Positions 1-64,000 of a stretch of 64,000 bases of DNA are shown piece after piece (within the stretch, counting starts at the first letter, position 1; the number at the start of each line of letters is the position of its first letter). This DNA comes from an uncultured Pelagibacteraceae bacterium (lineage in GTDB: Bacteria > Pseudomonadota > Alphaproteobacteria > Pelagibacterales > Pelagibacteraceae), in the NCBI GenBank assembly GCA_902595885.1, contig CACJRQ010000002.1:42109-106108 (forward strand), given 5' to 3'. The notes under the pieces are model-generated. The model searched no databases. It was not told the origin of the DNA and saw only the letters and a list, made by a program, of their open reading frames with translations. A program made the position numbers and the translations under genes.

Positions 1-672
1 GATTATATTAAAGTTAATAAAATTAGAAAAATACCTACACTAAATTACAATATACCTTCTGATATTAGCTCGAGTGCTTTTTTTATTGTTTTAACTGCTC
101 TATCGAAAAATTCTAAAATTATAATTAAAAATGTAAATATTAATTCCTCTAGAATAGGCATAATAACAATATTAAAAAAAATGGGAATAAAGATTGTCTT
201 AAAAAATATAAGAATTTATAAAGGTGAAAAAATTTCTGATATCAAAGTTGAAAGCCCTAAATCAATCAGGGCAATAAATTGCCCATCAAAATTAAATAGT
301 AGTGCTATTGATGAGTTTTTAATAATTTTTTTAGTTGCTGCCAAGGCAAAGGGAACTTCATATTTTAAAAATTTAGGTGAATTAAATCAAAAGGAAAGTC
401 CCAGACTCAAATGGGGTGAAAAAATTTTAAAAAAAATGGGAGTTAAAACAATACTAACAGAAAACTCAATAAAAATTTTCGGTAATCCAAATCTTGATAT
501 CAATAAAAATATTCAAATTAAAAATTATTTGAAGGACCACAGAGTATTTATGACATGTGTAATTGCAGCACTTTCTTTCGGTGGAAAATGGTCAATCCAT
601 GATAAAGATTCAATAAAAAGCTCATTTCCAAATTTTTTAAAAATTATAAAAAAAATTAAGACAAGTGATTAA
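1..672 (+). CDS. aroA: 3-phosphoshikimate 1-carboxyvinyltransferase, C-terminal part (5' truncated by window edge)
   Basis: Frame 1 is open from base 1 (DYIKVNKIRKIPTLNYNIPSDISSSAFF...) into the listed ORF; DHR motif near C-terminus; adjacent to cmk-rpsA as in many proteobacteria. Confidence 0.85.
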   Translation, partial: DYIKVNKIRKIPTLNYNIPSDISSSAFFIVLTALSKNSKIIIKNVNINSSRIGIITILKKMGIKIVLKNIRIYKGEKISDIKVESPKSIRAINCPSKLNSSAIDEFLIIFLVAAKAKGTSYFKNLGELNQKESPRLKWGEKILKKMGVKTILTENSIKIFGNPNLDINKNIQIKNYLKDHRVFMTCVIAALSFGGKWSIHDKDSIKSSFPNFLKIIKKIKTSD

Positions 673-1321
673 AAGAAAAAATATAATTAAAATAGCAATA
701 GACTCTCCTGCTGCTGCAGGTGCTGGAACAGTAGCAAAAGCAATTTCTAATCATTATAAGCTTTTTTATCTTGATACAGGTAAAATTTATAGATTTATTG
801 CTTATCTTAAATTAAAATTTCCAGATAAATTTAACCATAAATTTGTTAAGTCTAAGATTGAGACTATTAAACTAAAAGATCTGTACAAAAAAGTTTTATT
901 GTCAGATGAGGTAGGCTTAGAAGCTTCTGTAATTTCTAAAAAAAAAAATATCAGAAAAATAGTTCATTCTATTCAATTAAACTTTGCATATAACCCCCCT
1001 AAAAAATATAGAGGATCTTGTTTAGATGGTAGAGATATAACATATAAAATTGTACCAGACGCTGATTTTAAGTTTTTTATTACAGCAAGTTTAAAAACTA
1101 GATCATTAAGGAGATATAAAGAGTTAAGAAATTTAAATAAAAAAATCACTTACACAGAAGTATTAAAAAGTATTAAAAAACGCGACAAAAGTGACCTCAA
1201 CAGGAAAATTTCTCCTTTGAAGAAAACAAAAGATTCACTATTGATTAATACGACAAACCTTACTAAAAGGGCATGTTTTTTAAAAATTAAAAAAATTATA
1301 GACAAAAAAATTATTATTTAA
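665..1321 (+). CDS. cmk: Cytidylate kinase (atypical P-loop)
   Basis: IAIDSPAAAGAGTVAK, YLDTGKIYR, LDGRDITYKIVPDADFKFFITAS; GTG start; upstream of rpsA. Confidence 0.9.
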   Translation: MIKRKNIIKIAIDSPAAAGAGTVAKAISNHYKLFYLDTGKIYRFIAYLKLKFPDKFNHKFVKSKIETIKLKDLYKKVLLSDEVGLEASVISKKKNIRKIVHSIQLNFAYNPPKKYRGSCLDGRDITYKIVPDADFKFFITASLKTRSLRRYKELRNLNKKITYTEVLKSIKKRDKSDLNRKISPLKKTKDSLLINTTNLTKRACFLKIKKIIDKKIII

Positions 1322-3048
1322 TGGAAATTTATAAAGATTTATCTAGCCAAGCTTCTAAAGAATTCGAAAAATTACTAAACAGCCAGCTTTCAAAAGTCCA
1401 AATAGAAGAAGGTAAAATAATTGAAGGTAAAATAAATAAGATTACAGAAAAATTTGTTTTTCTTTTCGTTGAAGGTTTAAAATCAGAACCAGTTCTTGAT
1501 ATTAATGAGTTAAAAAGCATGGGTCTAACAGAAAAAATTAAAGTTGGTGAAACTATATCTGTTCTACTTGAAAAAATTGAAGATAAAAATGGAGAAGTGT
1601 TAGTATCTGCCAGTAAAGCTCAAAAAATTAAAGGTTGGGATAAATTAGTTGAAGCTTACGAAAAAAATGAACCTATAATGGGGAAAATAACCTCAAAATG
1701 CAAAGGCGGATGTATTGTAGAGCACATCGACACCGGTTCCTTAATGTTCTTACCAGGTTCTCAAATAAGTGATAAGCCACTTAAGGATATTAGTCATTTG
1801 ATGAATGAGCCTCAAAAATTCGCACTTATAAAATTAGATAAAGTTAGAGGTAACGCTTGTGTATCAAGAAGGGAAATAATTTCATCATTTAAAAAAGAGG
1901 ACAAAGCAAAAATAATTGAAAAATATAAAGTTGGAGATATTATAAAAAATGCCGAGGTAAAGGGTTACAGTTCTTTTGGATGTTTCTTTAACGTAAATGG
2001 CGAATTAGACGTTTTAGTTCATTTACAAGAAATTTCTTACTCAAGGGTAAATCATCCTGATGAAGTGTTTAATATTGGAGAGAAGCACGACCTAAAAGTA
2101 ATAAGTGTAGACAAAGAAAAATTACAAGTTGGTTGTTCTGTAAAACAATTGTCGCCAGATCCTTTTGAACATATTGAAAATTACGAATTAAATAAAGTTT
2201 ATAAAGTTAAGGTTGTAAAGCTTATGGACTTTGGTGCATTTTGTGAGTTAGAACCAGGTTTAACAACTTTACTTCATTCAAGTGAACTAAGTTGGACAAA
2301 AAAAAATATATCCGCAAAAAAAATGTTTAAGATAGGAGATATTATTGAATGTGTAATTACAGAAATAGACATTGATAAAAGACGTGTAGCAATTTCTCAT
2401 AGACTTACTCAAGAGAATCCTTTTGAAACTTTTCAAAAGCGTTTCCCATTAGGCTCAATTGTTGAAGGTGAAATCGTGAATAAAAATGAATATTCATTAT
2501 TTGTAAAAATAGAAGATTTAGATATAGACGCTTTTTTACATTGTAATGATTTAACATATCTTAATAATGGTGAAGAAGAACTTTCAAAATACAAAAAAGG
2601 CGACAAAATAAAAGTTAAAGTTTTAGAAATTAAAACTTCAGAACAAAAAATAAGAGTAGGATTAAAGCAAACTCAGACTGATCCATTTGATTGGTTTAAA
2701 GATAAATCGAAAAATCAAACAATTACCGTAAAAGTTATTTCAACAGATAATAAAGGATTAATAGTAAGACCTGAAGGTTGTGAGATGGATTTTCAAATTA
2801 AAAAATCTGCAATAGCTATAAATGCAGCAGACGCACGGCCTAGTAGATGGACGGGTGGTGAAAAACTTGATTGTGCAATTGCCGAACTTGACTTAAGTAA
2901 AAGAAAAGTAATTTTAAGTATAAAACTTCTTGAAGAAATTGAAAAAAAAGAAGCCTTAGAAAAATACGGATCTGAAGGATCAGGTAAAAATCTTCCTTTT
3001 TCTTCATTATCTGAGGACTTAAAAAAAAAAGAAGAAGATAAAGAATAA
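1321..3048 (+). CDS. rpsA: 30S ribosomal protein S1
   Basis: 575 aa with repeated S1/OB-fold motifs (GAFCELEPGLTTLLHSSELSW etc.). Confidence 0.97.
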   Translation: MEIYKDLSSQASKEFEKLLNSQLSKVQIEEGKIIEGKINKITEKFVFLFVEGLKSEPVLDINELKSMGLTEKIKVGETISVLLEKIEDKNGEVLVSASKAQKIKGWDKLVEAYEKNEPIMGKITSKCKGGCIVEHIDTGSLMFLPGSQISDKPLKDISHLMNEPQKFALIKLDKVRGNACVSRREIISSFKKEDKAKIIEKYKVGDIIKNAEVKGYSSFGCFFNVNGELDVLVHLQEISYSRVNHPDEVFNIGEKHDLKVISVDKEKLQVGCSVKQLSPDPFEHIENYELNKVYKVKVVKLMDFGAFCELEPGLTTLLHSSELSWTKKNISAKKMFKIGDIIECVITEIDIDKRRVAISHRLTQENPFETFQKRFPLGSIVEGEIVNKNEYSLFVKIEDLDIDAFLHCNDLTYLNNGEEELSKYKKGDKIKVKVLEIKTSEQKIRVGLKQTQTDPFDWFKDKSKNQTITVKVISTDNKGLIVRPEGCEMDFQIKKSAIAINAADARPSRWTGGEKLDCAIAELDLSKRKVILSIKLLEEIEKKEALEKYGSEGSGKNLPFSSLSEDLKKKEEDKE

Positions 3049-3072
3049 AAAAATAATTGAAGAAGATTTAAA

Positions 3073-3363
3073 TTGGCTATTGTAAAATCAAAGCTTTTAA
3101 AACAACTATTAAATAATTATCCAAATTTTCTAAAAAAAGACTTAGAAAAATTTACTGATATAATTTTAAATGAAATTAAAAGATCTCTAAAAAAAGGAGA
3201 AAGAGTAGAATTCAGAGGTTTTGGGGTATTCTCAACAAATATTCAAAAATCACGAATATCTAGAAATCCTCAAACCGGAGAGAAAATTCATACACCTGAA
3301 AAAAGAACAATTCACTTTAAAATGTCTAAAGAGTTGTTTAAAAAATTAAATAATGAAGAATAA
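3073..3363 (+). CDS. ihfB: Integration host factor beta / HU-family DNA-binding protein
   Basis: FRGFGVFSTNIQKSRISRNPQTGEKI signature; TTG start; downstream of rpsA. Confidence 0.93.
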   Translation: MAIVKSKLLKQLLNNYPNFLKKDLEKFTDIILNEIKRSLKKGERVEFRGFGVFSTNIQKSRISRNPQTGEKIHTPEKRTIHFKMSKELFKKLNNEE

Positions 3364-4045
3364 AAGTATATTTGTTGCGTGTGATACTTCAAAAATAAAT
3401 AAAATAAAAAAAATAGTAAACCAAACTAAAACAAATAAACTTAAAATAATTCCAAAATTTGGACTCCAGTTTTTTTACTCCAAGGAAGGAAGAGGTTTCT
3501 TAGAAAAAATTAAAAGTGATTTCTGGTTAGATTTAAAAATAAATGATATTCCTCAGACAGCTTTGTCAGCAATTGATAGTTTAAAAGACTTAAAAAAGTG
3601 TAAATATATTACTGTTCATGCTAATGGTGGTTTAGAAATGCTTAAGGCAGTTAAGAAAAAATCAAAAAAAATTAATAAAAATTTAAAGATATTAGGTGTT
3701 ACGGTTTTAACGAGTCTAGATAATAAATCCTTAAAACAAATAGGTTATACAAAAAAGGTTAAACAATTAGTTTTAAAACAGGCTGATCTCATAAAAAAAT
3801 CAGGTTGTGATGGAATAGTCTGTTCTGCTCAAGAAGCTAAGATAATTCGTAAAAGGTATAAAAATTTATTAATTATTACTCCAGGAATAAGGTTACCTGG
3901 AGATAGTTCGAATGATCAAAAGAGAATAATGACACCTAAAAGTGCATTTGAAAATAAGGTTTCAGGTATAGTCATAGGAAGGTCTCTCACAAAGGGTAAC
4001 ATTAAAAATAATACAAAAAAGCTATTAGATCATCTTGGTAAATGA
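3353..4045 (+). CDS. pyrF: Orotidine 5'-phosphate decarboxylase
   Basis: DLKINDIPQT catalytic DxKxxD, C-terminal PGIRLPGDSSNDQKR..VIGRSLT. Confidence 0.92.
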   Translation: MKNKSIFVACDTSKINKIKKIVNQTKTNKLKIIPKFGLQFFYSKEGRGFLEKIKSDFWLDLKINDIPQTALSAIDSLKDLKKCKYITVHANGGLEMLKAVKKKSKKINKNLKILGVTVLTSLDNKSLKQIGYTKKVKQLVLKQADLIKKSGCDGIVCSAQEAKIIRKRYKNLLIITPGIRLPGDSSNDQKRIMTPKSAFENKVSGIVIGRSLTKGNIKNNTKKLLDHLGK

Positions 4046-4671
4046 TCAAGGGTTGTAAAATTTGTGGGATAAAAGATTCTAATACCTTAAGTTTTATTAT
4101 TAATCATCCTTACCCTCCAACATTTATTGGTTTCATTTGTAATTACCCAAAGAGTTCAAGATATATCAGATCTAATGATTTAAAAAAATTACTTAATATT
4201 CATAAAAATAAAAGTAAGTTTGTTGCTGTTTTAGTGAAACCTAACAACGAAATTTTAGAAAAAATAAAAAATTTACCTTTTGATTATTATCAATTGTATG
4301 ATTGTACTCCAGATGAAATTAAATTTATTAAACAAAAATATCAAAAAAAAATTATTACTGCTATTACGATAAAAGATAAATCTGATGTTATTAAACACAA
4401 ATTATTTGCTTCAGTAACAGATATTTATTTGTTTGACAGTAAAGGGTATGAAAAAAGTAAGGGATTTGATCATAATTTAATTAATAATATAAAACTTAAC
4501 AAAGAATTAATGTTAGCAGGTAATATAAAATTTGATAATAATCTGCAAAATTATGAAAAAATTGCAGATTACATTGATTTATCTGGAGGACTAGAAACTT
4601 CTGGATTAAAAGATGTATCCAAAATAGAAATTTTTTTAAACAATCTAAATAAAATTAAAAATGAAGCTTAA
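4042..4671 (+). CDS. trpF: Phosphoribosylanthranilate isomerase
   Basis: KICGIKD, LFDSKG, DLSGGLETSGLKD; upstream of trpBA. Confidence 0.9.
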   Translation: MIKGCKICGIKDSNTLSFIINHPYPPTFIGFICNYPKSSRYIRSNDLKKLLNIHKNKSKFVAVLVKPNNEILEKIKNLPFDYYQLYDCTPDEIKFIKQKYQKKIITAITIKDKSDVIKHKLFASVTDIYLFDSKGYEKSKGFDHNLINNIKLNKELMLAGNIKFDNNLQNYEKIADYIDLSGGLETSGLKDVSKIEIFLNNLNKIKNEA

Positions 4672-5890
4672 AAAAAATATTCCGTTAATTGACCAGCATG
4701 ACCGTTATGGTTTTTGGGGTGGTAAATTTGGAGGAAGTTTTATTCCCGAAACTTTAAAAAAACCTGTAGAAGATTTAACAAGAGAATTTTCAAAATTAAG
4801 AAATAACAAAAAATTTTTAAAAAAAAGAGATTACTATTTTAAAAATTACATTGGATCACCTACATCATTTGTAAAATTAGAAAATTTATCCAATTATTTA
4901 GGTGGAGCTCAAATATGGGCAAAAGTTGTATCTGAAGCTAATGGTGGTGCTCATAAAATATATAATGCAACCGTTCATGCTTTAATTTGTAAGGCTATGG
5001 GAAAAAAATATATAGTTGGTGATACAGGTGCTGGTTATGCTGGCAAAATGCTAAGTATGGCCGCGAAAAAATTTGGTTTGAAATGTAAAATATTCATGGG
5101 TGCTAAAGATATTAAGAGGCAAAAACCTAATTGTGATGCTATGAGAAAAAATGGTGCTGAAATAGTTCCTGTTTATTCTGGTAGCCAAACTTTAGTTGAT
5201 GCAGTGAGTGAATGTATGAGATATTGGGTTTCAAATTGTGATACCACTCATATGTGTGTTGGTAGTACTGTTGGCCCAAATATTTTTGTAAAAATATGTG
5301 GGTGGAGCACTGCACAAATTTCTAGAGAATTAAAAATACAAATTAAAAATGAATTTAAAAAAATTCCAAATAAAATTAAATTAATAAACTGCGTTGGTGG
5401 TGGTAGCTCAGCTTATGGTTTTTGGAGTGAATTTATAGATTTTAATAAATCTCAGATTGAATTAATTGGTGTTGAAGCTGGTGGTCCAAAAAAATCAAAA
5501 CTTCATGCAGCTCCTCTCAGTAGAAATGCTAGAATTGGAATTTTACATGGTGCAGCTTCATATGTTTGTCAAAATAATGAAGGTCAAATAAACGAAACAG
5601 ATTCAATAAGTGCTGGATTAGATTATCCAGGTGTCAGTCCAATACATTGTTTTTTAAAAGATACTAAAAGAGCAAGATACACTTATGCAACTGATGAGGA
5701 GGCACTTAAAGCTCATGTGATAGTAACTAAATTTGAAAAACTTAATCCAAGTTTAGAGCCTAGCCATGCTTTTGCTGAAGCAATTAAAATTGCTCCAAAA
5801 TTAAGCAAAGACACAATTGTAATAGTAAATTCATGTGGCGATGCTAAAAAAGATAGAGATATATTAAGAGAAAGATTAGGTAAAAATTAA
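4661..5890 (+). CDS. trpB: Tryptophan synthase beta chain (divergent)
   Basis: GAHK PLP lysine, CVGGGSSA, SISAGLDYPGVSP, LEPSHA; between trpF and trpA. Confidence 0.9.
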   Translation: MKLKKNIPLIDQHDRYGFWGGKFGGSFIPETLKKPVEDLTREFSKLRNNKKFLKKRDYYFKNYIGSPTSFVKLENLSNYLGGAQIWAKVVSEANGGAHKIYNATVHALICKAMGKKYIVGDTGAGYAGKMLSMAAKKFGLKCKIFMGAKDIKRQKPNCDAMRKNGAEIVPVYSGSQTLVDAVSECMRYWVSNCDTTHMCVGSTVGPNIFVKICGWSTAQISRELKIQIKNEFKKIPNKIKLINCVGGGSSAYGFWSEFIDFNKSQIELIGVEAGGPKKSKLHAAPLSRNARIGILHGAASYVCQNNEGQINETDSISAGLDYPGVSPIHCFLKDTKRARYTYATDEEALKAHVIVTKFEKLNPSLEPSHAFAEAIKIAPKLSKDTIVIVNSCGDAKKDRDILRERLGKN

Positions 5891-6690
5891 TGAATTCATT
5901 AATCAACAAAGCTTTCTTAAATGCTAAAAGTGAAAATAGACCAGCTTTACTGACTTATACTGTTGCGGGAGATAATAACAAAAAAAAATCCTTAGAAATA
6001 CTTAAATCAATTTCAAATTATGCTGATATTTGTGAATTAGGTTTTCCACACAATACTCCAATAGCTGATGGAGGACAAATACAAACGAGCGCTTATCGAG
6101 CAATCAAAAATGGAATTAAAATTAAAGATGTATTTTCAATTGCAAAAAATTTTAAAAAAATCAAAAAAAATAAACCAATAATCTTAATGGGTTATTACAA
6201 TATGATTTATCAATTTAATGAAAATAAATTTTTAGAGAAATGCAAAAAATCAAAAGTTGATGGTCTTATAGTTGTTGACTTACCCTATCCTGAAAATAAA
6301 AATTTTGCTTCAAAATGTAAAAAAAAAAGAATTAATTTTATTCAATTAGTTTCACCAACTACTTCTATGATTAGATTAAAAAAAATCATAAAAGATTCGC
6401 ACGACATGATTTATTATATAAGCATGTTATCCACTACAGGAGGAAAGCTTAAAGTATCCCCAAAAAAAATATTAGAAAAATACAATAGAATTAAAAAACA
6501 AAATAAATCAAAAAATGTTGTTATTGGCTTTGGAATTACAGAAAAAACAATCAAATCACTTAAAAAAGCCGATGGTTTAGTAGTTGGTAGTGCAATATGC
6601 AAAGAAATCTCAAAATCCATTGAAAAGAGACAAAATGCTGTCACAAATGTTACTAATATTGTAAAGAGATTAAAAAATAAAATTCAATGA
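5890..6690 (+). CDS. trpA: Tryptophan synthase alpha chain (divergent loops)
   Basis: CELGFPHNTPIADGGQIQ, VIGFGI, VVGSAI TIM-barrel motifs; follows trpB. Confidence 0.9.
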   Translation: MNSLINKAFLNAKSENRPALLTYTVAGDNNKKKSLEILKSISNYADICELGFPHNTPIADGGQIQTSAYRAIKNGIKIKDVFSIAKNFKKIKKNKPIILMGYYNMIYQFNENKFLEKCKKSKVDGLIVVDLPYPENKNFASKCKKKRINFIQLVSPTTSMIRLKKIIKDSHDMIYYISMLSTTGGKLKVSPKKILEKYNRIKKQNKSKNVVIGFGITEKTIKSLKKADGLVVGSAICKEISKSIEKRQNAVTNVTNIVKRLKNKIQ

Positions 6691-7616
6691 ACTGGATAAC
6701 TAAAATTATTAAAGCAGGTGAAAAGATTAAAACAGCTATACGTGAAAGAGCTTCAAAAGAAGATATTGCAAAAAGTGATTGGACATCATGTTGCAAGGGT
6801 CCAATTTTAAAAAAAGATTTAGAGGAAAACTTGTGGGTATGTCCAGATTGTAAACGTCATCATAGAATAAAGCCACATCAAAGATTTGATATTTTATTTG
6901 GAAAAAATAATTACGAGATTTTCAAAACTCCAATACCAAAAGATGATCCACTAAATTGGACAGATTCTAAACCCTACAAAGAAAGATTAAAAAGTGCCCG
7001 AAAAAAAACAGGATTAGAATGTGGAATGATGGTTGCCTCTGGAACTATAAATAATATTAAAATTACAGCTGTAGCTTCCGATTTTGATTTTTTAGGAGCT
7101 TCAATGGCAGCAGCAGAAGGTGAAGCTTTTTTATATGGAATACAACATGCGATAGAAAATCAAACACCTTTTTTATGTATTAGTGCTGGTGGTGGAATGA
7201 GAATGATGGAAAGTTTAATATCATTATCTCAAATGACTAGAACGACACTTGCAATTAATGAATTAAAAAAAAACGGACTTCCATATTTAGTTTGCATAAC
7301 TGATCCAACAGCTGGTGGTATTACGGCATCATACGCGATGTTAGGTGATATTCATATTGCAGAACCAGGGGCTTTAATTGCTTTTGCGGGAGCAAGAGTA
7401 ATACAAGGAACTGTGAAAGAAGAACTTCCTGAAGGTTTCCAAAAAAGTGAATATGTAGAAAAAACCGGTTTCGTTGATTTAATTGTTGAGCGTAAAGATC
7501 TTGCATCTAAAATTGGAACCTTATTATCAATATTGTTAAAGAAAAATTCTGATATAAGTGCTGAACAAAATGAAACTTCAGAAGATAGTCAGTCGCTTAC
7601 AAGAGCTGCATCCTAA
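6687..7616 (+). CDS. accD: Acetyl-CoA carboxylase carboxyltransferase subunit beta
   Basis: Zn-ribbon-like N-terminus (CC...CPDC), TDPTAGGITASYAMLGDIHIAEPGALIAFAG. Confidence 0.95.
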   Translation: MNWITKIIKAGEKIKTAIRERASKEDIAKSDWTSCCKGPILKKDLEENLWVCPDCKRHHRIKPHQRFDILFGKNNYEIFKTPIPKDDPLNWTDSKPYKERLKSARKKTGLECGMMVASGTINNIKITAVASDFDFLGASMAAAEGEAFLYGIQHAIENQTPFLCISAGGGMRMMESLISLSQMTRTTLAINELKKNGLPYLVCITDPTAGGITASYAMLGDIHIAEPGALIAFAGARVIQGTVKEELPEGFQKSEYVEKTGFVDLIVERKDLASKIGTLLSILLKKNSDISAEQNETSEDSQSLTRAAS

Positions 7617-8838
7617 AGAAATAGATTTAAGTCTAGATCGTATTCAAAGTCTCTGCAAAAAATTAGGCAACCCTCAAGATAAAATCAAAGCAATTTCAAT
7701 TGTTGGTACCAATGGAAAGTACTCAACTATCCAAGCAATGTTTTCTATTTTAAAAGAAGCAAATTTCAATTGTAATATCTACACTAGTCCTCATATCAAA
7801 AGTATCAATGAAAGGTTTGTTTTTAATAATGAAGAATTGAATGATGAAGATTTGGCAAATTTACTTGAAGAAGTTGAGGAAGCTAACAATGGTGAACCAA
7901 TTACTTTTTTTGAAATACTGACTGCAGCCTATTTTTTAAAAGCATATCAATACCCAGATAATATCAATTTAATTGAAAGTGGATTATTCTTTAGATTTGA
8001 CGCTACTAATATCTTAAAAAATAACCTTGCTAGCGTTGTAACATCTATTGGCCTTGATCATTTAGATTGGCTACCTGAAAATGAACAAACTGTTGAAAAA
8101 ATTATTTTTGAGAAAACATCAAGCTTATTAAACTCAAATATTATAATTGCAAAACAAAGTACTAATAAAATCAAAGAAAATATTAAAAAAACAATTTCAA
8201 ATAATAGATCAAATAAGTTTTTCCATAATGAAAATTATAGTTTTACAATGCAAGAAAATGACTTCTTTTATTATGAAGATCAATTTGGGGGAATAAAATT
8301 ACCTATGCCAAATGTTAAAGGTCAATTTCAATTAGAAAATGTCTCAACAGCAATTGCGACCCTAAGAATTTTGAAAGACTTAAAAATTAAAGATGACCAC
8401 ATTAAAAAAGGTATTTTAAAAATAAATTGTATTGCAAGATTACAAGAAATTAAATCTGGAAAACTTAAAGAGCTTGTAAAAGATCACAAACTTTATGTTG
8501 ATGGATCTCATAACCCATTGGGAGCAAAAGTTTTGAATGAATACTTGGAAAGTTTAGATTGCAATAAACACATCATTCTTGGAATGATGGCTAATAAAGA
8601 TCATAATGAATATATGAGTTTCTTTAAGGATATCTCTACATTGACTACAATAGATATACCTAATCAACCTAATTCAATTAAAGGAGGAGAGCTTAAAGAT
8701 AAGCTAAACGGCTTTTCAAATATAAATTATAAGGAAAGTATAGAAGATGCAATAAAGTCAATCCCGGTAAAAGAAAACGATATAATCCTGATTACTGGAT
8801 CGTTATATCTTGCCGGTGAAGTTTTAAATTTAAATTAG
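7570..8838 (+). CDS. folC: Bifunctional folylpolyglutamate synthase/dihydrofolate synthase
   Basis: VGTNGKYST P-loop, YVDGSHNPLGA; start likely ATG at 7570 overlapping accD by 47 nt. Confidence 0.9.
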   Translation: MKLQKIVSRLQELHPKEIDLSLDRIQSLCKKLGNPQDKIKAISIVGTNGKYSTIQAMFSILKEANFNCNIYTSPHIKSINERFVFNNEELNDEDLANLLEEVEEANNGEPITFFEILTAAYFLKAYQYPDNINLIESGLFFRFDATNILKNNLASVVTSIGLDHLDWLPENEQTVEKIIFEKTSSLLNSNIIIAKQSTNKIKENIKKTISNNRSNKFFHNENYSFTMQENDFFYYEDQFGGIKLPMPNVKGQFQLENVSTAIATLRILKDLKIKDDHIKKGILKINCIARLQEIKSGKLKELVKDHKLYVDGSHNPLGAKVLNEYLESLDCNKHIILGMMANKDHNEYMSFFKDISTLTTIDIPNQPNSIKGGELKDKLNGFSNINYKESIEDAIKSIPVKENDIILITGSLYLAGEVLNLN

Positions 8839-9152
8839 ATATTTTTATCTAAAAATTCCTTCATGTGACTTTCGGGAACTCCACCAACTTTTCTATCTAC
8901 TTCAACGCCTTTTTTATAGATAATAACTGTTGGAACACCTCTGATACCTGCTGCACTTCCAGTATTTATTCCACCATCTTCAACATCAGCATAATAGAAA
9001 CCAGCCTTATCTTTATATTCATCAGATAACTTATCCATTACTGGTTTTAGTGCCTTACATGGACCACACCACTCAGCTGAAAACTGGATGACTGAAACAT
9101 CTTCATTTTTAATTTTAGTGTCAAAATCTTCGTCTTTAAAATTTGTAAGCAT
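8835..9152 (-). CDS. trxA: Thioredoxin
   Basis: AEWCGPCKALKP, RGVPTVIIYKKG. Confidence 0.97.
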   Translation of the reverse strand: MLTNFKDEDFDTKIKNEDVSVIQFSAEWCGPCKALKPVMDKLSDEYKDKAGFYYADVEDGGINTGSAAGIRGVPTVIIYKKGVEVDRKVGGVPESHMKEFLDKNI

Positions 9153-9186
9153 ATTTCCTTTCTATTAATTAGAGCCTTAAAGTCAA

Positions 9187-10623
9187 CTAGGCAATTTCAT
9201 ATTTTTTTTCTATAGACATAATAAATTCATTTATTTCATCTAATTTTTTTAGTTCCTCTTCATCATCTCGATTTGATGCTTGATCTCTTAAGGTATCAAT
9301 TTCTTGATAGGCCATTCCTATAGTTTGCCACTTTTCTCTATTTTTGCTTAAAATTCGTCTAGCAATTTCACTTTTTATATTTTTATATAAATCTGGTGGC
9401 AAAATATGCGGTGCTTCTTGATAAATAATTTTTTGCCCAAACCAACTACATCTTTTATCTTGAAACTTATCCAACATTCTTAATTTATCTTCCCAAGAAG
9501 AACTATGCCAAGTTTTAAATAATTGGGTGTCTTTATTGGGAATGAATTTTTCATATAAAGTTTCTTCAGGTAACAGATCTTCCTGGGTTTGAGTTTGAGC
9601 TTTTTCTTCAGCAGCCTCTCTATTAATGATTTGAATATTTTTACAAAAATTTTCACTATTTCTAACTATTTTTGCTCTTTTCTGGATTGTTTCTAAATCT
9701 AAGTCAGCATATGCCTTCTCTTTTAATGCAAACTTTTTATCTAAAACTACAGGAGCTTTGTTGGTTTTGATTACTCTAAGTGCTTTTGGACTAAACTTTT
9801 TTAAATAAACTTTAAGATCATTTATTGATAAATTTAACAAAGGTTCAGGATCTCTTCTTAAATCAAATAAATATCCCCAAGATACATATGATGGATGAAA
9901 ACAATGATCTGGATGTAATGTAGAGACAAGATACATCATATTTTTTCCCTTAACATTTTCGAAAATTGAATAAATACCCTCACTTTTTAAGATAGTTTCA
10001 ACGCTATTTTTTGTAGATGTACTTAAAAAATTTTCCCAATTGTCTTTATGTTTGTCTTTTATAATTCTTAGAATTTTTAAGCTTGTAAATGCATCATGAT
10101 AAGCAGTGTGTTGTTGAGATGTATCAAATCCTTGTTGTCTAGCTAAACCTTCTAAAGCTAGACTTTCATTTCCAGCTTCTGTTAATTCAGTCTTTAATGT
10201 TTCAGGATTCAAGGTTTGTGCTACTCTTGCAACATGTAAACCGTCATGTTCTTTATTAGGTGATGAATGTGTAATGTAAGGATATCTATTCCCTTTAAAA
10301 AAATTAAAATGAAACATTCGTCTATCAAAATTTAAGTTACTCCAACCCATGAATAATGCTGGGCCAGCTTTAGAGAAAAAATTTTCTACTGCGCCTAAAA
10401 AATCATAATGCGAGTAATTGCCTTTAGTAAGTAAATCAATACTTGTTGAATTAACTAATAAGGCCTTTGCACTTGGAACCTCACCCTCGGGCATTCTGCC
10501 ACGAATATTTAGCTTACCAATTTCTTTTAAGTTTTTATCAACAACTACAGCACCTACTTCAATTATTGAGCCCCAAATTGTACTATTTGTTGTTTCTGTA
10601 TCGTAAATTACTATTTTATCCAT
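9187..10623 (-). CDS. sbcB: Exodeoxyribonuclease I (DEDDh exonuclease)
   Basis: YDTETT, WSNLNFDRRMFHFNFF, HTAYHDAFTSLKIL; ExoI-like length. Confidence 0.88.
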   Translation of the reverse strand: MDKIVIYDTETTNSTIWGSIIEVGAVVVDKNLKEIGKLNIRGRMPEGEVPSAKALLVNSTSIDLLTKGNYSHYDFLGAVENFFSKAGPALFMGWSNLNFDRRMFHFNFFKGNRYPYITHSSPNKEHDGLHVARVAQTLNPETLKTELTEAGNESLALEGLARQQGFDTSQQHTAYHDAFTSLKILRIIKDKHKDNWENFLSTSTKNSVETILKSEGIYSIFENVKGKNMMYLVSTLHPDHCFHPSYVSWGYLFDLRRDPEPLLNLSINDLKVYLKKFSPKALRVIKTNKAPVVLDKKFALKEKAYADLDLETIQKRAKIVRNSENFCKNIQIINREAAEEKAQTQTQEDLLPEETLYEKFIPNKDTQLFKTWHSSSWEDKLRMLDKFQDKRCSWFGQKIIYQEAPHILPPDLYKNIKSEIARRILSKNREKWQTIGMAYQEIDTLRDQASNRDDEEELKKLDEINEFIMSIEKKYEIA

Positions 10624-10629
10624 AAAATC

Positions 10630-11316
10630 CTAAGTTAAATCTGATAGCTCATTAAATTTTTTTAATCTCCCCAAAAACAAATTTTGATAAACAATTAAAT
10701 CATGCCCTTGAATTTTAAACTCTTGGAATAATTTATCTACTGTGCAAACCAAAATTACACAAGAAGTGATATTGGAGTTATACACAATGTTATGTGCTAA
10801 TGAATATGCACTTGTTTGAAGAAGCCATGAGTCTATATATTCAGCCTTTTTAGGTTTATTACTTTGTTTAAAATCTATTATTGTTTCTTTTCCTTCATAA
10901 ACTCCGACACAATCAGCAGTACCTGCATACTTCTCTGGGTAATAAAGAGTACATTCAACACCCCAAATTTCATCCAATCTATTTTTCAAACCTTTTTCTA
11001 TAATTTCTTTAGCCATTAATTTGTATTGTTCGTTATCTTCAAAAAAACTTAAATTTTCTCTCCCAAGTAAATAAGACTCTAAATAGTTATGCATTTGAGA
11101 ACCTCTACTACTTGCTGCTTTTGTTATTGCCTCAGCCTCTTTTTGCCCAGTTCTTTCTCTCCAATTTGCTAATGCTGCTTTATCTTCTTCAGATCGAGTT
11201 GCATCTAAAATTGAAGTGACACTTGGTAATTTTGTTTCCCCTAATAAGTATCTTCTAATGCCATCAACTGTTGCTCTTGATGATTTTGGATAATCATATT
11301 TTTGATTCCACTGCAT
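10630..11316 (-). CDS. PD-(D/E)XK exonuclease, MGME1/RecB-like
   Basis: PSVTSIL...NWRERTGQ..SSRGSQMHNYLE...YAGTADCVGVYEGKETIIDFKQSNKPKK; listed ORF starts at 11421 inside rmuC, ATG at 11316 (MQWNQKY) preferred. Confidence 0.8.
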   Translation of the reverse strand: MQWNQKYDYPKSSRATVDGIRRYLLGETKLPSVTSILDATRSEEDKAALANWRERTGQKEAEAITKAASSRGSQMHNYLESYLLGRENLSFFEDNEQYKLMAKEIIEKGLKNRLDEIWGVECTLYYPEKYAGTADCVGVYEGKETIIDFKQSNKPKKAEYIDSWLLQTSAYSLAHNIVYNSNITSCVILVCTVDKLFQEFKIQGHDLIVYQNLFLGRLKKFNELSDLT

Positions 11317-11353
11317 GAGATTTCTTATAGACGTTATTAAGGAAAAAAAGAAA

Positions 11354-12451
11354 TTAATTTTTAAGCTGCCTATTTCGTTCAACAAATTTTTCCACGTTTT
11401 CAGTTTGTACAGCTTTCTCAACCTGCTCGGGATCTTTAATATTTTCTAAGGTTCTTGAAATTGATCTTGCATCCGTTCCAAATTTATCGACAACTCCCAT
11501 AGCATCTTCTAATTTTTTTCTAAGAACTATAATGTTGTCAAAATGTTTAGAAAATCTTGTACTGATTGTTTTTAAATGATTATAAATTTCCGTTGCACCT
11601 TTTTGTACCTTCAATGATTGAAATCCCATATGTAAAGACTGTAAGTAAGCAGAAAGAGTATTAGGTCCACATATTACAACTTTATATTTTTTCATTAACT
11701 CTTGAGTTAATAATTCTTTTGTACTTGGATCCTGGTATTCAGTTAACTCTTTGTATAAACTTTCTGTAGGAGCATATACGATTGCAAAATCAGTAGTTTT
11801 TGGTGGAACAATATATTTTTCATTAACACTTTTAGCTTTTGCTTTAAACGCTGAGGCTAATTTTGCTCTAGCATCTGCAACAGCCCTTTTGTCTTCCGCG
11901 TCATGACCATCAGTAATTGCTTTGAATTTTTCTACTGGAAAATGACTATCAACAGGAACTAAAACATCTCCTTGAAGCTTTATTGCAAATTCAACATTTT
12001 CACTGGTGTCCTCTTTCATTTTAACATTCGTCATGAATTGAGAGGCTGGTAGCAAATCTTTAATTAGAACATCTAAGCTAAATTCTGCAAGAGTTCCATA
12101 TTTCTTAACTCCAGCTAAAATTTTAGTTATCCCCTCTTGGCTTTGATTTAATAGTTGAACTTGTTGATTAAAATTACCAACCTTTTCCTCTACCTTGGTT
12201 AAAGTTTCAGTCATATCTTTAGTAACCCCAGTTGATAGATTATTAAATGAAGTCGACATTGCACCAAGTGAGCTATTGATTGTGGTGTTTAAGCTATCTT
12301 TTAAACTTGATATTTCTGATTTTAAATTAGCTATTTCCTCAGCTTCTTTGTTTTCATTTTCATCTTTTGGCTTAGTTTTTAAATTTAGATAAAGAATAGC
12401 TAAAACGCCGCCTAATAACAAAACTAGTAAAATTAACAATATATTATCCAT
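11354..12451 (-). CDS. rmuC: DNA recombination protein RmuC
   Basis: N-terminal TM + coiled coil, then GDVLVPVDSHFPVEKF, CGPNTLSAYLQSLHMGFQSL. Confidence 0.93.
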   Translation of the reverse strand: MDNILLILLVLLLGGVLAILYLNLKTKPKDENENKEAEEIANLKSEISSLKDSLNTTINSSLGAMSTSFNNLSTGVTKDMTETLTKVEEKVGNFNQQVQLLNQSQEGITKILAGVKKYGTLAEFSLDVLIKDLLPASQFMTNVKMKEDTSENVEFAIKLQGDVLVPVDSHFPVEKFKAITDGHDAEDKRAVADARAKLASAFKAKAKSVNEKYIVPPKTTDFAIVYAPTESLYKELTEYQDPSTKELLTQELMKKYKVVICGPNTLSAYLQSLHMGFQSLKVQKGATEIYNHLKTISTRFSKHFDNIIVLRKKLEDAMGVVDKFGTDARSISRTLENIKDPEQVEKAVQTENVEKFVERNRQLKN

Positions 12452-12515
12452 GATTCTAATTTTTTATTTTATCGTAAATATTTGATTAATGTATTTAAAT
12501 ATTTAAAAATACTTT

Positions 12516-12647
12516 ATGGAACTAATTTTAGTATTAAAAATATTCTTTATTATTTGTGTTATTGTTGCACTTTATGCAATTATTAGAAATCTAGATATTA
12601 TCAAAATTATACTAATTTATTGGAAAGACTTAATTTTTAGAAAGTAA
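12516..12647 (+). CDS. Putative 43-aa single-pass membrane microprotein
   Basis: MELILVLKIFFIICVIVALYAIIRNLDIIKIILIYWKDLIFRK; fills the gap between rmuC and hisG, convergent overlap with the hisG 3' end; not in supplied track. Confidence 0.35.
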   Translation: MELILVLKIFFIICVIVALYAIIRNLDIIKIILIYWKDLIFRK

Positions 12648-13322
12648 TTTTACTATTTTTTTAAGACCCATTTTATTATTGGATGACTTAGAAATCATCA
12701 TGCAGGCCTCTGATCTTAATATTTCTCCATCCTTTAAAATACGTAAATTGTTTGCTTTTAACGTTTCTCCGGTAGAAGTGATATCTGTAATTATTTCCGA
12801 TGAGCCTGTAAAAGGATAGGCTTCAGTTGCACCCAAACTATCAATTAATTTGAATTGAGTAACTCCCTTTGAAAACAAAAATTCCCTTGTTAAGTTTGGA
12901 TATTTTGTTGCTACTCTTAATCTTTTCTTTTTCTTATCTTTAAATTCAAATGCAATTTCCTCTAAATCTGCAACAGTTTGTACATCTATCCATGGATCAG
13001 GAATTGCAACTACTAATGTGGCCCTGCCAAAGTTATATCTTTTTAAAACATTAATTTTCTTTTGAGTATTTATTTCACTCTCATTTAATAAATCAAAGCC
13101 AGAAAAACCTATATCCAAAGATCCATCTCCAAGTCTTTCTATTATCTCTCTTGCATGAAGATATAAAATCTTAATATTTTTATATTGCTTTATTGACCCT
13201 AAAAGATCTCTTTCTCCTCTCTCAGAAATAAGAGTTAATTTATTTTTTTTAAAAATATTTAAAACATCTTTTCTGAGTCGGCCTTTACTTGGAATTCCAA
13301 TATTTAAAATATTTTTTGTCAT
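12630..13322 (-). CDS. hisG: ATP phosphoribosyltransferase, short form
   Basis: GIPSKGRLRKD, DIGFSGFDLL, GATEAYPFTGSSEIITDITSTGETL; paired with hisZ. Confidence 0.94.
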   Translation of the reverse strand: MTKNILNIGIPSKGRLRKDVLNIFKKNKLTLISERGERDLLGSIKQYKNIKILYLHAREIIERLGDGSLDIGFSGFDLLNESEINTQKKINVLKRYNFGRATLVVAIPDPWIDVQTVADLEEIAFEFKDKKKKRLRVATKYPNLTREFLFSKGVTQFKLIDSLGATEAYPFTGSSEIITDITSTGETLKANNLRILKDGEILRSEACMMISKSSNNKMGLKKIVKLLSKN

Positions 13323-14374
13323 TAGTAATTTAAATTTAAAGCAGCACCTACTGCAGGAGTTTGTTTTTTTGATCCTAAGTCAGAAATTAAACCATCATAA
13401 CGACCACCATTAATAATATTTTTTAATGAGTTTTTAGATTTAATATCAATTTTAAAAACCATTCCGGTGTAATATTCTAATTGTCTTCCAAAGGATGCTG
13501 AAAATACTACATTTAATTTTGAAACCTTGTTATTAGAAATTGGAAAATATTTTTGATCTACAGCTAAATTTATTCTGTTTTTTTTAAAAAATTTGTTTAA
13601 CTCAATTGCTGCTTTATTTATTGGACATTTTATTTTTAAGAAATCTTTTATTATTTTTGAAACATTTTTTCCTTTACTGGCTCTTCTGGGGTCTTTTATT
13701 TTCTGATCAAATCTTTTTAATATTTCATTAATTGTTCTTCCAGCCACAACATTTGACAAATCTTCTTTAAGCATTTTCACGTAACGCTTTTTATCTATTT
13801 CTACGATTGTTGGATCAACATCTGAATTAGTTTCTAATCTTTTTAATAAATCATTAAAATATTCCTCTCTCCAGAAGTGCCTGGACAATCTTAACTTCCA
13901 TCTCTTTGGAATATCTAATTTTGAAATTAACAAATTAAATATTTCAACATTTCCAATAGTGAGTATTCCTGAAGAATATTTTATATTTTGAAGTGATTTA
14001 AGAGATGTATTTATAATTTCTTTATCGTCATTTTTTTCATCCTTTGATCCTAAAATTTCAAATCCAATTTGATTTCTAATGATTGAGTCTTTTTTGTTTT
14101 GCGATTTTCGATAAGCTTGACCGCTATAAAAAATTTTTTCCTTACCCTTTAAATTATTTTCTAAATATCTTAAACAAGATGCAATCGTCAAATCTGGTCT
14201 TAGACATAACTCACTTCCATTTTGATCAGTAAAAGAAAAGATAAACTTTCTAAAGTTTTCTCCTGATCTTTGAACAATGTGATTTGCCTCAATTACTGAG
14301 GGTAAATCAATATATTTAAAACCCTTAGACTTCACTGATCTAAGGATACTTTCAGATAAGTTTTTTGACTTCAT
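13322..14374 (-). CDS. hisZ: ATP phosphoribosyltransferase regulatory subunit (HisS paralogue)
   Basis: Class-II synthetase-like fold motifs (LRPDLTIASCLRYL, GGRYDGLISDLG) without full HisRS; between hisS and hisG. Confidence 0.88.
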   Translation of the reverse strand: MKSKNLSESILRSVKSKGFKYIDLPSVIEANHIVQRSGENFRKFIFSFTDQNGSELCLRPDLTIASCLRYLENNLKGKEKIFYSGQAYRKSQNKKDSIIRNQIGFEILGSKDEKNDDKEIINTSLKSLQNIKYSSGILTIGNVEIFNLLISKLDIPKRWKLRLSRHFWREEYFNDLLKRLETNSDVDPTIVEIDKKRYVKMLKEDLSNVVAGRTINEILKRFDQKIKDPRRASKGKNVSKIIKDFLKIKCPINKAAIELNKFFKKNRINLAVDQKYFPISNNKVSKLNVVFSASFGRQLEYYTGMVFKIDIKSKNSLKNIINGGRYDGLISDLGSKKQTPAVGAALNLNY

Positions 14375-15746
14375 CGATTAAATTTTCTTTTGGAAATGTT
14401 TTATTGTTTTCACCCTTAGTACCTTTCAGGTTTTTTATAGTGACTGTATTTTCATTAAATTCATTTTCACCACATATAATTGCAACATCCAACTCACGTT
14501 TATTTGCTAGGGTTAGTTGCTTACCTAAATTTTTCTTTGTATCTAGAAAAATTTCAGCATTGATATTATTATTTCTTAATAGATCTAAAATTTCATAGTA
14601 ATTTTTAAGATATTTTTCATCCATTACACAAACTAAAACTGGTTTTTGACTATCTACTTTTATTTGATCTAATTGCATCAAAGCAAATAACAATCTATCA
14701 ACTCCAAAACTAATTCCGGTGCCTGGAATATCCACACCTTTAAATCTCGAAATTAATTTTGCATAGGCTCCACCAGAACAAATACTACCTATATCGACCT
14801 CTTTACCTTTATTATTTGTAACTTTAAAATTTAAGTTTGTTTCAACAATGAAATCTGAATAATAAGCCAATCCCCTAACAATTGTAAAATTTGTTTTGAC
14901 CTGATTTATATTTGAACTGTAACCCAATACTTCAAATACTTGTTCTAATTCCTTTATACCTTCTTGAGACAATGGATTTTTTAATGTTTCTTTTAATTCT
15001 TTTAAATCTTTAATTTTTAGAAAATTAAGTATTTCAGACGCTTGTTCATCGTTTAAATCTGCACCCTTAGTGATTGCACCACTAATATCTTTTCTCTCTT
15101 TTTTAAGCAGATCTTCAACACCTTTTAAACCAAAACCTGGTTTATCTAATTTATCAATTGCCCTAATTACTTTTACTTGCTTTTCTTCTGATATTTTTAA
15201 ATCATCAATTAATCCTTGAACTATTTTTCTGTTACTAACATTGATTGTAAATTGATCTTTTTTTAGACCACAATCTAACAAGGTACTTGATATTAAATTG
15301 CAAAGCTCCGCATTTGCTTGAGCAGGATTAACATTTCCAACGATATCAAAATCTGCTTGCATAAATTCTCTGTATCTTCCATTACCAGCCTTTTCATTTC
15401 TAAAGACATTTTGAATGGCATACCTTTTAAAAATTGATGGAAGCTCTTGATTATTTTGTGCAACAAATCTAGCTAGCGGGCTTGAAAGGTCATACCTAAG
15501 AGTAATGCTTTTTTCTCCATCTTGAAACGAGAATACATCAGACATAGGATTAGCATCATCTTCTGCCAAAAAAGATCCTATATTTTCACTTATCTCAAAC
15601 GAAGGGGTTTCTAAAGCCTCAGCTCCAAATTTAATAAAATTATTCTCAATAGCTTTTAAAAGCTTTTTTTTGAGAAGAAGTTTTTTATCCCAACGATCTT
15701 CAAATCCTGAAGGTAATCCAGGAATTAATTTTTTTTCTTTATTCAT
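14352..15746 (-). CDS. hisS: Histidyl-tRNA synthetase
   Basis: LRYDLSSPLARFVAQN, RNEKAGNGRYREFMQADFDIVG, GLAYYSDFIVE; ATG at 15746 (MNKEKKLIPG), not the ORF-track start inside the tRNA. Confidence 0.95.
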   Translation of the reverse strand: MNKEKKLIPGLPSGFEDRWDKKLLLKKKLLKAIENNFIKFGAEALETPSFEISENIGSFLAEDDANPMSDVFSFQDGEKSITLRYDLSSPLARFVAQNNQELPSIFKRYAIQNVFRNEKAGNGRYREFMQADFDIVGNVNPAQANAELCNLISSTLLDCGLKKDQFTINVSNRKIVQGLIDDLKISEEKQVKVIRAIDKLDKPGFGLKGVEDLLKKERKDISGAITKGADLNDEQASEILNFLKIKDLKELKETLKNPLSQEGIKELEQVFEVLGYSSNINQVKTNFTIVRGLAYYSDFIVETNLNFKVTNNKGKEVDIGSICSGGAYAKLISRFKGVDIPGTGISFGVDRLLFALMQLDQIKVDSQKPVLVCVMDEKYLKNYYEILDLLRNNNINAEIFLDTKKNLGKQLTLANKRELDVAIICGENEFNENTVTIKNLKGTKGENNKTFPKENLIDEVKKLI

Positions 15747-15750
15747 TTTT

Positions 15751-15825
15751 TGGTACCCGGGCTGAGAGTCGAACTCAAACTTAAAGTTCCACAAACTTCC
15801 GTGCTAACCATTACACCACCCGGGC
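15751..15825 (-). tRNA. tRNA-His(GTG)
   Basis: Reverse complement GCCCGGGTGGTGTAATGGTTAGCACGGAAGTTTGTGGAACTTTAAGTTTGAGTTCGACTCTCAGCCCGGGTACCA folds to cloverleaf; loop TTGTGGA; CCA encoded. Confidence 0.93.
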
Positions 15826-15865
15826 TTATCCTCTTTGTTTTTATCTTATTTTATGTGGATTTAAA

Positions 15866-15871
15866 ATTATA
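15866..15871 (-). promoter_or_regulatory. Candidate -10 box (TATAAT) upstream of tRNA-His/hisS
   Basis: Exact TATAAT on minus strand 40 nt upstream of tRNA-His 5' end. Confidence 0.35.
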
Positions 15872-16002
15872 ATATAAATAAATAGCCTACTGGCTATGGA
15901 AACAGTTTCTGTGGGTACTTCTAAAAGTCTTTCTGTATGTAGTATTTATATTCATGAGCAGTCTTTTAGACAAAAAAAATTATTATTCAAGGTCTAAATA
16001 GA

Positions 16003-16042
16003 AAAAGGACGTTTATCTATTTGATAGATAAAACGCCCTTTT
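16003..16042 (-). terminator. Rho-independent terminator after cspA
   Basis: Near-perfect ~17-bp hairpin AAAAGGGCGTTTTATCTA-TCAAA-TAGATAAACGTCCTTTTT on minus strand with U-tract, just downstream of cspA stop. Confidence 0.8.
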
Positions 16043-16056
16043 AAATAATTTCTAAA

Positions 16057-16269
16057 TTAGTCTATTTTTTTTAAATTGACTGCAGAAGGACCTTTGGGAC
16101 CATCTTCTAATGTGAATTCAAGTTTATCACCTTCATTGAGATATCTCATACCAGCAGCTTTTACTGCTGAAGCGTGAACAAAGGCATCTTTTTCTTTATC
16201 ATCTCTTTCAATGAAGCCATATCCCTTTTTACCATTATACCATTTAATTTTTCCTTGTAGTGTACTCAT
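16057..16269 (-). CDS. cspA: Cold-shock protein
   Basis: GKIKWYNGKKGYGFIERDDKEKDAFVHASAV. Confidence 0.96.
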   Translation of the reverse strand: MSTLQGKIKWYNGKKGYGFIERDDKEKDAFVHASAVKAAGMRYLNEGDKLEFTLEDGPKGPSAVNLKKID

Positions 16270-16295
16270 CTTATTTCTTAGTCCTTTTGTTATTT

Positions 16296-16326
16296 ATTAT
16301 ATCTTAAAGGTAATTTCTTTTAAGAT
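16296..16326 (-). promoter_or_regulatory. cspA upstream hairpin plus -10-like TATAAT
   Basis: Inverted repeat ATCTTAAA..TTTAAGAT (16301-16326) abutting TATAAT (16296-16301, minus strand). Confidence 0.4.
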
Positions 16327-16349
16327 TATTTCAAGATGAAAGTTTTTGG

Positions 16350-16424
16350 TGGTGGCTGAGGAAGGATTCGCACCTCCGACACAAGCCTTTTCAGGGCTCT
16401 GCTCTACTCCTGAGCTACTCAGCC
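16350..16424 (-). tRNA. tRNA-Phe(GAA)
   Basis: Reverse complement GGCTGAGTAGCTCAGGAGTAGAGCAGAGCCCTGAAAAGGCTTGTGTCGGAGGTGCGAATCCTTCCTCAGCCACCA; anticodon loop CTGAAAA; CCA encoded. Confidence 0.95.
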
Positions 16425-16428
16425 TTAT

Positions 16429-16644
16429 TTATCCCCTAAAGATAATTCTTCCTTTAGTAAGATCGTAAGGTGTCATTTCAACTGTCACATTATCACCTTG
16501 GAGAACTCTAATTCTGTTTTTTCTTAACTTACCAGCTGTATGGGCAGTAACAGTATGTCCATTTTCTAATTTTACTCTAAACATAGCGTTCGGAAGTAGG
16601 TCTATCACTGTACCTTTAAATTCCAGTAAGTCTTGTTTTGACAA
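16429..16644 (-). CDS. infA: Translation initiation factor IF-1
   Basis: [47 protein letters not shown]. Confidence 0.97.
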
Positions 16645-16646
16645 AT

Positions 16647-17930
16647 TTATTTTCTCCTTATTCGTTTTACTACAGATTGAGCGTGTCCAACCAACCCTTC
16701 GTAATTTGCAAGTGTTATAACTGATGGTCCAAGACTTTCAATACCCTTTTTTGATAAGTTTATGTATGAAATCCTTTTATAAAATTCATTCACACTTATA
16801 CCGCTTGAGTATTTTGCAGAACCATTAGTTGGCAACACATGGTTTGATCCAACATTATAATCAGTCATTGCCATCACTGCATATCTTCCTAAACATATTG
16901 ATCCTGAATTTTTTATTTTTGGAACTAACGATTTATAATTTTTAATATTTAATTCCAAATGTTCTGGTGCAATTTTATTTACAACACTTATTATTTTAGC
17001 GTCTGAGGAAACATACATGAGAATTCCATTATTAATTAAACTTCTTTTTGCAACAGAAGCTCTTGGAATTTCTTTTAATTGTTTAGTAATTTCAATTTTT
17101 ACTTTATCTAGCAAATTTTTGTCTTTTGAAATCAAAATACATTGTGCAAGAATATCATGTTCAGCTTGTCCAATTAAATCACTTGCAACCCACTCAGGAT
17201 TTGAGAATTTGTCACAAACGACAGTCACTTCTGAAGGACCTGCAGTCATACCTTCAATTCCAACAACGCCAAAAACTTCTTTTTTTGCCGCCGCAACATA
17301 TGCGTTTCCTGGACCAACTATTTTATGAACTTTTTTAATTTTTTTAGTCCCATAAGATACTGCTGCAATAGCAGAAGGGCCCCCGATAGAATAAATTTCT
17401 TTTATTCTGCATTTTTTTGCGGCGTATAATACGGCTGGATTTTGTTTTCCTTTATAGCCTGGATTAATCATAACTATTCTCTTAACACCTGCTACAATTG
17501 CAGGAATAGCATTCATCAATACACTCGATGGGTATGAAGCAGTAGAACCAGGAACATAAATTGCAACAGACTCTAAAGGCACATATTTATATTCAAGTTT
17601 GTTTTTTAATTTATCTGTATAAGTAATATTTTTAAATTTTTGAAGTGAATGAAATTTATAAATTCTATTATAAGCCTTATCGATTGCCTTCTTTACTTTT
17701 TTATCAAGTGAATTAATAGATTTTTTTATTTGTTTTGAGCTTGGAATAATTATCTTGTTTTGATTAAATCTTTTCTCGTATTTTAATAATGCTTTATCTC
17801 CATTTTTTTTAACATCTTTAATTATATTTGTTACAGAAACAGAATCTGATTGAATTTTTTTTTTTCTCTGTAAAAGCAAATTCTCTAATAATTTATCAAA
17901 ATTTTTACTTTTACTATTTAGTATCTTCAT
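16647..17930 (-). CDS. hisD: Histidinol dehydrogenase
   Basis: [50 protein letters not shown]. Confidence 0.96.
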
Positions 17931-17932
17931 AA

Positions 17933-18325
17933 CTATTTAATTTCACTTTGATCCTCTAATCTTGCTTCAATAGTTTCTGTAGTTAAAGCAATATGAGCAT
18001 TGTTATTAAAAATAAGATTTATTTCATAAAGATCATTATTTTTCAAATAATCTATACCGATTAGTTCTAAAACTATTTCTTGATTTGATTGATCAATGTT
18101 CTTTGATCTTACTTTATCAACAAAATCAAACCTACAAATGCTATTGATTTTTTTATCTTCCTGATTACTTTCAACCTTGATTCTTTCAATTGATAATAAA
18201 AAAACCTTATTGGATGCAAGATATTTTATATCTGCAATTTTAACCTTAGCCCCTGAACTACAAGCTGAAATCATTTGCAAACCTTCTTGGTCGCTCGCTA
18301 TTATTTTTGCTAAATATTTATTCAC
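17933..18325 (-). CDS. DUF2948 family protein
   Basis: Position between murA and hisD, typical of alphaproteobacteria; IASDQEGLQMISACSSGAKVKIADIKYL. Confidence 0.7.
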   Translation of the reverse strand: MNKYLAKIIASDQEGLQMISACSSGAKVKIADIKYLASNKVFLLSIERIKVESNQEDKKINSICRFDFVDKVRSKNIDQSNQEIVLELIGIDYLKNNDLYEINLIFNNNAHIALTTETIEARLEDQSEIK

Positions 18326-19584
18326 TATTTTAATCTTTTAATTTTAACACCTATTTTTTTTAATTTATTTTCTATTTTTTCATAACCTCTATCTAAGTGA
18401 TAAATTCTGTTAATATATGATTTACCAGTAGAAACTATAGCTGCTAGAACCAAAGCAACAGAAGCCCTTAAATCACTAGACATTAATTCAGCACCAATGA
18501 ATTTAGTATTTCCTTCTATTGTAGCGGTATTATTTTTAATATTTATTTTTGCTCCTAATCTTTGCAATTCTGCAACATGCATAAATCTATTTTCAAAAAT
18601 ACTTTCAGTTATTGAACTTTTGCCGACTGCTTTGCACATCAAAACCATCAATTGTGCTTGAAGGTCTGTAGGAATGCCTGGATACTCTTTAGTTTTAATA
18701 CTTTTTATTGATTTTATTTTTTCAGGTCCTTTAATTAAGATTTTATTTTCACTAGTTTTAATTTTAGCACCAACTTTTTTTAGTAATTTTATTTCTGTAC
18801 CAATAATTTTAGGATTTAAATTATTTATTTGTAAATTACCTTTTGCAAGTGTTGCAGCTACACAAAATGTGCCTGCTTCTATTCTATCGGCCATTACTGA
18901 ATATTCAGTTTCATGTAAAGAATTTACACCTATAATTTTACAAACTCTTCCTTTCCATTTTATTTTTGCTCCAGCTTTATTTAAAAAATTTGTAAGATCT
19001 TTAATCTCAGGTTCTATTGCACAATTTTTTAAAACTGTTTTGCCTTTTGCTAAACATGCTGCTATTATAGAATTTTCAGTTGCCCCAACACTTATCTTTG
19101 GAAAATTTACATTTGATCCGCTTAGTTTTCCTTTTGATTTTGCAAGAATATATCCATCTTTTAATTCATATTTCATACCAAGTTTTTTTAATGCAGCTAG
19201 ATGATAATTTACTGGTCTAGCACCAATTAAACATCCACCAGGTAAAGAGATTTTAGATTTATTGTATTTTGAAATAAGTGGACCTAAAACTAAAATAGAA
19301 CCACGCATTGTTTTGACTAAAGAATAACTAGCAAAAGTTTTCATATTTTTTTTATTTATAATTTTTGCTGTTTTTCTATCTCTTGATATAATTATTTTAG
19401 AACCAAGAGACTTTAATAAATTTAACATTGTATTAATGTCTCTAACTCTTGGTAAATTTTTGATAACCACAGGCTTATCAAATAATAATGTTGCAGCTAA
19501 TATCGGTAGGGATGCATTCTTCGAACCTGAAATTGAAACATTGCCCTTGATTTTACAAGGGCCATTAATCAGAAATTTATCCAT
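18325..19584 (-). CDS. murA: UDP-N-acetylglucosamine 1-carboxyvinyltransferase
   Basis: ISGSKNASLPILAATLL, LPGGCLIGARPVNYH, EAGTFCVAAT. Confidence 0.97.
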   Translation of the reverse strand: MDKFLINGPCKIKGNVSISGSKNASLPILAATLLFDKPVVIKNLPRVRDINTMLNLLKSLGSKIIISRDRKTAKIINKKNMKTFASYSLVKTMRGSILVLGPLISKYNKSKISLPGGCLIGARPVNYHLAALKKLGMKYELKDGYILAKSKGKLSGSNVNFPKISVGATENSIIAACLAKGKTVLKNCAIEPEIKDLTNFLNKAGAKIKWKGRVCKIIGVNSLHETEYSVMADRIEAGTFCVAATLAKGNLQINNLNPKIIGTEIKLLKKVGAKIKTSENKILIKGPEKIKSIKSIKTKEYPGIPTDLQAQLMVLMCKAVGKSSITESIFENRFMHVAELQRLGAKINIKNNTATIEGNTKFIGAELMSSDLRASVALVLAAIVSTGKSYINRIYHLDRGYEKIENKLKKIGVKIKRLK

Positions 19585-19587
19585 AAA

Positions 19588-20148
19588 TTACTTTTTAATC
19601 TTAGCAACTTGAATTGTAGTTTGACCCTGATATTTACCGTTCTTTGATTTATAAGTTGTTTCTGGCTGAGTATCTGATTTGAAAAATAAAAATTGTGCTA
19701 TTCCCTCGTTTGAATAAATTTTTGCAGGGTTGGGAGTTGTATTACTTAGCTCAATTACAATATTACCCTCAAATTCATTTTCAATTGGAGTAACATTACA
19801 AATAATTCCTGTCCTTGCATAAGTACTTTTTCCAACACAAATACATAAAACATCTTTTGGTATCCTAAAATATTCTACAGTTTTTGCTAAAACGAATGAA
19901 TTTGGTGGGATAATACAATGTGGTCCTTTTCGTTCTATAAAGTTATCATCAGAAAAATTCTTTGGATCAACTAAAGAACTATTTACATTAGTAAATATTC
20001 TATATTCATCAGAGATTCTTACATCATATCCCATGCTACTTAATCCATAAGAAATTTTACCTTCAGAAACTTGATGATCCAAAAATGGCTCTATCATATT
20101 GTGCTCTTTGCACATTTTTTTTATCCAAGAATCAGGTTGAATTGACAT
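19588..20148 (-). CDS. dcd: dCTP deaminase
   Basis: [40 protein letters not shown]. Confidence 0.95.
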
Positions 20149-20249
20149 TATTTGTTTTTCTTTTTATTTTTTTTTTGGAAAATTTTTCTTTTCTTCAAAT
20201 TTTTTCTAAGCGCCAAGCTTAAACGCTCATTTTTTTCCTTTGAGTTCAT
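20148..20249 (-). CDS. Small basic 33-aa protein (unlisted ORF)
   Basis: [37 protein letters not shown] overlap with upstream CDS stop, TAATG overlap with dcd start; hand-translated. Confidence 0.7.
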
Positions 20250-20446
20250 TCTTTGTTTGGGTTAGTCAGGAAATCTAAAGAAATTGGTTTATTGGGATCT
20301 AGTGCAGGGGGTTTTTCCTCTTCTTTTTTTGAACCTTCTTTAGCTAAACGTTTAGCTTTTTTTTCAGCAAGCTTTCTCTCTCTTTTAGCTTGCTTTTCCA
20401 TAAGCTTATTACCTTTAGTTGATTTGTAATCGTAATGAATTCCCAT
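20246..20446 (-). CDS. Conserved small hypothetical protein, Lys/Glu-rich
   Basis: 66 aa MGIHYDYKSTKGNKLMEKQAKRERKLAEKKAKRLAKEG...; tight operon junction downstream. Confidence 0.7.
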   Translation of the reverse strand: MGIHYDYKSTKGNKLMEKQAKRERKLAEKKAKRLAKEGSKKEEEKPPALDPNKPISLDFLTNPNKE

Positions 20447-20546
20447 AACATTTTCCTAAAATAGATATAAATCATATTCATCAAAAAATTAAGGCAATAA
20501 TTTGAAAAAAATGCTTTATTATCAATAAAATACAATTTGTCTCTAA

Positions 20547-20620
20547 GCTCCTGTAGTTAAATGGTATAACAAGTCATTGGTAATGACTAATTCCCTGGTC
20601 AGTACAGGGTGGGAGCACCA
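20547..20620 (+). tRNA. tRNA-Thr(GGT)
   Basis: GCTCCTGTAGTTAAATGGTATAACAAGTCATTGGTAATGACTAATTCCCTGGTCAGTACAGGGTGGGAGCACCA; loop TTGGTAA. Confidence 0.94.
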
Positions 20621-21343
20621 CTAATTTTTATAAAAAAACTTTCTTAAAAATATCGTAATCAAAATTAAAATAAAGAAAGCTGTAATAGGAACATATATAT
20701 CAGGTGAAAATATTATATCAGTTATTCCTGGTAATTCAGCATTTTGGTCTATTATTTTTTCTAATCCACTCCCAATAGAAACACCTAAAAAAATTTGAGG
20801 AATTATTCCAATCAATGTAGCAAAGAAAAAATTTATAACCTTAACATTAAATAAGGTTGGTAAAAGACAGCTCAGCTGCCAAGGTATACCACCTATAAAA
20901 CGGTAAATTAATAAATAAATAAATTCGGATTGCTTAAATTTTATTTCCAGGTTTTGAAACTTATTTAAAAACTTTTCTCTTATAAGTTCTTTTAAAAAAT
21001 AGTTTCCAAAAATATATAAAAAAGTAGCACCAATACTCAAGCCTAAAACAACAACAAGTGTACCTATCCACTTTCCAAATATAAAACCACCCATTAAAGC
21101 AACTGGAGATCCAAATCCTAAGAAGGGGAAAACCCAAAGAATAGTTAATGCTAAAAAAATAATAGAAATTAAAAATAAGTTAGATTTTTTAAGTTCAAAA
21201 AAATAAGATTGGTTTTCTCTTAGAAAATCATAGGATGTAATTTCTGAGAGACTAAATTTTGAAAAAAAGAAATACAAAAATAAGCAAACAATTAATAAAT
21301 AAGACAATCCAATAAATAATTTAATTTTTTTTGTATTTTCCAT
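20621..21343 (-). CDS. TVP38/TMEM64 (DedA/SNARE-associated) family membrane protein
   Basis: FLGFGSPVALMGGFIFGKWIGTLVVVLGLSIGATFLYIFGNYF, YRFIGGIPWQLSCLLPTLFNVKVINFF. Confidence 0.85.
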   Translation of the reverse strand: MENTKKIKLFIGLSYLLIVCLFLYFFFSKFSLSEITSYDFLRENQSYFFELKKSNLFLISIIFLALTILWVFPFLGFGSPVALMGGFIFGKWIGTLVVVLGLSIGATFLYIFGNYFLKELIREKFLNKFQNLEIKFKQSEFIYLLIYRFIGGIPWQLSCLLPTLFNVKVINFFFATLIGIIPQIFLGVSIGSGLEKIIDQNAELPGITDIIFSPDIYVPITAFFILILITIFLRKFFYKN

Positions 21344-21439
21344 GATTCTTCTTATTTTAATGCTTAATCTTCTATTTGCTATTTTAATTATTACTAATAT
21401 AAAGGTGCAAAATTATAAAAAACAATATCAAATCTAATT

Positions 21440-21580
21440 ATGAAAAGAACTTATCAACCCTCAAATAAAAAAAGAGCTCGAAAACACGGATTTCGTTCAA
21501 AAATGAAAACTAAAGGTGGTAAAAAGCTTTTGGCTAGAAGAAGAGCAAGAGGAAGAAAATCTCTAACTGTTTCTGTATAG
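21440..21580 (+). CDS. rpmH: 50S ribosomal protein L34 (unlisted, 46 aa)
   Basis: [46 protein letters not shown]; upstream of rnpA. Confidence 0.98.
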
Positions 21581-21584
21581 AATA

Positions 21585-21926
21585 ATGAAAAGCAAAATAC
21601 TTGCTCTTTCAAAAAACGAAGAATTTAAAAATTTACTTAAACAAAAAAAGATTACCAATAAATACGTAAGTATTTTTTTTGGAAAATTGCTAAATAAAGA
21701 TAAAAAAAGACTAAATATAAGTTTTGTAACTAAAAAAAAAATTGGTAATGCAGTAAAGAGAAATAAAATTAAAAGAAGATTAAGAAACATCATGAATGAA
21801 GCTGTTAAAAAAATAGAGATAAACTTTGATTATTCATTTCTTGTTATAGCTAAGTCTTCTATGCTAAATAATGAATACAAAATTATAAAAGAAACTCTTT
21901 TTCAGGATTTTGCAAAAATAAAATAA
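21585..21926 (+). CDS. rnpA: Ribonuclease P protein component
   Basis: [21 protein letters not shown]. Confidence 0.95.
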
Positions 21927-22177
21927 TGAATATATTTACTTTAATTTTAATTAAATTTATCAAAGCCTATAAATATTTGATCAGTCCATTATTGGGTCAT
22001 TCTTGTAGATATTTACCAACATGTTCTGAATACAGCATAGATGCTTTAAAAGAATACGGTTTTTTTAAAGGTTTATTAATTAGTATAAAAAGAATTTTAT
22101 CCTGCCACCCAATAAAATTTTTAGGGGGTGGCGAAGGGTTTGATCCAGTTAAAAAAGAAATGAAAGATAATAAATAA
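21926..22177 (+). CDS. yidD: Membrane protein insertion efficiency factor YidD
   Basis: [29 protein letters not shown]. Confidence 0.95.
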
Positions 22178-23856
22178 TGGAAACTAGAAATATTATTGCT
22201 GCCATAAGTTTATCAGCTGCTGTAATTATATTATACTCGCTATTTTTTGCACCACCTCCTGTAACGAAAGAAAATTTAACCGAAAAAACCAAGACTGAAC
22301 AGAATTCAGATGCACCTAGTCTTGATCAAAAAGAAAATGTAACAGAAATTTCTAGGGAAGAAGCGTTACAACAAAGTGAAAGAATTCAATTTGAAAACCA
22401 AAGTATTGTTGGATCTATTTCATTAAGAGGGGCCGCAATAGACGATCTAACTTTCAAAGAATATAATGTTAGTTTGGAAAGCGATGAAAAAGTAAAATTT
22501 CTTGCACCACGAAGCTCTAAAGAAGGCTATATAATAGAAAGTGGTTTTATAACTACTGATAAAAATATCGATATTCCAAATGCAGATTCAATTTGGTCAG
22601 TTTCTGGGAATAAAAAATTAACTGATCAATCTCCTATAAAACTAAGTTGGACTAATGATCAAGGCATCACTTTTGAAAAAGAAATTACATTAGATGACAA
22701 GTTTTTATTCACAATAAAACAAAGAGTTATAAATTCTACTGATAAAAACTATGACTTCTATTCTTATGGACAAATTATAAGAAATCAAATCCCAGAAGGT
22801 TTAACTGATTTTTACATTCTTCATGAGGGCCCTATCGCTACATTAGACGAAGAATTAATTGAGGAAGATTATGATGATATTGAAGAGAAAAAATTCTCAA
22901 GAACTGCCCAAAAAGGATGGTTAGGTCTAGGAGATAAATATTACATATCAACTCTAATTCCACCAAGAGAAAAAGAATTTAAAACTACGATGGATTACAA
23001 AAACAAGTTCAGAATAAACTTTGTTACAACAGAACCATTAGAGTTAACTGGAAACTCTTCTATAGAAGAAAACTTGCAAGTAATAGTAGCTGCAAAAAGA
23101 GTTGATGTAATTGATGGGTACGCAGAATCATTAAAAATTGACAAATTTGATCTTACGATTGATTGGGGATTCTTATACTTTTTAACACGTCCTTTGTTTA
23201 CTGCTTTAGAATATTTCTTTAAAATATTTGGTAATTATGGATTAGCAATTATTGCTGTTACCGTTTGTATTCGTGTAGCATTTTTTCCACTTGCTAATTT
23301 TTCATTCAGAAGCATGGCTAAAATGAAAGCTCTTCAGCCTGAGATGACAAGACTTAAGGAAGTACACAAAGATGATAAGATGAAATTGCAACAAGCAATG
23401 ATGGCTCTTTACAAGAAGGAAAAAGTAAATCCCATGTCTGGATGTTTGCCAATTCTGATTCAAATACCTGTATTTTTTGCTTTGTATAAAGTTTTATTTG
23501 TAACGATAGAAATGCGTCATATGCCTTTTTATGGTTGGATCCAAGATTTAAGTGCTAAGGATCCTACTTCTATATTTAATTTATTTGGATTGTTTCCTTA
23601 TGACGTACCTTCTTTCCTTGTAATTGGAGCATGGCCAGTTGCTATGGGGGTATCAATGTGGGTGCAACAAAAGTTAAATCCTGCTCCAACAGATCCAATG
23701 CAAGCAAAAATATTTATGTTCTTCCCTTTATTTTTAACGGTAATTCTTGCGCCATTCCCAAGTGGACTAGTAATTTATTGGACAGTTAATAACATTTTAA
23801 CAATGGCTCAGCAGGTTGTAATAATGAAACGTACAACAGTTAAAACTGTAACCTAA
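22177..23856 (+). CDS. yidC: Membrane protein insertase YidC
   Basis: 559 aa; periplasmic domain, SMAKMKALQPEM, MSGCLPILIQIPVFFALYKVL. Confidence 0.97.
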   Translation: METRNIIAAISLSAAVIILYSLFFAPPPVTKENLTEKTKTEQNSDAPSLDQKENVTEISREEALQQSERIQFENQSIVGSISLRGAAIDDLTFKEYNVSLESDEKVKFLAPRSSKEGYIIESGFITTDKNIDIPNADSIWSVSGNKKLTDQSPIKLSWTNDQGITFEKEITLDDKFLFTIKQRVINSTDKNYDFYSYGQIIRNQIPEGLTDFYILHEGPIATLDEELIEEDYDDIEEKKFSRTAQKGWLGLGDKYYISTLIPPREKEFKTTMDYKNKFRINFVTTEPLELTGNSSIEENLQVIVAAKRVDVIDGYAESLKIDKFDLTIDWGFLYFLTRPLFTALEYFFKIFGNYGLAIIAVTVCIRVAFFPLANFSFRSMAKMKALQPEMTRLKEVHKDDKMKLQQAMMALYKKEKVNPMSGCLPILIQIPVFFALYKVLFVTIEMRHMPFYGWIQDLSAKDPTSIFNLFGLFPYDVPSFLVIGAWPVAMGVSMWVQQKLNPAPTDPMQAKIFMFFPLFLTVILAPFPSGLVIYWTVNNILTMAQQVVIMKRTTVKTVT

Positions 23857-23870
23857 TTAAAAAATAATAA

Positions 23871-24719
23871 ATGGACCTTGAAAAGATATTACCTAAAGAT
23901 GGGCCACCAATTAATGAAGTAAATAAATATATTGAAAAATATAAAAATGATTTAATAGTAATTAAATACGGTGGAAATGTTTTAATTGATAGAAATGTAT
24001 TTAATAATTTTATAACTGATCTTAGTATTTTAAATAAATTAGGCCTTGCAACTGTAGTAATTCATGGTGGCGGACCTAGAATTAAAAGAGAGCTAGAAAA
24101 ATCAAATATTCAATCAAAATTCATAAGAGGACTAAGAGTAACTGACAAAAATATAATTGATATTGTTGAGTCTGTTTTGATTGATTTTAATAATGACATT
24201 GTTAATTCTTTAAAAGACAAAAGCACAGAGGCAATCTCTATTCACACAAAAAATAATAATATTATAAAAACTATACCAGAAGCAAAAGAGCTAGGATTTG
24301 TAGGAATACCGAATGAGATTAATAATGAACAAATATTAAATATAATTAATCAAAATAAAATTCCTATAATTTCTCCATTAGGATTAGGTAAAGAAAACCA
24401 AACATATAATATTAATGGAGATACAGCTGCGATGGCTATAGCAAAATCTTTAAAATCTAGAAGACTATTGTTAATGACGAATGTTGATGGTGTTTTAGAT
24501 AAAAATAAGAAATTAATAGAGGAAATTTCTTCATCTGAGGTTCTTGAGATGATTAAAGACGAAACTATTACAGAAGGTATGATACCTAAAATAAAGGCAT
24601 GCTTAGACGCCGTAAATAATGGTGTAACAGCAGTTGGTATAATCAATGGCACAAAGCCACATTCGTGTTTATGGGAAATATTCTCTGACAAGGGCTCTGG
24701 GACCCTAATAAGACAATGA
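23871..24719 (+). CDS. argB: Acetylglutamate kinase
   Basis: IKYGGNVLI, VIHGGGPRIKRELEK, NINGDTAAMAIA, LLMTNVDGVLD, EGMIPKIKACLDAV. Confidence 0.96.
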   Translation: MDLEKILPKDGPPINEVNKYIEKYKNDLIVIKYGGNVLIDRNVFNNFITDLSILNKLGLATVVIHGGGPRIKRELEKSNIQSKFIRGLRVTDKNIIDIVESVLIDFNNDIVNSLKDKSTEAISIHTKNNNIIKTIPEAKELGFVGIPNEINNEQILNIINQNKIPIISPLGLGKENQTYNINGDTAAMAIAKSLKSRRLLLMTNVDGVLDKNKKLIEEISSSEVLEMIKDETITEGMIPKIKACLDAVNNGVTAVGIINGTKPHSCLWEIFSDKGSGTLIRQ

Positions 24720-25387
24720 AAGAATTAAAGAATATAAAAAACATATTATTTGATTGTGATGGGGTACTATATAGTGATCTTGAAGGAGTATTTGGTCAAG
24801 TAAGCAAAAAAATGACTCAATATATTTCGAATAAATTAAATGTAGATTTAAAAGAGGCAAAAGAATTACAAACAAATTATTTTCATAAATATAACACTAG
24901 TCTTAATGGTTTAATGATACATCACGATATACCTGCAAGAGAATTTTTAGACTATGTGCATGATATTAATTTAGATTTTTTAGAAAAAGATACTGCTTTA
25001 AGGAATGAGCTTGAAAATATTAATCTAAACAAATTTGTCTTTACAAATGGTAGTAAAGAACATGTTAAAAATATTACTACTCACTTAGGAATTGATGATC
25101 AATTTGATGGTGTATTTGATATTGTTGATGCTGAGTACAGTCCAAAACCTGAGGCAAAAGCATTTGATCTGATGGTCAAAAAATTTCAAATTGATCCAAC
25201 TGAGACACTTTATATTGAAGATATCGCAAAAAACTTATCTATTGGAAAAGAAAGAGGAGCAAAAACAGTTTGGTTAATCAATGATGAATACTGGGGGAAA
25301 AAAGAGTCTGATGAAGAGTATATTGATTACAAAATTGAAAATCTTTCTTTATTTTTAAAAGAAATAAGGTTATTAAAAAACTCATAA
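24716..25387 (+). CDS. HAD-family pyrimidine 5'-nucleotidase-like hydrolase
   Basis: FDCDGVLYSD, VFTNGSKEHV, KPEAKAFDLM, YIEDIAKNL. Confidence 0.85.
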   Translation: MKELKNIKNILFDCDGVLYSDLEGVFGQVSKKMTQYISNKLNVDLKEAKELQTNYFHKYNTSLNGLMIHHDIPAREFLDYVHDINLDFLEKDTALRNELENINLNKFVFTNGSKEHVKNITTHLGIDDQFDGVFDIVDAEYSPKPEAKAFDLMVKKFQIDPTETLYIEDIAKNLSIGKERGAKTVWLINDEYWGKKESDEEYIDYKIENLSLFLKEIRLLKNS

Positions 25388-25391
25388 AACT

Positions 25392-26219
25392 ATGAGTATT
25401 GAAAAAATTATAAATGAAGCTTGGGAAAATAAAGACCAAGTAAGTCAAAATTCAGATAAATCTTTAAAGGATGCTGTTAATCAAATTATTGATGATTTAG
25501 ACAGTGGAAAAGCAAGAGTAGCTGAAAAGATCAATGGTGAATGGGTTACACATCAACATCTAAAAAAAGCTATCATGTTAAGCTTTAGAATGTACCCAAT
25601 GGAAAATTTAAATGGTCCATACAGTAGCTGGTATGACAAAGCTCATTTACTTAAAGGAAAAACAGCTGGATGGACAAAAGAAGATCATGAAAAAGCTGGT
25701 TTTAGAATGGTGCCTAATTCACCTGTAAGAAAAGGATCATTTGTAGGAAAAAATGCGGTTTTAATGCCATGTTATGTAAATATTGGTGCTTATATTGATG
25801 AAGGAACAATGATGGATACATTTAGTCGTGCAGGAAGTTGTTGTCAGATTGGAAAAAATTGTCATATCTCAGCTGGTACTGGAGTTGGAGGTGTATTAGA
25901 ACCTGCTCAAGCATTACCTACAATTATTGAAGACAATGTTTTCTTAGGAGCAATGTCAGAAGTAGTAGAAGGTGTAATAGTTGGAGAAGGCTCTGTGCTG
26001 AGTATGGGAATGTATATTGGACAATCAACAAAAATAGTTAATAGAAAAACTGGTGAAATAACTTATGGAAAAATCCCACCCTATTCAGTAGTAGTTCCAG
26101 GATCCTTGCCAGATAAAAACAATCCACAAGCGCCATCTTTGTATTGTGCGGTAATAATTAAACAAGTTGATGAAAAAACAAGATCAAAAACATCAGTTAA
26201 CGATCTTTTAAGAGATTAA
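25392..26219 (+). CDS. dapD: 2,3,4,5-tetrahydropyridine-2,6-dicarboxylate N-succinyltransferase
   Basis: Hexapeptide repeats, DTFSRAGSCCQIGKNCHISAGTGVGGVLEP. Confidence 0.96.
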   Translation: MSIEKIINEAWENKDQVSQNSDKSLKDAVNQIIDDLDSGKARVAEKINGEWVTHQHLKKAIMLSFRMYPMENLNGPYSSWYDKAHLLKGKTAGWTKEDHEKAGFRMVPNSPVRKGSFVGKNAVLMPCYVNIGAYIDEGTMMDTFSRAGSCCQIGKNCHISAGTGVGGVLEPAQALPTIIEDNVFLGAMSEVVEGVIVGEGSVLSMGMYIGQSTKIVNRKTGEITYGKIPPYSVVVPGSLPDKNNPQAPSLYCAVIIKQVDEKTRSKTSVNDLLRD

Positions 26220-26221
26220 AC

Positions 26222-27379
26222 ATGCCAACAATAAATGAATTACAATTAGCTAAAGAGCTAATTAGGTTTCCATCTGTTACAAAAACTGATGCTGGTGTAA
26301 TTAAATTTTTAGAAAAAAAATTAAAAAAACTTGGCTTTAAAACTAAAATACTCGAGTTCAAAGATAAAAATAGTTATCCTGTAAAAAATCTTTATGCAAG
26401 ACTTGGTACCACAAGTCCAAATTTTTGTTATGCAGGCCATTTGGATGTAGTACCACCTGGTAATTTAAATGATTGGACTGTTAATCCCTTTAAACCTGCA
26501 GTTAAGAAAGGATACTTAATTGGCAGAGGTGCAAATGATATGAAAAGTTCAATAGCTGCATTTGTTACTGCGGTAAGTAACTTTTCTGAGGTAAACAAAA
26601 AATTTGGTGGCTCCATCAGCCTTCTAATTACTGGAGACGAAGAAGGAATTGCAATTAATGGGACGAAAAAAGTTGTTGAGTATTTGAGAAAAAGAAAAGA
26701 AAAAATAGATTTTTGCTTAGTTGGAGAACCTACTAATCCAAATAAATTAGGAGAAATGATTAAAATCGGTCGTAGAGGTAGTATGAATGGAAAATTGTCT
26801 ATCATTGGTATTCAAGGTCATGTAGCTTACCCTAACAGAGCAAACAATCCATCTACATCTTTAGTCCAAATACTAAAAGAGTTGAAAGAAATTAAATTTG
26901 ATAAAGGAACAAAAGATTTTCAACCTACAAATTTAGAAATAACAAAAATTAATATTGATAATTCAGCTGATAATGTAATTCCAGGATTAGCTAGTGCATC
27001 CTTTAATATTAGATTTAATAACAAACACACATCTTACAAATTAAAGAACAAAATTAATAAAATAATAAAACAAATTTGTAATAAAAATAAATCAAAATAT
27101 ATAATTGAATATAGTGTTTCTGGTGAGGCCTTTTTAACTAAGCCTAACAAAACCACATTTATGATACAAAATATAATTAAGAAAATTACTAGAATTAAAC
27201 CACAACTATCTACAACTGGTGGTACATCAGATGCAAGATTTATAAGAAAAATAGCTCCATGTTTAGAATTTGGGTTAGTGGGAAAAACTATGCATAAGGT
27301 AGGCGAATGTGTGTCCTTATCTGATTTAAAAAGATTAACTTTAATTTATACTAAAATCTTAGATAACTACTTTAAGTGA
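26222..27379 (+). CDS. dapE: Succinyl-diaminopimelate desuccinylase
   Basis: YAGHLDVVPPG, IGRGANDMKSSIAAF, GDEEG, TTGGTSDARF. Confidence 0.95.
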   Translation: MPTINELQLAKELIRFPSVTKTDAGVIKFLEKKLKKLGFKTKILEFKDKNSYPVKNLYARLGTTSPNFCYAGHLDVVPPGNLNDWTVNPFKPAVKKGYLIGRGANDMKSSIAAFVTAVSNFSEVNKKFGGSISLLITGDEEGIAINGTKKVVEYLRKRKEKIDFCLVGEPTNPNKLGEMIKIGRRGSMNGKLSIIGIQGHVAYPNRANNPSTSLVQILKELKEIKFDKGTKDFQPTNLEITKINIDNSADNVIPGLASASFNIRFNNKHTSYKLKNKINKIIKQICNKNKSKYIIEYSVSGEAFLTKPNKTTFMIQNIIKKITRIKPQLSTTGGTSDARFIRKIAPCLEFGLVGKTMHKVGECVSLSDLKRLTLIYTKILDNYFK

Positions 27380-28305
27380 AAACTGGTTTAATTACATCAG
27401 ATACATCTCAAAATCATGATACAGGTCCTGGGCATCCAGAGCAAATAGCAAGAGTATCAGTCATAGTAGAAAATTTTAAAAAACTTAATAATAAAAATCT
27501 TATATGGAAGAAACCATCTAAAGTTTCAGATGATATTCTATTAACCACACATGAAAGTAATTATTTAAATTTAGTAAAAAGTTCTTTTCCAAAAAAAGGT
27601 TTTTCTTCACTTGATGGTGATACAATCATTTCACCTGGAAGCAAAGATGCAACTTTTGATGCAGTTGGATCAATAATTACTGCAATTGATGGGGTAGAAA
27701 AAAAAGAATTTAGAAATGCATTTTGTGGTGTTCGACCTCCTGGACATCATAGCTCACAAAATAAGGCTGCTGGTTTTTGCATTTTAAATTCAGTGAGTAT
27801 TGGTGCAAATTATTTGTTGAAAAAATATAAATATAAGAAAGTTGCAATAATAGATTTTGATGTACATCATGGAAATGGAACACAGGATATTTTTTATCAA
27901 AATGAAAATGTTCTTTTTATATCAACACACCAATATCCTTACTACCCAGGAACTGGTTCAGAACAAGAAAGAGGTAAATTTAACAATATCTTTAATATAC
28001 CTTTGCCAGCTGGCATAACTTCAGAAGAATATTTAAACGTTTTTGACCGTGTGGTGAAAAAATTAGAAGAGTTTAAACCAGAATTTATATTAATTAGCGC
28101 TGGTTTTGATGCCCATGAGGATGACCCTCTTGCTCAATTTAATTTAAAAACAGATGATTATTTCACTATTACCAAAAGAATATTAGAAGCTTCTAAAAAA
28201 TTTTGTAATGGAAAAGTTGTTTCAATTTTAGAGGGCGGTTATGACCTAAATGCACTTCGAGACAGCACTAAAAGACATGTTGATGCTCTTTTAGAATTTA
28301 ATTGA
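27376..28305 (+). CDS. Histone deacetylase/acetoin-utilisation (AcuC/HDAH-like) family protein
   Basis: GVRPPGHHSSQNKAAGFCILNSVSIGANYL, AIIDFDVHHGNGTQDIFY, LISAGFDAHEDDPLA, LEGGYD. Confidence 0.92.
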   Translation: MKTGLITSDTSQNHDTGPGHPEQIARVSVIVENFKKLNNKNLIWKKPSKVSDDILLTTHESNYLNLVKSSFPKKGFSSLDGDTIISPGSKDATFDAVGSIITAIDGVEKKEFRNAFCGVRPPGHHSSQNKAAGFCILNSVSIGANYLLKKYKYKKVAIIDFDVHHGNGTQDIFYQNENVLFISTHQYPYYPGTGSEQERGKFNNIFNIPLPAGITSEEYLNVFDRVVKKLEEFKPEFILISAGFDAHEDDPLAQFNLKTDDYFTITKRILEASKKFCNGKVVSILEGGYDLNALRDSTKRHVDALLEFN

Positions 28306-28338
28306 TAATTCTTAAGAAAACTCTAAATAAAAAATTTC

Positions 28339-28830
28339 ATGAAGTTATATAAAATAAAAAAATCTGGCATTGATAATAAAGGAAGAGGACTTTATGCAAC
28401 TCGTGACATTAAAGAGGGAACCAAAATAATTGACTATGTCGGAAAACTTATAACAAAAAAACAAACACAAGATTCTGATAAATACGATAATAATAAACCA
28501 ATATATTTATTCACAATAAATAAAAGATACGATCTAGACGGAGATTTTCCATGGAATACCGCAGGTTTAATTAATCATTCTTGTGATAATAATTGTGATT
28601 ATGATGGAAAGGGATTGAAAATTTGGGTCAAAGCAATCAAAGATATTAAAAAAGGTGAGGAGTTTACCTGTGATTATGGATTTGGTTATGATGAAAATTT
28701 CAAACAATTTCCTTGTAAATGTAAATCAAAAAACTGTTGTGGGTATATTGTAAGAGCTGAGTCTAGATGGCGAATAAATAAAAAGTTTGCTATGAGCAAT
28801 AAAAATAAATTAATAAAGAACTCTAAATAA
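28339..28830 (+). CDS. SET-domain protein (putative lysine methyltransferase)
   Basis: KGRGLYATRDIKEGTKI, INHSCDNNCDY, GEEFTCDYGFGY, post-SET CKCKSKNCCGYI. Confidence 0.9.
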   Translation: MKLYKIKKSGIDNKGRGLYATRDIKEGTKIIDYVGKLITKKQTQDSDKYDNNKPIYLFTINKRYDLDGDFPWNTAGLINHSCDNNCDYDGKGLKIWVKAIKDIKKGEEFTCDYGFGYDENFKQFPCKCKSKNCCGYIVRAESRWRINKKFAMSNKNKLIKNSK

Positions 28831-29550
28831 AAATAAACCACTTGGTGGTGCTGGAGGAGCACACATTATTCTTTTTTTGGACTTAAATCTCTTTTCAAAA
28901 GTTTTCAAATCCCATTTAGTTTCTCCCAAGTACTTTAAACAACCAACCATAGATCTAACCTGATGTTGTAAAAATGATTGAGAACTAAATTGAAATTCAA
29001 TTTTATTTTTTGATGATTTAATTTTAATTGATTTAATAGTTTTAATTGGACTTTTAGCGTGACAGCTTGAAGATCTAAAAGTTGAATAATCATTAGTTCC
29101 TAATAACTTTTTTGCACCCTTTTTCATTAATTCTAAATTTAAAGGCCTACGAACATGCCATGCTCTATTTTTTTCAATTATTGGTTGGCTTATTTGATTA
29201 AAAATAAAGTATTTATAAATTCTTTGTTTTGCTGAAAATCTAGCATGAAATTTATTATTTCTTATTTTTATATTTTTAATTGCAATGTCTTTTAAATTTA
29301 AAAAATGATTAATGGATTTTAAAAATTTAATTTTATCAGTTATTTTATTTTTACAATCAAAGTGTGCAGATTGCTCAAATGCATGAACCCCTGCATCAGT
29401 TCTTCCTTGACCATGTAAAATAATTTTTTCTTTTAATAATTTAGATAATTTTTCTTGAATTAATCCTTGAATTGTTGGGCCCTTTTTTTGGACTTGCCAT
29501 CCTCTAAAATTTGTCCCTACATACTCAATAAGTATTTGGTATCTATTCAT
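28810..29550 (-). CDS. truA: tRNA pseudouridine(38-40) synthase
   Basis: YVGTNFRGWQVQ, GRTDAGVHAFEQSAHF. Confidence 0.96.
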   Translation of the reverse strand: MNRYQILIEYVGTNFRGWQVQKKGPTIQGLIQEKLSKLLKEKIILHGQGRTDAGVHAFEQSAHFDCKNKITDKIKFLKSINHFLNLKDIAIKNIKIRNNKFHARFSAKQRIYKYFIFNQISQPIIEKNRAWHVRRPLNLELMKKGAKKLLGTNDYSTFRSSSCHAKSPIKTIKSIKIKSSKNKIEFQFSSQSFLQHQVRSMVGCLKYLGETKWDLKTFEKRFKSKKRIMCAPPAPPSGLFLFRVLY

Positions 29551-30473
29551 TATAAAAATGAACCCTTTTTAATTTGTGTTCCCAAAACAAATTCTCCAAT
29601 ACTTTGAGGCTTTTTTCCTTGTCTTTGTATTTCTTTAATTTTTATTGATTTTTTATCTCCACATGAAATTTCTAAATGGTCAGATAAAACCTCACCTGGT
29701 TTTCCTTGTGCTTGTCCAATTTCTGCTTTTAATATTTTATATCTTTCACCGTTAAACATGAAATAAGCACCTGGAACAGGATAAAGTCCGTTTATTTTAC
29801 CAATTATAATTTTAGCATCTTCTTTCCAATTAATCTGCCCTTCTAATTTTTGAATTTTTGATGCGTATGTAGCTGATGAGTGATCTTGTTCTTTAAAGTT
29901 TGCTTTATCCTCATATATATCATCTATATTATCTAAGATTTTCTCTGCAGCTAAACTTGATAGCTTTTGATTAATATCTTCAGCATTTAAATTATTTCCT
30001 ATATTAATTTTATAAATATTGCATACCGGTCCTGTATCTAGTTCCTCCCCTATTTTCATAATACTAATTCCTGTCTCTTTATCTAAATTCATAATTGATC
30101 TTTGAATAGGAGCAGCACCTCTCCATTTTGGAAGAATAGATGCGTGTATGTTGATAAATCCTTTTTTAGTTAAATTTAAATATGACTTTGGTATAATTTG
30201 ACCATAAGCAACAACTATTGCCAAATCTGCCTCTAAAGATTTAAAATATTCTAATTCATCTAAATTTTCTTTTAATGAATTTGGTGTTCTAAATTCTATA
30301 TTTAAAGTCTCTGAAATTAATTGAATTGGTGACTTGTTTATTTTTTGACCTCTTTTAGATTTTTGAGGAGGTTGTGTATAAACACAAGAAATAGGATATC
30401 CATTTTGATAAAGTGATTTTAAAATTGGAACAGCAAACATGGGTGTACCCATAAAAACTATTTTTTTTAGCAT
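29550..30473 (-). CDS. fmt: Methionyl-tRNA formyltransferase
   Basis: FMGTPMFAVPIL, NIHASILPKWRGAAPIQRSIM. Confidence 0.96.
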   Translation of the reverse strand: MLKKIVFMGTPMFAVPILKSLYQNGYPISCVYTQPPQKSKRGQKINKSPIQLISETLNIEFRTPNSLKENLDELEYFKSLEADLAIVVAYGQIIPKSYLNLTKKGFINIHASILPKWRGAAPIQRSIMNLDKETGISIMKIGEELDTGPVCNIYKINIGNNLNAEDINQKLSSLAAEKILDNIDDIYEDKANFKEQDHSSATYASKIQKLEGQINWKEDAKIIIGKINGLYPVPGAYFMFNGERYKILKAEIGQAQGKPGEVLSDHLEISCGDKKSIKIKEIQRQGKKPQSIGEFVLGTQIKKGSFL

Positions 30474-30476
30474 TGA

Positions 30477-30995
30477 TTAAGCTTCTACAGAAGTAGATTT
30501 TAATTTTGATAATTTTTTGATTATCATTGATCTTTTTAATTTTGAAAGATAATCAATAAATAGGATTCCCTCTAAATGGTCCATCTCGTGCTGAATACAT
30601 GTTGCCAGAAGACCATCAGCCTTTAGTAATTTCTTTTCCCCATCATAATCAAGATATTCTACTTCACACTTACTAGGTCTATCAATTTCTGCAAACTGAT
30701 TTGGCACAGAAAGACATCCTTCTTCATAAGTAGCTTTTTCTGGATCTTTATTTTTGATAACCGGATTTACGAAATATCTTGGCTCTTTTTTACTCTCATC
30801 TTTACTTATATCCATTACAATAATTCTCTTTGGTATACCAACTTGTATCGCCGCTAAACCAATTCCGTTTGCGTCATACATTGTCTCTAGCATATCATCC
30901 ATCAATCTTTGCTCTTCTTTACCAACACTATTGACTGGTTTAGATATTTGCCTAAGTAATTTATTAGGTTCTGTTATTATATTTCTGATAGCCAT
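30477..30995 (-). CDS. def: Peptide deformylase
   Basis: GIGLAAIQVG, EEGCLSVP, QHEMDHLEGILFIDYLS. Confidence 0.97.
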   Translation of the reverse strand: MAIRNIITEPNKLLRQISKPVNSVGKEEQRLMDDMLETMYDANGIGLAAIQVGIPKRIIVMDISKDESKKEPRYFVNPVIKNKDPEKATYEEGCLSVPNQFAEIDRPSKCEVEYLDYDGEKKLLKADGLLATCIQHEMDHLEGILFIDYLSKLKRSMIIKKLSKLKSTSVEA

Positions 30996-31016
30996 AACTT
31001 GATTTTATTATAATTT

Positions 31017-32780
31017 TTATACTTTTAAAGGGAGAACTTTTAGCAATAGTTTGTTTCTAATTAAATCAACATTTAATTGATTTAAAGTATTGATAATAAA
31101 ATAAACTGTATCTTCATCAATATTTTCAATTTTGTCAGGTCCAATTACCTCAATTATTCTCAACAATGTGGCACCAATCTCATTATTATCGATCATTGCT
31201 TGAATATCAGCAGGCATTTCCGATTGCTTAACCTCATAAAGACCGTCATATTTTTTTGAAATTTCAACTCCATCAGATTTAAGTGCCTCTAGAAAAATTA
31301 TATCTTTTTTTGATAAAAAATATTTTTTATCTTTTTTAATTTTTTTTAAAAATTTATCTAGGTCATCTTCAATTTTAGATTTTGCATAGTCCCCATTGAA
31401 ATAATTTATAAGTTTTGATTGATGTAAAATTTTACTATTATATTTAATCTTTTTATCTGCTGTCTCTTTTTTGTTTAGATTACTATTATAAAATGTTGTA
31501 AAATTTGAGGGCACATCCTCAACATTAATTTCACCTAAAAATTTTTTTAATTCTACATCAAAGGCATCACCTATATCATCAGATATAAATAGATCCTTTA
31601 ATATCTTAATAAATTCAAGTTTAATTTTTGGTTCTACTGTCAAAAGAGTTCGTTGATATAAAAGAGCTCTTCCCTCAATTGAAGATAGAGATTTATATGC
31701 CTCTTTTGCATTTAAAAATTGGTTAATATTAAATTGAAATTTTTTATAAAATTCAAATAACTCCTCCTCAGAATAATTCTTATCGTTAACAGCTTTTTCT
31801 ATTATAGAAATTTTTTCTACATCAGTAATTTCTAAATCTTGAATTTTGTATAGTAAATTAGTAGCTGAAAGATATTTCCAAATTATTTTGGGTGTATCTT
31901 GACTTGGTTCATAAGAAAACGCAGGGTTAGTTCTGTGTGCTAAATGAAAATCTAAAATTGAATTTACTGATATTTCTTTATCTGCTTCATCTAAATATCC
32001 AAATAAATAATTAATTTTGTTTTCATAATAATTGTCTTCGAAACCTAACTCTTTTTTTAAATCTAATATTAGTTGTGCCTCTTCATTTTTTCCATAATTG
32101 ATTAAACAATATAAATTAAATTTAGATAAATATTCATCTTGAATAGGTGATGTATTTTTAGAAAAAATCTCACATGATTTTTTTACATTTGATTCTGATA
32201 AGTAACTGTCAACCAAATATCTTGTTAAATTTGGATGCAAATTAATTATTTGATTTTTAATTAAATATTCTTCTATTAATTGTAAATTTGCATCTTTTAT
32301 TAACCAATCAGATTTTAAGCTCATAAATTCTTGCTCAGTAATATTTTGCGTTGGGGAATAAGCATTGGTTAGTAAAGATACGTGCATTATATCAGATGCA
32401 TCCTCGGAAAGATTAAACTTACTAATATTCTGAAATAAATTTTTTAATTTGACTCCGTCAGAGTTTAACCACATATCCATACTTAGACCGTATTCACTTG
32501 GATCATATAACCCAACAATTTTAATTTCTTTTGAAGAGAATTCTTTATCCAGTTTAATTGTATCCTTTTGTTTATTTGTTTGTAATTCGTAGACACTATT
32601 CTGGGTAGTGCTAAAACTGTTTTCACTTGAAATATTTGTTTCTGAAATAACTTTATTATCTTTTTTCTCTATATTCCAAATATCAATTGGTTTTTCCTCA
32701 GCATAAACAGTTGTAAAAAAAATAAGACAAACCAATTTAATTGAAAGAATTTTCTTATTTAACAATTTTAAAATTTTCAT
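31017..32780 (-). CDS. Large secreted/periplasmic protein of unknown function
   Basis: Signal-peptide-like MKILKLLNKKILSIKLVCLIFFTTVYAEE at 32780; ~587 aa, mostly alpha-helical by eye; no family recognised. Confidence 0.75.
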   Translation of the reverse strand: MKILKLLNKKILSIKLVCLIFFTTVYAEEKPIDIWNIEKKDNKVISETNISSENSFSTTQNSVYELQTNKQKDTIKLDKEFSSKEIKIVGLYDPSEYGLSMDMWLNSDGVKLKNLFQNISKFNLSEDASDIMHVSLLTNAYSPTQNITEQEFMSLKSDWLIKDANLQLIEEYLIKNQIINLHPNLTRYLVDSYLSESNVKKSCEIFSKNTSPIQDEYLSKFNLYCLINYGKNEEAQLILDLKKELGFEDNYYENKINYLFGYLDEADKEISVNSILDFHLAHRTNPAFSYEPSQDTPKIIWKYLSATNLLYKIQDLEITDVEKISIIEKAVNDKNYSEEELFEFYKKFQFNINQFLNAKEAYKSLSSIEGRALLYQRTLLTVEPKIKLEFIKILKDLFISDDIGDAFDVELKKFLGEINVEDVPSNFTTFYNSNLNKKETADKKIKYNSKILHQSKLINYFNGDYAKSKIEDDLDKFLKKIKKDKKYFLSKKDIIFLEALKSDGVEISKKYDGLYEVKQSEMPADIQAMIDNNEIGATLLRIIEVIGPDKIENIDEDTVYFIINTLNQLNVDLIRNKLLLKVLPLKV

Positions 32781-32937
32781 TTGGAATAATTTTTTCAATT
32801 TCTTTTTTAGGTGCAGGAAAATCAATTGTACTTAGAAAAAAAATAATACCTAAAATAAACCCTAATCCAATAATAGACTTAATAACAAGTCCCATGATGC
32901 TTGCTTTGCCTGAACTTGTGTTTTTAGTGAATTGCAT
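32755..32937 (-). CDS. Small single-TM membrane protein overlapping the downstream secreted-protein gene
   Basis: MQFTKNTSSGKASIMGLVIKSIIGLGFILGIIFFLSTIDFPAPKKEIEKIIPNENFKIVK; 26-nt overlap with next CDS. Confidence 0.65.
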   Translation of the reverse strand: MQFTKNTSSGKASIMGLVIKSIIGLGFILGIIFFLSTIDFPAPKKEIEKIIPNENFKIVK

Positions 32938-32994
32938 ATAGTTTTAGTTAATTTCAAATTAAGACATATTTATGTTTTTTCAATAAAGAAACTT

Positions 32995-33507
32995 ATGGAA
33001 TCAAAAGAAAATCTTGTATTTTTAGGAATGATGGGATCTGGAAAGAGCTCTATAGGGTCATTAGTGGCCAGAAAATTAAATTTTGAATTTATAGATATCG
33101 ATAGTGAAATTGAGAAAAACTTAAAATCTACAATTAAAAAAATATTTGAAAAGAAAGGTGAGGAATACTTTAGAAAAATTGAGGAACAAACAACTTTAAA
33201 AAAACTTAAATCAAATTCCGCTGTAATTTCACTTGGTGGTGGTGCTTTCATGAACCATAATATAAGGAGAGAGGTTTTAAAATATCATTTATCTTTTTGG
33301 CTTAATTGGGATGATAAAATATTATTAGATAGAATAAAAAATAGCACAAAAAGACCGCTTGCGGTTAAAGCATTAGATAATGAATTGATTGATTTAATAA
33401 AAAAACGATCTACCTTTTATTCTAAAGCTTTGTATGAAATAAAATGTGATAATTTAACTAAAAGTGAAATTGTAAAAAAAATTATAAAAATTTATGAAAG
33501 TCATTAA
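32995..33507 (+). CDS. aroK: Shikimate kinase
   Basis: FLGMMGSGKSSIGSLVARKL, DIDSEIE, ISLGGGAF; ATG at 32995. Confidence 0.95.
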   Translation: MESKENLVFLGMMGSGKSSIGSLVARKLNFEFIDIDSEIEKNLKSTIKKIFEKKGEEYFRKIEEQTTLKKLKSNSAVISLGGGAFMNHNIRREVLKYHLSFWLNWDDKILLDRIKNSTKRPLAVKALDNELIDLIKKRSTFYSKALYEIKCDNLTKSEIVKKIIKIYESH

Positions 33508-34600
33508 ATTAAATATCAAACAGAAAAATAAAAATTACCCAATAATTATTGGATCCAATATAATCTCTAAATTTTCAAATTATTTAAAAAAATATAATCT
33601 AAATAAATCCAAATTTTTTTTAGTAATAGATAAGAATGTACCAAGAAATATGATTAAAATCCTTATTAATTCAATAAAAAAAAAGGATAAAACGATTCAT
33701 TACTTTGATGCAAAAGAAAAAAATAAAGTTCAAAAAAGTGTAAATAAAATTTTAGACTCAATGTTAAAAAAAAATTTTTCGAGAAATGATTGTCTAATCG
33801 CTGTTGGAGGAGGAATTACAGGTGATATCACAGCATTTGCTGCCAGTTTATTTAAAAGGGGAATAAATTTTATTAACATTCCCACAACATTATTATCTCA
33901 AGTAGACTCCTCTATTGGCGGCAAAACAGGGGTGAATACTAAAAACGGGAAGAATTTAATTGGAACTTTTTACCAACCTAAAATCGTAATCAGTGATACA
34001 AATTTTTTAAAAACTCTAAATAAAAGAGAAATAATTTGTGGATATGCTGAAATTCTAAAACACTCAATTATTGCGAATAAAAAGTTTTACTCTTATCTAG
34101 ATAAAAATGTAAATGAAGTTCTTAATATAAAGTCACCATATATTGAAAAATCTATTTTTGAAAGTTGTAAAATTAAAAAATCAATAGTTGAAAAAGATGA
34201 AAACGAAATAGGATTAAGAAAAACTCTTAACTTTGGTCATACTTTCGCACATGCTTATGAAGCAACATTAAAGTATTCAGCAAAATTAAACCATGGTGAG
34301 GCAGTGATTTTAGGAATTAAATCTGCTTTAAATTTTAGCTATAGAAAAAAATTAGTAAATAAAGTGGATTACTTAAAAATTATTAAACATATAGAAAAAT
34401 CTCATCTACCAAATAAATTGGCAAAATACTTTATCTTAAAAGATGTAAATAAGATAATTTCTTTTATGATTAATGATAAGAAAAATAAATCTAATAAAAT
34501 TAATTTAATTCTTTTGAAAAAAATTGGACATCCAATAATTAATAAAAATTTTGATAAAAAAAATTTAATTCCTTTTTTAAGAAATGAATTAATTTATTAA
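33494..34600 (+). CDS. aroB: 3-dehydroquinate synthase
   Basis: AVGGGITGDITAFAASLFKRGINFINIPTTLLSQVDSSIGGKTGVN, LNFGHTFAHAYE. Confidence 0.97.
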   Translation: MKVIKLNIKQKNKNYPIIIGSNIISKFSNYLKKYNLNKSKFFLVIDKNVPRNMIKILINSIKKKDKTIHYFDAKEKNKVQKSVNKILDSMLKKNFSRNDCLIAVGGGITGDITAFAASLFKRGINFINIPTTLLSQVDSSIGGKTGVNTKNGKNLIGTFYQPKIVISDTNFLKTLNKREIICGYAEILKHSIIANKKFYSYLDKNVNEVLNIKSPYIEKSIFESCKIKKSIVEKDENEIGLRKTLNFGHTFAHAYEATLKYSAKLNHGEAVILGIKSALNFSYRKKLVNKVDYLKIIKHIEKSHLPNKLAKYFILKDVNKIISFMINDKKNKSNKINLILLKKIGHPIINKNFDKKNLIPFLRNELIY

Positions 34601-34849
34601 AATCTGAATTGAATGAATAAATTCTTTTAATTCTTTATCTAAAATTTTATAAATTTTTTTATTACTATCAATTTTGTTCATTTTTTTTAATTCTTCAGAA
34701 AATATAATTATTTTTAAATGAAATTTTCCCTCTTGGTTACCTTTGTGATTTTTGTGGAGAAAAGATTTATCCTCGATATTTATACTTTCAATATTTAAGT
34801 GATCCGATAATTTTTTTTTTACAATTGCAATTATCTCATTTATATCCAT
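34589..34849 (-). CDS. BolA-family protein
   Basis: 86 aa, FHLKIIIFSEELKKMNKIDSNKKIYKILDKELKEFIHSIQI. Confidence 0.8.
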   Translation of the reverse strand: MDINEIIAIVKKKLSDHLNIESINIEDKSFLHKNHKGNQEGKFHLKIIIFSEELKKMNKIDSNKKIYKILDKELKEFIHSIQILIN

Positions 34850-34866
34850 ATATATTATTATATATC

Positions 34867-35400
34867 ATGAAAAACATTTGTGACTGGAATAATTGTAATG
34901 AAATCGGTGAATACAAAGCACCTGTTGAAAAAGATAATAGTAAAAAATTCAGAATGTTATGCCTAGAACATGTAAAAGAATTTAATAAAAATTGGAATTA
35001 TTTCTCTGGAATGAACGATGACCAGGTAATGGATTTTTTAAAATCTGACATGACATGGCACAAACCCACCCAAAGCTTTAGCTCCTCTGACAATTTTTTC
35101 AAAGTTTTATGGAATACTACTTTAAGGGATGAACTAGACAAAGAAAAAATAAATGGAGATTATAATCATATGCGTCAATTTAAATTTAATCACAAGGATA
35201 TTAAAGCCTTCGGAATACTTGGTCTTACTGTTGGTTTGAAGTGGAGAAAAATACAAGATAAATTTAAATTGCTTGTCAAAAAATTTCACCCTGATATGAA
35301 TTCTGGAAATAAAAAATACGAAGAAAAACTAAAACTTATAACATTGGCATATACTCAGCTAAAAAATACTTATAGAGAAAAAATTGATACCAAATCTTAA
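34867..35400 (+). CDS. J-domain (DnaJ-like) protein
   Basis: N-terminal CxxxxC region, C-terminal [34 protein letters not shown] (HPD). Confidence 0.88.
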
Positions 35401-36358
35401 TACAGAACCAGATATTAAAGTTTCATTGAAACAAACTTTTGGAATTGACTCTGAAATGGAAGTAGACGCTTTTTCAAAAAAGAATGAATATGTTCCTGAA
35501 ATTGATAAAAACTACAAGTTCGATAGAGATACTACTTTAGCTATTATTTCAGGATTTGCGTTTAATAAGAGGGTTTTAGTTCAAGGATATCATGGTACTG
35601 GAAAATCTACTCACATTGAGCAAATAGCTGCAAGATTAAATTGGCCTTGTATACGTGTAAATTTAGATAGTCATGTGAGTAGAATTGATTTGATCGGAAA
35701 AGATGCGATAGTTCTTAAAGATGGTAAACAAGTAACTCAATTTAACGAGGGAATTTTACCATGGTCTATACAAAATCCAGTTGCACTTGTTTTTGATGAA
35801 TATGATGCTGGAAGACCAGATGTAATGTTTGTAATTCAAAGAGTTTTGGAAGCTGAAGGAAATTTTACGTTACTAGATAAAAACAAAGTAATTAAACAAA
35901 ATAAATTTTTTAGATTATTTGCTACTTCAAATACTGTTGGACTTGGTGATACGACAGGTCTTTATCATGGTACGCAGCAAATTAACCAAGGTCAGATGGA
36001 TAGATGGAATATCGTTACAACGCTAAATTACCTTAGTCTAGATAGAGAAATGGACATTGTTTTGTCTAAAAATAAAAACTTAAATAACGCAAAGGGAAAA
36101 GAGAAGGTTGCTAACATGATAAAAGTAGCATCTTTAACGCGTAAAGGATTTATTGCAGGAGATATTTCAACAGTGATGAGCCCAAGAACGGTGTTGCATT
36201 GGGCAGAAAATGCAGAGATATTTAAAGACACTGGTTACGCTTTTAGAGTAACTTTTCTTAATAAATGTGATGATATTGAAAAAAATACTATCGCAGAATA
36301 TTATCAAAGATGTTTTGGTGAAGAGTTGCCAGAATCTTTGATTAATATTCAAATCTAA
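35384..36358 (+). CDS. cobS: CobS-like AAA+ ATPase
   Basis: [70 protein letters not shown]. Confidence 0.92.
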
Positions 36359-38157
36359 TGAGCACAAAAGAAAATAATTTAAAAGAAAAATTCAAAATTG
36401 CTTTAACTTCTACGGCAAAAGTAATTGCTGATGATTTTGATGTGAAAAAAATAAATTCTGAAGAAAAAAAAATAAAAGAATTTAATTTTCTAGAGATCGA
36501 TAATTTAACTAGTCCAGCTGATTTTATAAGATTGCGTGCAGAAACAGATTCATCTGCTTTGAAAAAAAAATTTTGTAATGAAACAATTTACAAAAAAAAC
36601 CTTCCCTCAAATACATCTTCTAGATCTCTTTATAATATTGCTGAAAAAATACGTTATGAGACACTTGGCGGAAAAATGCTAAAAGGGATTGAGAAAAATT
36701 TTCAAGAAAATTATCATCAAATAATAAATCGTAAAAGAAAAGATCAACTAAAAACTAAAGAGGATGTATCTGTTTCAGAGGCATTCGAACTATATATGCT
36801 TAAGAATTTTCATAAAATTAAGCTAACCCCTCTAACAACAAAAATGCTGAATTTTTGGGAAAAAGACTTTGAGGACGCCATAGAAAAACATAAAGAATTT
36901 TTACTTAAAAATCTTGAAAATCAAAATATTTACAGTTCAAAGTTTTCAGAAATATTGGAAGAAATGGATATTTTCCAAAGTGAAGATGAGGACGAAAAAA
37001 AAGAAGAAAATCAAGATCAAGGACAAGATAATCCATCAAATGAAGATGAAAATAATGACAAAGAAGATAATAAAGATGAAAATGAGGAAAATGTATCAGA
37101 GGCTTCACTAGATGCTGATTATAGTATTGATGATGTTAACTTTGATGAACAACTGTCAGACACAGAGTCAGATGAACAAAGTTCTGAGCAAGTAGCTCAA
37201 AAAAAAATAGATAATATCAATTTAGATTATAAAATATTTACAACTCAGTTTGATGAAGTTGTAAAAGCTGAAAATCTAGAAAATGCAGATGAAGCAACAA
37301 AACTAAGAAAAAATTTAGATCAACAATTAATAGGCTTTCAAGATATTATAACAAAGCTTGCTAATAAACTTCAAAGACAATTGCTTGCAAAACAAAATAG
37401 AGCATGGGAATTTGATTTAGAGGAGGGATTATTGGACAGTTCAAAACTTCCAAGAATTATTATGGATCCATACAACTCTTTATCATTCAAAAAAGAGAAA
37501 GATTTAGATTTTAAAGATACAGTGGTAACTTTGCTCATAGATAATTCTGGATCTATGAGAGGAAGACCAATTACTATTGCCGCTATTTGTGCAGATATCT
37601 TATCCAGAACACTAGAAAGGTGCTCTGTGAAAGTAGAAATTTTAGGTTTCACAACTAAAAATTGGAAGGGTGGACAGAGTAGAGAGTTATGGACCAAAAA
37701 TTCTAAACCTAAAACACCAGGAAGATTGAACGACCTAAGACATATAATTTACAAAGGAGCAGATACCCATTGGAGACAAGCAAAAAATAATTTAGGACTG
37801 ATGCTTAAAGAAGGCTTGCTTAAAGAAAACATTGATGGAGAAGCAATATCATGGGCTTACAATAGAATTAAAAAAAGAAAAGAGGAAAGAAAAATTTTAA
37901 TGGTAATTTCTGATGGAGCTCCTGTAGATGACTCAACTCTTTCTGTAAATTCAGGAGACTTTTTAGAAAAACATTTAAAAAGGATAGTTAAATTTATTGA
38001 AAACAAATCTGATATCGAGGTGCTAGCAATAGGAATCGGTCACGATGTTTCAAGGTATTATGACAAGGCAATAAAAATTACTGACGTAAACGAATTAGGA
38101 GATGTTATGATATCTCAATTAAGTTCATTATTTGATACGAAGAAAAAATATCACTAA
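36358..38157 (+). CDS. cobT: CobT-like VWA-domain protein
   Basis: Acidic low-complexity middle; [36 protein letters not shown]; follows cobS. Confidence 0.92.
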
Positions 38158-39434
38158 ATATTAAATAATTCTCTATTCTTCCATTTTATATTAACTTCTG
38201 CTCCACTACGTGTTTTAGAATTCCTACAGTGTACTGATGCGAAATTTTTCTCTAATAAAGTTTTTCCAATAAACAATCCAAGACCAAGGCCTTGCTTTGA
38301 CTTGTCATTAGGATAACTTGATTTTAAATATGGTTCTCCAATTTTTGACAGAATATCTCTTGGATAGCCACCACCATCATCTTCAATTGTTATTTCGGTC
38401 ATTTCATTATCACTTTTTAAGTTAATAAAAATTTTGTTTTTTGAAAATTTGTTAGCGTTTCCAATAAAATTTCTTAACCCATAAACTATCTCTATAGATT
38501 TACTGATTTTTTTAGGATTTGAATCTTGATCAAAATTAAAAACAAACTCTTTTTTAGTAATTTCTTTAAAAGATAAAATAATTTCATGTAAATAATCTCG
38601 AATATTAATATCCTTATCTATAAATTCATCTTCTTCGACCGGGTTAAGAGTTAAACGCTTTAAAATTTCATTACATCGATCAACTTGACTGTTTAATAAT
38701 TCAATATCTTTTTCTATATCCTTCTGACCCTTAAATTGTTCCATTAAATCATGAGCAATTATTGTTATTGTTGAAAGTGGAGTGCCTAAAGAATGTGCTG
38801 CAGCAGCAGCTTGGCCACCTAAAGATAAAAGTTCATGTTCTTTAGCCATTACTTCTTCCATTTTACCTAATGCCTCTTTTCTTAATCTAGATTGTGCTCC
38901 AAATGTCATTGCAAAGTAATTTAAAAATACCAAAGCAATAATTAATGATGTTGGTATAGAGTAATAAAAATAATGATTATTATGAAAATCACTATTTAAA
39001 TTAATTGGTAAATTTTGATGATTAAAAGTTAGAAATATAATTATAATTATTGTTAAGATAACTAATAAAGTATTAGTTCTTAAACTTAAATTTGACGAGG
39101 AAAAAACACTTGGTATCAATATAAAAATTACAAATGGATTAGTTATTCCACCTGATAAATAAAGAAGCACACCCAACTGTAAAATATCTATAAGTAAGAA
39201 TAAAAAAGCAGATCTGTCTGATAATTGTGTTTTTTTATAAATGAAAATTAAATATAAATTACTTAATATACCAAGAAGTATAACTATATTTGAAGTAACA
39301 AAATCAAAACTAGAATTTAAAAATAAATATACAAAATTGACTGCACCTAATTGTCCAATGATTCCGATCCATCTTAGAGTAACATAAGTTGATTTTTTAA
39401 AAGAATGATATTTTGAAGTTTCAAAGAACTTCAT
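38154..39434 (-). CDS. RegB/PrrB/ActS-family redox sensor histidine kinase
   Basis: Six-TM N-terminus with [15 protein letters not shown]-box [41 protein letters not shown]. Confidence 0.88.
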
Positions 39435-39436
39435 TT

Positions 39437-41575
<2,139 letters not shown>

Positions 41576-41617
41576 TTAAATGATATTATTTACCTTTAAA
41601 ATCAACATTAATTTACA

Positions 41618-42385
41618 ATGATATTTAAAAAACTTTTTACAGGTATAAAAATTAGAATTTTAAAAACTTTAAAGATAAATCGAGGGTATTTTAATATAGC
41701 AGGTATTAAAATGTACTTAGATTTTCTTGATCCTATAGATAGAGAATTAATAACTAAGCAAACATATGAGGAAAAAGAAATTAATTTTTTAATAAAATTA
41801 TATAACTTGTATCATTTTGAATATTTTTTAGATGTTGGAGCAAATTGTGGTTATTATAGCGTTAAATTAGCAACAGAATTTAATAAACTAAAAGTAATAG
41901 CTTTTGAACCTAATACAGAAGCCTTTGTTAAATTTGAAAATACAATAAAATTAAACTCAAAATTAAGCGATAGAATAAATATAAACAACTTTGGTTTGTC
42001 AAATTCTTCAGGTCCACTTGAAATGACATCTTTGGAGAAGTTTGGATATCTCCAAAGTGGAGGATCGACTATAATAAATAAAGAGGAAAAAAAATATCTA
42101 AAAACAAAAATTTTTATTTGTGATTTTAAAACTGGTAGTGAAGTATTAAAATTTAAAAAAAAAAAATTATGTATAAAAATTGATGTTGAAGGTCATGAAT
42201 ATAATGTAATTCAAGGAATAAAGGATTTGCTAAATGAAAACGATGTAATACTTCAAGTAGAAATAACAAAAAAAAACTTTGAAAATACTAATAATTTATT
42301 AAATCACATAGGTTATAAATTATTTAATAAATTTATTGGAAGAGATGAGTTTATCTCAAATTATTATTATAAAAACTTTAAGTGA
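41618..42385 (+). CDS. FkbM-family SAM-dependent methyltransferase
   Basis: LDVGANCGYYSVKLA, VIAFEPNTEAF, KIDVEGHEYNVIQGI. Confidence 0.9.
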   Translation: MIFKKLFTGIKIRILKTLKINRGYFNIAGIKMYLDFLDPIDRELITKQTYEEKEINFLIKLYNLYHFEYFLDVGANCGYYSVKLATEFNKLKVIAFEPNTEAFVKFENTIKLNSKLSDRININNFGLSNSSGPLEMTSLEKFGYLQSGGSTIINKEEKKYLKTKIFICDFKTGSEVLKFKKKKLCIKIDVEGHEYNVIQGIKDLLNENDVILQVEITKKNFENTNNLLNHIGYKLFNKFIGRDEFISNYYYKNFK

Positions 42386-42394
42386 TTAATTTAA

Positions 42395-42484
42395 TGGCGG
42401 AGAGAATGGGATTCGAACCCATGAAAGAATTGCTCCTTTACACGCTTTCCAAGCGTGCGCCTTCAACCACTCGGCCACCTCTCC
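42395..42484 (-). tRNA. tRNA-Ser(GGA)
   Basis: Reverse complement GGAGAGGTGGCCGAGTGGTTGAAGGCGCACGCTTGGAAAGCGTG...CTCTCCGCCA; long variable arm; CCA encoded. Confidence 0.96.
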
Positions 42485-42486
42485 AG

Positions 42487-44295
42487 CTATTTTTCTTTTG
42501 AAATCTTAAGTACACCAATAAATGCCTCTTGTGGAATTTCGACTCTTCCAAATTGTTTTGATCTAGCTTTTCCTTTTTTCTGTTTTTCTAAAAGTTTTCT
42601 TTTTCTATCAGTTGCTCCACCACCGTGAATTTTAGTTAAAACATCTTTTTTAAAACCTTTAATTGTTTCTCTAGCAATAATTTTACCCCCTATTGCAGCT
42701 TGAACTGGAATCATAAAGTTATGTCGAGGTATTAAATCTTTTAATTTTTCACAAACCTCTCTTCCAGTTTTTTGCGCAAAGTCTTTATGTATCATCATCG
42801 CTAAAGCATCAACTGGTTCTCCATTTACTAGAATACCAAGTTTTACCAAATCTCCTTCTCTATGCTCAATAATCTCATAGTCAAAACTAGCATAGCCACT
42901 AGTCATAGATTTCAATCTATCATTAAAATCAAAAACAACTTCATTCAATGGTAACTCATAATTCACTACAGCTCTATTACCTGAATAACTCAAATTAGTC
43001 TGAATTCCTCTTTTATCCTGACACATTTTTATAATTGAGCCTAAATATTGATCAGGAGTAATGATTGTTGCTTTTATCCATGGCTCTTCTATATATTTTA
43101 TTAAAGTTGGATCAGGTAAACTTGATGGATTTTGAAGATCAATTATTTTTTCATTATTGAGATAAACTTTATAAACAACACCGGGTGTAGTTGTTAATAA
43201 ATTAACATCAAATTCTCTTTCTAATCTTTCTGTCACAATTTCCAAATGAAGTAATCCTAAAAATCCACATCTAAAACCTAATCCTAAAGCAGATGATGTC
43301 TCTGGCTCAAAAGAAAAACTTGCATCATTCAATTGTAATTTAGCTAAACCATCTTTAAGTTTTTGAAACTCAGAACTATCTACTGGAAACAACCCACAGA
43401 AAACTACCGGCTTACTTGGTTTAAATCCTGGCAAAGCATCTTTTAAAGGTTTTGAAGCATCACAAATAGTATCTCCAACTTTTGTTTCAGACAAAACTTT
43501 AATTCCTGTTGTAATAAAACCAATTTCACCTGTTTTTAGTTCATTTATGTCTACTGGCTTTGGCGTAAAAACCCCAACTTTTTCAACAATATACTCCTGA
43601 TTAGTAGACATCATTTTTATTTTCATGTGTTTAGAAAGTTTGCCATCTATCACTCTCACTAAAATCACTACACCTAGATATGTATCATACCAACTATCAA
43701 CCAATAAACATTTTAGATCTGCAGAACTTTCTCCTTTTGGAGCTGGTAATGTTGTTATAATTTTCTCTAAAATATTTTCTATTCCTTCTCCGGTTTTACC
43801 TGAACACGGAATTGCATTTTCGGTATCAATTCCTATCACTTCTTCTATTTGTTTTTTTGTTCTATCTAAATCTGATGCAGGTAAATCAACTTTATTTAAA
43901 ACTGGTACTATCTCATGATTTGTGTCTAAAGCTTGATAAACATTTGCTAAAGTTTGAGCTTCTACCCCTTGTGTACTATCTACGATTAAAATTGAACCTT
44001 CGCATGCATATAAAGATCTGCTAACTTCATAACTAAAATCAACATGGCCTGGGGTATCAATAATATTCAAAATATAATTTTTTCCATTTTTTGCTTTGTA
44101 ATTTAATTTAACTGTTTGGGCTTTAATTGTGATTCCTCTTTCACGTTCAATATCCATAGAGTCTAAAACCTGAGCTTTCATTTCTCTTTCAGTTAATCCA
44201 CCACAACTATGAATAATCCGATCAGCAATAGTAGATTTTCCATGATCAATATGCGCAATAATTGCAAAATTTCTTATATTATCAATTAAACTCAT
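42487..44295 (-). CDS. lepA: Elongation factor 4
   Basis: [41 protein letters not shown]. Confidence 0.98.
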
Positions 44296-44304
44296 TAATT
44301 TATT

Positions 44305-46713
44305 TTAGGAACGAATTTTAGCACCAGTTTTATTTTCAACTGTTTCTATTATCAAATTATTAATTTTTTCCAAATCATTATCCGTTAGAGTTTTTTCTGA
44401 AGATTGAATTGTTACACTGAGAGCAATTGATTTTTGATTTTCAGGAATATTTTCTCCCTCATAAACATCAAATACTTTAATGTTTGAGATTAAATTTTTA
44501 TCAATGCTAGAAATTACACTTATTAAATCTTGTACTTTTATTTTTCTATCAATAATAAATGCAAAATCTCTTTCAGATTTTTGAAAGTCTGATACTGAAT
44601 ATTTTGTTTTTTGATCTTTTAAAGGTTTTTTAGCTAATTTTAAATTATCTAGAAATATTTCGAAACCTACTAAAGTTTCTGTTTTAATATCTAGCGTTTT
44701 GATAATGTTTGGATGAATTTCGCCAAAATAGGCAGCAACCTTATCTTTTCCCTTATTTAAAAATACTCTGCCTGATTTTCCTGGATGATAATAATTGGGG
44801 CTTTCATCATCAATATAAAATTTTTCTGAGTCATAACCAGCTTCTACTAAAGTTTGTATAACATCTCTTTTAATATCAAAAACATCTATATTTCTTTCTT
44901 TTTCAATCCATGAAAGTCTAGATTTTTTTCCAGCTGACAAACCACAAACAATTGTATTCTGTTCTCCAGGTTGTGAACCATAAAATATTGGCCCTATTTC
45001 AAATATTGATAAATCTTTAATTCCTCTATCTAAGTTTTTGCTAATGTACATTACTAAATTTGAAAAAATAGAATTTCTTAATACTCCCAGTTCAGAGCTA
45101 ATTGGATTTACAATTTTTATTTCTTTATTGGCCTCTTTAAAGTGATTATTATATTTAGCGTCTGTAAAAGACCATGTAATTGCTTCAACATACCCTTTTG
45201 ATGCTACTGCTCTTTGAAGAAAATGAAATAACTTTTGAGTTGAATTTAAAGTATTTTTTAATCTTTCTTTAATAGGATTTTCTATTTTTATTTTTTCATA
45301 GCCACTTATTCTTACAAGTTCCTCAACTATATCAATTTCTTGAACAATATCTGGTCTCCAAGATGGAACTGATAATTTAAAAAATTTTTTTTCTTTTTTT
45401 AATTTAAAACCAAGTTTTTCTAAAATGTTTATCATTTCCTTGATTGAAATTTTAAAACCAGTAATTTTTTCAAACGTTTTAGGTTCAAATTTTATTACTT
45501 TGTTTTTATAAGATTCAATTTTTTGAATATCTATTTTACTAATTTCACCACCACAAATTTCTTTAATTAAAAAAGCTGCTTTATTTAATCCATTTTCTAT
45601 AGATAACTGATCAATGCCTCTTTCAAATCTAAATTTAGCATCTGTATCGATATTCAATTTTTTAGCAGTTTTTCTAATTGATCTTGGATCAAAATAAGCA
45701 GATTCTAATAAAACATTTTTTGTATCTAACTCTGTACCTGATCTTGTTCCTCCAATAATTCCTCCAAGGCCTAACACGCCTTTGTTATCACTTATTACAC
45801 ACATTCCATCATCTAGTTTATAATTTTTGTTATCTAGAGCAGTAAATTCTTCTCCTGATTTTGAATTTCTAACAATTATTCCCTTCACAATTTTGTCAGC
45901 ATCGTATGCGTGCAAAGGACGATTAATATCAATCATGACATAATTAGTGATATCTACAATTGCAGATATTGGTTTTTGGCCTATAGAAATTAATTTATCT
46001 TTCAACCACTGAGGACTTTCCGTATTTTTGACGTTAGTTATCAAGCAGCTACCAAAAGATAAACAGCCTTGATTTTTTTCTTTTGTTATTTTTACTTTTA
46101 AGGTCTGTTTTGTATTAGATTTAATTTTTTTATCTTTTTCTGGTTTTAAGCTTCCAAAACCTGCGGCTGATAAATCTCTTGCTATCCCCCGAACTCCAAG
46201 ACAGTCTGGTCTATTTGGTGTAATTGATAAATCGATAAGATTAGAATTTGATTTAGAAAAATAACTTTTTCCAATATTTTTGGCATATTTGGATGATGAC
46301 AGCTCAGTAATCCCATCACTTTCATCTGATAAATTCAATTCTGATTCAGAACAGAGCATTCCATATGATGTAACGTCTCTAATTTTAGCAACAACAATCT
46401 TAGTTTTGTTTTTTGGGATTATTGCTCCTGGCGGGGCATATACCGTAAGAAGGCCCTCTCTTGCATTTGCAGCACCACAAACAACTTTTTTGATTTCTTT
46501 ATTACCAACATCAACATCACAAACTTTAAGTCTATCTGCGTTTGGGTGTTTTTCTGTTTTTATGATTTTTGCTACTTTAAATAAATCTAATCCTTCAGTT
46601 AAATTTTCTATACTTTCAACCTCAAGACCTATGTTTGTTAGTTTCTCAATAAGTTTATCTTCTTTAGCACTTATTTTTAAATGATCTTTTAACCAATCAT
46701 ATGTAATCTTCAT
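44305..46713 (-). CDS. pheT: Phenylalanyl-tRNA synthetase beta subunit
   Basis: 802 aa, N-terminal tRNA-binding domain, LPTNxPDCLG-type motif ([17 protein letters not shown]). Confidence 0.97.
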
Positions 46714-47777
46714 CTGCTTAAACCTCTGTAATTTGAAGGAACATCAAGTGGATCAAAACCAAAATGATTTAGCCATCTGTAGTCACAATCAAAAAATGCT
46801 CTTAAATCATTAATGCCATATTTAAGCATTGCTAATCGGTCTATACCTATACCAAAAGCGTATCCTTGATATTTAGAAGGATCTACTTTTACGTATTTTA
46901 AAACATTAGGATGCACCATGCCACAGCCTAAAATTTCAAGCCACTTATCTCCTTCTCCGATAATTATTTTGCCATCTTTTATTTCATAGCCAATATCAAC
47001 TTCTGCAGATGGTTCTGTAAATGGAAAATGACTAGGTCTAAATCTCATTTTAATTTTTTCGACTTCAAAAAATTCTTTAATAAAATAATTCAAGCATCCT
47101 TTCAAATGTCCCATATTAATATTTCTGTCAATGTGCAAACCTTCTACTTGATGAAACATTGGTGCGTGTGTTTGATCACTATCAGATCTATAAGTTCTCC
47201 CAGGAGCAATGATCTTAAATGGAGGTTTATCTTTTAGCATAGTTCTAATTTGAACTGGTGAAGTATGAGTTCGTAACAAAACTTCTTTGTTTTCATCTAA
47301 GTAAAATGTATCATGCATATCTCTTGCTGGATGGTTGTCAGGTGTGTTTAAAGCAGTAAAGTTGTTATATTCATTTTCAACATCAGGGCCTTCCTCAACA
47401 CTAAATCCTATTTCAGAGAAAATAGAAGAAATTTCATCAATAGTTTGCGATACTGGATGAACCTTTCCTCTAACGAATGGTCTTTCAGGTAAAGTTATAT
47501 CAACTTTTTCTTTTTCTAATTTTTCGTTTATTTTTTTTCCTTCTATCTCATTAATTTTAGAAGTTATCAAATTCTGAAGTTCGTCTTTAGCTTTATTTAA
47601 ATCTGATGCAAATTTTTTTCTATCAGTCTCTGGAATTGATCCTATTGTTTTAAATTTTGATGAAATTAAACCATTTTTTCCAAAGAGTTCTGTTTTAATT
47701 TCATTTAATTGATCAATGCTTAAATCATTTTCAATCTTTGATATAAACTGATCTCTAATATTTTTTATCTCTGACAT
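46710..47777 (-). CDS. pheS: Phenylalanyl-tRNA synthetase alpha subunit
   Basis: [39 protein letters not shown]. Confidence 0.97.
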
Positions 47778-47820
47778 ATTAGTAGATTATTTCCTTAAGA
47801 AATAAAAACAATAGCGAAGA

Positions 47821-48177
47821 TTAATTTAAAGCTGATTGAGCTTTTTGTACAATTGTTTTGAATGCTTCTGGGCTATCGTAAGCAATTTCAGCAAGAATTT
47901 TTCTATCTATTGCAATACCACATTTATTTAATCCATTGATAAATTTTGAATAAGTCAAGCCTTCGGCTCTAACTCCAGCATTGATTCTCTGTATCCACAA
48001 TGATTTAAAATCTCTTTTTTTATTTCTTCTGTCTCTGTAAGCGTATTGCATGGATTTTTCCATAGCTTGCTTAGCAACTCTAATGGTATTTTTTCTTCTG
48101 CCCCATTGACCTTTTACAGCTTTTAAAACTTTTTTATGTTTAGCTTTGCTAGTTACACCTCTTTTAACTCTTGCCAT
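47821..48177 (-). CDS. rplT: 50S ribosomal protein L20
   Basis: [61 protein letters not shown]. Confidence 0.98.
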
Positions 48178-48179
48178 TA

Positions 48180-48386
48180 TTAACCTCTTAAACTGTAAGG
48201 CATGTATGACTTAACAATTTTTCCATCTTGTTTAGACAATGTTGTAGTACCTCTTAGTTTTCTTATTTGTGAATTCGTTCTTTTAATCATGCCATGTCTT
48301 TTACCTGCTTGAGCAGAAATAACTTTACCCTTAGCAGATATTTTAAATCTTTTTTTTGCTGAGCTTTTTGTTTTTAGTTTTGGCAT
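48180..48386 (-). CDS. rpmI: 50S ribosomal protein L35
   Basis: [22 protein letters not shown]. Confidence 0.97.
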
Positions 48387-48439
48387 AATTCTGCGGACTT
48401 ATACAAAGAAAGATATAATTTTACAACCTCTATTAAGGG

Positions 48440-48985
48440 TTATAATGGCTGAATTACCATAATCATTTGCTTGCCATCAAACTTGGGATGCAATTCTACC
48501 TTACCGATATCCTTCATATCTTCTTTAATTTTGCCCATTAGTTCATTTCCTAGATGGGAATGCTGAAGTTCTCTACCTTTAAATCTTATAGTGAATTTGA
48601 CCTTATCTCCTTTAGCTATAAATTTTTTAGCATTTTTAACTTTAAACTCATAATCATGAGTTTCCGTGACTGGTCTCATTTTAATTTCTTTTAAAGCAAC
48701 AATTTTTTGTTTTTTCTTTGCAAGATTTGCTTTTTTTTGAGCATCATACTTATATTTACCCATATCCATTATTTTACATACAGGAGGATTTGCATTAGGT
48801 GCTATTTCAATTAAATCTAAACCTTGATTTTTTGCCATAGAAATAGCCTCATTGGTATTCATCACTCCAAGATTTTCTCCATCACTTGCTATAACCTGTA
48901 CCTCAGGAGAAGAAATTCTATTATTAGATCTTGGACCTCTGTCCTTGGTTCTTCTTTGAAAATAATTTTGTTTGAAATCTGCCAC
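48440..48985 (-). CDS. infC: Translation initiation factor IF-3
   Basis: NRISSPEVQVIASDGENLGVM, GTG start abutting thrS. Confidence 0.95.
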   Translation of the reverse strand: MADFKQNYFQRRTKDRGPRSNNRISSPEVQVIASDGENLGVMNTNEAISMAKNQGLDLIEIAPNANPPVCKIMDMGKYKYDAQKKANLAKKKQKIVALKEIKMRPVTETHDYEFKVKNAKKFIAKGDKVKFTIRFKGRELQHSHLGNELMGKIKEDMKDIGKVELHPKFDGKQMIMVIQPL

Positions 48986-50902
48986 TTAGTTTGATGATAC
49001 TTTGTTTAAAGCAGAGAATGTTTTTAAGAATTGATCTATACCCATATTTTCTTGTTTATTAGAGTCTAATCTTCTAATAGTTACTGAATTGGAGTCAACT
49101 TCTTTTTTACCACAAATTAACAAAAGTGGTATTTTTTCTAAAGAATGATCTCTTATTTTATAATTTAAATTATTATTTTTTAAGTCTACTGCAGAACTAA
49201 TACCTGCATTTTTAATTTTTTTAGATACTTCAACTGCGTAATCATTAAATTCCTCTGAGATGGGTATAACCATTGTCTGTAAAGGAGATATCCAGAAAGG
49301 AAACTTGCCTGCGTAGTTTTCAATTAGAATTCCAACAAATCTTTCTAAAGAACCAAATAACGCTCTGTGTAACATAACAGGAACTTTTTTAATTCCATCT
49401 TTATTTACATATGATGCATCTAATCTTCCAGGTAAGTTTAAATCAACTTGTAAAGTTCCGCATTGCCAATCTCTACCGATTGCATCTCTTAAAACAAATT
49501 CAATTTTTGGACCATAAAATGCTCCCTCACCCTTATTAATACTATATTCTAACTTGGAAGCTTTAACTGCCTCAAGCAACGAAGCCTCTGCTTTATCCCA
49601 AATCTTATCATCTCCAACTCTTACCTCTGGTCTATCAGCGTATTTAAGAATTACATTTTCAAAACCAAGATCTTTGTAAATATCTAAAATTAAATTAGTT
49701 ACCTCTAAACATTCACTAGTAATTTGATCCTCAGAGCAAAATATATGAGCATCATCTTGAGTGAACGCTCTTACCCTTAATAATCCATGTAAGGCTCCAG
49801 ATGGTTCATACCGATGTACTTTTCCAAATTCTGCAATACGTAAAGGTAAATCTCTGTAGCTTTTTAATCCCTGATTAAATACTTGAATATGACCAGGGCA
49901 ATTCATTGGTTTAATTGCAAATACTTTTTCATCTGGTGTTTCTGAGGTATACATATTTTCCCCATATTTTTCCCAATGCCCAGATTTTTCCCATAATTGT
50001 CTGTCTAATATTTCTGGTGTATTTACCTCCTTATAACCAGCTGCATCTTGTCTACTTCTCATATAGTTAATTAATTTCTGAAATAAGGCCCATCCTTTTT
50101 CATGCCAAAATACTGATCCAGGACTTTCTTCTCTAAAATGAAATAAGTCCATTTCTTTTCCAAGTTTTCTATGATCTCTTTTTTCAGCTTCTTCGATTCT
50201 TTTTAAATATTCATCTAAATCTTTTTGAGTTGCCCAGCTCGTTCCATATATTCGTTGCAACATTTCATTATTAGAGTCTCCTCTCCAGTATGCTCCTGAT
50301 ACTTTTGTAAGTTTAAAATATTTTCCGATTTTTCCTGTAGAGGAGAGATGCGGACCTCTACATAAATCATGCCATTCACCATGAAAGTAAATTGATACAT
50401 CTTCATTTTCTGGTATCGCTTCGATGAGCTCAGCTTTATAAATTTCTCCTTTTTTTTTAAAATGGCTAATTGCTTTATTTCTTTCCCAAACTTCTCTTTT
50501 TGTTATTTCATCCCTATCCACAATCTCTTTCATTTTATTTTCAATTTTAACCAGATCATCCTCTGTAAATGGTTCTTTTCTGGCAAAGTCGTAATAAAAT
50601 CCATTTTCAATCACTGGTCCAATTGTAACTTGTGTGCCAGGAAATAATTCTTGAACAGCCATAGCTAAAATATGAGCTGTATCGTGTCTTATTGTTTCCA
50701 AGCCTTCTGGATTTTTTGAAGTAAAAATTTTTACAGAACAATCTTTATCAATTAAATGATTAAGGTCTTTTAGTTCACCATTAACACTCATAACCATGGC
50801 TTGTTTGGCTAATGAATTGCTAATTTTTTCAGCGACTTCCGTTCCAGTTACTTTGTTAGGGAAATCAATGTTGTTTCCATCAGGTAATGTTATTATCGGC
50901 AT
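48986..50902 (-). CDS. thrS: Threonyl-tRNA synthetase
   Basis: RHDTAHILAMAV, FHEEG-like SVFWHEKGW, KPMNCPGHIQVF. Confidence 0.98.
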   Translation of the reverse strand: MPIITLPDGNNIDFPNKVTGTEVAEKISNSLAKQAMVMSVNGELKDLNHLIDKDCSVKIFTSKNPEGLETIRHDTAHILAMAVQELFPGTQVTIGPVIENGFYYDFARKEPFTEDDLVKIENKMKEIVDRDEITKREVWERNKAISHFKKKGEIYKAELIEAIPENEDVSIYFHGEWHDLCRGPHLSSTGKIGKYFKLTKVSGAYWRGDSNNEMLQRIYGTSWATQKDLDEYLKRIEEAEKRDHRKLGKEMDLFHFREESPGSVFWHEKGWALFQKLINYMRSRQDAAGYKEVNTPEILDRQLWEKSGHWEKYGENMYTSETPDEKVFAIKPMNCPGHIQVFNQGLKSYRDLPLRIAEFGKVHRYEPSGALHGLLRVRAFTQDDAHIFCSEDQITSECLEVTNLILDIYKDLGFENVILKYADRPEVRVGDDKIWDKAEASLLEAVKASKLEYSINKGEGAFYGPKIEFVLRDAIGRDWQCGTLQVDLNLPGRLDASYVNKDGIKKVPVMLHRALFGSLERFVGILIENYAGKFPFWISPLQTMVIPISEEFNDYAVEVSKKIKNAGISSAVDLKNNNLNYKIRDHSLEKIPLLLICGKKEVDSNSVTIRRLDSNKQENMGIDQFLKTFSALNKVSSN

Positions 50903-52057
50903 TTAGTTTAATAATCTCTTATACTCTGAATAAGTAGAAAAGCACATTTTTTCAACATTAAATTTTTTAACTATATTCTTTCTTCCCTCATTACCAATTG
51001 ATTTTAATAGCATTTCATCTAAAAAAAGAAGTTTTAAAATTTTTTGACTTAAGGATTTAGCATTTCCCGACTCAAATAAAAAACCTGTCTTTTCATCAAT
51101 AATTGTTTCATTAGAGCCCCCAATATTACTTGCAATAACGGGTTTTTGCATTGATTGTGCTTCAACAGAAACTCTTCCAAAAGCTTCCGGCTCGATAGAT
51201 GCTGAAACTACTATGTCTGAAACTTTATAAGCTAATGCCATATCTTTGCAGTGATCTATAAATCTAATTTGATTTGTTAATCTGTATTGCTCTGAAAGTC
51301 TAATCAACTTTTTCTTATATAAATCTCTTCCTTGGTCACTTCCAAGGATAACTGCATAAAATGCTTCATAACCCAATTCTATATTAACTAAATTAACTGC
51401 TTCAATAAAAACTTCTTGTCCTTTCCAAGATGTTAATCTGCCAGGCAAAAGAATAATTTTTTTATCTTTTTCTATATCCCATTTTGTTAATAATTTTTTT
51501 TCATCTGACTCAATTTTTGTTGTTGGATCAAAATAATCAACATTAATTCCTCTAAAAACAACTAACAATTTTTTTTTATCATTTAGATATTTAGAATAAT
51601 TTTGTTTTATATGTGAAAATATAAAGTTGGATCCTGCAATTATTAGATCAGATCTAGTCATAACAGAATTATAGATTTTTTTTAAATTATTTTTAAAATT
51701 GTATGTCCCATGAAATGTTGTAACAAATTTTCTACCAGTTAGTTTCGTTGCAAGTAAACAAGACCAAGCTGGAGCTCTACTTCTTGCATGAACTATTGAG
51801 ATATTATTAATTAAAATTATACCAATTAAAATTAAAGCATTTATCAAAATTAATAATGGGTTTTTGCTATGTACCGGCAATCTAAATACTTTTACTTTTT
51901 TTTTATCAACAAATTTAAGTAATTCGCCCCCACTTGTTACAATAAATGATTTACAATTATTTTCTGGTAAATAGTGTGCGATATCATAACAGCCTGTTTC
52001 AGCACCCCCATACCCTAATTTTGGGATAACCTGCAAAACTTTTAAATCAGATGTCAT
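50903..52057 (-). CDS. Glycosyltransferase family 4
   Basis: GYGGAETGCYDIA, LPGRLTSWKGQEVFIEAV, EAFGRVSVEAQSMQKPVIASNIGG. Confidence 0.9.
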   Translation of the reverse strand: MTSDLKVLQVIPKLGYGGAETGCYDIAHYLPENNCKSFIVTSGGELLKFVDKKKVKVFRLPVHSKNPLLILINALILIGIILINNISIVHARSRAPAWSCLLATKLTGRKFVTTFHGTYNFKNNLKKIYNSVMTRSDLIIAGSNFIFSHIKQNYSKYLNDKKKLLVVFRGINVDYFDPTTKIESDEKKLLTKWDIEKDKKIILLPGRLTSWKGQEVFIEAVNLVNIELGYEAFYAVILGSDQGRDLYKKKLIRLSEQYRLTNQIRFIDHCKDMALAYKVSDIVVSASIEPEAFGRVSVEAQSMQKPVIASNIGGSNETIIDEKTGFLFESGNAKSLSQKILKLLFLDEMLLKSIGNEGRKNIVKKFNVEKMCFSTYSEYKRLLN

Positions 52058-52099
52058 TTGATATGATTATATATTAATAGTTATAACTAATAAACGATT

Positions 52100-52843
52100 A
52101 TGGCAAAATTCAAATACCACAAGATATCAAATTCAAAGAAAATTAGATATATTGTAAAAGTTTATAGAGATAGTCAATTTGTAGTTTTTTTACATGGTTT
52201 CATGTCAGACCTTGAAGGTAAAAAACCAAATGCATTTTTAAAGTTTGCAAAAAAAAATAAAAAAAGTTTTTTGGCACTGGAATACTCTGGTCATGGGAAA
52301 TCTTCTGGAAAATTTGTAAATGGAAATATTTCAAAATGGAGTAAAGAGACATCAATTTTAATAAGAAAATACGTTAAAAAAAAAGAATTTGTGTTAATTG
52401 GTTCAAGTATGGGTGCATGGATTTCATTAAATCAATTCAAAATTTTCAAAAAACAGATTAAAGGATTTTTAGGAATAGGGGCTGCTCCCGAATTTTTAGA
52501 AAATTTGATGTGGAAAAAATTTACCAAAACAATGAAAAAGGAAACAATCCGTAAAGGCATTTATCAATTAAAACATGGAAATTATGAATATCCAATTACT
52601 CTACAACTAATAAAAGATGGAAGAAAAAACAAAGTCTTAAACAAGAAAATTAATTCAAATATTAAAGTAACAATGGTACATGGTGAAAAAGATGAGGCGG
52701 TTCCTGTCTCATATTCAAGAAAAATTTTAAAATTATTTCCAAAAGCGAAAAAAAAATTAAATATTATAAAAAAAGGTGATCACAGTTTATCAAATAAAAA
52801 ATGGCTTAATATAATTTTAAAAGAGCTTAAATTATTAATTTAG
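52100..52843 (+). CDS. Alpha/beta hydrolase
   Basis: FLHGFMSDLEG, LIGSSMGAWISL nucleophile elbow, GDHSLS. Confidence 0.88.
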   Translation: MAKFKYHKISNSKKIRYIVKVYRDSQFVVFLHGFMSDLEGKKPNAFLKFAKKNKKSFLALEYSGHGKSSGKFVNGNISKWSKETSILIRKYVKKKEFVLIGSSMGAWISLNQFKIFKKQIKGFLGIGAAPEFLENLMWKKFTKTMKKETIRKGIYQLKHGNYEYPITLQLIKDGRKNKVLNKKINSNIKVTMVHGEKDEAVPVSYSRKILKLFPKAKKKLNIIKKGDHSLSNKKWLNIILKELKLLI

Positions 52844-55800
52844 CTAACTTTTTTTATATCTTTTTTTAAAGTTATTGGATTTTTTAATTTATCCAACATT
52901 TCTTTAGGACACACTTGAACAAAATTATTCACTTCATCATCAAAGTTTTCAATTATTTTTTTTGATAATTGAGATTCAGTCTCTTTAAAGTGCTCACTGA
53001 CTAAATTTTTTAGATATTCTTTCCAATAATCTGTCTCTAAATTTTGCCAAACTACTGACTCTGAATTTACTTTTTTTTCGAATTGTTGGGTTTTGTCATA
53101 TATAAAGGCCATTCCACCTGTCATACCAGCTGCAAAATTATCACCAACATCTCCTAAAATTACTACAGATCCACCAGTCATATATTCACATCCATTAGAA
53201 TCGCATCCTTCAATTACTGTAATTGCACCAGAATTTCTAACAGAAAATCTTTCACCAGCTTGGCCAGCAGCAAAAAGTTTTCCTGAAGTAGCTCCATAAA
53301 GAACAGTATTTCCTAAAATTGTATTCTCATTTGAAACCAAATTACTCTCCTCAGGTAATTTTATTGAAATTGTGGCTCCTGACAAACCTTTACCAACATA
53401 ATCATTAGCATCTCCCTTTAATACAAGCTTTAAACCTTTTGAAGAGAATGCACCAAACGATTGACCCGCTGATCCTTTGAAATTTAAGACTAAAAAGTTT
53501 TCATCAAGTTTTTCATGACCATATTTTTTATATAAATGATGAGAAATTCTTGTGCCTACTGCCCTGTGAGTATTTTTTATTTGATATTCTTTTTCAATTT
53601 TTTCAGAATTATCTAAAGCTTTTTCAATTTCTGGCCAGATTTCTTGATCAAGAGTATCTGGTACACTATTTATTTCTTGATCCTCACAATACCTTGGATT
53701 ACTTCCGGTGTCAGCTTGAACAAATAAAGGATTTAAATCTAGATCATCTAAATTTGGAGAACCTTTACTAATTTGTTTTAGCAAATCTGTCCTACCGATC
53801 ACTTCATTCAATGATTTAAAACCTAAATTTGCTAATATTTCTCTTACTTCAGTGGCTATAAATGTGAAAAGATTAACTACCTTATCTGGAGTTCCAGTAA
53901 ATTTTTCTCTGAGCTTTGCATCTTGTGTACAAACTCCTACTGGACATGTATTAGAGTGACACTGCCTTACCATTATACATCCCATTGCAACTAATGCCGT
54001 AGTAGCAACACCATATTCTTCAGCACCCATCATTGCTGCAATCACCACATCTCGTCCAGTTTTAATTCCACCGTCTGTTCTTAATGTAACTTTATGTCTA
54101 AGATTATTTAAAGTTAATACTTGGTTTGCTTCCGTTAAACCCATTTCCCATGGTATTCCTACATACTTAACACTTGTTTGAGGTGTTGCTCCTGTTCCGC
54201 CATTATGTCCAGAAATCAATATTATATCTGCTTTTGCTTTAGCTACACCAGCAGCAATGGTTCCTACACCCGAAGAAGCAACTAATTTAACTCCTATTCT
54301 CGCTTTAGGATTTATCTGTTTCAAATCATAAATTAGTTGTGCAAGATCTTCGATTGAATAAATATCATGATGTGGTGGTGGTGATATTAAAGTTACTCCA
54401 GGAGTTGAATGTCTAAGTTTAGCAATCTCCTCTGTAACTTTAAATCCTGGTAGCTGACCTCCCTCACCAGGCTTAGCGCCTTGTGCAATTTTAATTTCTA
54501 TTTCATTACAATTATTAAGATAATTAACTGTAACTCCGAATCTTGCAGAAGCTATTTGTTTAACTCTAGAGTTTGCGCTGTCACCATTATCTAAAACTTT
54601 AAATCTACTTGCGTCTTCACCACCCTCTCCGCTACATGAAGCGCCTTTGATCCGATTCATACCAGTTGCCAAAGTTTCATGTGCCTCTTTCGATAAAGCT
54701 CCATGAGACATACTCCCACTTCCAAATCTTTTTAAAATATTTTCTATTGGTTCAACCTCAGAAATGTCTATTGGTCCACTTAATTTTTTTTCTCTAAAAT
54801 CAATTAAATCTCTAAGATTTATTGGTGGTAAACTATAAATACCATCTGCATATCTTTTATAAGCATCATAGGAATTAGATCCAACAGCGCTTTGAAGTAA
54901 ATGGATTAATTTTCCCTGATATTGATGTGTTTCACCATTTTTACGATATCTGTATATACCACCTATCGGCAATATAGTTTGAGAACTTTCAAATGCCTCT
55001 TTATGAATCTCTCGAATTTTTTTCTCTATACCGTTAAGTCCAATACCTGAAATTTTAGAGACAACTCCTGGAAAATAATCTGCAACAATTGTTCTGCTTA
55101 AACCTACAGTTTCAAAGTTACATCCACCTCTATAAGAACTTAGAACTGAAATACCCATCTTAGACATAATTTTTAATAGACCTGCGTTTACTGATTTGAT
55201 GTATCTCTCCACACATTCATCAAAGCTAAATTGACCAAATAATTTCTTTTCATGACGCTGAAATAAACTATCAAATGCTAAATATGGATTTACAGTAGTT
55301 GCTCCAACTCCTATTAAGGTTGCAAAAGAGTGTGTATCTAAAGCCTCTCCAGATTGAACATTGATTGATACATATCCTCTTAGTTTTTTTTCAATAAGAA
55401 ATGAATTAATTGATCCAACTGCTAAAAGCATTGGTATTGGAAGTTTTGAGCTAGAAAGCTCTTTATCACTTAAAATCAATTGAGTAACTCCCTGTCTTAC
55501 TGCAATTTCAGCTTCTTTTTGAATTTTTTTAATTGAATCAAATAAAGTTTCTTCCTCAGAAAAAGTACAATCAATTATAGATGAATTATTGCCAAAAAAA
55601 TTTATAAATTTTTCAAACTGAGAATTTGATAATATTGGACTATTTAAAACATAAATATTTTGCTTTGTTAAATTATCAAAATTTAAAATATTACCAAGAT
55701 TTCCAAATCTTGTTTTCAAACTCATAACCTTGTTCTCTCTTAAAGAGTCTATTGGTGGGTTTGTAACTTGGCTAAAATTCTGTCTAAAAAAATGGTATAA

Positions 55801-57345
55801 TGGTCTATACCTATCTGACAAAACAGCCAATGGAGTATCGTCCCCCATAGATCCAGTTGCTTCTTTAGCATCTTCTGCCATAGGATGGAGTATGAGCTCA
55901 AGGTCTTCTAAACTTATTCCAAAAGTATATTGCCTTCTTCTTAAATCATCACCCGAAAAAGAATTTTTTTCATCTAAAATAGTCAACTTATCATCTAGGT
56001 CAATAATTTGTGAATTAAAGTGTTTATATTCTTTAGCTAAATGATCTTTTATTTGCTTGTTAGTAAATACTTTTCCTTTTTCTATTCTAACTCCAATTAT
56101 TTCCCCAGGACCCAATCTTCCCTTTGACAAAATTCTTTTTTCATTTAATTCAATCATTCCTGTTTCAGAACCTGCAAATAATAATTTGTCTTTTGTAATT
56201 GCGTATCTTAAAGGTCTTAATCCATTTCTATCATTTGCTGCTATAACCCACTCATTATCAGTTCCAGCAATAGCTGCCGGTCCATCCCATGGCTCCATAG
56301 TGCTGTTTAAAAAATTAAATAATTGTTGATGATCTTTTGGTAAAGTTTTGTTTTTTTTAGACCATGCATCTGGAACCAACATAAGCTTCGCCAAAGGAGC
56401 GGGCTGACCAGATATATTTAATAATTCAAAAACATTGTCTAATGCAGCAGAGTCTGATGTTCCCTGTTGTATAACAGGTTTTAAGTTTTCAACATTGTCA
56501 AAAAGAGGACTGTTCATCTCTTGTTCATGAACTTTCATCCAATTTTTATTTCCTCTATAAGTATTAATTTCTCCATTATGCGCTATAGCTCTAAAGGGTT
56601 GAGCTAAATTCCAGCTAGGTGCTGTGTTTGTTGAAAATCTTTGATGAAAAATAGCAAACCTTGAAACAAATCTCTCATCTTTTAGATCAAGGTAGAAATC
56701 TGAGATAGCTTCAGCTAAAAACATGCCCTTGTAAATGATAGACTTAGAACTCAATGAACAAATATAAAAATTGTTTAAAGATTTTTTAAAAGCTTCGTTT
56801 TCTATTTTTCTTCTAGTTTCATAAATTTTTCTTTCTAAATCTTTATTTGTTAATTCTGGATTATAAGGTTTAAACAATACTTGGATAATCTCAGGCATTG
56901 TTTGGAATGCCTTTTCTCCTAAAACTTTTGGATTAACTGGAACTTGTCTCCAACCGTAAATACTAAAATCATTTTTTGTTAATTCACTTTCAACAATAGT
57001 TTTGCAACTTTCTTGTGCTGCGTAATCATTCCGAGGCAGAAATATCATGCCCACACATATTTCAGAATTGTCATGTGTGTGTCCTGTCACTTCTATCTTT
57101 TCAATGAAGAAATCTTTTGGTATTTCAACATGAATTCCAGCTCCATCACCAGTTTTCCCATCGGCATCTACAGCGCCTCTATGCCAAACAGCTTTTAACG
57201 CTTCAATACCATACTCTACAACTTTACGAGATTTTTTACCTTCAGTTGATGCAATTATACCAACACCACAAGCATCATGCTCCATGTCTTCAGAATAAAC
57301 ATTATTTTCTTTTAAAAGGTGAAGGTTCTTTTTATAATTTTCCAT
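52840..57345 (-). CDS. gltB: Glutamate synthase large subunit
   Basis: 1501 aa; class-II amidotransferase Cys (EHDACGVG), GGTGATPQTSVKYVGIPWE, CHSNTCPVGVCTQD. Confidence 0.98.
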   Translation of the reverse strand: MENYKKNLHLLKENNVYSEDMEHDACGVGIIASTEGKKSRKVVEYGIEALKAVWHRGAVDADGKTGDGAGIHVEIPKDFFIEKIEVTGHTHDNSEICVGMIFLPRNDYAAQESCKTIVESELTKNDFSIYGWRQVPVNPKVLGEKAFQTMPEIIQVLFKPYNPELTNKDLERKIYETRRKIENEAFKKSLNNFYICSLSSKSIIYKGMFLAEAISDFYLDLKDERFVSRFAIFHQRFSTNTAPSWNLAQPFRAIAHNGEINTYRGNKNWMKVHEQEMNSPLFDNVENLKPVIQQGTSDSAALDNVFELLNISGQPAPLAKLMLVPDAWSKKNKTLPKDHQQLFNFLNSTMEPWDGPAAIAGTDNEWVIAANDRNGLRPLRYAITKDKLLFAGSETGMIELNEKRILSKGRLGPGEIIGVRIEKGKVFTNKQIKDHLAKEYKHFNSQIIDLDDKLTILDEKNSFSGDDLRRRQYTFGISLEDLELILHPMAEDAKEATGSMGDDTPLAVLSDRYRPLYHFFRQNFSQVTNPPIDSLRENKVMSLKTRFGNLGNILNFDNLTKQNIYVLNSPILSNSQFEKFINFFGNNSSIIDCTFSEEETLFDSIKKIQKEAEIAVRQGVTQLILSDKELSSSKLPIPMLLAVGSINSFLIEKKLRGYVSINVQSGEALDTHSFATLIGVGATTVNPYLAFDSLFQRHEKKLFGQFSFDECVERYIKSVNAGLLKIMSKMGISVLSSYRGGCNFETVGLSRTIVADYFPGVVSKISGIGLNGIEKKIREIHKEAFESSQTILPIGGIYRYRKNGETHQYQGKLIHLLQSAVGSNSYDAYKRYADGIYSLPPINLRDLIDFREKKLSGPIDISEVEPIENILKRFGSGSMSHGALSKEAHETLATGMNRIKGASCSGEGGEDASRFKVLDNGDSANSRVKQIASARFGVTVNYLNNCNEIEIKIAQGAKPGEGGQLPGFKVTEEIAKLRHSTPGVTLISPPPHHDIYSIEDLAQLIYDLKQINPKARIGVKLVASSGVGTIAAGVAKAKADIILISGHNGGTGATPQTSVKYVGIPWEMGLTEANQVLTLNNLRHKVTLRTDGGIKTGRDVVIAAMMGAEEYGVATTALVAMGCIMVRQCHSNTCPVGVCTQDAKLREKFTGTPDKVVNLFTFIATEVREILANLGFKSLNEVIGRTDLLKQISKGSPNLDDLDLNPLFVQADTGSNPRYCEDQEINSVPDTLDQEIWPEIEKALDNSEKIEKEYQIKNTHRAVGTRISHHLYKKYGHEKLDENFLVLNFKGSAGQSFGAFSSKGLKLVLKGDANDYVGKGLSGATISIKLPEESNLVSNENTILGNTVLYGATSGKLFAAGQAGERFSVRNSGAITVIEGCDSNGCEYMTGGSVVILGDVGDNFAAGMTGGMAFIYDKTQQFEKKVNSESVVWQNLETDYWKEYLKNLVSEHFKETESQLSKKIIENFDDEVNNFVQVCPKEMLDKLKNPITLKKDIKKVS

Positions 57346-58784
57346 TAAGCCACTCTTTTTTCCACTTTAGATTTACTCTCTAGATAAGTTTTAATTGAAG
57401 CTGCTGCATCTCTTCCATCTTTTATCGCCCAAACAACTAATGAAGCTCCTCTAACTATATCGCCAGCAGCAAACACCCCTTTTATATTTGTTTCCATAGT
57501 ATCAAAATCTGTTTTAATAGTTCCCCACTTTGTTACTTGTAATTCAATACTATCAAATAAATTTGGTAAATCCTCAGGATCAAAACCTAGTGCTTTGATG
57601 ACCATATCTGCCTTTGTTTCATAACTTGAGCCTTCTTGTACTTGTGGCTTTCTTCTTCCTGTCTCATCTGGATCACCTAATTTAATTTGATCTACAATTA
57701 TTTTTTCTACTTTATTTGTACCTTTAAATTCTTTAGGACTTGATAACCAAACAAACTCAACACCTTCTTCTTCTGCATTTGCAACTTCTCTTGCAGATCC
57801 TGGCATATTTTCTTTATCTCTTCTATACAAACATTTAACAGATTTTGCCTTCTGTCTTATAGAAGTTCTTACACAATCCATTGCTGTGTCACCTCCACCG
57901 ATTACAACAATGTCTTTACCTTCTGCATTTAAAATTCCTTTATCAAACAACTCAACATCATCTCCTAGACCTTTCTTATTAGATGCTGTTAAAAAATCCA
58001 TTGCAGAAAAAATATTATCAAGATCATTTCCAGGTAAGTTTACTTCTCTTGCTTTATAAACTCCTGTTGCAATTAAAATTGCATCATGTTTTTTTCTCAA
58101 TTGGTCTAGGCTTGCGTCCTTACCAACTTCAAAATTTTGAACAAATTCAATTCCTCCATCCTTTAAAAGTTTTGTTCTTCGCTCTACAACTTCTTTTTCT
58201 AATTTAAAATTTGGAATTCCATAAATTAATAATCCTCCTGCCCTATCATATCTATCGTAGACAGTAATTTTATACCCATTTTTTCTTAATTGTTCTGCAG
58301 CAGCTAATCCAGCAGGACCTGCTCCTATAATTCCTACACTTTGATTTTTTTCGCTCGTTACCTTAATAGGTTTTACCCAGCCCTGAGCCCAAGCATTATC
58401 TGTAATATATTTTTCTACTGATCCAATAGTTACTGTTCCATGACCAGACTGTTCAATTACACAATTTCCCTCGCATAATCTATCTTGGGGGCAAATTCGG
58501 CCACACACTTCAGGCATATTGTTTGTGCTTTGGGATAATTCATACGCCTCCTTTAATCTTCCCTCGGCTGTCAGTTTAAGCCAATCTGGAATGTTGTTAC
58601 TTAGAGGACAATGAACTTGACAAAAAGGTACTCCACATTGCGAACATCTACTTGACTGTTCTTTGGCTTTTTCATTGATATACTCGTCATAAATTTCCTT
58701 AAAATCTTTCTTTCTCGTATCAACCTCCCTTTTAGGTGGAGTTTGTTGACCTATTTTAACAAATTTAAGCATTTTATCTGGCAT
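57345..58784 (-). CDS. gltD: Glutamate synthase small subunit
   Basis: CSQCGVPFCQVHCPLSNNIPDWL, GAGPAGLAAAEQLRKNGY, GGGDTAMDCVRT. Confidence 0.97.
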   Translation of the reverse strand: MPDKMLKFVKIGQQTPPKREVDTRKKDFKEIYDEYINEKAKEQSSRCSQCGVPFCQVHCPLSNNIPDWLKLTAEGRLKEAYELSQSTNNMPEVCGRICPQDRLCEGNCVIEQSGHGTVTIGSVEKYITDNAWAQGWVKPIKVTSEKNQSVGIIGAGPAGLAAAEQLRKNGYKITVYDRYDRAGGLLIYGIPNFKLEKEVVERRTKLLKDGGIEFVQNFEVGKDASLDQLRKKHDAILIATGVYKAREVNLPGNDLDNIFSAMDFLTASNKKGLGDDVELFDKGILNAEGKDIVVIGGGDTAMDCVRTSIRQKAKSVKCLYRRDKENMPGSAREVANAEEEGVEFVWLSSPKEFKGTNKVEKIIVDQIKLGDPDETGRRKPQVQEGSSYETKADMVIKALGFDPEDLPNLFDSIELQVTKWGTIKTDFDTMETNIKGVFAAGDIVRGASLVVWAIKDGRDAAASIKTYLESKSKVEKRVA

Positions 58785-58841
58785 AATATTATTTAAGTTT
58801 TGGCAAAATATACCTTGATTTATGTATATAAAGCATAAAAT

Positions 58842-58860
58842 AGGTCATATATATTGACCT
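58842..58860. promoter_or_regulatory. Inverted repeat in gltDB/uppP divergent intergenic region
   Basis: AGGTCA-N7-TGACCT, ~58 bp upstream of gltD. Confidence 0.4.
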
Positions 58861-58967
58861 TAATTTTTAAATTTTTGCTGCTAATAAACAAGTTTTTAAT
58901 TATTGCATAGCTAATATGCTTAAATCGAATTGTTTTAAATAAATACTTTATAAGTTACGAAGAAATA

Positions 58968-59732
58968 ATGTTTCAAAATATTATAGAAGTTTTAATTCTC
59001 TCTGCAATTCAAGGAATATCAGAATTTCTTCCTATTAGTTCTTCTGCTCATTTAGTTTTGGTTTCTACTTTATATGAATTTAAATCTAGTTCTTTGCTTA
59101 TTGATATCAGCCTCCATCTAGGATCGCTAATAGCAATAATTTATTTTTTTAAAGATGAACTGTTTGATATCAGAAAAAATAAAAGAATTTTAAATTTAAT
59201 TATATTAGGATCTATTCCATTAATAATTGTTGGATACATACTTTATATTACAAATTTAATTTATCAGTTAAGAAATTTAGAGGTTATTGCTTGGACTACT
59301 TTAATATTCGCAATTATTTTATACATCTCAGACAAAAATCGATTTGATAAAAAAATTTCTTCAAATTTAAATTTTCAGTCAATAATATTTATAGGTGTTT
59401 TCCAAATCTTCTCTCTTGTACCCGGAGTGAGTAGGGCAGGAATTACTATAACAGCTGCGAGAATTTTAAAATTTAATAGATTGGATTCAAGTAAGATATC
59501 TTTTTTACTTTCAATTCCAGCATTAACTGGAGCTAGTGTCTTAAGCATGAAAGATGTTTTTGAACAATCAATTCAGTTTAATTACTTAGTTGTTATCGCA
59601 ATTATATCTTCTTTTATTTTTTCTTTTCTAACAGTTAAATTCTTTTTAATTTATATAAATAAATTTTCAATGAATGCGTTTGTAATTTATAGAATTGTTA
59701 TTGCCTTATTTTTATTTAATTTAATTTACTAA
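58968..59732 (+). CDS. uppP: Undecaprenyl-diphosphatase
   Basis: QGISEFLPISSSAHLVL, PGVSRAGITITAARIL. Confidence 0.96.
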   Translation: MFQNIIEVLILSAIQGISEFLPISSSAHLVLVSTLYEFKSSSLLIDISLHLGSLIAIIYFFKDELFDIRKNKRILNLIILGSIPLIIVGYILYITNLIYQLRNLEVIAWTTLIFAIILYISDKNRFDKKISSNLNFQSIIFIGVFQIFSLVPGVSRAGITITAARILKFNRLDSSKISFLLSIPALTGASVLSMKDVFEQSIQFNYLVVIAIISSFIFSFLTVKFFLIYINKFSMNAFVIYRIVIALFLFNLIY

Positions 59733-60622
59733 ATATATTTTTTTTTAACTAAAGGTAGCAATTGAGATAAAAGAACTCCACATAGAATAAAAAAGCATCC
59801 AAGTAAATTATTAACATCTAGAATTTGATTTAAAATAAACCAAGCAGCTATAGTCGCAAATACACCTTCAAGAGAAAAAATTATAGCTGCAGGTGCTGGA
59901 GTAATATTACGCTGGGCATAAATTTGTAATACAAATGCAAATCCACCAGATAATATACCTGCATATAAAATTGAATAAATTTCCATTAAAATATTACTTA
60001 AAATAAATTCTTCATAAATAATTCCAATTATAAATGAAAAAATAGCCACAATTAAAGTCTGCGCAGCTCCTAAAGTAAGTGGCAGATTGTATTTAGTTAT
60101 AATGATCCCAGTAAAAATGATATGAGTACTCCAAAATAGAGCTCCTAGAACAACTAAAGTATCTCCTAATCTTACTGTTGCATCATGAAAATTTGTTAAT
60201 AAATATCCTCCAATTAAACATAGAACTACAGAAGGCCATACACTCCAATGCATTGATTTTTTACCAAACAAAAAAATGATAATAGGTACCATTGGCACAT
60301 AAAAAATTGTAAAAAAAGCAGCATTTGCAACATCTGTGTAAAGCAAAGCAACTTGTTGTAGTGCTGAGCCTAAGAATAAAGAAATTCCAATTAATAATGA
60401 ATAAATTATGAAAGTTTTTTTATCTAATTTAAATTCTGATTTAAAATTTTTTAATTCAAATAAAATCATAAGTGGGATTATGGCTAGAAAACCAATAAAA
60501 AACCTCACAGCATTAAATGTAAAAGGGCCAATATTATCCATGCCCGTATCTTGGGCAATAAAAGTTGTTCCCCAAATAAAAGTGCACAATAAGGCACTAA
60601 ATAATGATATGGATTTACTCAT
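59729..60622 (-). CDS. DMT-superfamily (EamA) transporter
   Basis: ~10 TM, FIWGTTFIAQDTGMDNIGPFTFNAVRFFIGFLAIIPL, repeated EamA domains. Confidence 0.9.
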   Translation of the reverse strand: MSKSISLFSALLCTFIWGTTFIAQDTGMDNIGPFTFNAVRFFIGFLAIIPLMILFELKNFKSEFKLDKKTFIIYSLLIGISLFLGSALQQVALLYTDVANAAFFTIFYVPMVPIIIFLFGKKSMHWSVWPSVVLCLIGGYLLTNFHDATVRLGDTLVVLGALFWSTHIIFTGIIITKYNLPLTLGAAQTLIVAIFSFIIGIIYEEFILSNILMEIYSILYAGILSGGFAFVLQIYAQRNITPAPAAIIFSLEGVFATIAAWFILNQILDVNNLLGCFFILCGVLLSQLLPLVKKKYI

Positions 60623-60628
60623 TTTTAA

Positions 60629-61891
60629 TTAGACAGCTAGTTTATAGGCAAAATTTTTGCCTAAGTTTTCTTTTAGATCATTATTAAACCTAGCTGCTTC
60701 TGCACCATCAATAATTCTGTGGTCATAAGATAAAGAAATTGGCAGCATAGTCCTAGTTTGAAACTTTCCATTCATAAAAATTTGTTTTTTTTCTGATCTT
60801 CCTACTCCTAATATAGCAACTTCAGGATAATTAATTATAGGAGTAAAAAATGAACCTCCTATACCACCTAAACTCGTAATCGTCATCGAGCCACCAAACA
60901 ATTCTTTTTTATCAATTTTTAAATTTCTACAAAGTTCGCTTACCTCTTTTAACTCTTTACTTATCAGAGAAATTTTTTTGTTATTTACATTTCTTATTTT
61001 TGGAACCATTAATCCATTTGGCGTGTCAACTGCTATCCCAATATGGAAATATTTTTTTAAAGTCATTTTTCCAGTCTCAATTTCGTCGATAGAAGAATTA
61101 AAACTAGGAAATTTCTTAAGAGATGCAACTAAAGCCTTTATTATAAATGCTAGAGGTGTAATTTTAATTTTGTCTCCAGTATACATATCTTTTAGAGAAC
61201 TTCTAAAACTTTCCATCTCTGTTATATCAGCTTCATCATGATTTGTAACATGAGGAATTGTTGTCCATGAATTCGTAAGATATTTCGATGATAATTTTTT
61301 AACTCTTGGTATATCTTTAATTTCTATTTCACCAAAATCAGAATGTTCGAATTCATTTTTTATTTTATATGGCTTACTATCTTTTGCTACAAAATCGTTT
61401 TTTGAATTAATAGAGACGAATTTTTTAATATCATCTTCAACAACTCTGCCATCTTTCTGACTTCCAACTACTTGATTAATATTTACACCAAGTTCTCTAG
61501 CAAATTTTCTGGCTTTTGGACTTGCAGATGCAATATCTGAAATATTATTTTTAGATAATGTTTTTTCTTGGATTTCAGGTTTTATTACCTCGGTTTTTTT
61601 AAACTCTTTTTCAATTTTTGGTTTTTCTTTAACCTCTTCCTTTTTAACTTCTGAAGTACTTTCTATAGTTAAAATTAAGTCACCCTCTGAAACTTTGTCT
61701 CCTACCTTTATTTTTAAATTTTTAATTTTACCCTCTAAATTTGATGGTATTTCTACGCTAGATTTGTCACTTTCAATTGTTATTAGGGCATCATTTTTTT
61801 TAATTGATTGACCTTCAGTAACTAATACCTCAATAACCTCAACATCTTTAAAGTCTCCAATATTAGGTACTTTAATTTCAGTTTCTGACAT
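60629..61891 (-). CDS. aceF: Pyruvate dehydrogenase E2 (dihydrolipoyl acetyltransferase), one lipoyl domain
   Basis: ITIESDKSSVEIPS lipoyl site, SPKARKFARELGV E3/E1 binding, SLSYDHRIIDGAEAARF. Confidence 0.95.
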   Translation of the reverse strand: MSETEIKVPNIGDFKDVEVIEVLVTEGQSIKKNDALITIESDKSSVEIPSNLEGKIKNLKIKVGDKVSEGDLILTIESTSEVKKEEVKEKPKIEKEFKKTEVIKPEIQEKTLSKNNISDIASASPKARKFARELGVNINQVVGSQKDGRVVEDDIKKFVSINSKNDFVAKDSKPYKIKNEFEHSDFGEIEIKDIPRVKKLSSKYLTNSWTTIPHVTNHDEADITEMESFRSSLKDMYTGDKIKITPLAFIIKALVASLKKFPSFNSSIDEIETGKMTLKKYFHIGIAVDTPNGLMVPKIRNVNNKKISLISKELKEVSELCRNLKIDKKELFGGSMTITSLGGIGGSFFTPIINYPEVAILGVGRSEKKQIFMNGKFQTRTMLPISLSYDHRIIDGAEAARFNNDLKENLGKNFAYKLAV

Positions 61892-64000
61892 TATAATTTT
61901 GTTGGCATTGGTTTGTTAGTATCAATATTATACTTCTTCATTGCATCTTTTGCATGTTTGGAAGCAATAAGCTGTTCTTTTGCTAAAATACTTAAACCGT
62001 AAGCAACCAAATGTTCTTTATCTACCTCAAAAAATTTTCTTAAATTTTTTCTTGTATCACTTCTTCCAAAACCATCTGCTCCTAATGAATAAAAGCTTTT
62101 ATTAGTATAAGGTCTGATTTGATCTGAGTTCATTCTCATATAATCAGATGCAGCCATTATTGGGCCTTCAGTTTTGCCTAAGCATTGTTCAACATAAGAT
62201 TTTTTAGGTTCTTTATCTGGGTTCAAAAGGTTATGTCTTTCTACCTCCATTCCATCTTTTCTTAATTCATTAAAACTTGTTACACTCCATATCTCACTAT
62301 CAATTTGATAATCATTTTGTAAAATCTCTGCAGCAGACATCATTTCTCTTAAGATTGTTCCTGATCCTAAAAGTTGGATTTTAGTTTTTTTGTATTTGTT
62401 AAATTCTTTTATTTTATACATGCCCTTTAAAATGCCTTCCTCACAATTTTTATCTTTCGGCATTTCTGGGTGTGAGTAATTTTCATTCATTGTTGTAATA
62501 TAATAAAAAACATTCTCATTTTTCTCATGCATTCTTCTAAGACCTTCTCGAAAAATAACTGCTAATTCATAATGAAATGTAGGATCGTAAGTTACACAAT
62601 TTGGAATAGTTGATGCAATTAAATGACTGTGCCCATCCTGATGTTGTAAACCTTCTCCAGCTAATGTAGTTCTTCCAGCTGTTGCACCTACTAAAAATCC
62701 TCTAGCTTGACTATCACCGGCTGCCCAAGCTAGATCTCCTACCCTTTGGAAACCAAACATTGAATAAAAAATATAAATTGGGATCATTTCAATATCATGA
62801 TTAGTATATGCAGTGGCAGCTGCAATCCATGAAGACATAGCACCTGCTTCGTTGATACCTTCCTCTAAAACTTGACCACTTTTATCTTCTCTATAAGAAC
62901 TTAATTGAGCTGCATCCTCGGGTTCATATTTTTGTCCTTCGTGTGCATAAATCCCTATTTTTTGAAAAAATCCTTCCATTCCAAAAGTTCTGGCTTCATC
63001 AGGAATAATAGGAACCAGTCTAGGAGATATATTTTTATCTCTTAATAAATTAGTTAGCATTCTCACAAGTGCCATAGTAGTAGACATTTCTTTTTCACCA
63101 GTCGATACTTTCATAAAATCAAAAATATCTTTAGTTGGTGCTTTTATTGGTTTTGCAAAAGTAGATCGCTCAGGTAAAAATCCACCTAATTTAATTCTTC
63201 TTTCTTTAAGATATTTTATTTCGGGTGATTTTTCATCAGGCTTAAAATATTCAATATTTCTTACCTGTTCATCTGTTAAAGGAACATCAAATCGATCTCT
63301 ATAATACATCAAGTCATCAACATCTAATTTTTTAGTTTGATGAGTAGTATTTACACTTTCACCAGATTTTCCCATTCCATAACCTTTAATAGTTTTAGCA
63401 ATAATTACTGTTGGGCTTCCTTTATTTTTAGTTGCCTTATCATATGCTGCAAAAACTTTATGAGGATCATGTCCACCTCTGTTTAGCCGCCATATATCTT
63501 TATCAGACATGCTTGAAACTAATTCTAATGTTTCAGGGGATTTTCCAAAAAACTTTTCTCTTACATAAGCACCATCTCTTGCTTTCATTGCTTGATACTC
63601 ACCATCTACGGTTTCATTCATAATTTTTACTAATTGACCAGTTTTATCATTAGCAAGCAATGAGTCCCAATACGATCCCCAAATTACCTTTATTACATTC
63701 CACCCAGATCCTCTAAAACTTCCTTCAAGTTCTTGAATAATTTTTCCATTACCTCTAACTGGACCGTCCAATCTTTGAAGATTGCAATTAACTACAAAAA
63801 TTAAATTATCTAAATTCTCTCTTGCAGCCAGCCCAATTGCTCCCATCGACTCTGGCTCATCCATTTCTCCATCACCTAAAAAGGCCCACACTTTTCTTCC
63901 TTCATCTTTAATCAAACCTCTATTGATTAAATATTTCATGTATCTGGCTTGATATATAGCAAGCATGGGGCCTAACCCCATCGATACTGTGGGGAACTGC
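61891..64000 (-). CDS. aceE: Pyruvate dehydrogenase E1, homodimeric type (5' end outside window)
   Basis: Open to window edge (QFPTVSMGLGPMLAIYQARYMKYL), GDGEMDEPES, AGRTTLAGEGLQHQDGHS. Confidence 0.97.
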   Translation of the reverse strand, partial: QFPTVSMGLGPMLAIYQARYMKYLINRGLIKDEGRKVWAFLGDGEMDEPESMGAIGLAARENLDNLIFVVNCNLQRLDGPVRGNGKIIQELEGSFRGSGWNVIKVIWGSYWDSLLANDKTGQLVKIMNETVDGEYQAMKARDGAYVREKFFGKSPETLELVSSMSDKDIWRLNRGGHDPHKVFAAYDKATKNKGSPTVIIAKTIKGYGMGKSGESVNTTHQTKKLDVDDLMYYRDRFDVPLTDEQVRNIEYFKPDEKSPEIKYLKERRIKLGGFLPERSTFAKPIKAPTKDIFDFMKVSTGEKEMSTTMALVRMLTNLLRDKNISPRLVPIIPDEARTFGMEGFFQKIGIYAHEGQKYEPEDAAQLSSYREDKSGQVLEEGINEAGAMSSWIAAATAYTNHDIEMIPIYIFYSMFGFQRVGDLAWAAGDSQARGFLVGATAGRTTLAGEGLQHQDGHSHLIASTIPNCVTYDPTFHYELAVIFREGLRRMHEKNENVFYYITTMNENYSHPEMPKDKNCEEGILKGMYKIKEFNKYKKTKIQLLGSGTILREMMSAAEILQNDYQIDSEIWSVTSFNELRKDGMEVERHNLLNPDKEPKKSYVEQCLGKTEGPIMAASDYMRMNSDQIRPYTNKSFYSLGADGFGRSDTRKNLRKFFEVDKEHLVAYGLSILAKEQLIASKHAKDAMKKYNIDTNKPMPTKL

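Follow-up and report, generated by a model that had tools for sequence, protein, structure and literature searches.

The trpB gene of an uncultured Pelagibacteraceae bacterium raised the question whether a tryptophan synthase beta subunit in which several normally invariant active-site residues are replaced still makes tryptophan. It was found in the window, the whole stretch of 64,000 nucleotides that was analysed, and is linked to trpA, which begins on the final base of the stop codon of trpB (Table 1). The protein matched the PLP-dependent family PF00291 by sequence, and was aligned with solved TrpB chains (LBCA and P. furiosus) at E values of approximately 1e-100 to 1e-97. It scored 388.8 bits with TIGR00263, 3.7 bits short of the curated cut-off of 392.45, and 91.5 bits with the TrpB2 model (TIGR01415), which has a cut-off of 518.85. 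The adjacent TrpA scored 210 bits with TIGR00262 (cut-off 102). The nearest relatives of the window's trpB were SAR11 records (Pelagibacteraceae), and the best matches outside SAR11 were 44% identical and canonical. A viral origin was rejected: no relative was present in IMG/VR, and matches in phage collections were only approximately 39–43% identical. This SAR11-type protein, hereafter class A, descends from the ordinary TrpB1 lineage; it is a genuine variant of a very well-known enzyme, conserved within its lineage and specific to it. Since it misses the TIGR00263 cut-off as well as several defining residues, it was filed as a variant rather than as plain TrpB1.

The window TrpB was aligned to TrpB of E. 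coli (NC_000913), LBCA and Pyrococcus, and to 21 canonical reference TrpBs, among them that of E. coli, the numbering of which is used throughout; class A comprised 117 aligned SAR11 sequences. Residues H86, K87, T110–G113, R141, L166, G189, G232–S235, D305 and E350 were kept, and the PLP lysine and GGGS loop were invariant in class A. All or most class A sequences carried R77V, H82N, N89Y, A108G, E109D, Q114Y, H115A, A118M, K167V, Y186M, H195N, P196I, P198V, R202G, N236S, R379D, G380A and D381K, with E109D and H115A completely fixed (117/117). Position 109 was Asp in every class A and class B sequence (class B is introduced below) and Glu in all 21 canonical references. The TGAGQH substrate-carboxylate loop was absent, and the window TrpB had TGAGYA in its place. 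R148 was replaced by Ala in the window, and by Ala or Ser in sequences with a changed beta-167. From the 108 columns that were invariant in the canonical references, class A kept 65, replaced 32 with a new, mostly fixed residue and was mixed at 11.

The original prediction had described an intact PLP lysine (GAHK) and GGGSS loop, together with the replacement of REDLNHTGAHK by VVSEANGGAHK, of AETGAGQHG by GDTGAGYAG (Glu109 to Asp, QH lost) and of GPHPYP by GPNIFV. All of these motifs were confirmed letter for letter and in register with E. coli TrpB, and the alignments bore out the claim that several normally invariant active-site residues are changed. The prediction had overlooked K167V and R148A in TrpB and the accompanying D56T in TrpA. 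Its reading of LSGRGDKD as SCGDAKKD stood in part: the change of GRGDKD to GDAKKD is unusual, but the replacement of Ser377 by Cys is ordinary. Cys occupied this position in 16 of the 21 canonical references (NMCGRGDKD) and is the commoner residue in canonical Alphaproteobacteria, so the Ser377 change in SAR11 TrpB is not anomalous. Misalignment as the source of the apparent changes was rejected by the alignments with E. coli, LBCA, Pyrococcus and the canonical set. A structure prediction of the TrpB with 21 close relatives had a pLDDT of 49 and was set aside.

Table 1. Features of the trpF–trpB–trpA region, in window coordinates; residue equivalents refer to E. coli.
Feature	Position	Strand	Basis
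trpF, phosphoribosylanthranilate isomerase; overlaps trpB start	4042..4671	+	
Exchanged block (trpF end, trpB, trpA); no DNA alignment with L194, flanks 79–84%	4452..6689	+	
trpB, 409 aa, SAR11-type tryptophan synthase beta subunit (class A)	4661..5890	+	TIGR00263, PF00291
VVSEANGGAH(K), replaces canonical R(E/D)(D/E)L(N)H(T/G)GAH; aa 89–99	4925..4954 (with K to 4957)	+	
PLP lysine codon, K99 (K87), kept	4955..4957	+	alignment
GDTGAGYAG, aa 120–128	5018–5044	+	alignment
D121 (E109), indole-activating carboxylate, Glu to Asp	5021..5023	+	alignment; Glu109 role, PMC9512447
Y126–A127 (Q114–H115), substrate-carboxylate loop	5036..5041	+	alignment
V179 (K167), COMM-domain lysine contacting alpha-Asp56 in known complexes	5195..5197	+	PMC6608616
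GPNIFV, replaces GPHPYP; aa 205–210	5273..5290	+	alignment
GGGSS phosphate loop; last position N236 to S	5396..5410	+	alignment
SCGDAKKD, replaces (L/M)(S/C)GRGDKD; aa 391–398	5831..5854	+	alignment
trpA, 266 aa, partner alpha subunit; Glu49 and Asp60 kept, Asp56 to Thr	5890..6690	+	TIGR00262
Alpha T56 codon (canonical Asp56)	6055..6057	+	alignment

As a DNA pattern, GDTGAGYAG was present in 231 of 297 SAR11 genomes, spanning 9 of 12 genera and both families, so the changes are not due to chance or sequencing error. In a sample of 386 genomes of the class it was found in five, each of them SAR11, and in none of the 381 other Alphaproteobacteria. The median dN/dS was 0.10 for trpB and 0.15 for trpA. 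SAR11 trpB is under strong purifying selection, and the substitutions are fixed across SAR11. In three of the genomes apparently without trpB, pyrF was located close to the end of a contig or directly at it (G239, G024 and G112; loci L182–L184), and most of the others also had no detectable pyrF. Because contigs end near pyrF and trpC is present in nearly all genomes, assembly gaps are likelier than a loss of trpB. In L182, L183 and L184 the contig breaks off at pyrF or a short way past it, which would fit a slot that assembles poorly because it is variable. One SAR11 genome of 1.6 Mb (G881) contained two GDTGAGYAG copies, on contigs 38 and 69, which may reflect either contamination or a genuine second trpB.

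The trpBA pair is exchanged as one cassette between SAR11 relatives. Locus L194 aligned with the window at 79% over positions 1–4451 and at 84% over 6690–9154, with no DNA alignment between them, and L112 had the same alignment gap. Across 32 loci, protein distances of trpB correlated with those of trpA at r = 0.96, with those of rpsA at r = 0.12 and with those of accD at r = 0.31; distances that are coupled within trpBA and unlinked from rpsA indicate that the pair moves as a unit. In other SAR11 genomes, the same slot held class B (GDTGAGMAG), class C (CESGAGQHYS, D305Q/T, with alpha D56E and D60E), class D (TETGASMNA, R141K, K167L), class E (R141L, D305N) or class F, which is canonical. Class C includes G012, which we take to be HIMB5. 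Classes A/B, C/E, D and F were placed separately in the tree, with long stems of approximately 1.0 changes per site for A/B and 2.2 for D. The SAR11 slot holds at least four deeply different trpBA alleles.

A separate comparison was made with L185 (genome G061), from another genus of the same family. Identity to the window (181–8838) was 32–37% for aroA, cmk, rpsA, accD and folC, 83% for trpB and 70% for trpA. Either the genes around trpBA have diverged to an unusual degree in the genus of the window, or an exchange of trpBA has taken place.

The beta-167/alpha-56 contact pair was Val/Thr in the window instead of the canonical Lys/Asp. In published structures, alpha-Asp56 (M. tuberculosis Asp64) contacts a COMM-domain lysine (M. 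tuberculosis Lys181, equated with E. coli Lys167 in the present analysis), and changes of alpha-Asp56 matter mainly in the alpha–beta complex (PMC6608616). Among 186 TrpA/TrpB pairs, 150 of them from SAR11 and some from overlapping loci, Lys at beta-167 was consistently paired with Asp or Glu at alpha-56, and Val or Leu with Thr, Ala or Cys (186/186); all 36 non-SAR11 pairs were Lys/Asp. Classes A/B formed one clade, and the joining of class D to it was not rejected by the AU test, so the agreement mostly reflects shared ancestry, with only one or two independent co-losses of Lys167 and Asp56. Two independent co-losses were not established by this test. The joint loss of beta-Lys167 and alpha-Asp56 suggests altered alpha–beta signalling: with the contact gone from both partners, signals between the sites would probably be weaker or travel by another route. 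On a wider scale, we tentatively consider it possible, if somewhat doubtful, that SAR11 exchanges trpBA as a co-evolving cassette, and that several of its lineages have taken apart the alpha–beta relay, each at a different point (Lys167–Asp56 in A/B and D, Asp305 in C and E, also Arg141 in E), while their enzymes still work as tryptophan synthases. Natural allosterically uncoupled bienzymes would then be common in SAR11, which is among the most abundant bacterial groups of the ocean.

No second TrpB was detected in the window's genome (1.12 Mb, 84% complete), where the only match was one of 18.7 bits to another frame of 377 aa. TrpB2 was absent from 11 closed or near-complete Pelagibacterales genomes carrying class A, which is the sole TrpB there. 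Across the 14 closed or near-complete Pelagibacterales genomes tested, TrpB2 exceeded the cut-off in one, G353 (presumably HIMB59), which has a canonical TrpB. trpD was found in 14 of 14 genomes tested and trpC in 37 of 38. Class A TrpB is also carried by G066, which we take to be Ca. P. ubique HTCC1062. Strain HTCC1062 has been cultured in AMS1 with pyruvate, glycine, methionine and vitamins, and tryptophan is not listed among the additions (PMC13198564). The sole TrpB, the retention of trpC and trpD and the growth of HTCC1062 without listed tryptophan lead to the prediction that class A TrpB is very probably a working tryptophan synthase. In their section on the SAR11 cluster, Kagan et al. 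(2008) recognised it as a trpB1 group of its own and reasoned that, being present in a single copy, it must be functional (PMC2395257).

We consider it likely that class A TrpB is a TrpB1-derived working synthase that has Asp in place of Glu109, was remodelled as a unit with TrpA and probably has weaker or rerouted signalling. Indole would be joined to the serine-derived aminoacrylate on PLP with the usual lysine, and Asp109, helped by the surrounding changes, would hold the indole N–H where other enzymes use Glu109. The substrate-carboxylate loop is altered from QH to YA, the contact between the COMM domain and alpha loop 2 (beta-Lys167/alpha-Asp56) has been dropped on both sides, and the alpha–beta relay is probably weakened or rerouted. 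Altered kinetics or an altered substrate range, as the original prediction supposed, are plausible. Brzovic is said to have found in 1992 that the Salmonella E109D enzyme is markedly slower with indole, by approximately 27-fold; SAR11 would then either tolerate a slow enzyme or compensate for it through the background. We counted against the preferred reading the 3.7-bit shortfall with TIGR00263 and the fact that the Glu109 carboxylate, which binds indole N1, has been called essential in the Salmonella enzyme (PMC9512447). In the closed state, beta-Gln114 bonds with Asn145 and Arg148 (PMC9512447).

The alteration of the indole-contacting Glu109 and of the carboxylate loop at 114–115 would also fit a changed substrate, with a donor other than serine or a nucleophile other than indole, and with tryptophan no longer made or made only as a secondary activity. 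According to a passage of PMC12727527 that cites other work, engineering of the matching Glu105 gives tyrosine synthase activity. This is the less likely reading, and to us a rather improbable one, given a sole trpB beside trpF and trpA, the presence of trpC and trpD, a TrpA that retains Glu49, Asp60 (Glu in a few other alleles) and Thr183, and the culture of HTCC1062 without added tryptophan. A TrpB without catalytic activity that serves only to activate TrpA, with tryptophan coming from another enzyme or from import, has a model in the plant TSB-like pseudoenzymes, in which the matching indole-binding Glu is likewise changed (PMC12727527). Such a role is hardly credible for SAR11 TrpB, since the replacement of Glu by Asp retains a carboxylate, none of the 117 sequences departs from the PLP lysine or the phosphate loop, and closed genomes contain no second TrpB. 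The plant protein has Ala at this position and is a paralog beside an active TSB, whereas SAR11 TrpB is the only TrpB (PMC12727527). Neither a lost active-site carboxylate nor a separate active TrpB, the traits of the TSB-like proteins, was found for SAR11 TrpB.

The changes might also have arisen by drift, in a lineage that grows slowly, is AT-rich, evolves fast and is under relaxed selection, with nothing functional beyond a lower activity. The long stem branches of classes A/B and D are consistent with this, as are the odd motifs in neighbouring genes. However, dN/dS was only approximately 0.05–0.1, E109D and H115A were found in every class A sequence, the 32 replaced columns had mostly settled on a new residue while 65 were kept, and TrpA carried a matching change. 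We therefore regard drift as unlikely, and retain the working, remodelled synthase as the best explanation.

SAR11 TrpB resembles TrpB1 of Salmonella/E. coli and P. furiosus in Lys87, His86, the GGGS loop, the Arg141–Asp305 pair, Glu350 and the neighbouring trpA, and differs from it in E109D, Q114Y, H115A, N236S, K167V, R148A, R379D and the loss of REDLxH and GPHPYP. The Sargasso Sea SAR11-type trpB1 cluster of Kagan et al. is the same group, with 64–87% identity to a reference; the section on it describes no active-site or interface residues, other slot alleles or TrpA co-change (PMC2395257). TrpB2 (TIGR01415/COG1350) is a distant relative of SAR11 TrpB with its own motifs, YEGVSPTGSHKPN and TETGAGQWG, and occurs as a gene of its own in G353 and a few SAR11 genomes. 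A TrpB2-like gene with these motifs was observed in loci L119, L120 and L150. The natural standalone plTrpB, which is weakly activated by TrpA, is a precedent for reduced allosteric coupling, but achieves it through different residues (the Res6 set) than SAR11 TrpB (PMC11917138). The SAR11 trpB cluster has been reported before; the rewiring of its active site and interface and the exchange of the cassette appear to be undescribed. No prior report of the residue changes was found in the open-licence papers searched, and one may exist elsewhere.

Tryptophan synthase serves as the model enzyme in studies of allostery and substrate channelling, and the residues of its relay have been treated as near-universal. 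SAR11 provides hundreds of natural sequences with Asp109 and with Lys167/Asp56 gone in both partners, next to alleles in which other parts of the relay are altered, so it becomes directly testable which parts of the relay a bienzyme can lose and still work. The alleles are also natural starting points for TrpB engineering. In addition, a co-evolved pair of enzymes that is swapped at one fixed position of the chromosome offers a clear example of how a whole complex is exchanged in a streamlined genome.

Unusual motifs were also observed in the neighbouring genes. Between aroA and rpsA, cmk was undetected in several SAR11 genomes (L113, positions 1336–1552; L189, L191 and L200). The cytidylate kinase of the window (665–1321) had the P-loop DSPAAAGAGT, with Ala at the usual lysine (GKGT/GKST); this motif was exact in 67 of 83 loci with a detected CMK, and some other SAR11 genera had GKGT, GKST, GKTT or GKNT. 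In FolC (7558–8838), the P-loop GTNGKGS was changed to GTNGKYS, and GKNS, GKFS, GSDGKFT and ATNSKFS were seen in other SAR11 loci.
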